From Nautilus pompilius (Eukaryota; Mollusca; Cephalopoda; Nautilida; Nautilidae): a DNA stretch of 64,000 nt. Location: positions 682,001 through 746,000 of the forward strand of contig JACATO010000933.1 of assembly GCA_018389105.1 (NCBI GenBank), read 5' to 3'. The position numbers and the translations under genes were made by a program. The notes under the pieces were generated by a model. The model did not search any database and was not told the DNA's origin. It saw nothing but the letters and a program-made list of their open reading frames with translations. Below are positions 1-64,000 of the stretch, piece after piece. Within the stretch, counting starts at the first letter, position 1, and each line of letters starts with the position of its first letter.

Positions 1-1378
1 TGCTTATAATCTACTTTTAGACAGATTTGCTCAGTCTTTTTGAGAATGAACCTAGACTCATGACAATACAAAAAAGAACAAAATGAAGAAAAAGAAAATA
101 ATGTGGTGTGGGCTTTTGATTAACTCTTAACATAACAAGAAGTATTTTATTTAGATTTTAGTTGAAAGATGTTTGTTTCATTTTTATAAAAAATGCTATA
201 AATTAATCATAAAGCACTTGAAGTTTTTCCAACAATGATGGGTTACTCCCAATAAATCAGATCATTAATTAAGCTGGAATTATTTTAATGAATTATGCAT
301 TAAGGATATAATTTTCTTTTCTGATTCACTTGAAAACAAAATACAGTTAGTGTGGCATTTTACACTTTTGTTCATTACTTTCTACAGGTTTGTGAATAGG
401 AAATCGACTAAGATATAGTTCTTTACTCAAGGAATTTTCTTTGCCCTCATTAGCATATTTGATTAAAGAAAAAAAAAACAATAAAATATTATTCTAACAA
501 TTACCTCTGAGCAGCTCCAAGGGGAAGGCAAGTCAAAATATTTTTAATATTGAAAATGGAGTTGGAAGAGAAATTAATGAACAAATATATTAAATATTCT
601 TGGAGCACCAAGAAAAACTTTCTAGTTACAGGTTGTTACAATGATTGATGCAGGGAGATAGTTTGCATGGTTTAATTGTAAATAAGTGATTTTGTCACTA
701 TAGAATTTTAGATATTTTAAACTTTTTTTCCTATGGCTCATAAAGTGTAACAGGTTTAACTTACGAGGCTCAGTCACCATTGACTGTCTTCAGTTTCTTT
801 AGTAGCCTAAGATTGCTCAGTGTCAGACAACGCTTGACAAAAGGAAGATCATGAAGATGTCTAAAGACAAGATTTAAAAGTGGACAAAATCTAAACTATA
901 CTGCAGAGGAGAGTCTTTGTAGCCTGAAACTACAATTTATAGAGGCATTCAGTAGTAATTGTGTTTAGAAAAGGGTTTACCAATGACTTCAGGAATCCAC
1001 AAATGAGCAATTTTGGATTAGCATTATGTTAATCTATAGCCCTTTAAACTCATGAAATGACAGATCATTCTTGCTTGTTTAAAAAAAATTTTAAGTAGAG
1101 ATTTGATTGTGGTCATCTACCGAGCAGATGGATACTTATATTTGAATCATTCCAAGGCTATAGATATACATAGTCATCTAATAATTTATAACAAACATAC
1201 CTATCTATAGTTTACAGGAATGGGTGAGCTGCTTGAACAATGAAGAAACCCTAACTCTAACCCTGATATTACACAACTACCTAGCTCATCCCCAAAACAC
1301 TTCATAGGGTTCAGATCAAGATGGTCAGTCAAGCACAACAATATTGTTCATCCTTAGGTTTGAGTATTATCCTGCTGG
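1..1378. other. AT-rich intergenic stretch, nothing recognised
   Basis: No open frame, splice-flanked exon, repeat terminus or RNA gene was recognised on either strand. A short CCCTAA-like stretch near 1,246-1,263 is too short to mean anything. Confidence 0.5.
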
Positions 1379-1617
1379 CAGTGGTGGCCTTAGGGATTGG
1401 CAAAACTGCCCAGGGCCCAAAATTAGGATAGCCAAAAGGTTTAAATTTTCCCCTAACAAAACTGCTTTGTAGCTATGAGATGTAGTATTTTATGAAATTG
1501 TGAAATAGAAAAGAAATATATTCCTGTTATTATGCATAGTATTGTGGATCTCTTCTGAGGGGGGGCCCCCCAATGACTCTTTTGCCCAGGGCCCCACGAA
1601 CTCTAAGGCCACCACTG
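1379..1617. mobile_element. hAT-type MITE with terminal inverted repeats
   Basis: A non-autonomous element of about 239 bp. It begins CAGTGGTGGCCTTAG and ends with the exact reverse complement, CTAAGGCCACCACTG. A CAG start, a CTG end and GGGCCC-rich subterminal sequence are typical of hAT MITEs. The flanking octamers (cctgctgg, ccagctga) match at 6 of 8 positions, which suits a decayed 8-bp target duplication. There is no coding sequence inside. The terminal repeats are seen directly; the hAT assignment is inferred from terminus style and duplication length. Confidence 0.72.
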
Positions 1618-2609
1618 CCAGCTGAAATGTCAGGTATAATCCACATTGCTACTGAAGAACTAGCTGCAGATTACAGTACAAATACCAATGGACCATTAGA
1701 TTCTGGTTTAGAACCACTAGCTGTGTACAAACATTTGTGTATAGATTAGCACATTCATGGCACCAAAATTTACAGATATCAAATGCAGTAGCCTATGATT
1801 GCTCATGTGGAGAGCAGGAAATCCAGAGTCCTGGCATCAGCAAATTGCAAACTGAATTATTGCTTGTCTTAGAAAATGACATTAGTAAGTTTGTGACAAT
1901 GAAGATGCATCTGTGTTCTGTGTAAAAATTTATCTAATGTAATATAATCAGGATTGACATTGTATGGACTTCTTCACCTTGTTCATCTTTAGCCATTAGT
2001 GTTGCCTGTGACAGGATACAACATGTGATGGACACATGCACATACACACAGAAGTTGCAGGCCAAATTTGATAAAGGTCTACATCCAACATGCTTAAAAT
2101 AAGGTTTATTTTCATTTGAAGCAACATTTTATATGTAATCATTTTCACATTTCATGCAAAAATTTCTGTAGCTTTATTCAGCAATGTTTGTGCAACACAA
2201 AATAGGAAATCTGATGGCATCCATGTAATACTCTGTTAATTCAGATAATAGCAAATGTATAATTTCACTGGCATCATATTATTATTCATTTCTTGGAAGG
2301 AGTATTGTGTTTTATAGTGTTCAAATATATGAAGACTAAAAGTCAGCCATTTCTTCATTTCAAGCTAATTGATAAGTTTGTAGAAAATAAAATTAGGCTA
2401 TGGATTGATTCTCTTTCACAAAAAATTTTTTTTTCAAATTATTCATCCTTACAAAAATTAACTGCAACACAACTTTGTACTATTAATAATAATATTATAT
2501 ATTGTTAAAAATGTACAGCAAAGTTCAACATATTTAAATGCACTACATACCTAATGATTACAGTGGACAACAAAATGAAACTTTTTGTCTGCCACTGAGC
2601 AAAATGTGG
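1618..2609. other. Intergenic, nothing recognised
   Basis: AT-rich sequence with only short chance frames. A 71-codon plus-strand frame at 2,293-2,508 has low-complexity composition and no recognisable family. Confidence 0.4.
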
Positions 2610-3850
2610 GTGACCTTAGCTAATTTTTGGGTGCTGATTTCAAATCTGAAGTCAGAATTTGGCTAGGATGTCAGGTTTTTGAGGAATTTCACCACTAACA
2701 CTATATTATGACATGTTATATGAACTATATAAAGTTTGAACAACAATATTTGGTATTCAAATGTTTAATGTGAAACATTTGCCATGATCAGACTGATAAA
2801 AGTAGTATGGAAGATATGGAACACACTTAACTTACATAGTAGGTACATTCCAAATGTTTCAGACACTTGTTCTTGCACTTATGTGAGGTATCAGTCTCCC
2901 TTTGGAGAAACCAACAGTAATCACCCATCATGTTGGGATTTAATTTGCCCTGATATCTACTTTGCATCAACCTTGTGTCTTGGTGGAACCTTTCACCATG
3001 CTCATCACTGACAACCCCTAGATTGGCATCTTGATGTTTTTCCAACCAATGCAGAAAATGCATCTTTAGAGACATCCTGCCCCATTCACTAATATGCCAT
3101 TAGCATGTTTTCCACATACTCAGCATAGTGCTCAGCTCTATATTTGCCAAGAAAGTTCTGTACAACTAAAATAAATGCTTCCCATGCTGCAGACTCTAGT
3201 AGGTTCAGCTTATTTTTTTTTAACCAGTCACCACGCATGAGTTCTTGAATTTCGGTCCCCACAAAAGTTCCTTTGAGTTTAGCTTCACTTTTGTCAGCAC
3301 CAAACTTCTCTCTTAGGTACGTGAAGCCATCACTGTCTTTATTCATGGCTTTGACAAAATTTTTCATAAGGCCGAGTTTGATATGAAGTGACAGAAGGTA
3401 GATATTCTGAGGGTGCAACAATGGCATGTTGCACATTGTACTTGCCAACTATAGGTTCCTGTCTCATAGGCCAGTCTTTTTGAGTGTAATGGTTGGCGGC
3501 ATCACAGCTGTTCCAAAGACACAAGAAATGCATGTAGTTTGTGTACCCTAGCTGCACTCCAAGAGGAGGAGAAATAACTTTGACATCACCACAAATTTTC
3601 CATTTATGATCCAAATAACTCGTCATTTTCAAAAGGAGTTCCATTGACTCGTATGTCTCTTTCAAGCCAATTGCAGGAGCTATAGGAACCAAAGGTTTTT
3701 AGTTACCATGATGTAACAGCAGTTTTAAGGCTTAGTTTACTACAGTCTATGAATAACCTCCATTCATCAGTCACATGCCATAACTAAAAAATGTGACATC
3801 CAAGAGCAAAATGCTTTTCAGATTTGAAATCAGTGTGCAAAATACTACAA
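2610..3850 (-). mobile_element. Unnamed TIR-bounded element, copy 1 (uncharacterised DEHGERFHQD protein)
   Basis: A decayed element of about 1.24 kb. Its left end (about 2,610-2,690) and right end (about 3,784-3,850) are inverted copies of one another; the shared core is CAGATTTGAAATCAG and its complement. The minus strand between them carries pieces of one protein. In order, a segment with EWRLFIDCS lies near 3,750, one with KWKICGDVKV near 3,590 and one with IKLGLMKNFVKAM near 3,370. A segment with DEHGERFHQD, RYQGK and MGDYCW lies at about 2,900-3,010. I recall these phrases from multi-copy uncharacterised invertebrate proteins of about 400 aa, but cannot name a domain or activity. It is an old, broken copy. 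Copy 2 lies at 10,784-12,055 in the opposite orientation. Confidence 0.62.
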
Positions 3851-4440
3851 AGGAAGGGTGATAGTGTTCCGGAGGCAAAATCAATGTTGTTCAGTGTTAT
3901 TGGAAGCAAACCCAAATTAAGGACTTTTACTTATTTAGAACATCAATTATAAATTTTGAAAAATTCAGATGATTACCTAAAATTTTCTGTAAATTATCTG
4001 CAATAATAATAGAAAAACCAATGACTAATTGCTTGTTTTTTTGTTTTGTTTGGAGGAATTCTATTGACTAAATAAACTGACAGCATTTTGACTACTATTT
4101 GATCTTAACCCCACTTTAATTTACTTACTATAGAGATGGTCTTTGATCAGGATTGTCTGCCATCATTTTTATTAGTAGTATCAAATCCTTAGGAGTAAAT
4201 CTACAACATTGACAAAAATCTGTGTAAGTCTTAGTAATGATATGTTCCAATACATCTGTTAATGTGTATTCTGTGATACAATTCTACTGTTTTAGTAAAG
4301 TGTCACATATTCTATTTTTTTTTAAATTTTGGAATGATTCATCGTAGGATGACATAATGAAGATGACTGAACCGTAAGTTGTGTTTGTGTATCATATAGT
4401 ATATTCAGGTGAATGGACATTACAAATGGCAATGAGGATT
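3851..4440. other. Spacer before the Gypsy fossil
   Basis: AT-rich sequence between the unnamed element and the first gag-like sequence. A 5' LTR would be expected here, but I could not match it to the 3' LTR-like block near 10.1-10.6 kb. Confidence 0.35.
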
Positions 4441-7400
4441 AAGTTTATAAATAGTGAATAATAAAATGATGGCAGTAGATATTGGCGGAACTGCTGAATT
4501 TGATATATCTGGTAATCCAATGAGTATTGGTCTAAGATGAAGTAGATTAAATAGTTTAGATGTTATGCTGGCAAAAAAGAGTTATGAATACTGCTCAGAA
4601 ATTTAACTTATTATTGCAATTTGCTAGTGCAGAAGTTAAAGACAAACATGATCAGCTGAAAGTGAGTATCACTAGGTAAAAGTGATAGATGAAAGTGAAA
4701 GACCTGACATATACAAACAAGCATCCTACTACTCACTGATACTATGCTCCCAGGTGAATGTCACATACAAGAGGCATTTGTTTGATAAGATGGCACAACT
4801 AGAGGGTGAAACAATAGACCAGTATGTTTTAAGCTGTAGGAAAGGGCAGCACACTGTAATTTTACAGACAGAGATGACCAAATAAGAGATCAATTCATTC
4901 AGACATGTTTCTTTACTCAAGTATGCTGAAAATTACTTGAAAGGGGAAATGAATTGACATTGTAAGAATTGCAGCAAAAAGCCTATGCAGCTGATACTGT
5001 TGAATAGCAGATGTAAATTATGCATAACTAGGAAAGGGATAGAATACATGAAGTTGCAAGTGGTAGCTGGTTTTCAAGAGCCTGCCAGGATGGTGTATCA
5101 ACAGATATACAAGGGAACAAGGTATGCCAACATGTCTAGAATCCAAAGCAGAAGAGAAGAAAATGCAATAAAGAATACTGTTATGGCTGTAGTTATGAGG
5201 GCCACATAGCAAAAGGCCTGAGATAGAAATGATTGGTAACATTGATGGTATTAAAATGAATAGTGACTCTGGTGAAAGTACAGATATAATAGCTATGCAC
5301 CTATAAGAGCAAACTAAAAGAATAGTGCCAGTCACAAAAGAATTTGGTTCCAAAACACCATTACCCCTTAAAAGTACATTCACAGCCATGATTGAAGTTC
5401 ATGATAAGTGTGTTAATGCAGAGGTTTTGGTCAATGATGTAGAAAGCAACCCTCTTGGTAAGAAAACAACAAAATTTAAATATTGATACACCAGTGAGTT
5501 TAGTAACATCAAAGTCAGTCTATGACAAATATGAAGTGTTTTAGGTGTTGATAAATTGAATGATAGATAAATAGACATTCACATCAACAAAAATGTACCT
5601 AGTGTAGTTCAACCTTTTAAGCATACAGTATCCAGCCTTAAGAAAAGGACAGAAACTAAATTAGATGAGTATCTAGTAATGGATATGACAGAGCCTGTAA
5701 TAGGTCTGACAACTTGAGTGAGGTGGTTCTAAAGTCAAACAAGGAGATAAGAATCTATGTAGACACAAGGAAAGCAAATGAGGCAGTGATTAGGAAAAGA
5801 CACCCTATACCAACCACTGATGAAGTCTTACATGATCTCAAACAAAACAGCATTGTTGGGGATACAATCAGATGGAGTTAAGTTCAGAAGCCAGGACAAT
5901 CCTGTCCTTTAACACCCACAAAGAATTTTTCTGAATTAAGAGACAGGTGTTTTGGATAAGTGCAGCTTCAGATATATATATATATATATAATATATCAGA
6001 AAAAAAATAATCTATGATGTGTTTCAATATTCTGAAGATGTCCAGAATATATTTAATGACATAATGCATGCTTAGGAACATGACCAAAGACTTGGCTATA
6101 CTGAAGAAACTGCAAGATAAAAGACTTACATTGAACAAAACCAAATGGACCTTCATGGGACATTTACTATCTACAAGAAGCAGTACATTTCACTCTGGAT
6201 TTAGCTAAAATCTCTGAGCCCCTTACTAGGAAAGGCGTGCGTGCCATTTGTATTTGGAGAAGAACACAAGAAATCCTTGAATAAATTGAAGTAGAGAGTT
6301 GCTGATGCCAAAATAATAGCATATTTCCAGCTAGCTGTCAAGGCAAGTGTCATTTTAGATTTTACTCCAGTAACACTTGCTTTAGTACTTGTCCAAGATG
6401 ATAAAGAATAGAGAATCATCAGTTACACAAGTTTCAGCCTTACAAATGTAGAGCAAAGACATTCACAAACTGAAAAAGAGGTGCTAGTTTTATTATGGAT
6501 TACTTTTATGTTACTAAATTTTATTTTGTGATAGACCATAAGCCAGTTGAGATTGTTCAAAGTCTTCTGCAAGGTTAAAGAGACGAGTACCCAAGACACT
6601 TGCCTTATTCCTTCACAATGAAACATATGCTAGGATCAAAGAAAATAGACAAAAAACTAACTTAGGAGCATCCACTCACAGCAGAATAGCCAAACAGTAT
6701 GTCAGATTCATTGCAGAGTAAGCTGTCAAGAGTGTATCAATTCAATAAGTTGAGGATGCTTCAGCTACTGATCTAGAACTGAAGCAGCTACAAAGTTGTC
6801 TCTGCTAAGTGGAATTAAATCATGCACAGAAAATACCTCTCTTTCAAGGATGAATTGTGTGCAGTTAAGCAAGTAGTGCTTAGGGGAACAAGAATTTTAG
6901 TATCAGGATAACTCAGGCAGCATGTTACAGAACTTGCACATGAAGCCCATATGGGTATCTTAGGATTAATGAGGATGGTGAGAAACTTTACAAATCCTGC
7001 TATGGCTTTTAGATTGTAGAAAAGTGCAGCATACCTGCCAATAACCAGAACTGAAGTCCTACCTTGAAAAGGGCAAAGTCTGGCAGTGGACTATCTTTGG
7101 CCGATTGCCATCTAGTCATTCATTATATCTTTGCTGGAGTGTACTACTACTACAGTAGATACTATGAAGTCCACCACCATTATGAAGACCATAGAATTTG
7201 TACAGCCATCTAGTTACTATGATGGAATCTCAACAATTCCTGGCTGACCATGGGTAACTGGAACACCATAACTGTTCTATACTCAAACATTTAAAGATTG
7301 CACAAGCAGAGAGGAAAGACAGAAAAGAAAAGAGCAGCAGAAATGTATATCGTACATGACATGCAACTATTTGTGCTAGTCCAGCTGAACTTCTGTGTTA

Positions 7401-7579
7401 CAGTTGTGTAACACTCAAGGCACAGTGACAATGAAATGAAATCTAGAGGAAAGATTTATACTAATAAGAAAAGAGATGCTAAAGCAAATGATATTACAGT
7501 AAGAGATAAAGTCCTTGTGGAGCAGAAGGCAGAAAACAGGCTGACTACAGCCTACATTCCAGTACCCTATGAGGTAGTG

Positions 7580-9777
7580 CAGGGGTGGGCAAACATCAGC
7601 CCGCAAACGTTCTTGCACAGCGATGTCAATTTGTGCAGTCCCAAACATTCTTGCACAGAATAACGCACTTAATGAGACTACACTGAGATTTCACAACCAT
7701 GTTTAAACAGAAACGGATGATAGCAATGGACATAGTATTATTTTAAAATCTTTTAATATATACATTAACATATATTTCAAATTTTGTTATCCTAACAATG
7801 AGTGCTAGAAAAACTACAAAAAAAACGGAAAATTGAAGATGAATGCCGTACGTTTAACAAGGAATGGATGTACAAATATTTATTTACAAATATTAGAAGT
7901 GAAGCAGTGTGCCTAATATGTCATAACAGTGTTGCTGTTTTTAAGAAGTATAATTTGAAGAGACATTTTCAGACTGAGCTCAGAAATTTTGGAAGTAATT
8001 TATCAGAAAGTGAACTACAGTGAAAAGCCAATGATATGTTGAGAAGTTTAAAACAAGTTTTTTTAAAACAACCAACCATACAAGAGGCTGCCACAAAGGC
8101 GAGTTTTGTGCTTGCATATAAAATTGCCAAACATAACAAAGCATTTTCTGAAGCAGAATTTTTAAAGGACTATATACCTGATACTGTTGGTATTGCATGG
8201 CCAGAAGTCAGAACAAAAATTGAAGCTATATCTTCAAGGAGAACTGTAGTTTGTCGTATTGATGCCATTTCGCAGAATCTGTCAGAACAGCTACTTGAGG
8301 CTGGCAAGTCATTCAAGTGGTACTCACTGGCACTATTTGAGAGCACTGACATACAAGACACAGCACAACTGCTCGTGTTTATTAGAGGAATTGATGATAA
8401 TTTTGCAATTACTGAAGAGTTGCTGTCAGTTGAACTATTGAAGGACACCACAACTGGCCCAAGATTGTGCATGTTAAAAACTGCTTGGATGGATCTGGTT
8501 TACCTTGGAACGAGTTGGCAAGCATTACAACAGATGGTGCACCTGCATTAACAGGAAAACATGTTGGCCTCATAAAACTGCTTAATGACAAAGTGAAAAG
8601 TGAGCATCCACTTCATACTGTGTTATCATTCCATTGCATTATTTACCAGGAAAGTCTGTGTAAATCTGTCCTGGATTTCAAACATGTGATTGATCCTGTG
8701 GTATGTCATTAACTTAATTCAAGCCAGGGGACTAAATCACAGACAGTTCAGAAATCTGCTGGATGATATGGAGCGCGAATATTCAGATGTATTGTATCAT
8801 AGCAATGTACGTTGGTTAAGCCTGCAAAGTTTTGAGAAGTGTGTGGAATCTGAAAGAAGAAATTTTGCTCTTTCTTGAAATGAAGAACATTAGTTGTGAA
8901 TTTTTAAGTAACATGAAAAAGACAGAATGGGTGTGCGATTTAGCGTTCATAGTTGACATTTTCGACAAACTGATTGGACTGAGCATTAAGTTACAAAGCA
9001 AGGGTGTTTTTGCACATGAATTGTTTGTGGAAATTATATCATTTCAAATGAAACTAGCACTCTTTTCTAAACTGAGTGAGCACAACTTTGTGCATTTTCC
9101 CTTGTTACAGACACAGACTGTTCCACAAGTCTGTTAAAGAGAAATAGTCAGCAGGTATCTGCAGAGGATGAGTTTTCAAGGCAGTTTGCTGAGGTATTCC
9201 TTTTCATTTAATATTGAAGCAGCATCAGATGATCTCCAGTTGGAATTGATTGATTTCCAAGCAGACAATACTCTGAAGGAGAGTTCTAAGAATATGAAAC
9301 TAAATGAATTCTATGCATCACTCAGTACAGAGAAGTTTGGTAATTTGAAAAAGTTAGCCAGAAAAATGTATTCTTTGCTTCAACCTATATTTGTGAACAG
9401 ACTTTCTCATGTATGAACATTAACAAATCAAACAGATCTCTCCTAACAGACTCAATTTTGCACTCTGTCTTGCATATAACTACAAGCATGCTGAATCTTG
9501 ACAAACTTGTGCAGGATTGTGTGCAATTGCACAAATCTCATTAAGAGTTTAACTGTTCAGTAACATTTATAAAGCAACATAACATTAAATTCAGTTTTAT
9601 CTGTTGCTTTCTGTGTGTACCGAATAATACAGTTGCATGAATAATAATTGTATTTTTGTGTGAAAATAACTTTTAAATTTATTATTTAGTAAATTTAGTT
9701 TTTTGTCGAATGCAGCCCGCTAGTGACTTTAAGGATGTTCCATGTGGCCCCCGGGGAGAAAAGTTTGCCCACCCCTG
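7580..9777 (+). mobile_element. hAT transposon with 15-bp TIRs, inserted in the Gypsy fossil
   Basis: A complete-ended hAT element of about 2.2 kb. It begins CAGGGGTGGGCAAAC and ends GTTTGCCCACCCCTG, perfect 15-bp inverted repeats. The flanking octamers (aggtagtg, atgtagta) match at 6 of 8 positions. The plus strand encodes a BED zinc finger (7,802-8,023; CLIC followed by LKRHF), a transposase core (8,036-8,551), a DDE-region segment with TTDGAPALTGK and FHCIIYQESLCK (8,467-8,712), and a hAT dimerisation tail near 9,390-9,540 (ICEQTF then MNINKSNRS in the neighbouring frame). The coding region is split over several frames and is non-functional. It resembles the GTF2IRD2/ZBED-like hAT group. 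Confidence 0.85.
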
Positions 9778-10069
9778 ATGTAGTAGGTAAATAAGGTAAC
9801 AATGTGGCTGTTAGGTTCCAAGATGGTGTAGAGAAATTCTGCACACATGAGGAAGCATATGGAACAAGCTAAATGTGTGATTATACCTGAAGAACCTACC
9901 ATTGAGAATGAATCAGATAAGTTTAACATGATGGATATTCCCAATGAGTATGACTGTCAGAGACAAGTACCAAATACTCCTGAGAAGACTCAAAGTCAGA
10001 CCTGAGAGTAAAGTCAAGCCAAGCACATTTACAGACCATGTGTTAATTTAAGTATCCAAGATGAACTCT

Positions 10070-10600
10070 GCATGTTACTTAAAAGTATAGTTTTGAAACG
10101 TGTAAACATAATTTTAAAGGTGTTTTTCATTTAGCCTGAACTAACATTCTATAAGGTTAGAATAGACTTTATTTGATAATTATAATCACAGAATAATGAG
10201 TTCATCTATTTTAATTTAATAGCCATGTTATGTATAGTACCAGACAGACTGTCAACACTTAAAAGTATAGTGCTTTCAATTACCTCATTTAATAAATGAA
10301 ATTAAATGTGAATGCATAAGTTCGGCAGATTCTGTTAAGAAATAATGCCATTATAGAACTGTCAAAACATAAGCACATAGACTACTTATACAGGTATCAC
10401 AAATCTGTTTGATTTACATTGAATTTTTCTGTCCAACCTGTAGTAATTTAAAATGACTGCAAGTGCAATATTATCACTTACACTTTTTAAAATTAATTTT
10501 TATTTCAACCCATCTGTAAAATTTTCCAGATTTACTTTGTTCTTATTTCTGAAGAAAGAGAAAGGTACAATAAAAGCTCTTTTAACTGGCCTTGAACTAT
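10070..10600 (+). repeat. 3' LTR-like block of the Gypsy fossil
   Basis: Recognised because an independent copy exists at 63,300-63,810. The two share blocks such as TTTATTTGATAATT, a variant of TATAGAACTG.CAAA, and GTTCTTATTTCTGAA, in the same order and spacing. The similarity continues upstream into the end of the coding region. Exact LTR borders could not be fixed. Confidence 0.6.
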
Positions 10601-10783
10601 CCAGAAAATTCTGTTAATCATCATCTGATAACACTCAAATTTTCCAATGTTTTCAGAAACTACTGGTAGGTGATGCCAGCGTATGTCTTATAGATTGCAA
10701 ACAAAGTGTGCATGGTCTTGCATCTGAAATTTCTCCAGTTTTTAGCAATGATCACTGGCCAACATTTTTTTACTTTTTTCCTG

Positions 10784-12055
10784 CTGACTAAGATCTGACA
10801 CTTGTTTTTAACTAATTTTGGGGCACTGATTTAAAAAATAAAATCATTTTTTGCCTATCGCGTCAAGTTTTTGTTCTACAGGATCATTAAATGGTTAACT
10901 TTTTATTTGGTCAACAAGGAGAATACACGAAATATCTGTTTCTTGCGCATGTGGGATAGTAGAGCTAAGGACAAGCATTGGACTCAGAAAAACTGGCCAG
11001 TGAGAACATGCTTAAATGTCAGAGAACTGAATATCAAAAACCAACCACTAGTAGATCAGGTAAAAATCATCTTTCCTACTCTTCAAATCAAACTGGGTCT
11101 AATGAAGCAGTATGTTAAAGCTCTAAGCATAGGTGACTGTTTTAAGTACATATGCACAACATTTCCTAGCCTCAATCATGAAAAAATAAAAGCTGGTATG
11201 TTTGATGGACCATAAATCAGAAAACTGATGAGATCAGTGTTTGACGAGCTCCATGAATGATATGGAGAAAAGAGCATGGAATTCTTTCGTGGCTGTTGTG
11301 AAAAATTTCCTGGGAAACAAAAAAGCTGAAAATTAAAAAGATCTTATTCAAACATTTCTTAAGAATTTTTGTCGTCTAGGTTGCAACATGAGCATAAAGG
11401 TTCATTTTCTCAACAGTCATCTTGATAGATTTCTTGAAAATCTAGGTGACATAAGTGATGAGCAAGGTGAAGGATTCCATTCCATAAAGTTATACAAGCT
11501 AAGGAGGAGTTATACCAAGGAAGGTGGGATACTCACATGATGGCCGATTACTGTTGGAGTATTAAAAGAGACTCTCTGGAAATGAAGCACTCCAGAAAAG
11601 CCTATAATTGAAAATTTAATCCATGAAGGAAGAATGTGTCATTTACTGATATCAGTTAATGTAAATAAACCCATGTCTGTCATCGTTTTGTTTGTATGGT
11701 ATTCTAAATGAAATGATAAGAATATTCTGGATTAGTTTGTGCCCATTTTTGACTAAATTCATTCAATTCTAGCATCGATCTATATTTTGATCTGATGTCA
11801 TAGTTAACCAATATATTTGTTAATCTCAAAATTGATTCATGGTATTGTTTGTTGGAATGGTATTCTAAATAAAATGATAAGAATAGGATTGAGGTGATTG
11901 TGGAAATCATTGTAATTGGGTATTTTTTTATGGCGAGTGATCGAAAATGGGGGTATGCTGTAGAGCAAAAATTTGACATGATAGGCAAAAACCAATGTGA
12001 TATTTGAGTTCAGCACCCCCAAATTAGTCAGAAACAAGTCTCAGATATAAGTCAG
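10784..12055 (+). mobile_element. Unnamed TIR-bounded element, copy 2 (uncharacterised DEHGERFHQD-family protein)
   Basis: A decayed element of about 1.27 kb bounded by inverted repeats of about 98 bp at 10,784-10,881 and 11,958-12,055. Matching blocks include TTTTTGCCTATC, CTACAG and TAATTTTGGGG-like sequence. The plus strand carries the same protein family as copy 1. A segment at 10,871-11,215 contains MWDSRAKDKHW and QIKLGLMKQYVKAL, corresponding to IKLGLMKNFVKAM in copy 1. Further on, about 11,500-11,610, lies RWDTHMMADYCWSIKRDS in the neighbouring frame. Both size and terminal repeats agree with copy 1. The copy is broken. Function is unknown; a mobile or passively moved gene is inference. 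Confidence 0.65.
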
Positions 12056-12059
12056 TAAA

Positions 12060-12690
12060 AATTGTGTTGACCAGTGTTATCAGCCCTTATCTAAGACATC
12101 CTGCTATTATGGATAAAGATATGTTACAAACAAAGTGGACAGAAGAGAAAGCTTGTTGTGTTGACAATAACTTGGAAATTAGACATTATTTGGCAATTGG
12201 ACAAAGGTGAGAAATGTAGCCAAATAAAGGACTCGACATTGGCTCATCAATGAACTAAGGACCAATATTGTGAATTCTTCTGAAAACTGATTGAAGAACA
12301 TGGCTTAACTGCAGCGAACATTTACAGTGCAGATAAAGCAGGACTCTTTTGGCGCTGTTTGCCAACATCAACTCTTGCTGGTGATGAAACTGTTGCTTCA
12401 GGGTTTAAGAACAAGGAACGTTTAACTGTGCTAACCTGTGTTAATGCTGCTGGGGAACACAGAGTTAAGTTGCTTGTGGTTGAAAAGTTTAAGCATCCAA
12501 GAGCTTTTAAAGTTGTTGTTTGCCTGCCAGTTGAGTACAAGGCATGAGCTAATGCATGGATGGATAAAGAAATTTTTCTTTACTGGTTCCACCATGTTTT
12601 TGTTCCATCTGTGAAGAACAATTTGAGGGAACGTGGACTCCCTGGAGATAGATGCCGAGCTCATACTCCAGTTAATTACTATTAACTCAT
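12060..12690 (+). mobile_element. pogo/Tigger-like transposase fragment
   Basis: The plus strand encodes the middle of a CENP-B/jerky/Tigger DDE domain. [11 protein letters not shown] and LPTSTLAG near 12,320-12,375 are followed by [21 protein letters not shown] and HPRAFK (12,400-12,510), then [12 protein letters not shown] near 12,585-12,620. The fragment starts directly after the inverted repeat of the preceding element and ends near 12,690. No DNA-binding domain or C-terminus was found, and no terminal repeats. The reading frame has internal stops, so this is a dead fragment. Confidence 0.78.
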
Positions 12691-13700
12691 AGGTGAGTAT
12701 ATAAAATATTTTTGCATACAGCATTTTTATGTATTAAAAATTGCTTTTATATGGTTGTTTGTTTCATTTACTTTGTTATGTACAAACTTTAATAAAGATT
12801 TTATACTTAATTGTCAAAAATTATTTGTGCATATATTTAAAAAAAAAGAAAAAGATTGTAAATGGTTATTTTTTCTTGCGAATGGAAAGGAATAAGAGGC
12901 TCAGTAGTGTACGTTTGTTTTTGATCATCTGTTATATTGCGCATATATTAGACATGTTAGAGAGAGATATAGAGAGTAGATCTTGGCACTGAATCTTTGG
13001 AAACTTACAAATTCCCTTCAACTACATTGGTGTTATCTGTAGAAATGTAATTGTCTAAAGCTTGTTGAGAACATGCCTAATGTTGCCAGAGAGAGCTGCA
13101 CCCAACATTTGAAAAGCTTTCACTTTTGAAGCATGTCCTATTTGATAGTATGCTATGAATATTCAAATGAAACCTGACTGAAATAGAATTGCTATAACTG
13201 TACCTGGACTGGGTTTTATTTGAACCTTTGTAGTACACAAAGATGCAAAAATACCAAGTATTAACAGATGGTATAAAACAAACAAAAAAATGTGGTATTT
13301 ACACATCATTTAGTATGAAAACAAAATTCATGTAAACACTATGCCTATTGATTCTTTATGTCAGACATTAAAAACAATGTACAGATGCATATTCATTCAA
13401 TGGGCTCATTCTCATATACGTCGATAGTCAGAATTTTTTTTTTATGTACACACAAATGTTCTTATTTACAAAAAGCGTAATTTTCCTTTTCTACATATAG
13501 TTTCATGGTGCTCCAAGTATCCCTGATAAATTGTTTATCCAATTCTAAGTTAATTAAAAAATTTATTTAAATTTTAAATACAAATTTTAACCCTTTTCAC
13601 ACCCAGGCTTAATGGCAAGCTTGCTTAGTCTGTTTGCTACAAAGAAGCAGGGAGCCAACATCATTAATATAAGATTTTATCCAGGGAAAGCAAATTTCTG
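12690..13700. other. Intergenic, nothing recognised
   Basis: AT-rich DNA with poly(A) tracts and no supported gene, RNA or element terminus. Confidence 0.4.
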
Positions 13701-14480
13701 TCTGTTAGTGTGCACCAATGTCTAGAATGGAGACAACCCTTGAGGAAGCTTATAGTGCCACAGTTATGTGCTTTAAAATGTTGCTAATCTTGTGGTTTGA
13801 CAGGGAAATCTCTACTAGATCTTCTTGATTTCTTTCATATGTAAAACTGAAAGTATCTGGAAAAATCCCACAAAGCTGGATGGAGAAGAAAAGACACTCT
13901 TGCCAGCTAGATACACCAAACCAAGCCAGTTCCACAGGAAGGTAACTTTGGCAGTTTAGTATGCTATCCACTGGACTTCACAACTCAATTTAATTTTCAA
14001 ATTGATTTATATGATCAATATCAACAACTAATATTTATTCCATTTGATAAAATTTTACTTGTTTTTTTAAAACAATCTTTGGATATCCATTAAAGTAGTC
14101 AATTAATTGTCCAGCATTCTGTAAATGATTAACAGCTCATTCCTCAATTAATAATCCAATAGTAAAGGTAACCTTAGGAGCAGTATCTTTTCATAATCAG
14201 TCTTTACATTTTCCAGAAGCAGGTAGTATGCACTTCTGATAATAAAACTTAGTCGAAAAGGGGCCATATCCCAGATGTCATTCCATGTTAATGATTTTGT
14301 ATGGTTTCATCTCAAATGATTCAATGACCTTGTTGAATCAGTCTCTTGGATTTCCATATTCATTTTAGACCAGTTATGCATTACCTTCCTGTCAGTTTAC
14401 ACCTTGCAACCAGTTCTGAGAGTAGGCTCAATTAGGAAAAATCAAAGTATTACCTTTGTCAGATGAAGATAGTGGTATTT
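13700..14480 (-). mobile_element. Possible retroelement C-terminal fragment
   Basis: Near 14,270-14,170 the minus strand reads DMAPFRLSFIIRSAYYLL. This resembles the region before the Cys/His knuckle in RT proteins found in many copies in marine invertebrate genomes (pattern FRxSFLLRxVYDxLP). A 73-codon open frame follows at 13,750-13,971. The similarity is recalled rather than aligned, there is no RT core, and the frame is interrupted. Confidence 0.25.
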
Positions 14481-15560
14481 ATTATCTGTTTAATTCCTAC
14501 AAGAATTCTTTAAAATTTGAATCCAAATGTGAAATTCTTCAATGAGGTGAAGCAACAAGGGAGCATAGATAGAAAAAAAAAATACATATTTGCAAAGAAT
14601 GACTGCTGGCTTCATTGTACCATAACAAACTGAACTTTGAAATATCACAATATACTTTGCTTATTTTAGTTGTTAAAACAAAAAAAAAATTCAAACATGG
14701 CCCAATAAACTTCCTGAATTGCAAGATGTTCAATACAAAATTCATCATGAGATAAATGGACTTTCCAGATGATATTGTTCATTTATGAGCCTAAATTTTA
14801 TATTCCATGGTTACTTTAGTCATCAGTAATGTTAAGCCTGTCTATTGTACAGGAAAACAGAATTCTATGGTAAAACATGAGGACATGATAAGATGCTGGT
14901 TTTATAAGTGATTTGTTGTATTCATGGCACATCTGGTCACATGAGGGCAATAAAAATGTCTGTCATGATTGCTGAATGTTTTCGCACCTTTGTCTGGTGG
15001 TGTCTCACTGCACAAGAAGATCAATGCAAAGTGCAGTTTTAAAAAAGTTATATCAGAAGCTGTTAGATATGATTCACTAGCTAGATAAATAATACTGTTC
15101 ATCTCTGCATTATGCAACGTCACTGTTCTGTCTGTTGAAGCAGAAGGAAATTTGATTGGAGCCTTGTTGGTTCATAAAATTTAGTTTGGTCACATCATTT
15201 CATTGAAACTAATGTAGTTTCTTATTCAAGTATTCATTTATTTACTATTTTACCTCATCTTTTAAATGATTTATTATTATTTAATCTAATATTTATTTTT
15301 ATTTTCATTTATTTATCTTTTATTAACCAAATTATTGAGACCTGTGCAGTTGGACGGTAGCATGTGTAGTGAGGTGCTGAAGGCTTTCTCTCTCTGATCT
15401 TTCCTGTTACTTCTGTGTATTAAATATAACTAACCATTATGCCACTCTCCTCACCCCAGTGTGAATGAGCCCAATCATTAATTATATAGACATACCTACT
15501 TCTAAATGGAACAATCATTAGCTAAATGCTCCCACAAATCTTCTTCTTAGTATGAAGATT
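14480..15560. other. Intergenic, nothing recognised
   Basis: AT-rich sequence with T-rich tracts near 15,240-15,330. The 73-codon minus frame at 14,902-15,123 has no recognisable family. Confidence 0.35.
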
Positions 15561-16700
15561 CATCAGACTTCAACATCTCAAAAATATACCGAACAGTCTG
15601 GTTCCAGTTTCCCTTCAGGAAATTATAGATTTGGCGGTAGCAAGCATCTGTCCACACACCCCAATATTGACATTGTGTGCAAACTGAACAGTCAATAAGT
15701 CTTTGATAACATCGACACATGGGATAATAATTGAAAATTACCTTACAGAAATGTGTTAGATCCAAAATTCTCTCATTAAACAACACAATAAAGGAAAATT
15801 TGATAACATGGTCAAACAAGCTAGACGACACTTCTACCGCAATTCCTGTATGATGAACCAACCCAGGTTCCATTCTGCCATCCTATAACTTAAAAAGGAA
15901 TGGGAAGGCTCGGCACAGGAGCTGTTATCAAAAGTAACTACCTCAATGGCCACAAGCAATCCACATAATGCATCCATGGAGCAAGTCACACCACCTGCTT
16001 CCTCTTCTGCCAGCTTACAAACCATACCAATGCAGACCGAGGAGCCAACAAGCACACCACCCAGAAAGGAAGTTTCTTTCCCCTTTTCGCACAAGAAGCA
16101 GCGTGGCAAATTCCCTCCATGTAGTCAGAAATCACTATTTAAGGGGAATCTAATATTGATAGAATCAGAGACGGTTCCTGAGGTTAAAACTTTCACCTTA
16201 CCTGGGGGATGAATTGCAACATCTTTGCATGGCTGCCCACCGAAAACAAACCACAGATCCTCTGCCTCCATTTCAGTCTAAACGACCAATCATCGGCAAA
16301 AAGCAAGGAACCCTTCATCGAGACAGACATGGGGATGCACACGCCTTCCCAGACTCTGCTATTTTCTGGCGGTACTAATCCCCCCCCCACAAAGGCTACT
16401 GTAAAATAAAGTGCCATCCTCAACAGATTAAACACCCAACTATGGAAACTTTTCAAACAAGGAATCATTCCTTACCTGCTCCCTATCTCAACTGACCAGG
16501 ATCAAATCCACTGGAAGGAATCATATGCAAAAAAGATTTTACATCATCTTTACCAGTCAGCCACATAGGTTTCCTCCCACATCTAGAGGAATGAGTTTTA
16601 GTAGGGATTTCCCAGCTGTGCTCAGAAGTGCCATATGCCATATTGTGCAGGACTGGACAATCATGGTACTATGCTCACTCATTGGTGTGTTTCTTTTGTA
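15560..16700 (+). pseudogene. Unidentified degenerate coding-like region (Ser/Pro-rich)
   Basis: The plus strand shows unusually protein-like composition for about 1.1 kb. An 88-codon open frame at 15,946-16,212 is rich in Ser, Thr and Pro and then turns basic (SHKKQRGKFPP). Before it, in the same frame, a segment reads KKEWEGSAQELLSK, just after another reading VKQARRHFYRNSCMMNQPRF. Base composition is less AT-rich than the surroundings. There are in-frame stops and no splice-flanked structure. I do not recognise the family. It may be the ORF1 of a retroelement or a decayed processed gene. Confidence 0.3.
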
Positions 16701-18845
16701 GGTATGTCTGCCAAAAAAAAAAAGTTTGAATTATTTTTAAAAAAACTGACTCTTAAATGTTTTTAGCCATAATACAGTTGAATCGTATCCAAATTTGCAC
16801 TAAACTGAACTGTGGGAAAGGAACAAATGTATTTATTGCCATTCTTTTACTTGAAAGTTTGCACATGGAACTATTGAGTATGCAAAATGGCTGCCAGAAT
16901 TTTACTTTTGAACATAACCACTCATCAACAGGTGCAGTTAGAGTTCCTGGATGCTGTGGAAACTCTGAGACCACAAAACATCATGGTTTGTTCTTCTCTT
17001 TCTCTTATTTATATGAATTTAAAAAAAAAAGTTGGGGGTGAAGCCTTACTGACCAAACCATTGTTATCCTATTTAGATAGTTATGTGGACCAATTCTTTA
17101 ATTGGTAGTCTGTCTCTTATGTTTGAATAATAATACATACATGTTAATCCTCTCAAGTTTAGAAAATGCAGAGACTGTGATAAAATAGAAACCCAAAAGA
17201 AATGAAAGATTATGTGCATTTTTAAAAGTTGTTCTGTTCACCTTGAGTTGCACAATGCAATAGGGATAACGTTGTGTGTTGATGCTTCCTTGAAGATATG
17301 GAAAGTTGTTAGTCCAGCAGTGATGGAAGAATATGGTTGTTGTTTTTTTTTTCTTTTCTCTCTCAAAAATGTTACTAATACTTGTTCAAAGTGATTGTGG
17401 TTTCTGAGAAACTTTCACAATCAAAATTTAATCGAGTCAGTAGTAGCAGCAATCAGGAAAACAGGTTAAAAAGTAACCCATCTTGGAGTTCTCAGTAATC
17501 CCTAACAGCCAAGAGGCTCCCACCCAGAAAAGGTTTAGCATGTGTAATATTGATAAAAAAACTAAAAATCCACTCAAAAATATTAAGGGGTAGCCAAACA
17601 CCTTTTGTTCCTCTCTATATTAATTCAGTTTGCACCCAGCCCAAAAGCACTAGTTAGTATGTGTTGAGCTGGTGTTTATTCACTTGTGATGTGAAACGCA
17701 TCAAGTGTTGGAATATATGGATTTGTCATTAAAAATGGTTATATTAACGAGGAAGGTGCCATGAGCCACAATTTAAATGTAACTATCACCAATTTCTGTG
17801 CTGGACTATATCCTTTACTGATGTTGTGATTAGATGGCGATACCAAGTGCTTGAATTAACAGCTGGTCAGTGCCCTTATTGAGACTGGGTGGTTCTTATG
17901 CATTTGTTAAACGTGGTGTTAAATGAGCACAGCCTACATGTATGGTAAACTGATGAAAAAACTTAATAAAGTACCATGTCAAGTCTATTCCACTGTTACC
18001 CTGACCAATGATGTAAATGTAATATTCTCCTCTATGAAAAGCCTGTTTTCTATTGTCGTTTTAAGTGTACCCCACTGCAATAATTGCAGCTGTCAGCTTT
18101 TATTATTAGATTTGTATAAAATTAGGTCCTACTACTATTCAATATAAAATAGTAAAGGAAGAACCCTGTACATCTTGAAATCTGAAGGAATGAATGGATA
18201 ACTTTAGCACATCAAATATTTAATGTGTCATCTTATATAATTGATCCTGGCCACCCATTTCTGAATCGTCCAAAGCTTGATGTGATTGTCATTTCAAGAA
18301 AATGATACAGGAGCATCTATACTACATAGACTCCTTGCTACAGCTCAGTGATGTGTCAGATAAATGAAGACATGCAATCTCATCAGAACTTGTAAATATG
18401 TATCAGTGAATAATCTGAAAGGATAAGCATTTTGATTAGAACACTATTTTTGGTTGGGCTTGAGAACAGCTTATGTATGAAATGTTGTCTCTGTGGGCAG
18501 GGTCAGCACAAGGTGTTAGGATAACCTAGGCAAGTTTGTGAAGCCCTCTTTCAGCCACAGTACAGCAAGTTCCCATTCACTATTGTGTGCAGGTGCACTT
18601 GTCTCTGGTAATAGTTTCTCTCTTTTTAAAAAAATTATTAAAAGAGCCTGGCAATTTACTTATTTCTAGTTCTTTCTTAGTCTTTCACTTTCATCAATAT
18701 TCATTCTTCAACAACAGTTTGTATCCCAATATCAATTTGCTCATGTGCACTCTAAAATAAGATGTGCAAAAGCTTCCTCAAGGAAAGGCATAAACTGAGA
18801 TAGATCAGAGTGAAAAATATTTCTGACTTAAACTGAATGCCACCA
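16700..18845. other. Intergenic, no supported feature
   Basis: Short open frames at 16,757-17,041, 16,887-17,108 and 17,923-18,147 have no recognisable motif. Near 18,498 the sequence CAGGGTCAGCACAAGG looks like one end of a hAT-like MITE, but no matching second end was found. Confidence 0.35.
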
Positions 18846-18849
18846 ACTG

Positions 18850-20267
18850 TCAGAACCTTTGATCTTTCAACTTTTTTCTGAGTCGCAGAACACTTTGGAA
18901 TGGTAAAAAAATTGGTGGAACATCCATAAATAAATGCTATATATTTGTTTAAACTTTATTTGATATATTCATTTGAAACAAAAATATTCTATACAAAATT
19001 GTTATAAAGATAAATATATAAACATATCAGAGATACTTGTACTTGATTATAACACATTTCTTTTATATGAGGTTTAATTTTTGACACAGACACCTTTAGC
19101 TCTTCTACTGAAAGAAGCCTCTACCATCTCTTTTGTTTTATTTCTTGCATAGCAGAAAATCCTAGTTTGCATCAATATGAAGCTGAAAATGGTAAAAGTA
19201 TTGAAAGCCTTTTCTGAGATGTTTGAATATTCAGAAGACATTTGAATCCAAAATTTGCTTACACTGTTTGCACTAAGAGATAGCTGAAGATTATGGTCAT
19301 TTTTTATATCAATTAATTCTTCTTTTAAGGTTAGATGATATTTTTCATATGATATCTGTGCGAAAGGTTGTCGCATCCAGTCATAACTTTTCTCACACAA
19401 ATGGAATGTTCCATTTTTGTATTTAATTCGAATAAAACTTGAATAATAATCTCTTCTATATTGTCTTCTGCACCACTGTTTGAAGTATTTGGAAACATGG
19501 TAAAATCTTTTTGTTTTACATGCCTTTGCCATAAGTTGAGTTTTTCTTTGAAACCACAAAGTTTTGCTGTTGAAGGATGTTTTCATTTTCACCCTGCATA
19601 CTTTCATTAAGTATATTAAGATATCAGAAATGTCAGACAAAAATGCTAATTTGGCGCGCAGTGTATCATCTCTAAAACTTTTAAAAAAAAGCAAATTCTG
19701 ACTCTTCAAGTGTGAAATAAACCAGGATTTCCAGGTGTAAACTATATGTTCGAGAAAGGACGTGTCCTTTTGACAGCCAGTGTACTTCGCTATGCATAAT
19801 TAGAGTTTTATGCTCTGAATCCATGGCTTCACATAACTGTTTAAAAATTCGTGTTCTTTTTTTTTTTTGAGGTTTGGTTTTATGATGATTTACAATTTTA
19901 ACTCGGTCAAGAACAATTTTTAAATCTCCTGTAAGCGATTTGGCAACCAGAGCTTCTCTATGAAGCGAGCAATGTGTAGTAATTACACCAGGTTTCTGTT
20001 GCTTGACAATGCTGATAAATCCTTTAATTGATCCGACCATGGAAGGCGAGACATCTATATAGTAATTCCAGGACATTCCTAAACGTTTGAGGTATTTATT
20101 CAAGGCTTTAAAAATATCTTGTCCTGTTGCGGTACTGCTGAGCTCTCCATGTGAAGCCCAGCGCCAGATATCTTTCATCACATTTCCTCCCCCCCCTTGC
20201 CTTGCAGCTTTGCCGTATTCTCGACGTTTTCTTGAGAACTTCCTCCTTGAATTAAAAACGTATCCAT
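18850..20267 (-). mobile_element. ZBED/SCAND3-like hAT transposase, little decayed
   Basis: The minus strand carries a hAT transposase of the ZBED5/SCAND3 type. A possible start ATG at 20,265-20,267 opens MDTFLIQGG. After a poly-G tract (20,189-20,196) the frame 20,181-19,681 contains MVGSIKGFISIVKQQKPG, THCSLHREALVAKSL, then HSEVHWLSKGHVLSRTYSL. The frame 19,709-19,074 continues with DDTLRAKLAFLSDI and ends with KFWIQMSSEY and a diverged hAT C-terminus. The two frames overlap at an eight-T run (19,683-19,690): one base fewer would join them, so this is either a single frameshift or a homopolymer error. The BED finger and first catalytic region are missing between the ATG and the core, which suggests an internal deletion. 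The left terminus may be CAGAACCTTTGATC near 18,851. A CpG island lies immediately upstream. Confidence 0.75.
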
Positions 20268-20369
20268 CCTAAGGAGAAATGAAGAAGAAATTCGTGTTCT
20301 AGTTACACCAACCGATTCATGAAACGTGTTAAATCAAATTAAAGCTTTGTTCTGACATAGGATGATCAT

Positions 20370-21000
20370 TGTCAATAGTCAGTAAAATGGCGCCCGGTCA
20401 TTTTGAAAATCGCTCGGTTTCGATGAGATAGATGCATGTGAAATGATTGAGTTTATTCGTATTCGATGTCGATTTGCATTTAGAATATCTCTTAAACAAA
20501 AATTTTCGTTTGTTGTTCAAACCAGAAAACCTATATTCGATTTTAAGAAAAAAAAAATGGCGGATACCGGAAACTCTCTCTCCGCTTGCACGTGCAATTT
20601 CCAGGATCGTTGTGGAAATCAAATTTGCTTCTCACGTCCGGAAATTCTTACCTTACTGCAGCACAGCAGCGCACAATAAAATCACGCGCAACTCATCGAA
20701 AGTATTGTTGTAATAGGGGTTCCAGAGCGGACTACCACATAGACCAGCGACACGGCGAGCGTTTCAGGTGCAGGCCCACGCATGTCCGTTCTTGGCGACA
20801 CGTCACGTCCGGCCCACGTGATCTTGCAATTTAAAAATGAAAATTTCTTTCTTATTCACCTGTAGAAAGTTTTTAAAAGAATGATATGAATATTTGGAGA
20901 AAAGAAATCCACTAACTCTCTTCCAGAAACAGATCTTGGTTGTAAAGGTTGACGTCCCCCATCCTTGGCTACGTACAGCGCCGCCTCGGTAGATCTGGTG
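20370..21000. promoter_or_regulatory. CpG island without an assigned gene
   Basis: I count roughly 33 CpG dinucleotides in the 450 bases from 20,380 to 20,830, in a window that is otherwise CpG-poor. Promoter-like motifs include CACGTG near 20,815, ACGTCACGTCC near 20,800 and CCGGAA near 20,568 and 20,638. A plus-strand ATG in good context (AAAAAATGG, near 20,557) opens only 40 codons. On the minus strand, the hAT-derived frame starts about 100 bases away. The island could be a promoter for either strand, or the 5' region of the hAT element. Confidence 0.5.
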
Positions 21001-21059
21001 GCACAGCTCTGTCTGCACAGTTTTATGTTCCTACCTCTCAGAAACTCCTTGGTTTCTTT

Positions 21060-22118
21060 TTCACAGCCAAACTAGGAGGAGGAGAAAAACTTCTGCGAGA
21101 TGAGATTCTTACCATGGGATAATGCTTCTAGGAAGGAAGATAGGGGTTTGACTATGAAGCTACTTTATCAGTCAGGAATTTTTTTCACAATTTAACAAAG
21201 GAGTTGTCAAAACCCACGTAATGCAGCATTAAATAAGGATGGCTATTTTTAAATAATGGCCAGCCTATCTTGTGCCAGAACAAGAGAAGGGAGGGTTATT
21301 TGGAAGATTTGTTAGCACCTGTTTGGTGTAGCCCAATCTTATAACCCCTTTCAACAAGAAGCTAGAACACTGGTTAAAGAAGTTGCTTTATGGTTCTCCT
21401 TAACTGCAAAGATGTTAACCAGATCATGTGTACCTGTTCAATGAAGATGAAGTAAAGCAGCTGATGAGTGATGAAATATCCTCCTGTGCCAGTACGTGTC
21501 ATAAATCCAATACGCACCTTGGTTACCAAACAGTGGCTCAGCTGTCTGAAAGTATTGGCAGGTACATCTGTGTGAGTGAACTGTGCTACTACAATTCCCC
21601 TTCCATTCAAATTGTAGAAATTCATACTTCTACTCTACCAAGCACTAATTTTAATTCTCTCAATTATATTAATGTACTTAAAAAGTTTAATAAATCAAAT
21701 GTATTTTATTATGATTTAGACTGTATACTTTTGTTTCAATTATTTCCTGACAGATTCTTGGAATTATCCCAATTAGTTTTGAGATAATCTATTGATTCTG
21801 CATTCTGGGAATGGTTGTGCTGAAGATGGTTGGTTACCTATCTTTTGCTCTTCCATTCCATCCCATACATTTAAATGCTAATGTCTAATCAGATGTATTT
21901 TATGGTCAAATATTCATTTGTGCGTGGTACTGTATCTAGGTAAATATAAACTTATGGATCTTAGAATCTTCTGTAAAATCCAATAATTTGTGAAAAATTA
22001 CTTTATTCACATTGATTTAGAAATTTCTATAAGTGCAAGTAGTGATAAGAGTCTAACAGCCGCCCTTTGGTGAAGCAATTACGGTGAGGAATATCAGAAA
22101 ACGAAGGGTGCTATTGAA
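21060..22118. other. Intergenic, one unassigned open frame
   Basis: A 119-codon plus-strand frame (21,428-21,787) is the longest in this stretch. It has no family motif, and its second half is AT-rich and low-complexity. I do not call it a gene. Confidence 0.3.
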
Positions 22119-22119
22119 T

Positions 22120-23250
22120 TACGAGGTCTGTCGAAAAAATATCCGACCTTGGGCTGGGGGAAAAAAAAAATTAAGTACTTGGTGGAGTTCGGTTGCTAAT
22201 CCCCTTCGAAGTAGGCCCCTTGTACCTCCACACACTTAGCCCAGCGATCCTTCCACTGTTCGAAGCACGTCTGGAATGCTTCTTCCCGAATGGCTCTCAG
22301 CTCCGCCGTCACATTCCACATGATGTCCTCTCGGCTCTCAAAGCAGGAGCCTTTCAGTGGCATCTTCATTTTTGGGAACAATCAGAAGTCAGGAGGAGCC
22401 GTGTCTGGAGAGTAGGAAGCCTGGCGAATGAGCGAAATACCTTTCTTTGCCAAGAAACTTTGGATCAGCTGCGACGAATGAGCCGGGGTGTTGTCATGAT
22501 GCAGCTGCCAGTTTTGCGAGGCCCACAGATCCGGTCTCTTGCTCCGAACTGCATCACGAAGACGTTGGAGGACTTCCTGATAGTACCCCTTTGTAACTGT
22601 TTGTCCTTCTGATGCATATTCGTGATGCATAACACCTTGGTAGTCGAAGAAAACAGTCAGCATCACCTTGATTTTGCTCTGGAACTGACGTGCTTTTTTG
22701 GGCCTTGGCGACGTTGGGTGCTTCCACTGTGATGACTGAGCTTTGGTTTCCAGGTCGTACCTGTACACCCACGTCTCATCTCCAGTTATCACGGTATTCT
22801 GGAACTCAGGATCCCTGTTGGCAGTATCCAGCAGGTCCTGCGGAACCTCAAGACGAAGTTGTTGTTGTTCCTGAGAAAGCAGTTTGGGTACAAATTTCGC
22901 TGCCACTCTGCGCAATCCCAAATCCTCCTTTAAAATTGCATGTGCAGAATCTTTACTGATCCAAACCTCGTCACCAATTTGCCGCACCATCAAATGATAA
23001 TCCTCCATCAAGGTTCACACTTTCTTGATAAAAACTGCATTGCGGCTTGTTGACGGCCTCCCGGAACGCTGGTCACTCTCCACCGATGTGCGGCCATCTT
23101 TGAGCCTGTTGTACCATTCATTTATTTGGGTAACACCCATGGCATTGTCACCAAAAGCCTGTTGAATTTTGCAAATTGTTTCCGCTTGGGTATCTCCAAG
23201 TTTTTGGCAAAAGTTGATGAAAGATTGTTGCTCTCACACTATCAATTTTC
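22120..23250 (-). mobile_element. mariner (DD34D) transposon, nearly intact coding region
   Basis: A mariner-family cut-and-paste transposon on the minus strand. The N-terminal helix-turn-helix region runs from about 23,245 to 23,030 (INEWYNRLKDGRTSVESD, SGRPSTSRN). The catalytic domain follows with the DD34D triad: VITGDETWVY, LHHDNTPAHSS and SPDTAPPDF. The C-terminus is KCVEVQGAYFEGD, near 22,200. I see only two premature stops: a TGA within KKV-TLMEDY near 23,020, and one after PPDF near 22,382, where the family has tryptophan. The 3' terminal repeat (ACGAGGTCTGTCGAAAAAAT, 22,121-22,140) follows a TA. No matching 5' terminal repeat was seen, so the 5' end seems truncated near 23,250. Confidence 0.9.
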
Positions 23251-24227
23251 AAGCCTTCATGTTTGTTAATAAAACTGAATAATGATACACTCCAAAATAT
23301 CCATTATCTTATACCGTTGCTCAACAGCAGAAGTCTTACTTAGGCTTTTTCCAAAGAAAAGCATGACTGGTGTTAAAGCATGCAAGCAGCTTTATTGTCT
23401 GTCACCAACTTTTTAGACTAATATTTTGGTTTTCTGAAATCCTAGTGGGCAGCAAGGAATTTTGTTTGACCAACAGATTGCTGACCATAGCTGCATGTTC
23501 ATTTAGTGAGCAGATGATGTTCACTTCTGAGATGTAGGTGCCTAATTCATACCACTTAGTTATGCAAAAGATGGACTGTCAGGGTACCAAAACTATGCCA
23601 TGGTTGGCTAGTCACTGGATATAAATTCAACTGAGTGCACATGGAACATTCTTGACTGATTCCTGTGGAAATGTCCTCTTAAACCAACTTTCCAGAACTC
23701 ACTAATACAGATTCTATGTCAGGAATGGGTAAAATCAGGCAAGCAGGACTGTTCTGCTTTGCTGAAGACAAACAGCTGTTCTACACTTATTCTGCTAGTG
23801 TCATGCACTGCTGTAGGTTAAACAGATGTTCTTTCAAACTTGGGTGTTGTCAAGTCTCTCTACACATCCTCCATGACAAAAGTGTTTATTGATGTAGTCT
23901 ATGAACTGGTTGAAATTGTCATTAACAGTCATCACAACAATCCCATTAGTAATGTGTTATTTATTTGCTGATGTGAAAAAAATTAATTAAGTTCAACACA
24001 TGGAGAACTTTAATGCCTTAATCATTCAGAATCTAAATGATTAGATAAATGATAAAAAGAAACTTAACTTGGCAAGAATAAGGTATTTAAAATATCTTTA
24101 TTAACATCAAAATGATTAAACTAAATATTTCAGCAATTTGTAAAGAAAACAAACTGATCAGTATCATTTATTTTTTATGCTAACAAGAGTTAATTTACAG
24201 TTTGGGATAAAATTCAAGAGCACTTAC
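23250..24227. other. Non-coding stretch downstream of the RAD51C exon
   Basis: The next RAD51C exon (family sequence VxLTNQMTTK) was looked for here and to the left on the minus strand and not found. Nothing else was recognised. Confidence 0.4.
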
Positions 24228-27200
24228 TGCTAATCCAAAGTTGTTTGCCAACTGAATCAGCTGCTGTGCCATTGTGGTCAGAAGCCGTGTCCGCAATCCT
24301 AGATCTTCAAAATCGTGCCGAAAATGGAAGGCAATGCTATCAATAATTATCAACTTCACCTAAAATAATTTTAAAAAAAGAGAGGATAAAATGCAGTCAC
24401 TGCTGGCAGAGTGTGTGCACGCAATGGATAGCAGTAGTTAATTATACATGGTGTGGTTTTCAGGATGCTTATTGTTGAAGGACACATTGAAAGTAAGTCT
24501 TTAAAGTTTGCAGTGAGACATTTATGGAGGCAAATACCCTGGTGTAAAGATGTAGATCACTAGCATAGTGAATGGTTTGTTTATAATTAAAATGCATTTA
24601 CCAGCTTGGATCAATGAAACCGGGTGTGAATAAAAGAACCTACATATTATCTTTACATTGGTGATTTTTGAAGAATTCCATGAACTGCAAATATAGTACA
24701 AAATAGTGTGGATTTTTGGTGTGTTTTGACTTTGACATTTACTAATGAAGTTGAAGTGTATATACATTTTTAAAGGAAAAAAAAGACCATGGGTATACAG
24801 TTTGGCAGCAGACATTTATAACAGGGGCTCAGTGCCTTTCAAGAGCAGTGAGCTGGATTGCACTTTGTTCCCCTGATTGAAAGATTAAGCATGCCAGTGT
24901 AGTTCAGGATACAACAATTACATTTATCAAGAAAATAACAGATACAAATAATCTACTCATTGAATACAGTTTAAAGCAAATGAAACATGATGCCTTTATT
25001 TTAATATAATACAATTTAAACAAATCCATCACTTAGATAGGAAAGTCCTGGTATGTAGCTAATTAGATCCTTGCCCCTATCATTCCCAAGACAGGCTTTT
25101 AGAGTCATGTACTTAAACACTTTCAGCTGTATACAAACTTCTGAGTGATCAGTCACCAATCTGCTGCAAGGGTGGCAGACAAATTTCATGTGTAAAAATA
25201 TCTGCTCACAAAGGTACATGGACCCAAAGGAAAAAAGTAAAGATAGCAAAAGAAACTTGTTTCAAACAATTTAATTTCTCAAGAGTCAAAATAGAAAGTG
25301 CAAGACTTTTTCATTAGTTTTAAATTCAGACTGCAGATTTCTAAACTTTGATGACCAAAGGTCTAAGCTTTATAAATTTGAGATGCGTTTCAAATTGTTC
25401 AATATTCATGTACCGAAGAACACAAAAACACAAGTTCAGATCATTTTATTGAAATGATTAGGCTTAATAGTAAATAGAAACATTGGTTCAGTATGTTAAA
25501 AATTTTGAAACCTTTCAGTAAATAGATTCCAGCTTTCATACAAACAGGCCAATTGGACTGACACCAACAAATCAGTGATGATGGTGGTTCTGAGATAAGA
25601 GTAGCAGCAGAGGTTTGGCATGCAAATACCCATGGAAGAAACCTCCACTTTTGCAACAGATGCCTTCAAGCTTTCATACAGATGCAATGTCAGTCAAAAA
25701 CAAGTTTCCTAAGCCACTTAAGGGTAGTTTTGTTCTTTTAATAAAAACTTTTGATGGCATTCAGACATTTTAGTGATTCAACACTCTACCATGGCTAAGC
25801 TAGTAGGCATTACTGTGAAGAGGAATGCCTGCATATGCAGTCTATTTCTTCTGAATCTTTGTGAATTAGTGCTGAGTGAGAAAGAAAATTCACACCACAG
25901 TACCCATCACAGAATTAAGCTGGCATTTAATTTTTGCAAAGGCTTTTGTAATGAATAATGCAATGAAATTTGAATATTGTATGGCAAATATACCATTCTA
26001 GGAACTGCATAAATTCCCTATCCTTTCCCACCAAAACAGATGCACTATCAATATTTACACAAAAATTCTTTTTTATGTTAACTCTTCTGTATTCAAAATA
26101 CTTAATAAAACCTTCCATATCTTGTTTTTTTGTTGCTCAATGCAGTGATTCCATGCAACAAAATTTCTCTTACTCTGATTCTGAAGCCCAGTTTCTTGCA
26201 ATAATGGCCAGATGAGAACAAGGAGTGTTATTGACATTGGTGCTTCCAGCCAGTGAATGCCTCTGCTGAAAACCATAGCAGTTTTTAATGCTTAAGTTTT
26301 CTGGTCTCTGACATCATTTACCACTCACTCACACACTCTCAACAGTTTTTGCAGAAACTGACATTTCTTTTATTTGAGACAAGATCAGGTCACAAGTTAA
26401 TCAGAAAATGATTTTCATGTTTGATTTCAAAATGTCATTAATGATAAATCAGTTTTAATTCAGCATTTAAACCACATATTTTGTCATAGGCTTAAATGCT
26501 GTCTACCTGTCTAGTCATAAGTTACATGTTGTTTACAAAAACCTGAATTAATCTTCTGTTGCAGAAAAGGTGGTAACAAATAATGCTGTACCTTGTGATG
26601 TTGGCTGAGGAAGTCTGGAAACAGGTGAATTATTGCCAGCAGCTCCACGTAATCACAACACCTGAAGTAATAGATCTGAGAGAGAATCTTGTAAGTGGTA
26701 AAACTTGATGCAGCAGACTTCTGTTCTGAAATAATACACATGCAGGTTTTTTTTAAAAGATACAATATTTCATCTAAAGTTAGGATTTTCTTTTTACTTG
26801 TGTAATAAAGCATAAATTTAGGCTGTTATTTTAGTGCTGAAAAAATTTTCTTCTACTGCAATGGAGAAAATTTAAAGCAGTTTAACTTGCAGTGAAATCT
26901 GTATATGACACGCTAAATATCGCATGCGTATAACATACTGATGTAAATGACATACATTGATTGCTGATGATAATGTTTTTTATCCAGCCTTTCTTCAGCT
27001 AACCAGTTAGTTTATTACATTAAGACTACTTAACCTACTACAATGTGCAATATTTTAAAGAATTTCAGTAAGCAAATTTTAAAACAAGTTCAAAAAAGAA
27101 ACACAAAAGTGTATAGTTTCTTCTTGTTGAACTGTGGCTGGTTAAGAATAATGAGAAGACATGCCAAGGAGGTACCGCTAAGCAAACCAGTCCCAACTGA

Positions 27201-28293
27201 GATTCAAACTAAGGCCTTCAACCATGGCAGTCCAGTAGTCTAAGTCACACATCAGTGGGTAGACTTACCTTAAAGTATGTGATGTAGGCATGGTATCTTA
27301 TTACCTAAGGCTATTACTCAGATGAAGATGTATTAGAAGGCTCAGAGGTACTTACTTTATACCATCCTTGTTTTTGGTAAGAAATTTAAATGCAATATTT
27401 TGAATTTTTCAGGTAAGGAGAAAGTATCTATAATTTAGGTGTTTAGAACAACATATTGTAGATCGTGGTGTATAAGCTGAGAATCTGGGCTCGTGATGCT
27501 TATAAGAAGTGAATTAAAAGGGGGCACTTATCCAACGAACAAACAAAAAAAAATAAAGAATTCAAAGTTCACCAAAATAAAGGTAAAAGCATCTCTCTCT
27601 CTCTCTCCATATCTCTCTCTCTCTCTCTTTCTCCCCCCCCCCCATCTCTCTCTTCCATTCTCTCTATGGAACCTACTTTGATTAATAAACTTCATGTTCA
27701 GCAATGATATGAAATTTCATTGTTGCAGTAAAAAAAACAGACAAAACTTTTGTAACAACCTAATAAAATCTTGGCATATAAACAGTTTTTCACTAAAAGC
27801 TCAGGGAAAGAAAATTGTTTTCTTTGCCTGTGTCTGTAAAATGAATGAAAACCCTGTATCCTATGTGATTTTCTGTTTTTTGACACAGCCACTGACAGCA
27901 TCTGTCATGTGCTGGAATTTGACCAGAATTTGATTGTATTGAATCAGGGGCAAACTATTTGATGCCTAACAAAGAATTTCTTTTAAATGTGGAATGCCTG
28001 CGACTTCATTTCTCTAAAAGAGAAAAACGATACTCGGCGTTCCATTTGTTCACTATTAAAACTTCATTAAAAATTTTTTTAATATTTATTTTTTGGCAAC
28101 TAGCATCAGGTGGGAAAATTACTGAAACAAAAGGTAGGTCTGTAGTTGGGAGGGTGTTCACTGATTTCAACAACTACAGAAACATACCCGGCGTCATCCT
28201 TCTTGTGTTCGGCAATGGTCAGCAGCGGCCTGAGCAATGTCAACCAGTCTTTCCACAATGAAGCTTCCTCCGGTATCTACTAGCCCACTTTAC
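24228..28293 (-). CDS. RAD51C: RAD51C, partial (RecA-like recombination protein; middle exons only)
   Basis: RAD51C is a RAD51 paralog that binds RAD51B, RAD51D and XRCC3 in nuclear complexes for homologous recombination and crosslink repair. Three minus-strand exons are visible. Exon 28,188-28,293 covers the strand after Walker A ([20 protein letters not shown]; the family has DTEGSF). Exon 26,592-26,725 starts in phase 1, ends in phase 0, and has [17 protein letters not shown] and [10 protein letters not shown]. Exon 24,228-24,359 (44 codons) carries the Walker B strand [16 protein letters not shown], then LRTRLL and [14 protein letters not shown]. The latter two are open with GT/AG borders. 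The first is 106 nt, not the multiple of 3 its neighbour's phase needs. It reads through only after an apparent lost base near its start, and meets a TGA near its end. Walker A and C-terminal exons were not found. This may be a decaying gene, a pseudogene, or an assembly with indels. Confidence 0.8.
25450..26290 (-). mobile_element. hAT (GTF2IRD2-like) remnant inside RAD51C intron
   Basis: Between RAD51C exons 24,228-24,359 and 26,592-26,725 the minus strand reads [18 protein letters not shown] then [15 protein letters not shown] (25,927-26,118). This is the same DDE-region signature as TTDGAPALTGK...FHCIIYQESLCK in the hAT at 8.5 kb. Further downstream IPLHSNAY resembles the family's PLHSNVRWLS. 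Multiple stops and no recognised termini; a dead fragment. Confidence 0.62.
27135..27275 (-). repeat. Candidate tRNA-derived SINE head
   Basis: On the minus strand a B-box-like TAGTTTGAATCTC (near 27,200) follows the tract GTGACTTAGACTACTGGACTG (near 27,240), in the order and rough spacing of pol III A and B boxes, as in tRNA-like SINE heads. No intact tRNA cloverleaf was found. The 3' tail and any target duplication were not resolved, and no second copy was seen in the window. Confidence 0.4.
27590..27665. repeat. (CT)n microsatellite with poly-C
   Basis: About 70 bases of TC/CT repeats broken by a run of nine to eleven C. Confidence 0.9.
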
Positions 28294-29050
28294 CTGTAAA
28301 ATAACTTTAAAACTATCATTTAAATTTTTGTATAAAAAATATAAACAAACATACACACTAATTTTTAGTAGTTTTTTTTTCCTGTCTTTGACTCATTTTT
28401 TAACACCTGGGTGAGGGGGATAATTGGATCAATTACACAGTATTATTAAATAAAAATACTGTTTTTTTACAGCTACTTACCCGGTCATTTTAGAAAGTCT
28501 GAAAATGTAGGTGCATGTTGTTCTTTAGAAATTTTTTTTCTATTAAAAGTGTACCAATTTCTTTATTTCTGTATGTAAAATGTGTTGCACCTTGTTTTCA
28601 AAATTATATCAACACTGAACAAATCTTTAACAGGTGCTGCAGCTTCATCCTTGATACATTCTTGATTTTTGTCTGTTCCATAGCTCCTCCATCTTTTTTA
28701 CTCCCTGAATTTCCTTTGCAATTGCAGCAGCTACATAACCCATTGCTAGTGGTTACACTCCTCTTTCTTATCTTTTCTAAATCCAAGTCCCTCGATCTAC
28801 TCTATCTCCTCCTTTGTCATATAAACAGCTAAATGCAAAACATCAGAGTTGAGTATCAGTGATGATAGCAGCACCAAGTACTGCAGATAGTACCTTTTCG
28901 ATATTTTGTTCAACATAATTTTCAGACTTTTAACACTACTCAAATATTGTTATTTGTACTAGTATTTTAAAACCTGTTGCTGTCATCAAGATAGTTTTGA
29001 TAAGAGCTGGATTTCAAAGATAATTAATAAATTAGCCTTGACATAATTTA
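28294..29050. other. Presumed RAD51C intron or upstream sequence, no exon recognised
   Basis: The Walker A exon of RAD51C was sought on the minus strand and not seen. A tiny splice-flanked segment near 28,482-28,500 (cag...GG|gtaagt) is too short to judge. Short frames at 28,515-28,832 are not recognised. Confidence 0.35.
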
Positions 29051-29053
29051 AAT

Positions 29054-30990
29054 ATACTTATTCCTTGTTTTACATGAGGGATGCATTCCTGGAAAATGTT
29101 GTGTATCTTGAATTCATGTAAAATGAACTGTTTTACATAGTAAAAGGGGAGCTTGGTTCCAGAACTCTTCAGACCCCTTCCCAAGGACCTACTTCTATCT
29201 TGCTAAATCACATACAAAATTCAAGTACATAAAGATGTGATGTAAATGGAGCATTACTAAGGAGAGAGTGGTGGAGGGTCATCAGGACCAGACTCCATTT
29301 TACAGGCAGTAGGTAGTGACAGAATACTGTCGAGTGCTGTTAGCTTCACTGGGTTATCAGAATCAGTGGACATCAATGGGCTAGCCAAATTCATGCAATG
29401 AGTTGGTGTGGTAGAAGGGGTAGGAATGGTAGGCCAGTTGTTGTTGAACTGGAGGCCTTTAAAAATTGAGTTAAGGTGGACTGCTTTGGTGTGCACTGTT
29501 TCTCATTGTAGATCTCCCTGTAGCTACCAAAGACAAATGTTAAACTCCTCCCAACTTGTAAACTCTGCTTCAATTTTGGATTCATATCCATCTCTTCTTG
29601 GGCCAGCTGGTCAACAAACATGAAGATGAGAGCCAGCCACTTGATGGTCAGCTAGAGTGACACTTTGCTCCTCTTCCTCCTGTATTTTCTCTATCAAGTC
29701 TTCCACAAACAATTCGTCTTCGTAGAACTCTAGAAGGTCAGTAATGTCTGCCTCTTATAAATCCTCAAACCCATCCCCTTCAACATTTTGGCTAAGAATA
29801 GAGCCTTCCTAACAGCATTTCTGGCAGTGTTCTTCACTTTGTCCCAGTTACTCTTGATTGATGTTGTTAACATGCAGGATATTGCAGTTACACCAGAAAT
29901 CATGTAATGTTGGCCTGTCAAGCCCATCAGTATCATCCAGCAAATTAAAAATGTCCATGTCAGATAGTACATTTTAAAAATTGCTATGATCCCTGATCCA
30001 TGGACCAGATTAATGCAGTAGTGTTGGGTGACAAAAACATCATGTTAGCATTAGAGTGCAGGTCAGTTAGGTGTGTAGGGTGTCCTGAAGCATTATCATG
30101 AAGACAGACCTTAAAAGTAATGTTAGATTCATGACAGTATCACTCCACCTTGATACAAAAACAGTTGATAAACCAGTCTTCAAACAGACTCCAAGTTTTC
30201 TTATCTGATCCCCAATGAACTCATAAGGTTTGCTTACTAATACCTTTTAAGCCTTGGTGATTCTTGGAGTGGTTATTACTAAGGTTAGGTACTTCAACCT
30301 TGAAATTGCCACATAGCAGGAGTGTTATTCTATCCTTTGCTGCCTTAAAGCCTGCAGCAATCTTTTTTTTGAAATGTAGATTCTGCTTGGCATGCACTTC
30401 CAAAATAAGCTATATTAAGTTTTTAATGTGGCTTATATCCTTTCACCTTCACAATAGTCTTAAATTCATCCAAGAAAATAGCAGCTTCACCTTTAAGCTC
30501 AATGGTATGTAGATTCTGGCACTTCTTGAACTTGTCAAACAACGTGACCTGCTAAGAAAAGCTTGGCAGTTATAAAGATTTTTCTTCTTGCTATATATAT
30601 TTCAGCACTTTTGCATGGATGATACTAGAGTCAATTGCTATCTGTTTCTGATTCTCCTCCCAGATCCCTAATAATTTTTCCATCTTCTCTAAAAACCATT
30701 TCTGCTCTTGTCATTACCTTTGTAGTGAATGAAAATGACTGAGCCACAGAGCTTTTAATTTTTTCTGCATTCCTGCTTACTGTGTGGATGCTTGGTCATG
30801 TGTTTATTGTGAATGAGTCAAGCCAAGTAACATGGCTGACTCCCCACTCTCAACTCATCAAATTATCACCAACTTGGTTTATAGCTTAAACATTTTTATT
30901 CTTCATGAGGGTATCTTGGGTTAGGAAGAAATTGTACAAGATTTCAGGGAGTGCCATGATGCAAGAAAATAATCCAAAATGTGGGTAAAA
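29054..30990 (-). mobile_element. pogo/Tigger transposon remnant
   Basis: The left end (29,062-29,110) has a typical Tigger terminus, TTTTACATGAGGGATGCATTCCTGG. On the minus strand are GFKAAKDRITLLLCGN near 30,350-30,300, then HDNASGHPTHLTDL near 30,080. LSPNTTALIWSMDQGS follows near 30,000, with the charged C-terminal region around 29,830-29,390 (KSNWDKVKN, TLTQFLKASS). This is the CENP-B/jerky-type DDE domain with its LLxDNAPGHP and PPNTTSLIQPMDQG signatures. Many stops and frame changes; no right terminal repeat was identified. Its copy family differs from the Tigger fragment at 12 kb. Confidence 0.85.
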
Positions 30991-32370
30991 GCAACGCTAC
31001 ATCATGCAAGAACACTTGTTAATGACAATACATGAAACTGACTGAGCACAAGGCTGGTTACCATATGCATCCATGCCCCCATCATGCCTTGGAATACCCA
31101 CAATCCTGCATATTGAAGTCTTCTTCAAAAATGAATTTTCCATGATTTTATTTAAATATACCCTTATATTAATTTGATTAATAAAAACTAAAGTTAAAAT
31201 AAGCATAAAACAGTAGGTTTATGTTTTCTAGCATTTATCAATCACAAAAGACAGATGATAGTACTTGTATTGTGCTTTATTATCTGTATATTAATTTTAT
31301 ATTGCTTTAAAATTAATATAAATATAATAATGTATCATATACACATTTAATATAATAAAGAAATGTCCTTGCTGTTTTTTTTTTTTTTAAATTTGCATCA
31401 CATTTTTCCTATTTCTTATCATTTCAAATCATACACAAGTGAACTGTAAAACAAGCATTTCCAAATGTTGGTGTTAAAATCCCAATTGTGCACAAGCGAA
31501 TTTGTGTATACAACTCATTTAAAATAAGAGTATGATAAAACCTTGAAAACCATGTCAAATACTTGAAGAAAAAAATCAATAATTTCTGTAAATATCTATT
31601 CGAAAATAGTCTTTGATCACAGATCAGCAACCAGGAAATTCAGATCAAGTTCTTTTGGGTACAAAAATTCTGATAAAGTTTCTATTTGCTTTGCAACACA
31701 TCTACTCGGTGATTTCGGATAAAGCCATGATGGCAGCCACAGGAAAATTTTCTTATGATTAGTGTCATAGTTTTGTATTTCTTTTTCTTTACTATGACTT
31801 TTTTTTTTACTATGCACTGTTCATTCTTTCTGCATTTTAATTTGCCACACTCTAAAAAAAAAAATTCAAAAAAGAAAAAAATTAGTAAACAACTGTGTAC
31901 CTAACATATACAAAATAACAGTAAAATTAAATTTTGTTTTAAATATCCTGTTTTCCAAATAAGAAAGATGTCACAATAATACCTAAAAGCTATGGTCAAG
32001 TTCAAGCAGTGTTGTATGGAACCTGAAACTTGTAGTTATATAATACACTAGACATCACCAGAATTTCTTTCATGTTAACCAAAAATAAAACATTGCAGCA
32101 ATAAAGTATTCTGACATTGAGCGAAAGTATGTTTAAGCTCTCATTGTTGCTAATACCATCAAACAACCTTCATTTTTTTTTTTGGCATATTCTAATCATG
32201 CATGCACATTGAAATCACTTTTGAAAAATAGAGTATGACATCACAAACTGTGCAGTATGGTGGTGGCATATGGATATGCCAATAAAATGACTCCTAAAAA
32301 AAAACAACAAAAAATAGGGCAGTTATTTGTGAAATCATGACAATTCCTTCACTAATGCCACTGACAAGAA
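30990..32370. other. AT-rich stretch with one short unassigned frame
   Basis: A 66-codon minus frame (31,617-31,817) contains CpG-bearing, protein-like sequence (LWLPSWLYPKSPSRC) but no recognised motif or clear splice borders. Nothing else was supported. Confidence 0.3.
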
Positions 32371-32379
32371 TCTCTGCAA

Positions 32380-33060
32380 AATCAGTATTTCTGGTGGAAT
32401 ATAAGTCAAGGAGGAGGGGCACGTTGGTCAGGTGAAAATCAATTTCTCCTACATTGAGTCAATGTCAGACAAGAAATTTTCAGCACAGAGGGAAAGCTTA
32501 CATTCAAGGAAACATTGAAAGAACTGCTGGTTATGGTAGTAGATTTGTTTTGATGTGAGAATGTTAATTATATTGCTGCACCTAGAACCCTAAAAGTTAA
32601 CAGGTACCATGAAAACATTCTTGTATCTGTACTTGTTCTATATTTATGATCACCCATTTGCTACAAGACTAGTATTCATAAATGACAATGCCAGACCTCA
32701 CCATGCATGTGCAATGATGCAATATCTTTAGAGAAATACAATTGTCTGGATTTTAACCCAATAAAGGATCTTTGAGAACAAATTAGGCATGATGTAAGGA
32801 GAAATCATCCTGTTCAAAATATTGTTGAACTAGTTCAGGTTTTGCACAAGGTGGAACAGAAGACAACAAAGATACACATTTGGCATCCTGTGATCAGACA
32901 GGATGAGAAGGTTCAAGAAAATTATCTGTACAAAAGAGGTTACATTAAACTTCACAATCAAGTTTCCAAAACATTAAGTGACTTTTTCATTGTAAAAAAA
33001 CTGACAATGCATCTAATATCATATATATGTTTTACAGTAACATTTTTTAATAGCTAGTTT
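32380..33060 (+). mobile_element. Tc1-like transposase remnant
   Basis: The plus strand at about 32,670-32,900 reads NDNARPHHACAMMQYL, then KLGMM and the tail pattern VELVQVLHQ in adjacent frames. These match the Tc1 DDE segment (DNARPHRA...SPDLNPIE) and C-terminus. Upstream sequence is weakly Tc1-like. It is heavily interrupted, and no terminal repeats were identified. Confidence 0.65.
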
Positions 33061-34611
33061 CTTTTTTTTTCCTTTCCATTTTAAAAACTGCTGTATAACA
33101 TTGAAAAGAAAAATAACATGTTATCCTTTAATCTTCTATTCCTTTCTAAAATACTGGTACTTTTTAGTCATAAAAGCAGATAAGAGTTTCTTTCATATTT
33201 CTTTTACCTACCCCACTTTAAAAACACAAACCACTTAACTTTTCCAGGTATTTTCAGTTAAGCAATCACAATAAATCTTTAAAATATGAAAACAAATTAT
33301 CAGTGAGAGAATATGCAGAGCTTTAAATAGTAAGAAATGATGTATAATCATAATATTAATCCATTGAGATAACTGCAGTCATCAGGTGTAAACAGTCACA
33401 TAAGTGAAGTTTGTTATAGGGTGCCAGCAGGTGGGTCTTGATACTGAGCTTAATGATAAAGTATTATATCAGTTATATCAAATAATTCTGCTAACAACAT
33501 GATACTCCAGTGGTGCAGAAACAAAAGCTTAACCAGTCAGCTTTAATCTACTTTCTAAAAATATCTACTCCAACTTAAAAAGGCTTTCTAGGAATACTTA
33601 GATCTGACATTTCAAACCAACTTTAAAAAAAGTTACATGATATACTTTATATCCAACCCAGTGAATATGCAAATGAAAAAAAACAAACTTGACAGTTTTT
33701 CTTTCATATCTATTCATTAAAACTGAGTAGTTATTCTTTTAATTTGAAGAGAACACTTATTTGAATGCAGTGCCAAAGATTTTGCATATTTTTCTTCGCT
33801 TTCTAAAATTTTTTTTGTGAAAATTTTCTTGATTTTCAAAATTCCACAAATCATAAAATTTTTTGACATATTCACCAAAAATTGACAAAGTAATACAGAT
33901 TTTAAAATGTTCCTATGAGATTGCATTCCAAATGTAAAGGTGTTTGGAATTTTTCTAAAAAAAAAAGGGCAATTATGGGTGCCATAAATGTTAAATATCT
34001 TAAAATACCACATTCAGAAAAATACACTATTAAAATAGTGTGCCAATGAATCCATACTTTCTCAAATTATGTTCACTGTTTCTATTTCACTATACCAACT
34101 GAATATCTGCACATGAATCAAGTATACATCTAAAAGCTATAAAATATCACCTATAAAAATTCTATTTTTAACCCCAAAAAATCCTTTGACATCATTGTAC
34201 ACCAAAGCCATTCTTCTCAAAACCTGATAATGCACTAACCAGTTCAGTTATGAATAACAGGGTGATGGAAAATTCCCAAACTAACCCTCCACTTTTAGTT
34301 TGACAATAGGATTTTTGATTATTATTTTTAAAAGCAAAACATGAATTGTTTGTGATAAATAAAGCATCCAAATCTGGAAATTTCTTTACTTTATTCATTT
34401 TAATAATTTTAAAACTACACTTGAATATGAATAAACTCAGTTCTTTAACATAAAGATATAGTCATCAAAATACCCAAAAGCAATAATCTAGAATTCTGAC
34501 AACGATTTCAACTATTACTCAAACAGCTGATAAAATTTTGCTTACTTAGGCATCTCAGTTTTCCATTTTGTATGCATGAATAGTAAATTGGCTTACAAAC
34601 ACATTTGTTTT
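33060..34611. other. AT-rich, no supported feature
   Basis: Only low-complexity frames (for example 33,717-34,013 minus, rich in Lys, Ile and Phe) with no recognisable family. Confidence 0.35.
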
Positions 34612-35835
34612 TTACACATCTTCTTTGCTTTCTGCACAGCCTCTCTTTATATTTTCCACATCTTTCTGTTAAAAAACAAAACAAATGTGAATCCATTTTT
34701 TTTTAGTACCCAGTGTAATTATATATAATTGTAGCTAAAGAATTTAGCAGTATATTTCTTATAATAAGGTATATATAAGTTGAAGGTTTAATTTGTTAAC
34801 TTGTTTAGCATTATATTACCATTCACTTTGAGAAGTGATTAAATTATTGATAGTTAATTTTCTAGTCTCTGACAGACAAATCTTGAGGTAAAAGTCACTA
34901 TAAAGAAAATTCAAGAAATTGAGCAACAGCTAGTGATACAATTTTAACTTGAAAATTGTTTATTTTGTCTGTCGAAAACAACAAAACTAAATATTGATTT
35001 ATATTTTAAATTTTTCATTAAAAAATAAAAACAAAAAATCTTAAAACTTCCAAGAGTAAGGGGAGATAACCAATGGCTTTTCTGCATCAAGGTTTCTTTT
35101 TTTAAAATTAAAGTTGAGCCAACAATAAAATCAGGCTCTTTTAATTTCCATCACATGGAGTTTAATAAAATTTTGGCACCAAGTCATGTGATTCCCACTA
35201 AGCACCAGTGTTACTAGATTATCGAATGTTTGTCTGTATTTGGTCAAAGGGCATCTCACATTAAGTTTGTTGTTGTTGTTTTAATTCACAAACATAACAG
35301 AATGTATTAAGATGAAAATTTTCAAGATGATTCCGGAATCAGATTTGGATTAGCTCTGAAGAAATACTTTACCTCTTCCTGTAATGTTTTTTTTTTATAC
35401 CGCTCTGCAAATGAAAAAGAAAATTTATTGTAGTTAAAGTACCTGCTTAGATATTTGCAGAATATATATATATCAAATAAACTAAATCGTAAATGAAACA
35501 GCCACTATACTAAGGAAAAAATCATGCTTAAATCAATATATTCATAAAGATATATTTAAAAAATTCATCTTAAACATTTTCTGGAATAAATCTGAATCCT
35601 GCAACACTCAAGGGGAATGTCCCTGAATTTATTCCCATGACTTAACAAACCTTCATTTTTAAATAAACAGTCCTACATGCAGGTTTATGGAGTTTTTTTT
35701 TTTAATTATTTTTTATATTTTAATTTCAATTACACGATTATTTTAACTGCACACCAAACATGAGCTCTTCTCCATCCTCCTCCACTTTGACATCAGTTTC
35801 ATCATGTTCTCCTTCTCTTGTTTTTTCTGCATAAG
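34612..35835 (-). CDS. Possible 3' end of an unidentified minus-strand gene (three phase-consistent exons)
   Basis: Three minus-strand segments have GT/AG borders and compatible phases. They are 35,755-35,835 (acceptor ttgttgtag, end G|GTGTGC; KTREGEHDETDVKVEEDGEE), 35,373-35,404 (acceptor atttgcag, donor GTAAAG; RYKKKTLQEE) and 34,612-34,665 (acceptor tttttaacag; KDVENIKRGCAESKEDV, stop). The result is a charged, acidic-then-basic tail of unknown family. The first segment would also stop by read-through without splicing. The last segment is also open in another frame, which is Cys-rich (RCGKYKERLCRKQRRC, NKCVCKP) and followed by GTAAGC, so the frame is not certain. The gene could begin at the splice-flanked exon 37,817-37,906. 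This is inference from splice grammar only. Confidence 0.3.
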
Positions 35836-36540
35836 CTACAACAAAACAAAGCAAATCTCAAAGATAAACCAAAATATATTCAGTTTTGCCATTCTGAATA
35901 AAGTGCCATTTTATTTTGAAATTTTAAAATCTTTGCTGAATTTCCTTGAAATAAAATATTCCATGTTTTAAAATAAGTGTGTAAGATTGTGTTGCATGCA
36001 GTGTATATAGATTACATATTTTAAATTATTTTTGTTATGCATTTTATATTCCATATACATTCAAATAATTGTCAATCTCAAATCTGCAATGTTCTTCCTT
36101 AATGTCAGAAATGATCTAAACAAACCACCCCAAATAGAATGATTGGTCTTCCTCTAAATGGCTAACAAGAGTGAAAATAATAAATGTGATCCACATGCAT
36201 AAGATGTCAGGCTTAAAAATAGCAAATTTAAAAGCTAAATGTAGAAATTTCTAGCTGCAATATTTAACGAACTATTTGAATGTGATAACCTTATGAAAAT
36301 ATGATTAAGTTAGTGAATGCTTTGAAAAAGTAGGGTCTTAATGGGAGGGTAGCAGTAAAAAGCCATTGTTAAAACAGAGATTGGCAAGAAAACACAAGAA
36401 TTGGAGCATTAAAGACCAGAAAACATTAGATGATTCAAAATTTTAATTTTCTGGATGCAAGTAGTTTACTTGACAGAGAATGGTACATAAAGCAAGTGTG
36501 TAACTAAAAAATGTATGTATGGAGTGTAAGTTTAGGAATG
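35836..36540. other. Non-coding, nothing recognised
   Basis: AT-rich sequence, presumably intronic if the minus-strand gene model is right. Confidence 0.3.
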
Positions 36541-37040
36541 TATGTCCATAAGTGGAATTGATCGGTTAAAATTGAAGGAAAGGATGCTGTAGTAATGGAT
36601 ATTATTTCCATCTTATACCATAATCTAAATGGGCCAGGCTTCATATTCCAGCAAGACAACAACCTCAATCAGAAATAAATTTATTATTACTTTTTTTGAG
36701 TCCAAGGAAACCCAAGCAACCTTTAATAGAATCCTGACAAAAATGTCATCAAGCATATGGATTTTAAAATGTTTTAAAGGCCCAAAATTCCTTCTTACCA
36801 TAGTTCCGAGTGTCTTGCAAACAATTCCTCAATATTTTATTAACAATCTATTTGCAAGAATTCCACAGCCATAAAGAAATTTTTCAAAGCAAAAAGAATG
36901 CTGCCAAAACATTAGGCTTTTCTTCTACTTCAAATATTATTGTTTTGATATTTAAATTATGTAATCAGAATTTACACACATCATCTTTGTTTGCTGTTAT
37001 GCAAATAAACTGCTGTTAATGTGCGTTCTAATTTGTTTCC
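36540..37040 (+). mobile_element. Tc1-like transposase remnant
   Basis: Near 36,640-36,685 the plus strand reads GFIFQQDNNLNQK, matching the Tc1 motif FIFQQDNDPKHT. Near 36,820-36,875 it reads TIPQYFINNLFARIP, which corresponds to the family C-terminus (IPxxxxxxLVxSMP). Interrupted, without recognised ends. Confidence 0.6.
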
Positions 37041-37059
37041 ATAATAGTCTGCATACACT

Positions 37060-37205
37060 TAATAAATCAGATTTTGGGATAACTTATCGACTTCACTTTT
37101 GACTATTTTAGATACTGCTGCATTGCTACTAACAACTTTACTGGTCCCCAAATATGGCAAGTCATTGGACTCTTTCTTTCCTTGGTTTCTTCTATTGGTA
37201 GCCAT
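37060..37205 (-). other. Short unassigned ORF (48 codons)
   Basis: A minus-strand frame opens at an ATG (37,203-37,205) with MATNRRNQGKKESNDLPYLG and runs 48 codons to a TAA. The composition is protein-like, but there is no clear donor site and no family I recognise. It may be part of a repeat. Confidence 0.2.
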
Positions 37206-37749
37206 CAGCTAACAGTTCAAAAGTACAGCATGCGGTTACAATGATCCAGGTTCATTGCAGTACACAGATCATATCAATAATCAGCCAGTCTGCTCCAAAT
37301 CTCCTGAATGTGCTGCTTTATATAGTAGTCATCCTTAGGATTTCCCAGCTCCATAGTGTAATCTGGCACACACACACCTGAAGGGGAAGTAACTCTGAAC
37401 CTTTGTAGTATAGCCATCTCCTGTTAATCATAATCTTTGGAGTTATTATCTTCATTATCAATGCTAAAAGTCTCGTAATAGAAAATAATATAAGCTGAAC
37501 TATACGTAGACGCTGATAAAAACACGGCAAACTTTCCTTTCAGTAAAGCAAACAAAATATAGTCGACTTTTACACAATTCTTTTCCCAATCCTTTCCATT
37601 TTCAATAGCCCCCCCTTTTTATCTTAGAGGGTCCCTTCCTTTTCCTTTGAAACCGAAAATGAGGGTGATACGCCTTCACCCTTAATACTCAGTCAAACCT
37701 TTGCTACAACCCCCCCCCCCAAAACCAGGTGTAGTTGAAAATATATTTC

Positions 37750-38870
37750 AAAGGTCTCCGCTAACTTACAGCGGACGGACGGACGGTCGGTCGGTCCACC
37801 CACCAACAGAACTTACGGCAACATGGCAACCTCGGGACATATTTACATTTTCGTAGCCGGCGGAAATGAAAACACGGCTACGAAGTTTTACTTTTACAAT
37901 TTCCATGTTACGTCTGCCGCCAGTAGAGACACACACACACAGAGCAGCAACCTCTCGTCCGGGTAAACAAATGTCGCCTGCTCGTCGCCTGATCATCGAC
38001 AACGAGAGTTACTCCCCTTTGAAGATAATAAAAAAAAAAAAAAAAAAAAAAAAAAGCGGGAGTACTCTTGCCATTGCTTTGCCTTATCTTCCGATGGAGA
38101 AAGTTTGTGCTTAAATTAAAATAAAACTGGATAATCCTCTATATATATTATATATTAAAAAATTAAATCATTACAAGAATAGACGCCTGGCGGAACGTTT
38201 GTTTTTTTTTTTGTTTTTGTTTTTTTTAATCGTCTCATTCTCAGGCCACGGGGGCTCAACCAATCAGATGTCGAAAGCTTCGAACCTCATGAATATTCAT
38301 TTTAAAGCAACCGTGATAACAGTTCTGCCTGCTAGCGCTTTCTGATCTAATGACAGGTAAAAAGAAAAAAGAAAAATTTTTTTTTTCTGAACTGTGCCTA
38401 TCCAGAAGCGTTTTGCCGTGCAGATCCGATCGACCAGACGTTCAAAAAATTTCACTTACTTTTATTAAGTTAACATCTGATGTATTTCTGCTGTGTGTGT
38501 GTGAGATCTGGAAAAGTGGTTGTTGTTGTTACCTGAGGGTTTTGCCCGTGGATGGTGATGAAGAAGCCCCCCCCCCCTCTCTGGCTCCGAGGAGCCTTTA
38601 TTACGACCGGAATTAAACCCGTGTTTTCCTCGTCTGTACCTGCAGCTGTCAGGACCGGGAATCTTCTGCCCTTCAAACGGGCCACAGTATTATTATTATT
38701 ATTATTGAGATTAGTTCTCACAGCGGCTTTAATCAGAAGGAAGCTGCGGTCCTATTTGCGTTTTTGAGAAATGTGTTGGGCCATCTCAGCTGCAGCAGGA
38801 TAAACCCCCGAGAACAGCCGGCAGGAGTGGAGTGGAGTCCAGCTTACTGCTTGATAAGGTATCCTTAGTG
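37750..38870. promoter_or_regulatory. CpG-rich bidirectional promoter region (SC5D and a minus-strand transcript)
   Basis: A CpG-rich block in a CpG-poor window, about 1 kb upstream of the SC5D start codon. It contains GGAC/GGTC repeats (37,770-37,797), a 27-base poly(A) (38,029-38,055), a poly-C run (38,566-38,576) and an ATT repeat near 38,690. On the plus strand GATAAG|GTATCC at 38,858 could be the donor of a non-coding SC5D exon, with its acceptor TTTCACTTTAAG at 39,772, 15 bases before the ATG. On the minus strand a 30-codon frame with a good donor starts at 37,906. That layout suits a divergent promoter. Confidence 0.5.
37817..37906 (-). CDS. Candidate first coding exon of a minus-strand gene
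   Basis: The ATG (37,904-37,906) sits in good context (CGTAACATGG) inside the CpG island. It opens MEIVKVKLRSRVFISAGYEN and ends after 30 codons at GCC|GTAAGT, a strong donor in phase 0. The stretch LRSRVFISAGYENV faintly recalls the N-terminal HhH region of RAD51C (xVRxKLxSAGF), which is also on this strand, but the rest does not fit. It could equally belong to the unidentified gene whose exons lie at 34.6-35.8 kb. Confidence 0.3.
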
Positions 38871-38935
38871 TTTAAACTGAATGCCAGTTTTGTGTTTGGT
38901 GGTTTTTTAACACCTGGACATGGAGCATGCTTTAG

Positions 38936-38963
38936 GCCTACCTACCTACCTACCTACCTACCT
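38936..38963. repeat. (CCTA)n microsatellite
   Basis: About seven tandem CTAC/CCTA units within the putative SC5D 5' intron. Confidence 0.9.
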
Positions 38964-39787
38964 GGATGGAAGTTTTTTTAATTAACTGGGGGCTCGCTTA
39001 AGTTTCCCATGGACCTTCATCTATTGCTTTCGTATACTTACAACTTTCCGTGTTTCTCATGCCCCTTTAACTGATAATTTTTTTTGCTGCCAGATTTATC
39101 TGTTATGTCACATACAGGTATAAATTGCTTTTCTTGCCTTGTGAAAGCCCTGTATTGTTCTTGTTGTTTTGTTTTGTTTTTTTTACAGGTCAAATATGAT
39201 ATTTTGTTAGTTTTTTTTCCCCTTTAAAATATCACATGAATCTTCAAGTATTCAGAGGTCAACAAATACCACTGAGGAAATTAAATTACCTTCAGATTAC
39301 ATCTAGTAATCAGTATTAATTAACTCTTTCTTATTTATAAGATACAGAAAGGAAAAACTTAAATAGGCAAAAGGTTGTTTTTTTGTTGTTTTTTTTTTCA
39401 TCTAAAAGGATCATAGATGACTACAGTTATCCAATCTCTCTCTAATCAGTCAGAAAGTGATCTGGTGGACCCCTCCTTAAAACTGGCAGTTGGTGCCCTC
39501 TTCTCGAGCCAGACTATTTATCAAAGCAACTGGATAAATAACAATATCTGTTCTGAAACAAAGTATGAAAATTAATTTTAATTTTAATTTAAAAAAAAAG
39601 TAGATTCTAGATAATCTGCATTCTTTTGATTTTAATACAAAAGAAAACCTCAAAGGTGTAGATAAGGATATCAAATTGTAAACACATTTCTGAATTTAAA
39701 GGCTACCAAACAAACCTTTTATGATCTGATGCACTGTATTTCATTAACTTTATTTGTTCTTTTCACTTTAAGATAAACTGAAGAACT

Positions 39788-42700
39788 ATGGATATTGTTT
39801 TGGATTTTGCTGATCACCATTTCCTTTCCCCCTATGTGTATCCTGCATCTTGGCCAGAAAAGAATGTTCTGCGACAGATCTGCAGTCTCCTTCTGATTGC
39901 CAATGTGGGTGCTTACATCTTGTATCTACTTACAGCCTCTCTCAGCTACCACTTTATCTTTGATCAACGCCTTATGAAACATCCACAGTTCTTAAAAGTA
40001 AATATTAGCTCCTTTTTTGTGAGGAGCTTTCTTTATTATAATTGTTTAAGCTATTTATGGAATCTTCTCAGTGGTGCTACAACTGTTTAATTATAAATTA
40101 TAATACATGACTGGCATAGCCCATTTTATATGTATGAATTGTTTCTATATTGTCGCTCTTTTTCATATATCCTTTCTATCATTGATTTGTCTGCCACTGT
40201 AACTGACCCTAATATCAGCAACCATAACTCCGTCTGAAGACATACGGGTAACTAACCCTGGTATCAGTTTCCTCTCTAAATACACACAGGTATACTGCAT
40301 CTTCGCTGTAACAAACTGTATAGTTTGCTATCTGCAAAGGAAGATCATTAGAAATGTCAGATATGTTAAGGCAAGAGAGAGCTTTAAAGATTAAATTTTT
40401 AATGAATGATTTCCTCATTTGCATTTCAGAAGAAAAAGGCTCCAATTCCTTCCAAATTCTGGATTTTTTAATATATACATATGTATTTTCTGAGTAGATT
40501 GTTGTTTTTTTTTTAAATTTCAGGCAAACAAACTTAACTTTCTTGACTTTTTTTTTTTTTTTTTTGCTCTCTTGCTGAAAACTTGAAATTCAAAAAAGGA
40601 AAAAAAAAATCACTTCCATTTATGGAATTGTCTCTTTCAGAATCAGATCCAGCTTGAAATAATGTGCACTGTCAAATCCATTCCCCTAATGAGTATTCCA
40701 ACAGTGGCCATGTTTTTTCTGGAGATCCGAGGCTACTCCAAGTTGTACGACAGTGTGGCTGACACCAGATTAGGTAAGGAGAAAAAAAAATCTTTTGAGA
40801 ACAAGGTAGGCCCATTTAATAAAAACGACAATGTGCTGTTTTAACCCCTTTTGGTGCTGTTTGATCCATTTGAGTTAAAAGATTTTTCCCAACTCCAGTT
40901 GTCTGCACTTTTGTGTTCTCGTAAATACACTGGTTTTTCCAAAAGTTTGAACATGTCCAGGAGATTTTGTTTTGAAGATTTGGTGAATATAACTCATTCC
41001 ATAAAACAACTTTTATAGAAGAAACACGTAAATTATAAATAACCTTTAGGGGGATTAAAGGGGAAACAAGCTGGACGAAATCAGAAAACAAAAATGGATT
41101 AGAGGTAGTTGTCAGGTGGGTTTGGTCCCCTCCCTACTTACATGATTCGCAATAAACTGCTCATAACCATATCCACAAAGTCCATTGTCTTATCAGAGAA
41201 GTTTGCATTTCTTGGAGAGAAGTAGCATGTATTCCTAGAGGATCCCAAACATTCTCAACAGAATTTGGCTCAAAATATGCTTGGTTTGATCTTGAAGATG
41301 TTCGTTAATTACACGTGCCCTATGTGGATGAGCCATTAACATAAACTCCAATTGCACATGCACATTCCCTCCAGACAAGTACATGCTGTGAGTTACTTTG
41401 AAGACAAAATCTTGTCTTATCAGTAATAAGCACATGGCTCCAGTGACATGATATCCATGACATTATGGCGTTTGGTCAGAGAGAATACTCACTATGGGTA
41501 GTCTTGCATTAAATGCTCTTTAATGCAGCCCCCAGCATATGGTTGGAGCTGATACTAATCTTCCTGTTGGGGAGGAACACATAAACAGTTGGGTTGAAGT
41601 TCTGCTCTGCCAAGCCAAGCAAGACAACAATCAGCTTGGGATTGTGACTTGTGGATAACCTTAAACTAGTCTTCAAACAATATCTCCATAACCAAGAAAC
41701 CAATCTTGTATTCACATTTAGCCATTCTATGACTGTTCAGCCTATATCCTACCAATAACTCTTCACCTTAGAGATTCTTCCAAACAACTGCAGCTAACCA
41801 TTTTCTAACACAAGGATTAGTAGACCACCAAGCTAAGCATTTAAGAAAACAAAAATTTCTTTTTATAATTCAAAATAGTATATATTTTAATTCATAGAAT
41901 TATTTATTATAACATTTCGTTGAATCCACTGCCATTTCTGCCATTTTACTGAGATTCTTTGGAGTGCCTAGACAGTGCTAAAGAAATCCATTTTCATTTG
42001 GAAACTGCATATATTTATTTTCACAAGAATTTAAGTCAAATAAATCTTTTTATATTCCCATCCCAATTGTTTGGTTGTAATTGAAAAAGAAAAGGAAACA
42101 CTTGAAGGTGTATTCTGTGTTTGATGTTCTGTCCAAATGTAAAGCTGAGGACATTCTTTGTCAGCCCCTTGGGTGCTGTATAAGGTGTGAACTGTTTGAC
42201 CTTGGGTAAGACTTAAGGCTAAGTGTCATTCATTGTGCAGCACTGTTTTTCTTTTCATCTTGTAGTAAAACAGCAGTACATAATTACCAGATTTCTTATT
42301 ATTGCAGGTTGGTTTGGAGTGGTTGGCAGTGTCATCACATTCGTTCTGTTCACAGATATGTGCATCTATTGGATACATCGCTACCTCCATCACAAGCTTG
42401 TGTATAAACACTTGCACAAGTCTCACCATAAGTGGAAAATCCCCACCCCCTTTGCCAGCCATGCCTTCCATCCCATTGATGGATTTCTCCAGAGTGTACC
42501 TTATCACATCTACCCTTTTCTGTTCCCTCTTCATAAATTAACTTACTTGGGGCTGTTTGTGTTTGTGAATGTGTGGACTGTATCCATCCATGATGGTGAC
42601 TATCGTGTACCAGACATCATAAAACCATTTATCAATGGTTCTGCCCATCATATGGATCATCACATCTTTTATAATTACAACTATGGACAATTTTTCACAC

Positions 42701-42843
42701 TCTGGGACCACATTGGAGGATCTTTCAGAAACCCAAGCTCATATGAAGGTTGTGGACCCCTGGATTACATACTGAAACGCAAAAAACTTAAAAAGCAAAA
42801 AAATGAAGCATCTTTCTTGCTGAATAGAAAGAAAAACAACTAA
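39788..42843 (+). CDS. SC5D: Lathosterol oxidase / C5-sterol desaturase
   Basis: SC5D introduces the C5-C6 double bond into lathosterol to give 7-dehydrocholesterol, using a di-iron centre, O2 and cytochrome b5 in the ER membrane. Coding exons: 39,788-39,997 (70 codons, phase 0, donor GTAAAT), 40,641-40,773 (phase 1, donor GTAAGG) and 42,308-42,843. The 292 aa compare with about 299 in human. The fatty-acid hydroxylase domain shows all three histidine boxes: H138-RYL-H142, H151-KS-HH155 and H229-MD-HH233. [10 protein letters not shown] and [10 protein letters not shown] are hallmarks of the lathosterol oxidase branch. Hydrophobic segments lie at about 33-55, 76-95, 117-137 and 183-205. The C-terminus ends KKNN, a KKXX ER-retrieval signal. 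The start is the first ATG after an upstream acceptor. Intron 2 holds a Tc1 remnant. All residues seem intact. Arthropods and nematodes largely lack sterol synthesis, so an intact SC5D fits a mollusc or another sterol-capable animal. Confidence 0.97.
41090..41830 (-). mobile_element. Tc1-like transposase remnant in SC5D intron 2
   Basis: On the minus strand [20 protein letters not shown] (near 41,440-41,380) matches the Tc1 WSDESRF region. [15 protein letters not shown] (near 41,340-41,290) matches DNARPHRARVxNEYL, and ENVWDPLG (near 41,250) matches the PIEHVWDxLG motif. It lies antisense to SC5D within intron 2 and is broken by stops and frame changes. The ends were not resolved. Confidence 0.75.
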
Positions 42844-42881
42844 AAGTAGTTTGCTGTTTTTGTACTTTTCTTTGTTAAGAC

Positions 42882-42887
42882 AATAAA
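42882..42887 (+). terminator. SC5D poly(A) signal
   Basis: The canonical hexamer AATAAA begins 39 bases after the SC5D stop codon and is followed by T/G-rich sequence, implying a very short 3' UTR. Confidence 0.6.
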
Positions 42888-42889
42888 CT

Positions 42890-44390
42890 ACATTTGCTTT
42901 GAGAGCAGAGAAAATTAAATTAACACTTTATTTTTGGATATTTTTTAATTTAATTTAGAAATATTTAAATGAACTCTCAAGCTTGTACTTAGTTCATCCA
43001 TAGTTTAAATATGTCATACAAGCAATATTGATTGGATAGGCTTTATCCTAAATTCTCTGGAATGTTTCCAGGTCTTCGACATTTTGAGCATGCTAAAAGA
43101 TTAAATATATTAGATTTATCCAGTTTGGACTTAAGATGCTTCATAAAGGTCATGATTAGCTTAAGTTTGTTCCAGCATAGCTTGATATTAGAAAAAGATT
43201 TCTCACTAATAAAATTTTAAATGGATAAATCACCAGTGGTATTTCTAGATAGTTTAAAACATTAAAAATAAAAGGGGAAATGAATTTTAAAACTTTATCT
43301 AAAGACCCCTTTGGCAGAAAAATTAATTGCCATTCTGATCATTTATTGAAAATGTGCTATCTGCTGTGGTAAAGCATTCCAAGCTGAACAAATATAATTA
43401 TTTTCTCTAATCAAGAATGTTTCTAAAAATTATGCCATCTAGTTCTATCTAATTCAATGTGTTCTTTACTAGAAAAGAATTTTAAATCATCCATTATGTC
43501 ATAAAAATGTCTGGACAATAGAGCCTTTTTAGCTACTTTATTACTAAGATTACATACAGCAGTAATTCTCCTCAAACTTCTGTTAGACCTTGGTGATTTA
43601 CACAACAAAATGGCTTCCCCCTTTTTTTTGTAGTTTGTTCATAAGACAGAAAGAGAATTTATAGTTTTAATAGAAACATAAAATTGGACAGCTGCTTCAA
43701 TACATTAAAAGAATTGTGATAAAATATAGGTGGCATACACTGTCTGCCCTTACTACAATGACCCATAATCCATGAGACAAAAACTAATACCCTGGCACCA
43801 TTTCTCTTGGCAAAATTATTTACATGAGAATGTTGCTTTAATACTATAATGGAAGTCTGAAGCCTCTTTGTTCCTTCCCCCACCCAAAATTTGTTTTCTG
43901 ATTAAAAAAAAATGAATATCTGTGGATCTATCTTCATTATTTTATACTGGCTCTTGATCATATTTCACCTAAACATGGTATTACAACTATTAAAAGGACA
44001 ATTCTACAATTTACTATGATTAAGATGGAATCACTTTAAACTGTAATCTGTTTGTCTTGTGCAGCTGTGGAAAGAAATAAAATGTTTCTTTCTGTTTGAA
44101 CAGTGTGTTGTATAATTTTGGGTGGGGGTTAAGACTCTGTGCATGCATGCCTGTCTGCCTTCAATGTCAGGATGACCAAAAGAAGAAAACGATCTTGGGA
44201 AACCCATGTTGCTATGGTAAAGGCTTGAGAGAGAGAGAGATGTAAAATTTTTAAAAATATTTGGCATGTCCAACAGTGGTGTTCATTGAAAAAGAATGAA
44301 AGAGTGCATTTCTCCACTGCTCTATATGTTACTTTAAGTTATCAAGCAAGCAGAACAGTTGATTACTTACGTTATGGCATCTTAGATCTG
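42890..44390. other. SC5D-PEX19 intergenic, left part
   Basis: AT-rich. A 61-codon minus frame (43,423-43,608) and a GA repeat (44,228-44,240) are present. No gene was recognised. Confidence 0.35.
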
Positions 44391-44399
44391 CTGATCTAA

Positions 44400-45133
44400 A
44401 TTAGGGTCATTTGGAAAAACCACTACTTAGAACTGCAAGTAAAAAAAAATAAATAAATAAATAAAAAACTTCATTGGGAAAAATTACAAGAACTGGACTA
44501 ATGAGAACTAGAAAAGGTATTAAGCAAGGAATCAAAGTTTTGAGTTGAGACGCAGTGTTTCATTGCTAAGAAGTTGGAGAATATTTAACTTATCAATGTA
44601 TTAATGCTACAACAAAACTTTGGAGTGGTAGCATATAGATTTGAGGATGTTTCAGAGCAAATTATTGGAATACTGAGGATAACCATAGTATTTTACAACA
44701 TACAATAACTTTGGCATTGCCTTATTGGTGAAGAGAAAAGTTCAATTTTCAAATAGGATGACCCTAAGAATTCATCTAAATTATGTAGACAATGTGGAAT
44801 GCAAGGAACAAGTTTTCCTAAACATGTTCTGGTCATTGAAAATCTTCAGCTTTGTCACTTCTTGAACTTGTAGGAAGAAACTGACAGAAACATGAGATGA
44901 AACAAAGCAATGCAGTTACAGCAATACCATCAGCATACTTTGAAAAATTAATTGCTATAATGCTTTTATTGAAATAGTCCCTTTCTGCTTTTACAACTGC
45001 TTTGCAAATTTTGGCCATTGAGTAAAAATATATTTCTTTGCATATCTAATAAATGTATTTCAACTAATAATTTCAATATAATTTATAAATATTTTTAAAA
45101 ATCTGTTTCAAAACTTTTGACTGGTAGTGTAAT
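44400..45133 (+). mobile_element. Tc1-like transposon with an apparently inverted internal segment
   Basis: On the plus strand, KVLSKESKF (near 44,515) matches the Tc1 motif KVLWSDESKF. Near 44,765-44,800, DDPKNSSKLCRQ matches DNDPKHTSKLC. The right end, CAAAACTTTTGACTGGTAGTGTA (45,111-45,133), resembles a classic Tc1 terminus. The expected C-terminal phrase (MPxxCKAVxKAKGGYFDE) is instead readable on the minus strand as MAKICKAVVKAERDYFNKS, starting at 45,018. This suggests inversion of an internal stretch after insertion. The copy is non-functional. Confidence 0.65.
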
Positions 45134-45171
45134 ATACAGCACTTAACCTCGAAATCTATATACATTAGCTC

Positions 45172-46855
45172 AGATGTTTCCAAAACTCCATCTTCCTATA
45201 CACTCCCCAGATTTTCATCTTTTCAATATAGTAACAGTCTATAAATGACAAAATAATTTTGAAATATATACAGATGTAACATTTTCCAGTTGTTTGAGTT
45301 GTATTGTTCATGTTTGAATATAAAACTGTAGTCAGCATAATACGCATGTGTATCATCAAAACTGATGTCCAGAAAGCGTAAGGTTGATTCTGAAAACAAT
45401 TTTTAACGATGCTTGGAAAGCAAAATAATTTATCACCTCAATCTGAAAATTTGCATGCTTGATATGTAACCAAAGAATTGTTAATGTAAATTTCCACTAT
45501 GAAGCTGCATGTTGGCAATAATTATGAAGTACTGACAGGAAAGCAGTATCATGATGAAATTAAGCAGCTATAACAAAGTTAGCACACAGTCAAGGTGTTT
45601 CCACATCTGAAGCAGCAGTGAGAGAAAGCTATCTTTTTGGATTACATGTTGCTAGTTAAGGATCGTATAAAAGACCTCTGATGCATCCCAAATCAGTTTG
45701 TCCACTTGATAGCTACCATATCGCTGAAATGAGTAATCATTTCGCTGAAGACATGAAAACCAGGGCTGCAGGTTTTGTAGCTTACTCACTTTCAGCAGAT
45801 AAGAGCACAAATCTTATTCATGACATTGATTTCAGGATTTCAAAAGGACTGACTACAATCGTACATGAAACAATAAAAGTATCGACTTATCTAATGCTAT
45901 TGAAACATTGTTGAGTCTCAATTTGGATGCTGAAAAACCTTTTGGATTAACCACAAGTGGTGACCGCTGCCATAAGAAAAAAAGTTAGGTTTACTAAGAT
46001 TGGTGAAGGAAAAAGCTTTAGAAGAATGATCTGATTCATTGCCACTGCAACATATACCAAGGCTTCTGACATGGATCACACTATGAATGTGTTTATAACA
46101 GCAGTCAATTTCATTAGATCTTTAAATCGCAGGCAGTTCAAGCAGTTCCTGATGCTGAATACCACGATTTGCCTTTCCATACTGAAGTCAGGTGGTTAGG
46201 CAACAGAAAAATTCTGGAATGTTTCTTTGGACTACAGCTTGAAATAAACAAATTTATGCTTGACAAGTCAAGAAATAATCCAGAGTTAACAGATGGCAAT
46301 TGGCTTTCTGGTTGACATTATGAAACACTTGAATGTCCTCCATATCCAAATGCAAGGATCTGGTTTACCAATACATGAAATGCTTGCAAAAAACCTCTGG
46401 CCTAAAATGTTATGTTGAGTTTAAATCAAGATTTACAGAAGGTTTTCTGAACTGGTTTGTATATTCACAGCTGTAGAGATTTCCCAACTACATTTCTCTT
46501 CCTTTAAAGGAAATTTATCCTTATTTGGAAGCACATATAAATGTGAACAAACATTTTATATCTTGAAAATTAATAAAACTGGGCACAAATCAGTGCTATC
46601 AGATCAAACTGGCTACAACAGAGAAAAGGTGTGATATTGATAAACTTTAAAAAAAAAAAAATTTCACATTAACTATACATTTTGTGGATATGTATATTCT
46701 AAGATTGAAAGCCTAACTAATGGTCACAAGAGATATTAGGTTTCACATTAGCAATAATAAAAAAATCTATAATTATAGGACTGGCTATCTTTATGACAAT
46801 AGTATAGAGTCTGGTTCATCATTTAAAAAGATTGGAAATTCCTAATTTAGATATT
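45172..46855 (+). mobile_element. hAT transposon remnant (GTF2IRD2/ZBED-like)
   Basis: The left end may be CAGATGTTTCCAAAACTC (45,172) and the right end TTTAAAAAGATTGGAAATTC (near 46,825-46,845), a weak inverted match. An ATG at 45,365 opens MSRKRKVDSENN, typical of the BED-finger N-terminus of this group. The frame 45,681-45,914 has SADKSTNLIHD, matching the DEST(D/N)xxD motif with the first catalytic Asp. Near 46,170 HTEVRWLGNRKILECFFGLQ matches HTEVRWLSRGKVLxRxxEL. The C-terminal CEQTF-like tail lies near 46,540. Many stops; a dead copy. Confidence 0.72.
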
Positions 46856-46859
46856 CTAG

Positions 46860-48112
46860 TAGATGATCTGTTAGCACCCATTAGTGATGAGATGGCCCCT
46901 TGACTGACTGATACACTTTGGGCAGTTTCTGTGAAAATATGCAAGTTATCTCCTGGTTTATACAAACCAAATCAAAACTCAAAGTCAGTATGACTGATAA
47001 TCATAAATCTACTTCCTGATATTTAAATTCCTATTCTGATAAAAGCACAAATACTACTGTGATATCACAATGCTGTTGCAGGAGAGGAACATTTCTTATA
47101 GTTTTAAAATGGACAATATTAAATGAAATGAAATATTATTTGTTTATGTGGTAGTTCTGGTGTCTGCCACATCTACTCAGCTCCCCGAAGATAATTAAGA
47201 TGGCATGATTGGTTACCTTCAGATTCAGATTACACATATTAGTTGTGATTTCTATGTCTGACATTAACTCAGGTTTTGTAGATCAGTGTTCAAAGAATGG
47301 AAAACTGACTTGTATTAAATAGAAAACGAAAAATACAAGTTGGTATAGCAATCCATAATCATGCATTCATTGTTCTGCACATTGCTGTAGTAATAAAAGA
47401 AAAACATAAAAACAGCTGTCAATATAATCTGTCTGTTTTATTTCACTGCTGTCACAGCACCATATACAACTAATATTTCCTGACAATAACTTTGTCATCT
47501 TTGTACATGAAGTTAGTTTAGCAAACAATAAACATCAATTTTGTAAATACATGTATGTTTGTGGTATTGTTTACTTTTCCTTTTATGCCCCAAATCAACT
47601 TTGTTGAAATACTCTGAAAATTGTCAAGTTAATTACTGTAAAAATTTAAGGCTATGCATCATATCACCTTAAAAATACCACAAATATGAAATAACATTAT
47701 GCCATGATTTTTATCACCCCTCCACCACCCTTCCCTACATTCACATTGTTGCCTAATTTATAACAGCTTCCCTTAAAAGAAAAATTAAGAAAGATAAATG
47801 ATTTTGGGTAACAAGGCATATACTGATTCAGAATACTTTGGGGACCAATAACAGAACTACAACCGAGCAATTAAACACTTTAATATATTTTCAAATGAAT
47901 TCAATTACAGTATAACTTACATGCTACTGTTGTCTGCTCACTATAGACAAGGCAAGCAGGAGTGGTGATTTGATTTAGATGTCTAAAAACTGGGTGCTTT
48001 GTCAACAGTCACCTAAGGTCTCAATCACAGACCAAAGTAAAAAATATCCGCATTGTCAGCCAGCAAGAATTCCAAAGACGTGATGAGTCACAAGCTATCA
48101 CAAACTGATTGG
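46860..48112. other. PEX19 3' flank, no supported feature
   Basis: Contains the presumed PEX19 3' UTR. A minus-strand AATAAA (plus TTTATT) near 47,436-47,441 is one possible poly(A) signal, but the transcript end cannot be fixed. Confidence 0.35.
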
Positions 48113-51100
48113 TCACATTAATGAGCATTGATCGGGAGACTGGGGCAGCTTTGGAATACCATTCTCATCAAATTCCAAACCAGGAGCCTGAAAATGCAAA
48201 AGGTTTTTATACAGACATGCTTGTGGTTCAAGCTGAAATAGTTTTAATAGTTTTTTATTTTCACAGCTTTTGATTTATCATTGTTTCTAAGAGTAAGTTA
48301 TAATGCATTAAGTTGTTTTTAACATGCTTCTGTGGTTTTTATCTTAAAAAGTTCTGTTTTCAATTGATGTCCATTGCAATGAAAATTGTACCAAGGCAAA
48401 AGATCTTAATGTAGACAGAAGCAAAATTTTTACGAGTGAGAGACATATTTGCAGGGAGAAACATAACATACCCAATATATAAATAAGTAATGGCTCATTA
48501 AAGAAAAGTATTTCATAATAGTAATAATAATAGCTAAAATTTTTTTTACCATTTCACCAACAATATCTTTAGGTGGCTGGCCAAGTTCCTGCATCTGAAA
48601 ATTGGGAGAAGTTGAATTAGAAATGTAGTGGATAATGATTATTAATTATGTTCTCCTGTCAAAGACCAATATTAGGTAACCAGGGCAACATTCCTTCCCA
48701 AATAAGCATAATAATCATTTTCTTTCAAAGCAGTAAATTAATTTTTAAGTAAATAACATTTTACTTTTGAGATTATAACTATTCCACAAAATTTTTTTGA
48801 TTTATCTAAATTTAATTATACCCTGATATTAAATATTCACTTGAAAAAAAAAAAGCGTTCTTAGCAGATAATGTTAAAAAGAATCTGTCTCATAATGCAA
48901 CTATTTAAATTATGGTTTATGCATCTCCACCACCACTTGCCACATGACAACATGGAAACAGTTCAGCTGAAATTAAGCTAGTCGAAGGGCGATAACTCTA
49001 TTCACATTATTTATATAGGATTTCATTCAGCAAAACATCAGGTTTTTAAAAAAGTGAAGGGTTTCAGATGTAAAAGAAGATTCTGAGCTACATTACAAAC
49101 ATATAAACTTCTCTTGTCTACCAAGTCATGGGTAATAACTTTCCCCTGGAGACATGTATCGGTCTTCTTCCTTGTAATAGCTAAAAAGAACATTTAATTT
49201 AAAAAAAAAAAAAAAGTGTTATCTAGCACAAGATCCTTATATTCAAAACAAAGCAGGTGTCATGCATTTCTGATGAGATGCTATTACTAAAAGTAGAAAA
49301 ATTACCTGAAGCACTAAATTTTTCACTCTTACCTGCTGCATTAACTCTAATATCCTGCTGAATCTTTCCCTTTTTGTCTCATCTCCTTCTGTGGGAGATT
49401 CCTGCTCAAACTCCAGGCAGATCCTCTTCATAAACTCGTATTGCTGAGTATAATTCTCACAGTCTGACTTGTTTATTTTTTCTTTGTTTTCTTTTAGCCA
49501 TTTTGGATACTTAAGAGCAAAAGAAAAACAAAATATAATAGCCAGAGAATTATCTTAAAACAGTCACATCACAAACTATATGGAACATTTCCATAAAAAC
49601 ATTTTTTTGTGTGGATAGTTAACTTTTAAAAAAGTGAACTTTTTCTTCTGATACAAAGAACCAACTGAGGGAAGGAGTCTGTTTGTGAGAAATTTATGGT
49701 CCTGGTTGAGGCACAAATTGAATATCATGTTCAGAAAATGCAATGGATGGATGAGCAAGAAACCACATCACTGGCTTACCACCAAATAGCACCTGGGTCA
49801 ATTAGGGACCAAAATGTTGCTGCCATCATAGAAACCAAACTTCCCATTCTATCAAATCACCCAAAACTAAATTAGAAAGATATGGATGAACAAGATATTT
49901 GACCAGCAGTTTAAAATATTACAACTGAAGTGTGTTTATATACAAAATTTTGTACTTGTGCCAGGTGACATGGACAGGTGGCAAGTGTGATTTCACTATG
50001 GCTTGGAGTCTGATAGTGTGCACACATGCTTATTGTGTTCAGATGGTCCAGTAACAGCAACCCTAAGTCCCAGTACAAAAGGGCCTTAACAGAGTAAACA
50101 GACTCCTCACAGGCAAAAAATGAGATACGAAGCTTTAAAAACCTCAACAACAAATACAGTGTAAGCTACTTGAAAAATAGGGTTAGCAGTTAAAATCTAT
50201 TTCTTAAATTTATGAGCATGCAGCATTTACCTAAAACTAAAACTGACTGTTGGTCGGCTCAGAGAACAACAATTAAATTTTCACACAAATATATTTCAAA
50301 TGATACTAAAAGAATAAACTGTAAAAATGCATTATTATTATTATTGCTGTAATATATATATATTCACAATTCAATTCTAGTGACCATCTAGATTAAAAAT
50401 CTTTGCCTACTAGAATTATTTTGGCTGCAAATTTTCCATGGTCATTTTTCTGTTTGTTTTTTTTTTTTACATTATCCCTAAACTCATGATATTTGCATTC
50501 CTTTCATTTCCATCAAACTTGTTTGCAGTTTTAACTCCCAAGTATTGCTAACAATAAGTTTCTTTGAAGGTTTTCCTAGTCAAATTTACATTTCATTTTT
50601 AGTTCTACAATAGTCAAAGCAGATACAAGGGGATGTCTAATTTTTTAATGTACAATGCTCTCTATAAAACAGCTTGTGTCCAGTAAAGTCAGCTAGAATA
50701 TTAACTTCCAGATCCTTTTTCAAAGAATAAACATATTCTTAGTCACAATGATGAAATTAAGAATAAAATTTGTAATAATTTTGTAATTGTAAAATCCACA
50801 TATTTACTAGCTTCCCAAAAATTAAACTAGGTATAAATAATTACACAGCTATTTTGAAATTTTTTTGAAAAATATATTTAGACCACAAAATTGAGACAGA
50901 CAGATTATTTTCCATGTGTCACTCGTACTGTGTACAAACTGTGAATACATTTTGGTAAAGATGAGATTGCTGAAATGAAAATAGACATTGACCAGAGTAT
51001 CAGTAGCCGATCTCACTTTTTGAGAAATTTCTTTCAAAGAGGGATAAAGAACTTCTTTAGATAGTAGTGTCTTCATCATCCCTTGCATCACAGGAAAAAT

Positions 51101-54100
51101 GTCAGCTTCATTACCTCCAGCATTGTTGTGGAGCCCCATCTGCTGAAAAGCTTGATTTAAATCTTCTTCCTGAAAATATTTTTGCATTGTGAACCAGAGT
51201 TTGGCAATGTAAATATAAAGGAAGCCTATGACCTTTCATCACAAACCAGCAGCAGCAGACTTCTAAACCATTACATCAAACATTTCATTTGATTCTTATG
51301 AAATATATTGAAGCTCTATGGAATATACAACAATAAGAGTCAGTATTTTAATCCAATAAAACTCAAGAACACTGCTAAAACTACATTTTAAGTCAGCAGA
51401 AAATGAATATTTAACTAAAAACTTTACATCAGGGAAATAAATATATTCAGAGCATATTCTGTCTGCTTACAGTTAACTCTCCACCTACCTGAAGACCTTC
51501 AGCATTTTGTGCCAAGCTGCTCAGTGTGCTAGCCAAAGTACTCGCAAATTCCTCATGGGCTTCTGCAGAATCTGCTAAAATTATAAAAATATTTCACTAA
51601 AGACAAACCTGCTACCACCATACCCAACAAAAAACTGTTAATAATATTTACTGATATAATTTTAAAATATCTTCCATAGAAACAACATTAATATCAACCT
51701 TATTTGGTATGCATAAACAATTTGTATAATCTATGAGTTATTTCCCTGTTAGGTAATAAAATTGTAAAGCACCATTTATCAGCATTAATTGGAACCACAA
51801 CTTATACAGATTAACAAATAAGTACATAATTAGATATTTGAATCCTCCAAAAACTAAGACCTACAAATGTAAAAAAATTTTAATATCTTAATAAAAAAGC
51901 AAACAATGAATCCTACTCTAAGGTAATATGGCTTAAAATATTTTTTATTCATGTTTATATTGTTCATGAACATCTAATTAGCAAGTTTACTTTGAGAGTC
52001 ATCAAAAAATTCTCATTCATATCTGATTTATCTTCTCATTACTAACCCTTTCTGCACAAAAGTTTAGAAAAATGCAGCCTGCATTTTCATTTTCACTTTC
52101 TCCTGTACAACCAGTCAGTTATTTCTGCATTATTTGTTAAGTGATAGCCTAGTTCTGTATTGTCAAAGGTTATTGACTGTTTCATGTTATTGTACTAGTG
52201 TTATTTACTGAAACAATTGTTAACTAAATGCTTCATGTTTCAACACCAAACAGTTCAAAACCTTCAAAGTCATAAATATCAATGACAGTTTCCTCCATGA
52301 CAGCTGCTTTCATATTACCTACAGAATCATCAGTAGTTATCTGAAACTTTATCTTTACTTTAGTTAAATATTTCATTCAATAAATTTAAGTTTAAAATTT
52401 TAAAAAGAACAAGAAATTTTTTAACTTTCAGCAAGTCTGTCCACAAACATTTTTAGATCAGTTTTAAATGTTTTCACTAAATCTGGCTATTTTCCTTTCT
52501 ATTGGACAACTTTTTAACCATTGGGCTACTTAGTAGGCTGAGTGGGTGGAGAAGCTCTTTCTTCTAGCAGGAAGGGGCTGTATTTAATATAAAATATGAA
52601 TTCCACACAAATAAATTATTTCAGCAATTACATTTTCAAAAAATTAATAATATACAATTATTGATGCAATATGGGGCATGAAAACAAAAGTTTAAGTTTT
52701 TGTGCCTGTTTATGCCTCTCTCTCTCTCTAAGAAAGAATAAATACAATTTACAATACCAGTGCAGCTTCCAACAGTTTTAATGAGTTTTCCAAAGTCATG
52801 TGCCATTTCTGATGTGGAGATATGCAGAACTGCTCTCAGATATTCAATCAGTCATCTGTGACCTCAACTTTGAACTGTTTATCAATGAAAAACATTTGCT
52901 CACAAACAGGTAGAACCAAATGACACCAGCATCTTCTTGGCAAAGTTTTGCAGGCTAGGAAATTTTGTTTCATTCAGTGATGAGTAAAACTTATCTAGAC
53001 TCTCAAAGTTAAACTTCTCCTTGAGGTGAAATGATCTGGAAGTTGATCAGTACCAGTTGAAGCTGTTCTAGAGCTTCCTCATAGTTAAAGATAAATGAAA
53101 AAAAGTTCCAGTTTTTTTAGTTTTCTTTAAAGTCAACAAACTGACAGCAAAACTCCTTATGTACTCAACATCTTTCACTACCTGTCAGTCATACTGGAGA
53201 ACACTGGAACAACGATGCAAAGTTGGGAAAATGCAAAAACATGCCATACTTCATCTACACTAAGAACAGGAGTAACTTGACTTGGAATAGTTTCACAATC
53301 GAGTACAGTTTACATGCAAACACTTCCATATCCTATAGTTTCAGGTTCAAGTTATTTAAATGTTCCATATGTCCATGACAAAAGCAAGTTCAGAGAAACA
53401 ATCTGCATCAGTTGTGAAAAACCTTCACCTTTACCAACTATTTCCAAGAACACTGATTTCTTGCTTTCACTCCTACACTCTCTTTAGCACTTTTCTTAGA
53501 CTAAGCCAATGGGCATTGTTATGATACAAAATGTGCACGCTCTGCATCAAAAATTTCAAGCAGGGCAATGAGCTGTCAATGATTTAGCCCCTAGCTCAAA
53601 TAAAATTAACAAGATTAAACACTGTTCACCAAATGGTTCAAACTCCTGGTAGATGTTGCGATAAAGATATACAACTTCTTGATCCAAGCTGAGCTTTTCA
53701 ACTCTCTCCTCTTCAGTTTTCTTCAAAAGTCCAAAGTTTTTATCTTCAGGGAAACCCAACTGTTGTGACATTATCAAAATTGTCCTTCAATAAATTTCTC
53801 CACTCTATCAAACATATCTTGTCCTTTCATATGTTCCATAGACAGCAATTCTATAATGATTTCCAACTGATCATTTATACCTTTTATGAAAACTAGTAGT
53901 TAAGCCGTGTTACTGATGTCTATGCTATCAAAATGTTTCTTATGGCCATAGTTTTCCACTCCTATCTAGATGTTGATCTCAATGGATAAACAAATAAAAA
54001 TACCAATTTCATAGTGACCAACTAAATAACCTTGCCTCTTTTCTGATAGTGTCAAGGTAATCCAGTGTAAAAGGATAGGAGAGAATTATCTACTCCGGGT

Positions 54101-57100
54101 GTCCAGCAGCTATGGAAATGTATTTTGAATCCATTTTGAAAATTATGATCTTGCAATTTCAATAAATTTTCTTATCATTCTCTTGTTTTTTTCCAAAATT
54201 TGATAAATAATGTGGACAACTGGATGAAATTGTCATTATATTTGTAACAGCTCAATTATTTATTACAAGTCTAAATAAAACTTGCTGATAAATGGATAAA
54301 TCTCCCTCTGCTTTTAGTCAGTTCTCTTTACATTATCATTTACGAGAGATTATTCTTACATAACAATTCACATCTTCACATTGCTATGATCAATTTTATC
54401 AAAACACAATAAAGCTATGTAATATTTTACTCTGAGGTAACTTCTGAATCTAAAATCTTTAATGTTATTTTCTGCATGTGTTTTTATACTTTGATTTTTA
54501 TTAGATTTCAGTTAAGCTATCTGGCTAAAAGACAACCAAACAAAAATATTTTATAAAATTCAAGAATACAGCGACTGCAGTACAGATGTTTAGTGTGGTT
54601 TCCTGTTTCCTTTTTACCTGCGTTTTCAGCAGCTCTAGCCAGTTTCTCTATCTGCTGCATCATCACTGGATCCTCAGCCATGAATGACTTCATTGCCTCA
54701 TCGAACTGCTTAGCAACTTCATCAGAAAACTCTTCAGCTAAGAAGTCAGTAAGTTGGTCCTCCACATTAGGCTTATTAAAATCTGGTGAGTAACCAGCAT
54801 TCTGAAATGATGAGTAAAGAAAATCCAAGCAAAAAAATTTTAACCAAACAAAAGGAAAAAATCCACAATGACCTATAGTATTATTTTAAGACACTGTCTA
54901 GTGAAACATTTTTGTTTTTAAATAACAAAACTAGGTGTCTCCCTGCCCTTCATTCATTTTATGTCCCCCATAGGAACCCTACAAAATGAACAGATGATCA
55001 GGACCAGAATACTAACTGGGTGTGAAATAGGAGTAGCAAGACAATGCAAAAAAAATGGCCACCACACAAGGGTCTAACACACGACAACTTAAAGTATCCT
55101 CAAAAAAGACCACATTAGAATTCTTCTGATCCAAAATGAGTGCAAACCTTGAAAAAATAACCCATATAGAACAGGTTGGTAACAAAGACCAAAAGAAACC
55201 ATACATGGCTTGGATCTACTGAGCATTAAACCAGATGCAATCATGACAATCAGGCACTGTGTCCATGAAAAATGAGCTACATGCTACAATAACCCATCCA
55301 TGACAGTAATTTGTGAAAAATGAGCATGCTGTTTGCTAGCACTCAAAATCACAAATGAAAAGAAATAAAGTGATAAAGCTATTCCAGATTAATATACACA
55401 TCATTTATAGTAAATACTTGACTTAAAATCACCATATTATTAGTATATCACAAACAACTTAAATAAAACATATTACTACTGGTGATTTCTGTCTATAACT
55501 TATTCGATCCTTCTATAAAAATCTTCATTAAAAATCAGAGCAGAAATAATTTTGTTTACTACAATCTGCAGAAATATTTGATCAACAGAAACAATTATGC
55601 ACTAATTTCTATAATAATTTTTCTACCTAAAGATTTTGAGTAAAAGTTATTCCCATCATTTTAGGATATTTTTCTACAATATATTTATTATGGGTATGTA
55701 CTTTGATCTGGTTTGAGCTTAAGGTAGGAATTTACCAGTTTCACTAAAAATTAAACTTTCACTTTAAACAAAAAAATAAAAACAAGACAAAAGGAGATCT
55801 TTACTATTAACTTCTGACCATTTGTGTAAATGCTGTTTTCACATTACAAAATTTCATTCCAACAAATTTAAGTGAGGTAAAAAGCAAATTTTTCTAGAAT
55901 ATTACATGAATAAATAAATAGATTGAATAGTTATAAAATACAATCTTTTTCTTAGTACCAGTTGTGCAAAATGTAAAAAATTTTAAAGCCAATATCACTT
56001 ATTCTAGGTAAACAAATAAATGTTCTGCTGCTGTTATTATTAGTATTAAACTCAAAACTTCATACAAAAGACTCAAAAGATTCCAATTTCTATATTACAT
56101 AATAATGTTATGGAAACTAACAAAAATAAAGTAAGTGTACCTTGAAAGCAGTACCATTCCCTGCTGGTCCGGCTGTGGCACCTTCAGAAGATCGTCCATC
56201 TACAGGCTTTCCTCCAACTGCACCAGTGCAGTCACATCCTTGGTTCTCAAAATCTTGCAAAGCACCTAAGTACAAATGCATATTAAAAATGATAAAAAAT
56301 AGTGAATGTTGGAGTGAGCAAATACAACATGCAAAATACAAACCTAACTAGGCCATAAATAGTGTTTCAGATTCAGTCTTAATAGTAATAAAATGTTTTG
56401 ATTACCAAACCAGTTAGTCTGAATTATCTTTCAAAACAAGATTCAATTTTTCATTTTTATTTTTAAAAAAATGGCACCTAGAGATTTTAATTTGTTAAAA
56501 AATAATAATGAACTAATATTATGGCTCTTTAAAAAAACATATCCCACATTCATCCTCTCACTCATTATGTAAGGTTTCATTGTCAGGAATGCATAGAGGA
56601 TTTTAAATTTTAAAACAAAGACAAAAGATGTCTTCCAAAAAAACGCTTTTGCTGAAGTCTTAAAAAATACATCCCTTTCTTGCTTAAAGTTTTCACTAAA
56701 ACAACTCTTTCTAGTGCTTTGAAAATAGGTATTTCATTAAAAATCATTGAGAGAGAGAGTGTGTGTGTGTGTGTGTGTAGGAGACAAAGATATTAGAAGA
56801 AAAAAATTCTTCAGCTTATTCAACCTACAATTTATAGTCTTCACAATGCTAGCAGTAGTATGTACAAATCTGGAAATTTAATAGATATATATATATATAA
56901 GGTGGACAAAAGAAAGTGGCCCCTTGAAAAATTATGGTTTTCGGTTACAACTTGTACCAGAATATACTAAAATTTATAAAACTATGCATTTTTTAAATGC
57001 TCTCAATGAAATCTACACAGATATTGTACCAGATTTTTATTTGTAGTAGTTTTCACAAATATGTTTACATATATATAAATATGCGTTTACAATTATGGAC

Positions 57101-59370
57101 TAGTTTGCAACAAAATCAGCAAACTACTGCAGTCAACATAGAAGTGGACTCTATTAACATAAGTAAAAAAATACTTATAGTGTTCCAAGTAATGGTTTGA
57201 GAGTCACAGTGCTATGGTTAATGGAATGGTATGCAACACTAGATTGTAGGACGTGGCTCAAAATGAATGCAAAATACTGACATTGACAGAAAATGAGATC
57301 AAAGGGGATCTACAGTAAATCATAAGCTTCCTACATCTGTTTAAATACTATGCTCTATGTATACTGTCAACTTATGTTCAAACATTCAAAATAAAGCAGA
57401 TCATAAGGGCACATGCTGTTTTGTGACTACTATCATTATAATTTGAAGTTACTTTTAATTATAAAAATACAAGTATTTGTTCTTACCTCAAATGATGATC
57501 CAGATTCTTTAAAATTCTATTTATATTAGTTTCTAAATCACCATCCATATATTTGTATTTTCTGATATACTGAACCAATTTAAACACACAACCTGAAAAA
57601 TGTTGACAACTATATAATCCATTAAAATTGTTCAATGAAACTTACACATAAGTGCTGTATTCTACAACTTTCCTGAGGGGAAATTCAATTAATCCATGAA
57701 AACAAGATACCAGCATTGATTCTGTGATTTTTCACAATTTACATGTGTCACTTGAGCCATCTGTGAAAACAGGTTGAAATTTTACAGAACTTTACTTAAG
57801 AATATGCCTATTACATTCCCATTTGAGTAGTGTTTTCCAACATTTTGAGTAATAATACCTAGATAAAACAATCTTGAGAGGAATTGCTATAGGAATACTT
57901 CAGCAGGTCAGATGACAAGACAAGATGCAAGACAACTAAACTGTCACCATATCACCATTGTTCAGCTGTAAAGCAGGCATATTCGGACAGGTACGACTCA
58001 CAAACATGAACATGCCAAACCACCATGGGTGACAAATGCTATGCAGAACCACTACATTTGCACAAGATACCTAGGGAGTAGGTTCCTATCTGCAACAGTT
58101 ACAGTGGCAGAAAGTGAAGATAAACACAGCTCAGTGCCCTCAGATATTATGCATAACCACTCATATGAAATAACTGCCTGAAAAATGTCCATGTGTCAAA
58201 CCTATTCTTTCACTAAAACATACCAACTTGTAGCTTCAGTGAGTGCTAGCATATGCAACTTTCTCAATTTAAGTGGAAGAATGTTCTGTTTACAGATAGG
58301 GGTTGATTCAGCGTATCCAATGGGAAAGTAAGGGTGTCGGGCCCAGAGAGTAAATGACAAACAGACTGCAGTGTAAATGAGATGAGCCGTTGAGGTGGTG
58401 GAAGTATGATGCGCAGAGATATGCTGGGACAGTCACATTCTACATGATTTTCATGGTCCAGTCAATGCGGTTATCTACAGGAATGGACTCTTAAATCAAG
58501 TTGTGCCATCTTTTCACGTGAATCCCCTGAACCTTTCGCAACAAAATAATGGTCAAGATCAAACCGCGAAGATCTTCATGCAGCACTGTCTTCGAATATG
58601 GCACCGACAGAACAGGCGCGGAATATGTTCGAGCACCGAGTTAATTGTCATGTACGGTCTGTCCACAGCTTGAGGACTAGCAGTGGTACGCAGGGTTAGG
58701 GTAACCCTTACAGACTCAATGACACAGCGCTGTGCGGAAGGCACACCGGTACTTGATGCTCGTCAAGGCAGTCGCTGGATGGGGGAAACTTTTGTTTCTT
58801 AACGTGTTATAATTTTCAAAAGTCTCCTATCAATAAGATTTTGTTTTAATGATTTTTTTTTTAAAAGAACTTTTATTTACGTGCAAAAAAAAACGGACAA
58901 CTTTTAATTTTATATAAAATTCAAAGGGCTCAGATCAGTTACTCAAAAATTTTACACGACTCCAGAATTGGTGGTGCGTTTTCAGATCGGTTCGGTATAA
59001 AATCTATACTGGGAGGGGTTGGGGGGGGTGGATTTAAATGATACAACCAACTAGCTGCCGTAACTCAATACGTCTCTGCTCCACACCAGTCTTCAAACTC
59101 AATGGATTAAAATTAAATTTTGAAATTAAAATCAAAAAACCTGGATGTGGACAGGTAACCAAATGACTAATCGGGGGAAACACGATGCACACTGCTATTC
59201 TACAGCTACTCACTATCGAGTAATTCGTTAAGTTCATCATCAATTTCATTTTCTGCTTCCGACCTCGCAGGTTCCGACGCCTCGTCTGACACCTCGTCTT
59301 TATTTTCCCCGTTAACATTGAAGTAAATGCAGCCGTCAACACCATGCGTATCACCTGGATCGGCAGACAT
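48113..59370 (-). CDS. PEX19: Peroxisomal biogenesis factor 19 (peroxin-19)
   Basis: PEX19 is the farnesylated cytosolic chaperone and import receptor that delivers peroxisomal membrane proteins to PEX3. Eight minus-strand coding exons with GT/AG borders and matching phases: 59,214-59,370; 56,141-56,265; 54,618-54,801; 51,489-51,574; 51,017-51,169; 49,333-49,509; 48,550-48,594; 48,113-48,187. They total 1,002 nt, or 333 aa (human 299). The acidic, disordered N-terminus carries the PEX3-binding helix DELNELLDSALQDF (residues about 45-58; human ELEELLESALDDF). The cargo-binding C-terminal domain shows LLSKEVLYPSLKEIS, YPKWLKENKEKIN and LELMQQMQELGQPPKDI. The protein ends CSLM, a CaaX box for farnesylation. 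The ATG at 59,370 is the first in exon 1 after a plausible acceptor (GATACTCAG), so a non-coding exon may precede it. Introns hold hAT and Tc1 remnants. No lesions seen. Confidence 0.97.
49510..51016. other. PEX19 intron 5
   Basis: No repeat family recognised. Frames at 49,576-49,758 and 49,911-50,153 (minus) have no motif. Confidence 0.45.
52760..53830 (-). mobile_element. hAT (ZBED5-like) remnant in PEX19 intron 3
   Basis: On the minus strand HILYHNNAHWLSLRKVLKRV (near 53,530-53,470) matches the hAT phrase HxxVRWLSRGKVLxRV. Near 52,930-52,880, LPVCEQMFFIDKQF resembles the C-terminal CEQTFS motif that precedes the dimerisation helix. The 73-codon frame 53,556-53,777 lies upstream in the element (PEDKNFGLLKKTEEE). 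It lies in the sense direction relative to PEX19, has many stops, and no termini were identified. Confidence 0.55.
54802..56140. other. PEX19 intron 2
   Basis: AT-rich, with no element or exon recognised. A 64-codon minus frame at 55,012-55,206 has no known motif. Confidence 0.4.
56750..56778. repeat. (GA)n/(GT)n microsatellite in PEX19 intron 1
   Basis: Short GA repeats followed by about nine GT units. Confidence 0.85.
57880..58800 (+). mobile_element. Tc1-like transposase remnant in PEX19 intron 1
   Basis: The plus strand shows a Tc1 protein in order. A DNA-binding/linker region near 57,975-58,100 resembles RPRSGRPRVTxxxQDRYI. FKWKNVLFTDRGWFSVSNGK lies near 58,265-58,320, where the family has W..VLFTDESRFxVSN. 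A GGGS stretch (near 58,395) and FHGPVNAVIYRNGLLNQVV (near 58,450-58,505) correspond to GGGSVMVWGG and GNLNAxRYRDEIL. The final catalytic region is unclear. Antisense to PEX19; frames are broken. Confidence 0.75.
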
Positions 59371-59544
59371 GTTGATTAAAGTTAAGGCCCCATACAGCAT
59401 CGACTGAGTATCCAAACACACACACACACACACAAACAAACAAACGAATAAACGAGCGTTTAAAGAAAGAACAATAGTACATAATATAAAATACAGACAT
59501 CGTTTACTATTTATCAAAAATAACTGAATGTGAGAAACAGCTAA

Positions 59545-59546
59545 AA

Positions 59547-59577
<31 letters not shown>
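59545..59577. repeat. poly(A)/(TA)n tract
   Basis: About 21 A followed by TA repeats. Confidence 0.9.
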
Positions 59578-59578
<1 letters not shown>

Positions 59579-59679
59579 GAGCTACCTGTGATATGAATAA
59601 CTGCTATACTTTAATTCCGGAAGAAAAAAAAACAACAACAACAACAACTAGTCATTAAAATAAAGAGGATTTAACGTCT

Positions 59680-59981
59680 ACGATAATACACAGAGCTTTT
59701 TATTATTTTAATTTATTTAAATTTCCTGAATAACCGGAAATTAGTAGCTTAACGACAAGCGTAAAAGTGCACCGGTTTGTTTTAAAAGCGGTGCATGATG
59801 GCGTAGAGATTACGTCACATCATGTAACTGGAGACGGCTTCACTTACCGAGCTACCAGCCAGAAAATCGCCTCTTGGCCTTTTTTAAAATCTAATTGCGC
59901 TGATTATTGAAATTGAAATCGTTCTAAACATTTTTTTTTAAATATTTTATTTTTTGAAAATCCAAAAAATTGCATTTTGTA

Positions 59982-60042
<61 letters not shown>

Positions 60043-60340
60043 GACAAGAAAGAAAATATCGCAAAATTACCAGCATGTGCGTGTTCCACTGATAGTACAA
60101 GAAGAAGCAAAATCGCCCTTTCCGTAGTAGTTTAGAATTTATTCTACGTTAGTGAATGAACTGTTAATGCAGCTCTACGGAGAAAGCAATCGTGTAAGAA
60201 TCCCAAAAGCATCCTACTATAACCGTGTTCACGTGAACATCGACTGAATAGAATTAGCCAAATTGTAGGCTGCGGATCCGTTCCGTGTATTAATAACTCT
60301 CTTAGGTTAGATGCCTTCACCGAATTCCATCAACGCCAGT
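59680..60340 (-). promoter_or_regulatory. PEX19 promoter region and possible non-coding exon
   Basis: A CpG-enriched block upstream of PEX19. On the minus strand GTAGCTCG|GTAAGTG (exon end at 59,848) is a strong donor with no coding frame, suggesting a non-coding first exon spliced to the acceptor just before 59,370. A CRE-like TGACGTAA lies near 59,808-59,815. The TSS cannot be placed from sequence alone. Confidence 0.4.
59983..60041. repeat. (ATA)n microsatellite
   Basis: About twenty tandem AAT/ATA units, uninterrupted. Confidence 0.95.
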
Positions 60341-60589
60341 GGCGAATCCGGGTTCGCGGGGATAGGTTATTGGGTCCAGACGAACACACACACACACACA
60401 CCCCAACTCTTCCCCACAACCAGCCGAACTCAAATTTGACATCCCCTTAAAAATAAATTTAAAAAAAAAAAACAACTAGATTTAGGGTAGATAAAACGTT
60501 AAGTGTGTCTGGATAATCTTGAGTATGATGCCTTTAAAAAAATAATTAGAAACAAACATCTACCCACTGAAATTCTAGATCCGCCTCTA
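60337..60589. mobile_element. Candidate hAT-like MITE
   Basis: The left end CAGTGGCGAATCCGGG and the right end ATCTAGATCCGCCTCTA form an imperfect inverted pair (CAGTGGCGAATCC against TAGAGGCGGATCT). The interior of about 250 bp holds a CA repeat and an A-rich tract with no coding sequence. The octamers on either side do not match, so a target duplication is not supported. Confidence 0.45.
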
Positions 60590-61620
60590 GACGGTAATGA
60601 CTTTTACCCGTAACAAAGTTTATAAATATTCCGTCTTATTGGTTGCTATTTTTCTAGCTAGAACAGATTCTATAAATTATTAGCATATTGGTGCAAGAAA
60701 ATATATATACATCGAGCACCTGGTTTGTTTAGATGCTGAGTTAAGCCTCTAGACGCAGATTTTGCATCGGTATTTTGGGTTAAAGAAGTGCAGTAGTTTT
60801 GATAACTGAGTAATACTCTGTTCCTCATACAGGAAAATAAATACAGAGATTTTTTTTTTTCATTTAGAACAACAATTTTGAACACCGTTAATTTAAGGCT
60901 GGACACTTGCTATAGCAGCACTGAGATGTGGGTGATCGACCTGTGTTACCGTGTGAGAGAAAAGTCTGTAACTATGCAGCGAACTCTGCGCTGTTAAATA
61001 TATTCTATTGCTGATGTGTTTGATAGCCCCAACTTGATACAGAACTGCGAATTAATTTGTGCCATTATTCAGTATTTTGTTTTTTTTTGTTGTTGTTGTT
61101 GTTGTTGCTGAGTTGCAAAGTATTTTTATTAAGTACTAAGACAGTTCTAACTGTAATGTGGCTACAGCGGCCCCGCATTTGGCTGTGGCCTCAGGTGTTT
61201 ATAAGTGAGTCTGCCTGTGTACTGTCAAGCCGGCCATCCACCTTCCGTTTGGGGGATAGACAGGAATGGTTGGATTTTGTCCAAGTTCTTGCCCCAGTTT
61301 TCTCTTGGTATGTTCCCTGTCAGCTGGGCAAAGAAATAGACCCGACCTGTAAATGTTGGAAATACATACACGGCGTTTTCCTTCTGGTCTACTTTCGTTT
61401 TCGTCTGTTCTGAAATGATACGAAGAATAAAGAAGCGGCCGGTTCTCGGTCGAGAGAAAAGATTCCTCAGTCATGGATGGCACTGGAGTTCTGAACTGCG
61501 TAGTAATATCTCCTAAAGCTGGATTCACTTAAAGTGAATTTCTCATCATCTAATGCCCTGTGACTACTCTGCGCTGGACCGAATGGATTAGGAAGCCAAA
61601 AATTAAAAATCTTTAATCTT
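60590..61620. other. Upstream flank of PEX19, no gene assigned
   Basis: Moderately CpG-rich from about 60,900. Plus frame 61,057-61,413 and minus frame 61,199-61,528 overlap but show no family motif. A TTG repeat lies at 61,088-61,108. The two frames shadow each other, so I call neither. Confidence 0.35.
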
Positions 61621-61628
61621 CTTAGGTA

Positions 61629-61709
61629 CCCCGTGGGAGATGGATTACTTTTATTTACCAGGCGTTTTTTACCTGGTATCCATAATATTTAATTCCTACA
61701 CCCACGGGG
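61629..61709. repeat. Nested inverted repeats (potential hairpin)
   Basis: Three nested inverted pairs share one centre: CCCCGTGGG (61,629-61,637) with CCCACGGGG (61,701-61,709); ATGGA (61,640-61,644) with TCCAT (61,679-61,683); TACCAGG (61,656-61,662) with CCTGGTA (61,672-61,678), around a nine-base loop. An asymmetric bulge separates the inner stems. Function unknown; it may be the core of a MITE or a structured RNA. Confidence 0.6.
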
Positions 61710-61959
61710 CGGGGAACTATGTTGTTTATTACTGTTTCCTCACCAACTAAACTAAAGCGTTCGCCAGCTCTTTAGCTTCTGCTGTAAGTCCTCAACTGAC
61801 AGCTGCCTTTATCTACGTTCATGTTTTTAGATAAGGGAAAATAAACATCCGGAAAATTTAAAGGATCCCCACCCAAGACTTTGTAAGCTCTGAACACGGA
61901 AAGAAACCGTGTCAATGCTGCTAAAGTCACGTACTGTTATCGTTCGGCGTACTGAATTA

Positions 61960-62160
61960 TTTTATTTCCTATTATCGTTTATTCTAATCTCTAGTATTTC
62001 CTTCCTTTTTGGAATTATACACGACAGCATCTCCACAACCAGCACGTAAACTATAACGCTTAGAGGGTAACCCTGTTGTATTCCTCTGGAAGGTTTAAAA
62101 TATGCAAACGCAAAACCGTTCTGACTAATATGTTTCTGGGTGTCTGTATAGCATATACAG
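61960..62160 (-). mobile_element. LINE reverse-transcriptase fragment
   Basis: The minus strand reads FKPSRGIQQGYPLSVIVYVL then VVEMLSCII, matching the RT motif (F.L.RGVRQGCPLSP.LF.L..E.L). The preceding phrase HISQNGFAFAYF fits the family's xxNGxxSxxF. About 70 codons are open. The rest of the LINE is absent, and it abuts the Tc1 remnant to its right. Confidence 0.75.
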
Positions 62161-63190
62161 TAATGGAAATAATTATGGAAACACGCACCGGATATCCACA
62201 AATACTGAGTAATTGCACCTGAGAGTCATATATAATACATGCACATTACATTATTACTTTATGTATACAAAGAAATGGTTACGTTATAAAGTGCATTATT
62301 ATTTGGTATATGAGCCCTTTCTTTATATAGACCATCACAGCTTATTTCATGCTCCCATACAGGTTATCAGTGTATGACTGTAGACTGTTGTTACAAGTAT
62401 CCTGTAGCACTTTTCACAATTCATCTAAGGTTTTTGTTTGTCGTTTGACTTTCACAGTCTCAGTGATGTTTATATCAGGACTTTGTGAGTGTTCCATCAG
62501 ATAGATTTTCACCACAATAGCTGTATGCTTAGGGTCACTGTCATGTTGGAAGATGAATCTACACACAATGAGATGTTTTCCCGGAGAACCTGCCTATACA
62601 CGTGAACATTTAGTATACCTCCAATTTTATGCAAATCCCTAACACATGCAGCCTCACATTAGTATTGATTCATCCTTATACTTCACTGTAGCTGATGTAC
62701 ATCGACTGTTATATCGCTTTCTGGTTCACCTTTAAACAAACCGCTGTTGATTATTTTCAAACATCTCAAACCCGTATAGAGCACCTTCTTCCAGGTTTGG
62801 TCATCCCACCATTTCATTTCTGTTGCTAATTTTAGCCTTTTTGTTTGGTTTGCTTCTCATCAAATGTTTTCGAGCAGCTATACATCTATTGAGACCACTT
62901 TGCACTAATGTGCATCTTACTGTTCTTGAAGAAACATTAACACTCCTACTTGCAACTAGGTCATTTACAAGATCTCTGCTCGCCTATCACCTAGTGGAAA
63001 TACCCTGAGGTACTTAAAATCACTTTTGGAGAGTTTGGGCTTTCTTCTTTGACATTGTCAGCAGCACCAGTTTCCGTAGCTTCCTCCGATTCTTGCATAC
63101 TGCTCTTTCTGAGATATGAAGTCGGACCGCATGTAATAGCCTTTACTAGCCAAGATTTTGATTTTTGTACACTTTCCACGTGTTATTTCT
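62155..63190 (-). mobile_element. Tc1-like transposon remnant
   Basis: The minus strand carries VQKSKSWLVKAITCGPTSYL (63,170-63,110), the Tc1 HTH/linker region. FQHDSDPKHTAIVVKIYLMEHSQSPDIN lies near 62,560-62,470 (shown in part: DSDPKHTA), matching the second catalytic motif followed by the SPDxNPIE region. The left terminus TACAGTAATGGAAATAATTA (62,157-62,176) suits a Tc1 TIR after a TA. Frames are interrupted, and no right terminal repeat was confirmed. Confidence 0.75.
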
Positions 63191-63239
63191 TCCCAGGAGC
63201 CCAACGATATCGCTGTCTGTACTTTTGATCCTGTGATCC

Positions 63240-63810
63240 CAGAGACACTTCCAAATACTTCTGAAAGAGACCCCTGTCAAAGTCAGACCTCAGATAAGTA
63301 GAATAATCACGCCGAGCGAGTTAAAGGTTGTGCGCTAATCTAAAAGAGTGTCCACGTTTAAGTAAAACATTGTATGTATAATTTTGAAGTGTGTTAATAT
63401 GTTCCACAAAAAGTTAGAATAAATTTTATTTGATAATTGTGATTACGAATTCACCAATTTTAATCTAGTGGCCATGTTAAAGCCGCGGTACGGACAAACC
63501 GGCAACACTCTTGTATAGCGCTTCCAATTATCTTATTTAAAAAAAAATGAAATATGAATGTACAAGTCTAGCAGAAGCTATTAAAAATAACTCCACTATA
63601 GAACTGGCAAAGACTAAAGCATAGACTATTTATACGGTTATCACAAACCTCTTTAATTTACATTGAATTGCTCTGTGGTTATTTATAACGGCTGCAATGA
63701 AATTATCTCTTAGACTTTTTGAAATTAATTTTTCTTTCAAACCACCTGTCAAAATTCCCAGATTTAATGTGTTCTTATTTCTGAAAGTAGCAAGAGATGT
63801 GATGCAACTC
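63240..63810 (+). mobile_element. Second 3' end / LTR-like fossil of the same Gypsy family
   Basis: Collinear with 9,960-10,566. It shares the end of the coding region (TCAAAGTCAGACCT) and then LTR-like blocks TTTATTTGATAATT, GCCATGTTA and GTTCTTATTTCTGAA. No other part of a Gypsy element is visible beside it, so it is a truncated fossil. Divergence between the two is high, implying separate old insertions. Confidence 0.65.
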
Positions 63811-64000
63811 TACCCTTAAAGTGAAGCACTACATACTTTCGTTGTGGAATAGCATGGGTTAACAAAGACGACTGATCCGTCTTACGTTACGGTCAAATAC
63901 CGTAATCACCATTCTCCATAAGCACTAATCAGAGAGAGAGAGAGAGAAAAGGAAGGTCGGGTAGCTTTTGATGTCTGAGAGTTATCACAATCATTTTGTC
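63811..64000. other. Window end, nothing recognised
   Basis: Contains a short GA repeat (63,931-63,947) and no supported feature. Confidence 0.4.

What the first reader, a model, noticed from the sequence alone, without database searches (positions are those of the whole stretch)
10784..12055. A small TIR element carrying an unnamed protein family (copy 2)
Seen: inverted repeats of about 98 bp bracket about 1.1 kb encoding a protein that shares phrases with the minus-strand sequence at 2.6-3.85 kb. The terminal repeats of the two copies are themselves similar and their sizes agree (about 1.24 and 1.27 kb). That is how a mobile unit looks, not a host gene. The protein (IKLGLMKxFVKAL, DEHGERFHQD, DYCWxxKRD) matches no transposase class I know. 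Inference: either a new kind of DNA transposon with an unrecognised nuclease, or a non-autonomous unit that captured a gene.
Basis: partly seen in the sequence, partly recalled or inferred. Interest (0 to 1): 0.78.

Follow-up and report, generated by a model that had tools for sequence, protein, structure and literature searches.

The report
Shortened Chapaev3 jumping gene copies
The two repeats are worn, shortened copies of a known kind of cut-and-paste jumping gene (Chapaev3) that is abundant in this genome and still carries a piece of its own transposase; it is ordinary, although some longer relatives in the same genome look very young.

Summary
Copy 1 is 2561-3896 (1,336 bp). One 101-bp arm matched 40 of 40 scored places in the 728-Mb home genome; 20 of 20 fetched places align to one ~1.3-kb unit. 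Termini are CACTGG...CCAGTG. An exact 3-bp duplication shows in 27 of 47 end-paired loci, each TWA, mostly between A and T. Uninterrupted sites exist for both window copies, with one ATTAT in those read. The coding part is the C-terminal half of the element's own transposase: intact or near-intact relatives are 2.2-2.3 kb with 539-617-residue frames and the motifs C(2)C, LH and H(4)H. These are the published hallmarks of Chapaev3 (CMC group; PMC4079192). The short family lacks the zinc-domain part and the first catalytic Asp, so it is a non-autonomous deletion derivative, not a new class and not gene capture. Pfam and NCBIfam had no model for the relatives scanned. I could not compare with Repbase proteins or obtain a fold. 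Relatives with 98-100% identical copies suggest recent activity.

The parts
10753..12076 (+). copy 2: non-autonomous Chapaev3-type element with both ends, 1,324 bp, CACTGG...CCAGTG
   Evidence: common start and end in alignments of 20 genomic copies (L009 lacks clear ends); 93% identical to the L065 copy from end to end
10753..10884 (+). left terminal inverted repeat of copy 2
   Evidence: left 1-132 pairs with right 1-122, 79% over 122 aligned bases
11955..12076 (-). right terminal inverted repeat of copy 2
12077..12079 (.). TTA target duplication, right side; the left side reads GAT. 6 of 6 uninterrupted sites that were read have TGATTATC (one ATTAT), so the left side has most simply lost TA after insertion
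10889..11667 (+). remnant of the C-terminal half of the transposase, with frameshifts and stops
   Evidence: aligns with L063 positions 1240-2014 at 71% over 754 bases; translations
11687..11902 (+). 55-nt direct repeat (11687-11741 and 11848-11902, 80%) in the non-coding 3' part of the element; cross-hits in 18 of 20 loci (not L007, L012)
2561..3896 (-). copy 1: a related, diverged element, 1,336 bp
   Evidence: ends and duplication; subfamily mates among L021-L050
2558..2560 (.). TTA target duplication of copy 1, one side (preceded by A)
   Evidence: uninterrupted paralogous site with a single ATTAT at C1346:168244-168356
3897..3899 (.). TTA target duplication of copy 1, other side (followed by T)
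2827..3765 (-). remnant of the transposase in copy 1, from the first-Asp region (WRLFID) to the C-terminus, broken by frameshifts and stops; approximate limits
   Evidence: translations; ORFs

Best explanation
The finding is one copy of a high-copy, non-autonomous family of Chapaev3-type (CMC group) cut-and-paste DNA transposons. By comparison with intact relatives, an ancestral element of about 2.3 kb lost the 5' part of its transposase gene (N-terminal Cys/His-rich domain and first catalytic Asp), from the inner edge of the left TIR to the second catalytic Asp. The 1.3-kb remainder kept both TIRs. A full-length transposase supplied in trans by an autonomous relative would bind the TIRs, excise the element and reinsert it at A-TWA-T, duplicating TWA. 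Shown: ends, TIRs, target duplication, uninterrupted sites, absence of the 5' coding part, motif set, intact ~2.3-kb relatives. Inferred: the deletion event (the exact parent was not found), trans-mobilisation, the DDE assignment and the cut-and-paste chemistry (from the superfamily).
For: 20 of 20 loci fetched with the arm align to one ~1.3-kb unit; 19 of 20 have both ends within 2 mismatches in all (L009 does not). Exact 3-bp duplications: 11 of 20 and 16 of 27 paired loci. Where both flanks read TWA, the middle base agrees in 27 of 31 (25 of 29 if two pairs of loci with shared flanks are counted once); no 4-bp duplication in either set. The base before is A in 16/20 and 23/27, the base after is T in 16/20 and 25/27. 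Uninterrupted sites: one for copy 1 at 88% (read); 40 of 40 scored places (89 candidates) at 84-90% for copy 2, of which 6 were read and 6 of 6 have a single ATTAT. Relatives with both ends and TAA duplications: L052 2,178 bp with a 539-aa ORF, L063 2,307 bp with a 582-codon frame. C(2)C, LH, H(4)H and acidic positions invariant. These match the published hallmarks.
Against: No Pfam, NCBIfam or PDB sequence match supports the class. No Chapaev3 protein sequence was available for alignment or a tree. Copy 2's own left flank lacks the duplication. Several long-ORF relatives (L053-L061) gave no convincing pair of ends with the simple motif, so not every relative was shown to lie in an element. 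The full-length parent of copy 2's family was not found: the nearest full-length transposase examined is 69% identical over the shared part (L063). The duplication count alone does not exceed shuffles of the flanks clearly (11 against a maximum of 12, 16 against 17 in 2,000 shuffles each), because nearly all sites are TWA. No fold was predicted.
Confidence: 0.9

Rival explanations
1. A new superfamily of DNA transposon, unrelated to CMC, that shares CAC termini and TWA sites by convergence.
For: No Pfam or NCBIfam model matches the relatives scanned above its cut-off, and no PDB sequence matches L051.
Against: Termini, TWA between A and T, ~2.3-kb size, protein length and three ordered motifs all match the published Chapaev3 description (against 30, 34, 38, 46, 53).
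Confidence: 0.05
2. A non-autonomous unit that captured a host gene.
For: The open frame of the short family runs straight out of the TIR and lacks the start of a transposase (L065).
Against: The same protein occurs full length inside elements with the same kind of ends (L052, L063), and copy 2 aligns with L063 from just inside the TIR through the coding region, so it is the element's own gene.
Confidence: 0.02
3. The truncated frame has been kept by selection, for example as a repressor or accessory protein made by the short elements.
For: 4 of the 7 short-family rows (the best scoring) have no stop in the match, with frames of 253-271 codons (L065-L068). Second codon positions differ less (4.9%) than first and third (6.7 and 6.5%) over 23 copies, a weak hint of constraint.
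Against: No excess at third positions over first. In the 20 loci fetched with the arm the longest stop-free frame is 101-250 codons, so 0 of 20 keep the 270-codon frame.
Confidence: 0.06

Closest known systems
Chapaev3 transposons (Garfield, Merrow, Conan; CMC group), PMC4079192
   Same: CAC/GTG termini, TWA duplication between A and T, 2,289-bp full element (Garfield_BM), 556-aa transposase with C(2)C, LH and H(4)H, internal-deletion derivatives (passages, section 14)
   Different: the derivatives here (1.3 and 1.75 kb) keep much of the transposase, whereas the paper describes MITEs, which it calls generally under 600 bp; identity to Garfield, Merrow or Conan was not measured; the Garfield and Merrow transposases have two exons, L063 and L052 one open frame
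Transib / RAG1 and Chapaev sensu stricto (PMC4411706, passages)
   Same: that paper groups Chapaev3 with these and reports an N-terminal Chapa zinc domain; the intact proteins here have a Cys/His-rich N-terminus
   Different: no Pfam RAG1 match in the proteins scanned; the duplication is 3 bp (Transib's 5 bp is recalled)
PIF-Harbinger (recalled)
   Same: TWA target duplication
   Different: no DDE_Tnp_4 match in Pfam; CAC/GTG termini and the CMC motif set

Membership tests
Chapaev3 (CMC) | termini 5'-CAC ... GTG-3' | tested here: met
   CACTGG...CCAGTG within 2 mismatches in all over the two 12-base ends in 19 of 20 loci of copy 2's family; window copy 1 has CAGTGG at its plus-strand left end
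Chapaev3 (CMC) | 3-bp TWA duplication inserted between A and T | tested here: met
   11/20 and 16/27 exact; middle base agrees in 27 of 31; uninterrupted sites with a single ATTAT
Chapaev3 (CMC) | transposase motifs C(2)C, LH, H(4)H | tested here: met
   C390/C393, L438-H439, H548/H553 (L051 numbering) invariant in 4 of 4 ORFs; also in L063 and L064. In window copy 2 itself the C(2)C part is decayed
Chapaev3 (CMC) | DDE catalytic triad | tested here: inconclusive
   invariant D317, D371 and E567/E570 of L051 are candidates by position; no structure. The short family lacks the first
Chapaev3 (CMC) | N-terminal Chapa zinc domain | tested here: inconclusive
   Cys/His-rich N-terminus in L051, L052 (with a gap) and L063, not compared with any Chapa sequence
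Chapaev3 (CMC) | clusters with Repbase Chapaev3 transposases in a tree | not testable with these tools
   no Repbase sequences held
CACTA (Transposase_21) | match to PF02992 | tested here: not met
   no match for the 4 ORFs scanned; the genome search is uninformative because its controls did not ring
RAG1/Transib | match to PF12940; 5-bp duplication (recalled) | tested here: not met
   the genome search is uninformative, its controls did not ring
PIF-Harbinger | DDE_Tnp_4-type transposase (recalled) | tested here: not met
   no such Pfam match for the 4 ORFs scanned

The most novel reading that the evidence does not exclude
This genome holds currently active Chapaev3 families in which deletion derivatives that still encode a partial transposase (354 codons with all three acidic residues but no zinc domain, or 270 codons without the first Asp) multiply alongside the full elements, and their products regulate transposition in trans.
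Probability: 0.07. Interest if true: 0.45.

Novelty: new member of a known kind. Interest (0 to 1): 0.2.

Why it matters
It removes a candidate new transposon class. It also shows that an abundant transposase family had no Pfam or NCBIfam match for the members scanned, so automated annotation may leave its genes unnamed. The near-identical full-length copies make a possible natural test bed for the little-studied CMC/Chapaev3 chemistry.

Tried and rejected
Profile searches of window pieces and of intact or near-intact relatives in Pfam, NCBIfam and PDB sequences (L051 only) gave nothing above a cut-off; the few weak hits (best E 0.013, GRAS) are not taken as evidence. Pfam Transposase_21 and RAG1 searches of the genome were uninformative because the controls did not ring either. 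A search for papers holding all four of HGERFHQD, terminal inverted repeats, transposase and superfamily found 0. Papers: PMC4079192 (passages and section 14), PMC4411706 and PMC3630058 (passages); the rest were seen as listings only. Yuan and Wessler 2011 is not held; its motifs are taken as quoted in PMC4079192. Gene capture was dropped after L052 and L063. Selection on the truncated frame was tested by codon position and open-frame length and not supported.

Full report
Observation. The window is G000:C889:682001-746000 of a 728-Mb genome in 2,558 contigs. The TIR alignment score of 61 lies well above 300 random pairs at the same spacing (maximum 30). Used as a query, the 101-bp left arm gave 502 first-look candidates; 40 were scored and the 40 matches are 92-100% identical. 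All 20 fetched loci align to the same unit, starting at window 10753 and ending at 12076, with aligned lengths of 1,213-1,363 bp. L009 lacks clear ends, and L013 and L019 have internal gaps. Copy 1 is 2561-3896.

Ends and target sites. The termini are CACTGG...CCAGTG. I paired ends in 20 of 20 loci of copy 2's family (L009 poorly, 5 mismatches) and in 27 of 30 fetched loci of copy 1's family (none for L022, L025, L035; five more are poor). Exact 3-bp duplications occur in 11 of 20 and 16 of 27, against 5.9 and 9.7 when right flanks are shuffled among copies. The shuffle maxima in 2,000 rounds were 12 and 17, because nearly all sites are TWA, so this test alone is weak. The stronger test is whether the middle base agrees when both flanks read TWA: 27 of 31, binomial P = 1.7e-5. 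Two pairs of loci (L028/L031, L043/L045) share flanks; counted once, the figure is 25 of 29. No duplication of 4 bp was seen. The neighbours are A before (16/20, 23/27) and T after (16/20, 25/27). Joined flanks of copy 1 match an uninterrupted place at 88% that holds a single ATTAT. Joined flanks of copy 2, with one base of overlap that I assumed, match 40 of 40 scored uninterrupted places at 84-90% (89 candidates), because copy 2 sits inside another repeat. I read six of these forty; 6 of 6 have TGATTATC, a single ATTAT. Copy 2's left flank reads GAT before the element and its right flank TTAT after it, so the left side has most simply lost TA since insertion.

The protein. A search of the home genome with a read-through of copy 1 gave 6,892 first-look candidates, 130 scored, 140 matches. 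Relatives with long open frames are L051 617 aa, L052 539 aa, L053 514 aa and L054 479 aa, and L063 with 582 codons. L052 lies in a 2,178-bp element and L063 in a 2,307-bp element, each with ends of the same kind and TAA duplications flanked by A and T. L051 has ends 2,294 bp apart, the first base or two of one of them changed. L053-L061 gave no convincing pair of ends with this simple motif, so not every relative was shown to lie in an element. The alignment of four ORFs has invariant C(2)C, LH and H(4)H and candidate acidic positions; L063 and L064 keep them.

Structure of the short family. The best short copies (L065, L066) have a 270-codon frame that runs out of the left TIR and becomes transposase at the second Asp: residue 23 of L065, an Asp, aligns with D334 of L063. 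Copy 2 aligns with L063 from just inside the TIR (position 137) at 71% over 754 bases. The N-terminal domain and the first Asp are absent. Differences from L065 over 23 copies by codon position are 405/6040, 293/6044 and 394/6040. There is no third-position excess over first; the second position is somewhat lower, a weak hint of constraint. None of the 20 arm-fetched loci keeps the 270-codon frame (longest 101-250 codons). The frame therefore decays nearly like neutral sequence. The nearest full-length transposase examined (L063) is 69% identical over the shared part; the partial L062 is also at 69% and the 354-codon L064 at 66%. The true parent was not found.

Comparison. PMC4079192 (passages and section 14) describes Chapaev3: CAC/GTG termini, TWA duplications between A and T, a 2,289-bp element with a 556-aa transposase (Garfield_BM), motifs C(2)C, LH and H(4)H, and internal-deletion derivatives. 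These match. PMC4411706 (passages) reports an N-terminal Chapa zinc domain in Chapaev3; the Cys/His-rich N-terminus here is compatible but was not tested against it. I could not test sequence membership against Repbase, hence 0.9 rather than certainty. Pfam (4 ORFs) and NCBIfam (3 ORFs) gave no match above a cut-off.

Activity. For L063, 40 of 1,658 first-look candidates were scored; 37 of the 40 are full length at 98-100% identity. For the 1,752-bp derivative L064, 40 of 932 candidates were scored; 39 are full length, one covers 1-1749, and all 40 are 100% as rounded. Only the best candidates are scored, so these lists favour young copies; still, such identity means recent movement. Copy 2's own family is older: identities to L065 are mostly 90-95%, with L007 at 81% and parts of L013 and L019 at 83-89%.

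Verdict. A new member of a known kind: a non-autonomous Chapaev3-type transposon, ordinary as a class.

Noticed in passing
L064 (G000:C21:468323-470074): A 1,752-bp Chapaev3-type derivative with a 354-codon frame keeping all three candidate acidic residues but not the zinc domain; 40 of 40 scored copies (932 candidates) are 100% identical as rounded, so very recent amplification. The flanks of L064 itself differ (TAA / TTA).
   Followed up: partly
L063 (G000:C346:368671-370977): Full-length 2,307-bp Chapaev3-type element; 37 of 40 scored copies are full length at 98-100% identity, and five rows show the 582-codon frame without a stop.
   Followed up: partly
window about 10680-10752 and 12077-12640: Copy 2 is inserted in another repeat (40 of 40 scored places uninterrupted); its translation looks like a pogo/Tigger-type transposase, a label recalled and not from a call; limits approximate.
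   Followed up: partly
window 22382-23011, minus strand: Mariner-type transposase fragment (Pfam Transposase_1, E 3e-17) in the most GC-rich 4-kb step of the window (41%).
   Followed up: no
window 42223-42843, plus strand: Fatty acid hydroxylase domain in a 206-aa ORF (PF04116, E 5e-25); host gene exon or retrocopy, not examined.
   Followed up: no
window 11687-11902: 55-nt direct repeat with copies 161 bp apart inside copy 2; cross-hits in 18 of 20 loci of the family; role unknown.
   Followed up: no
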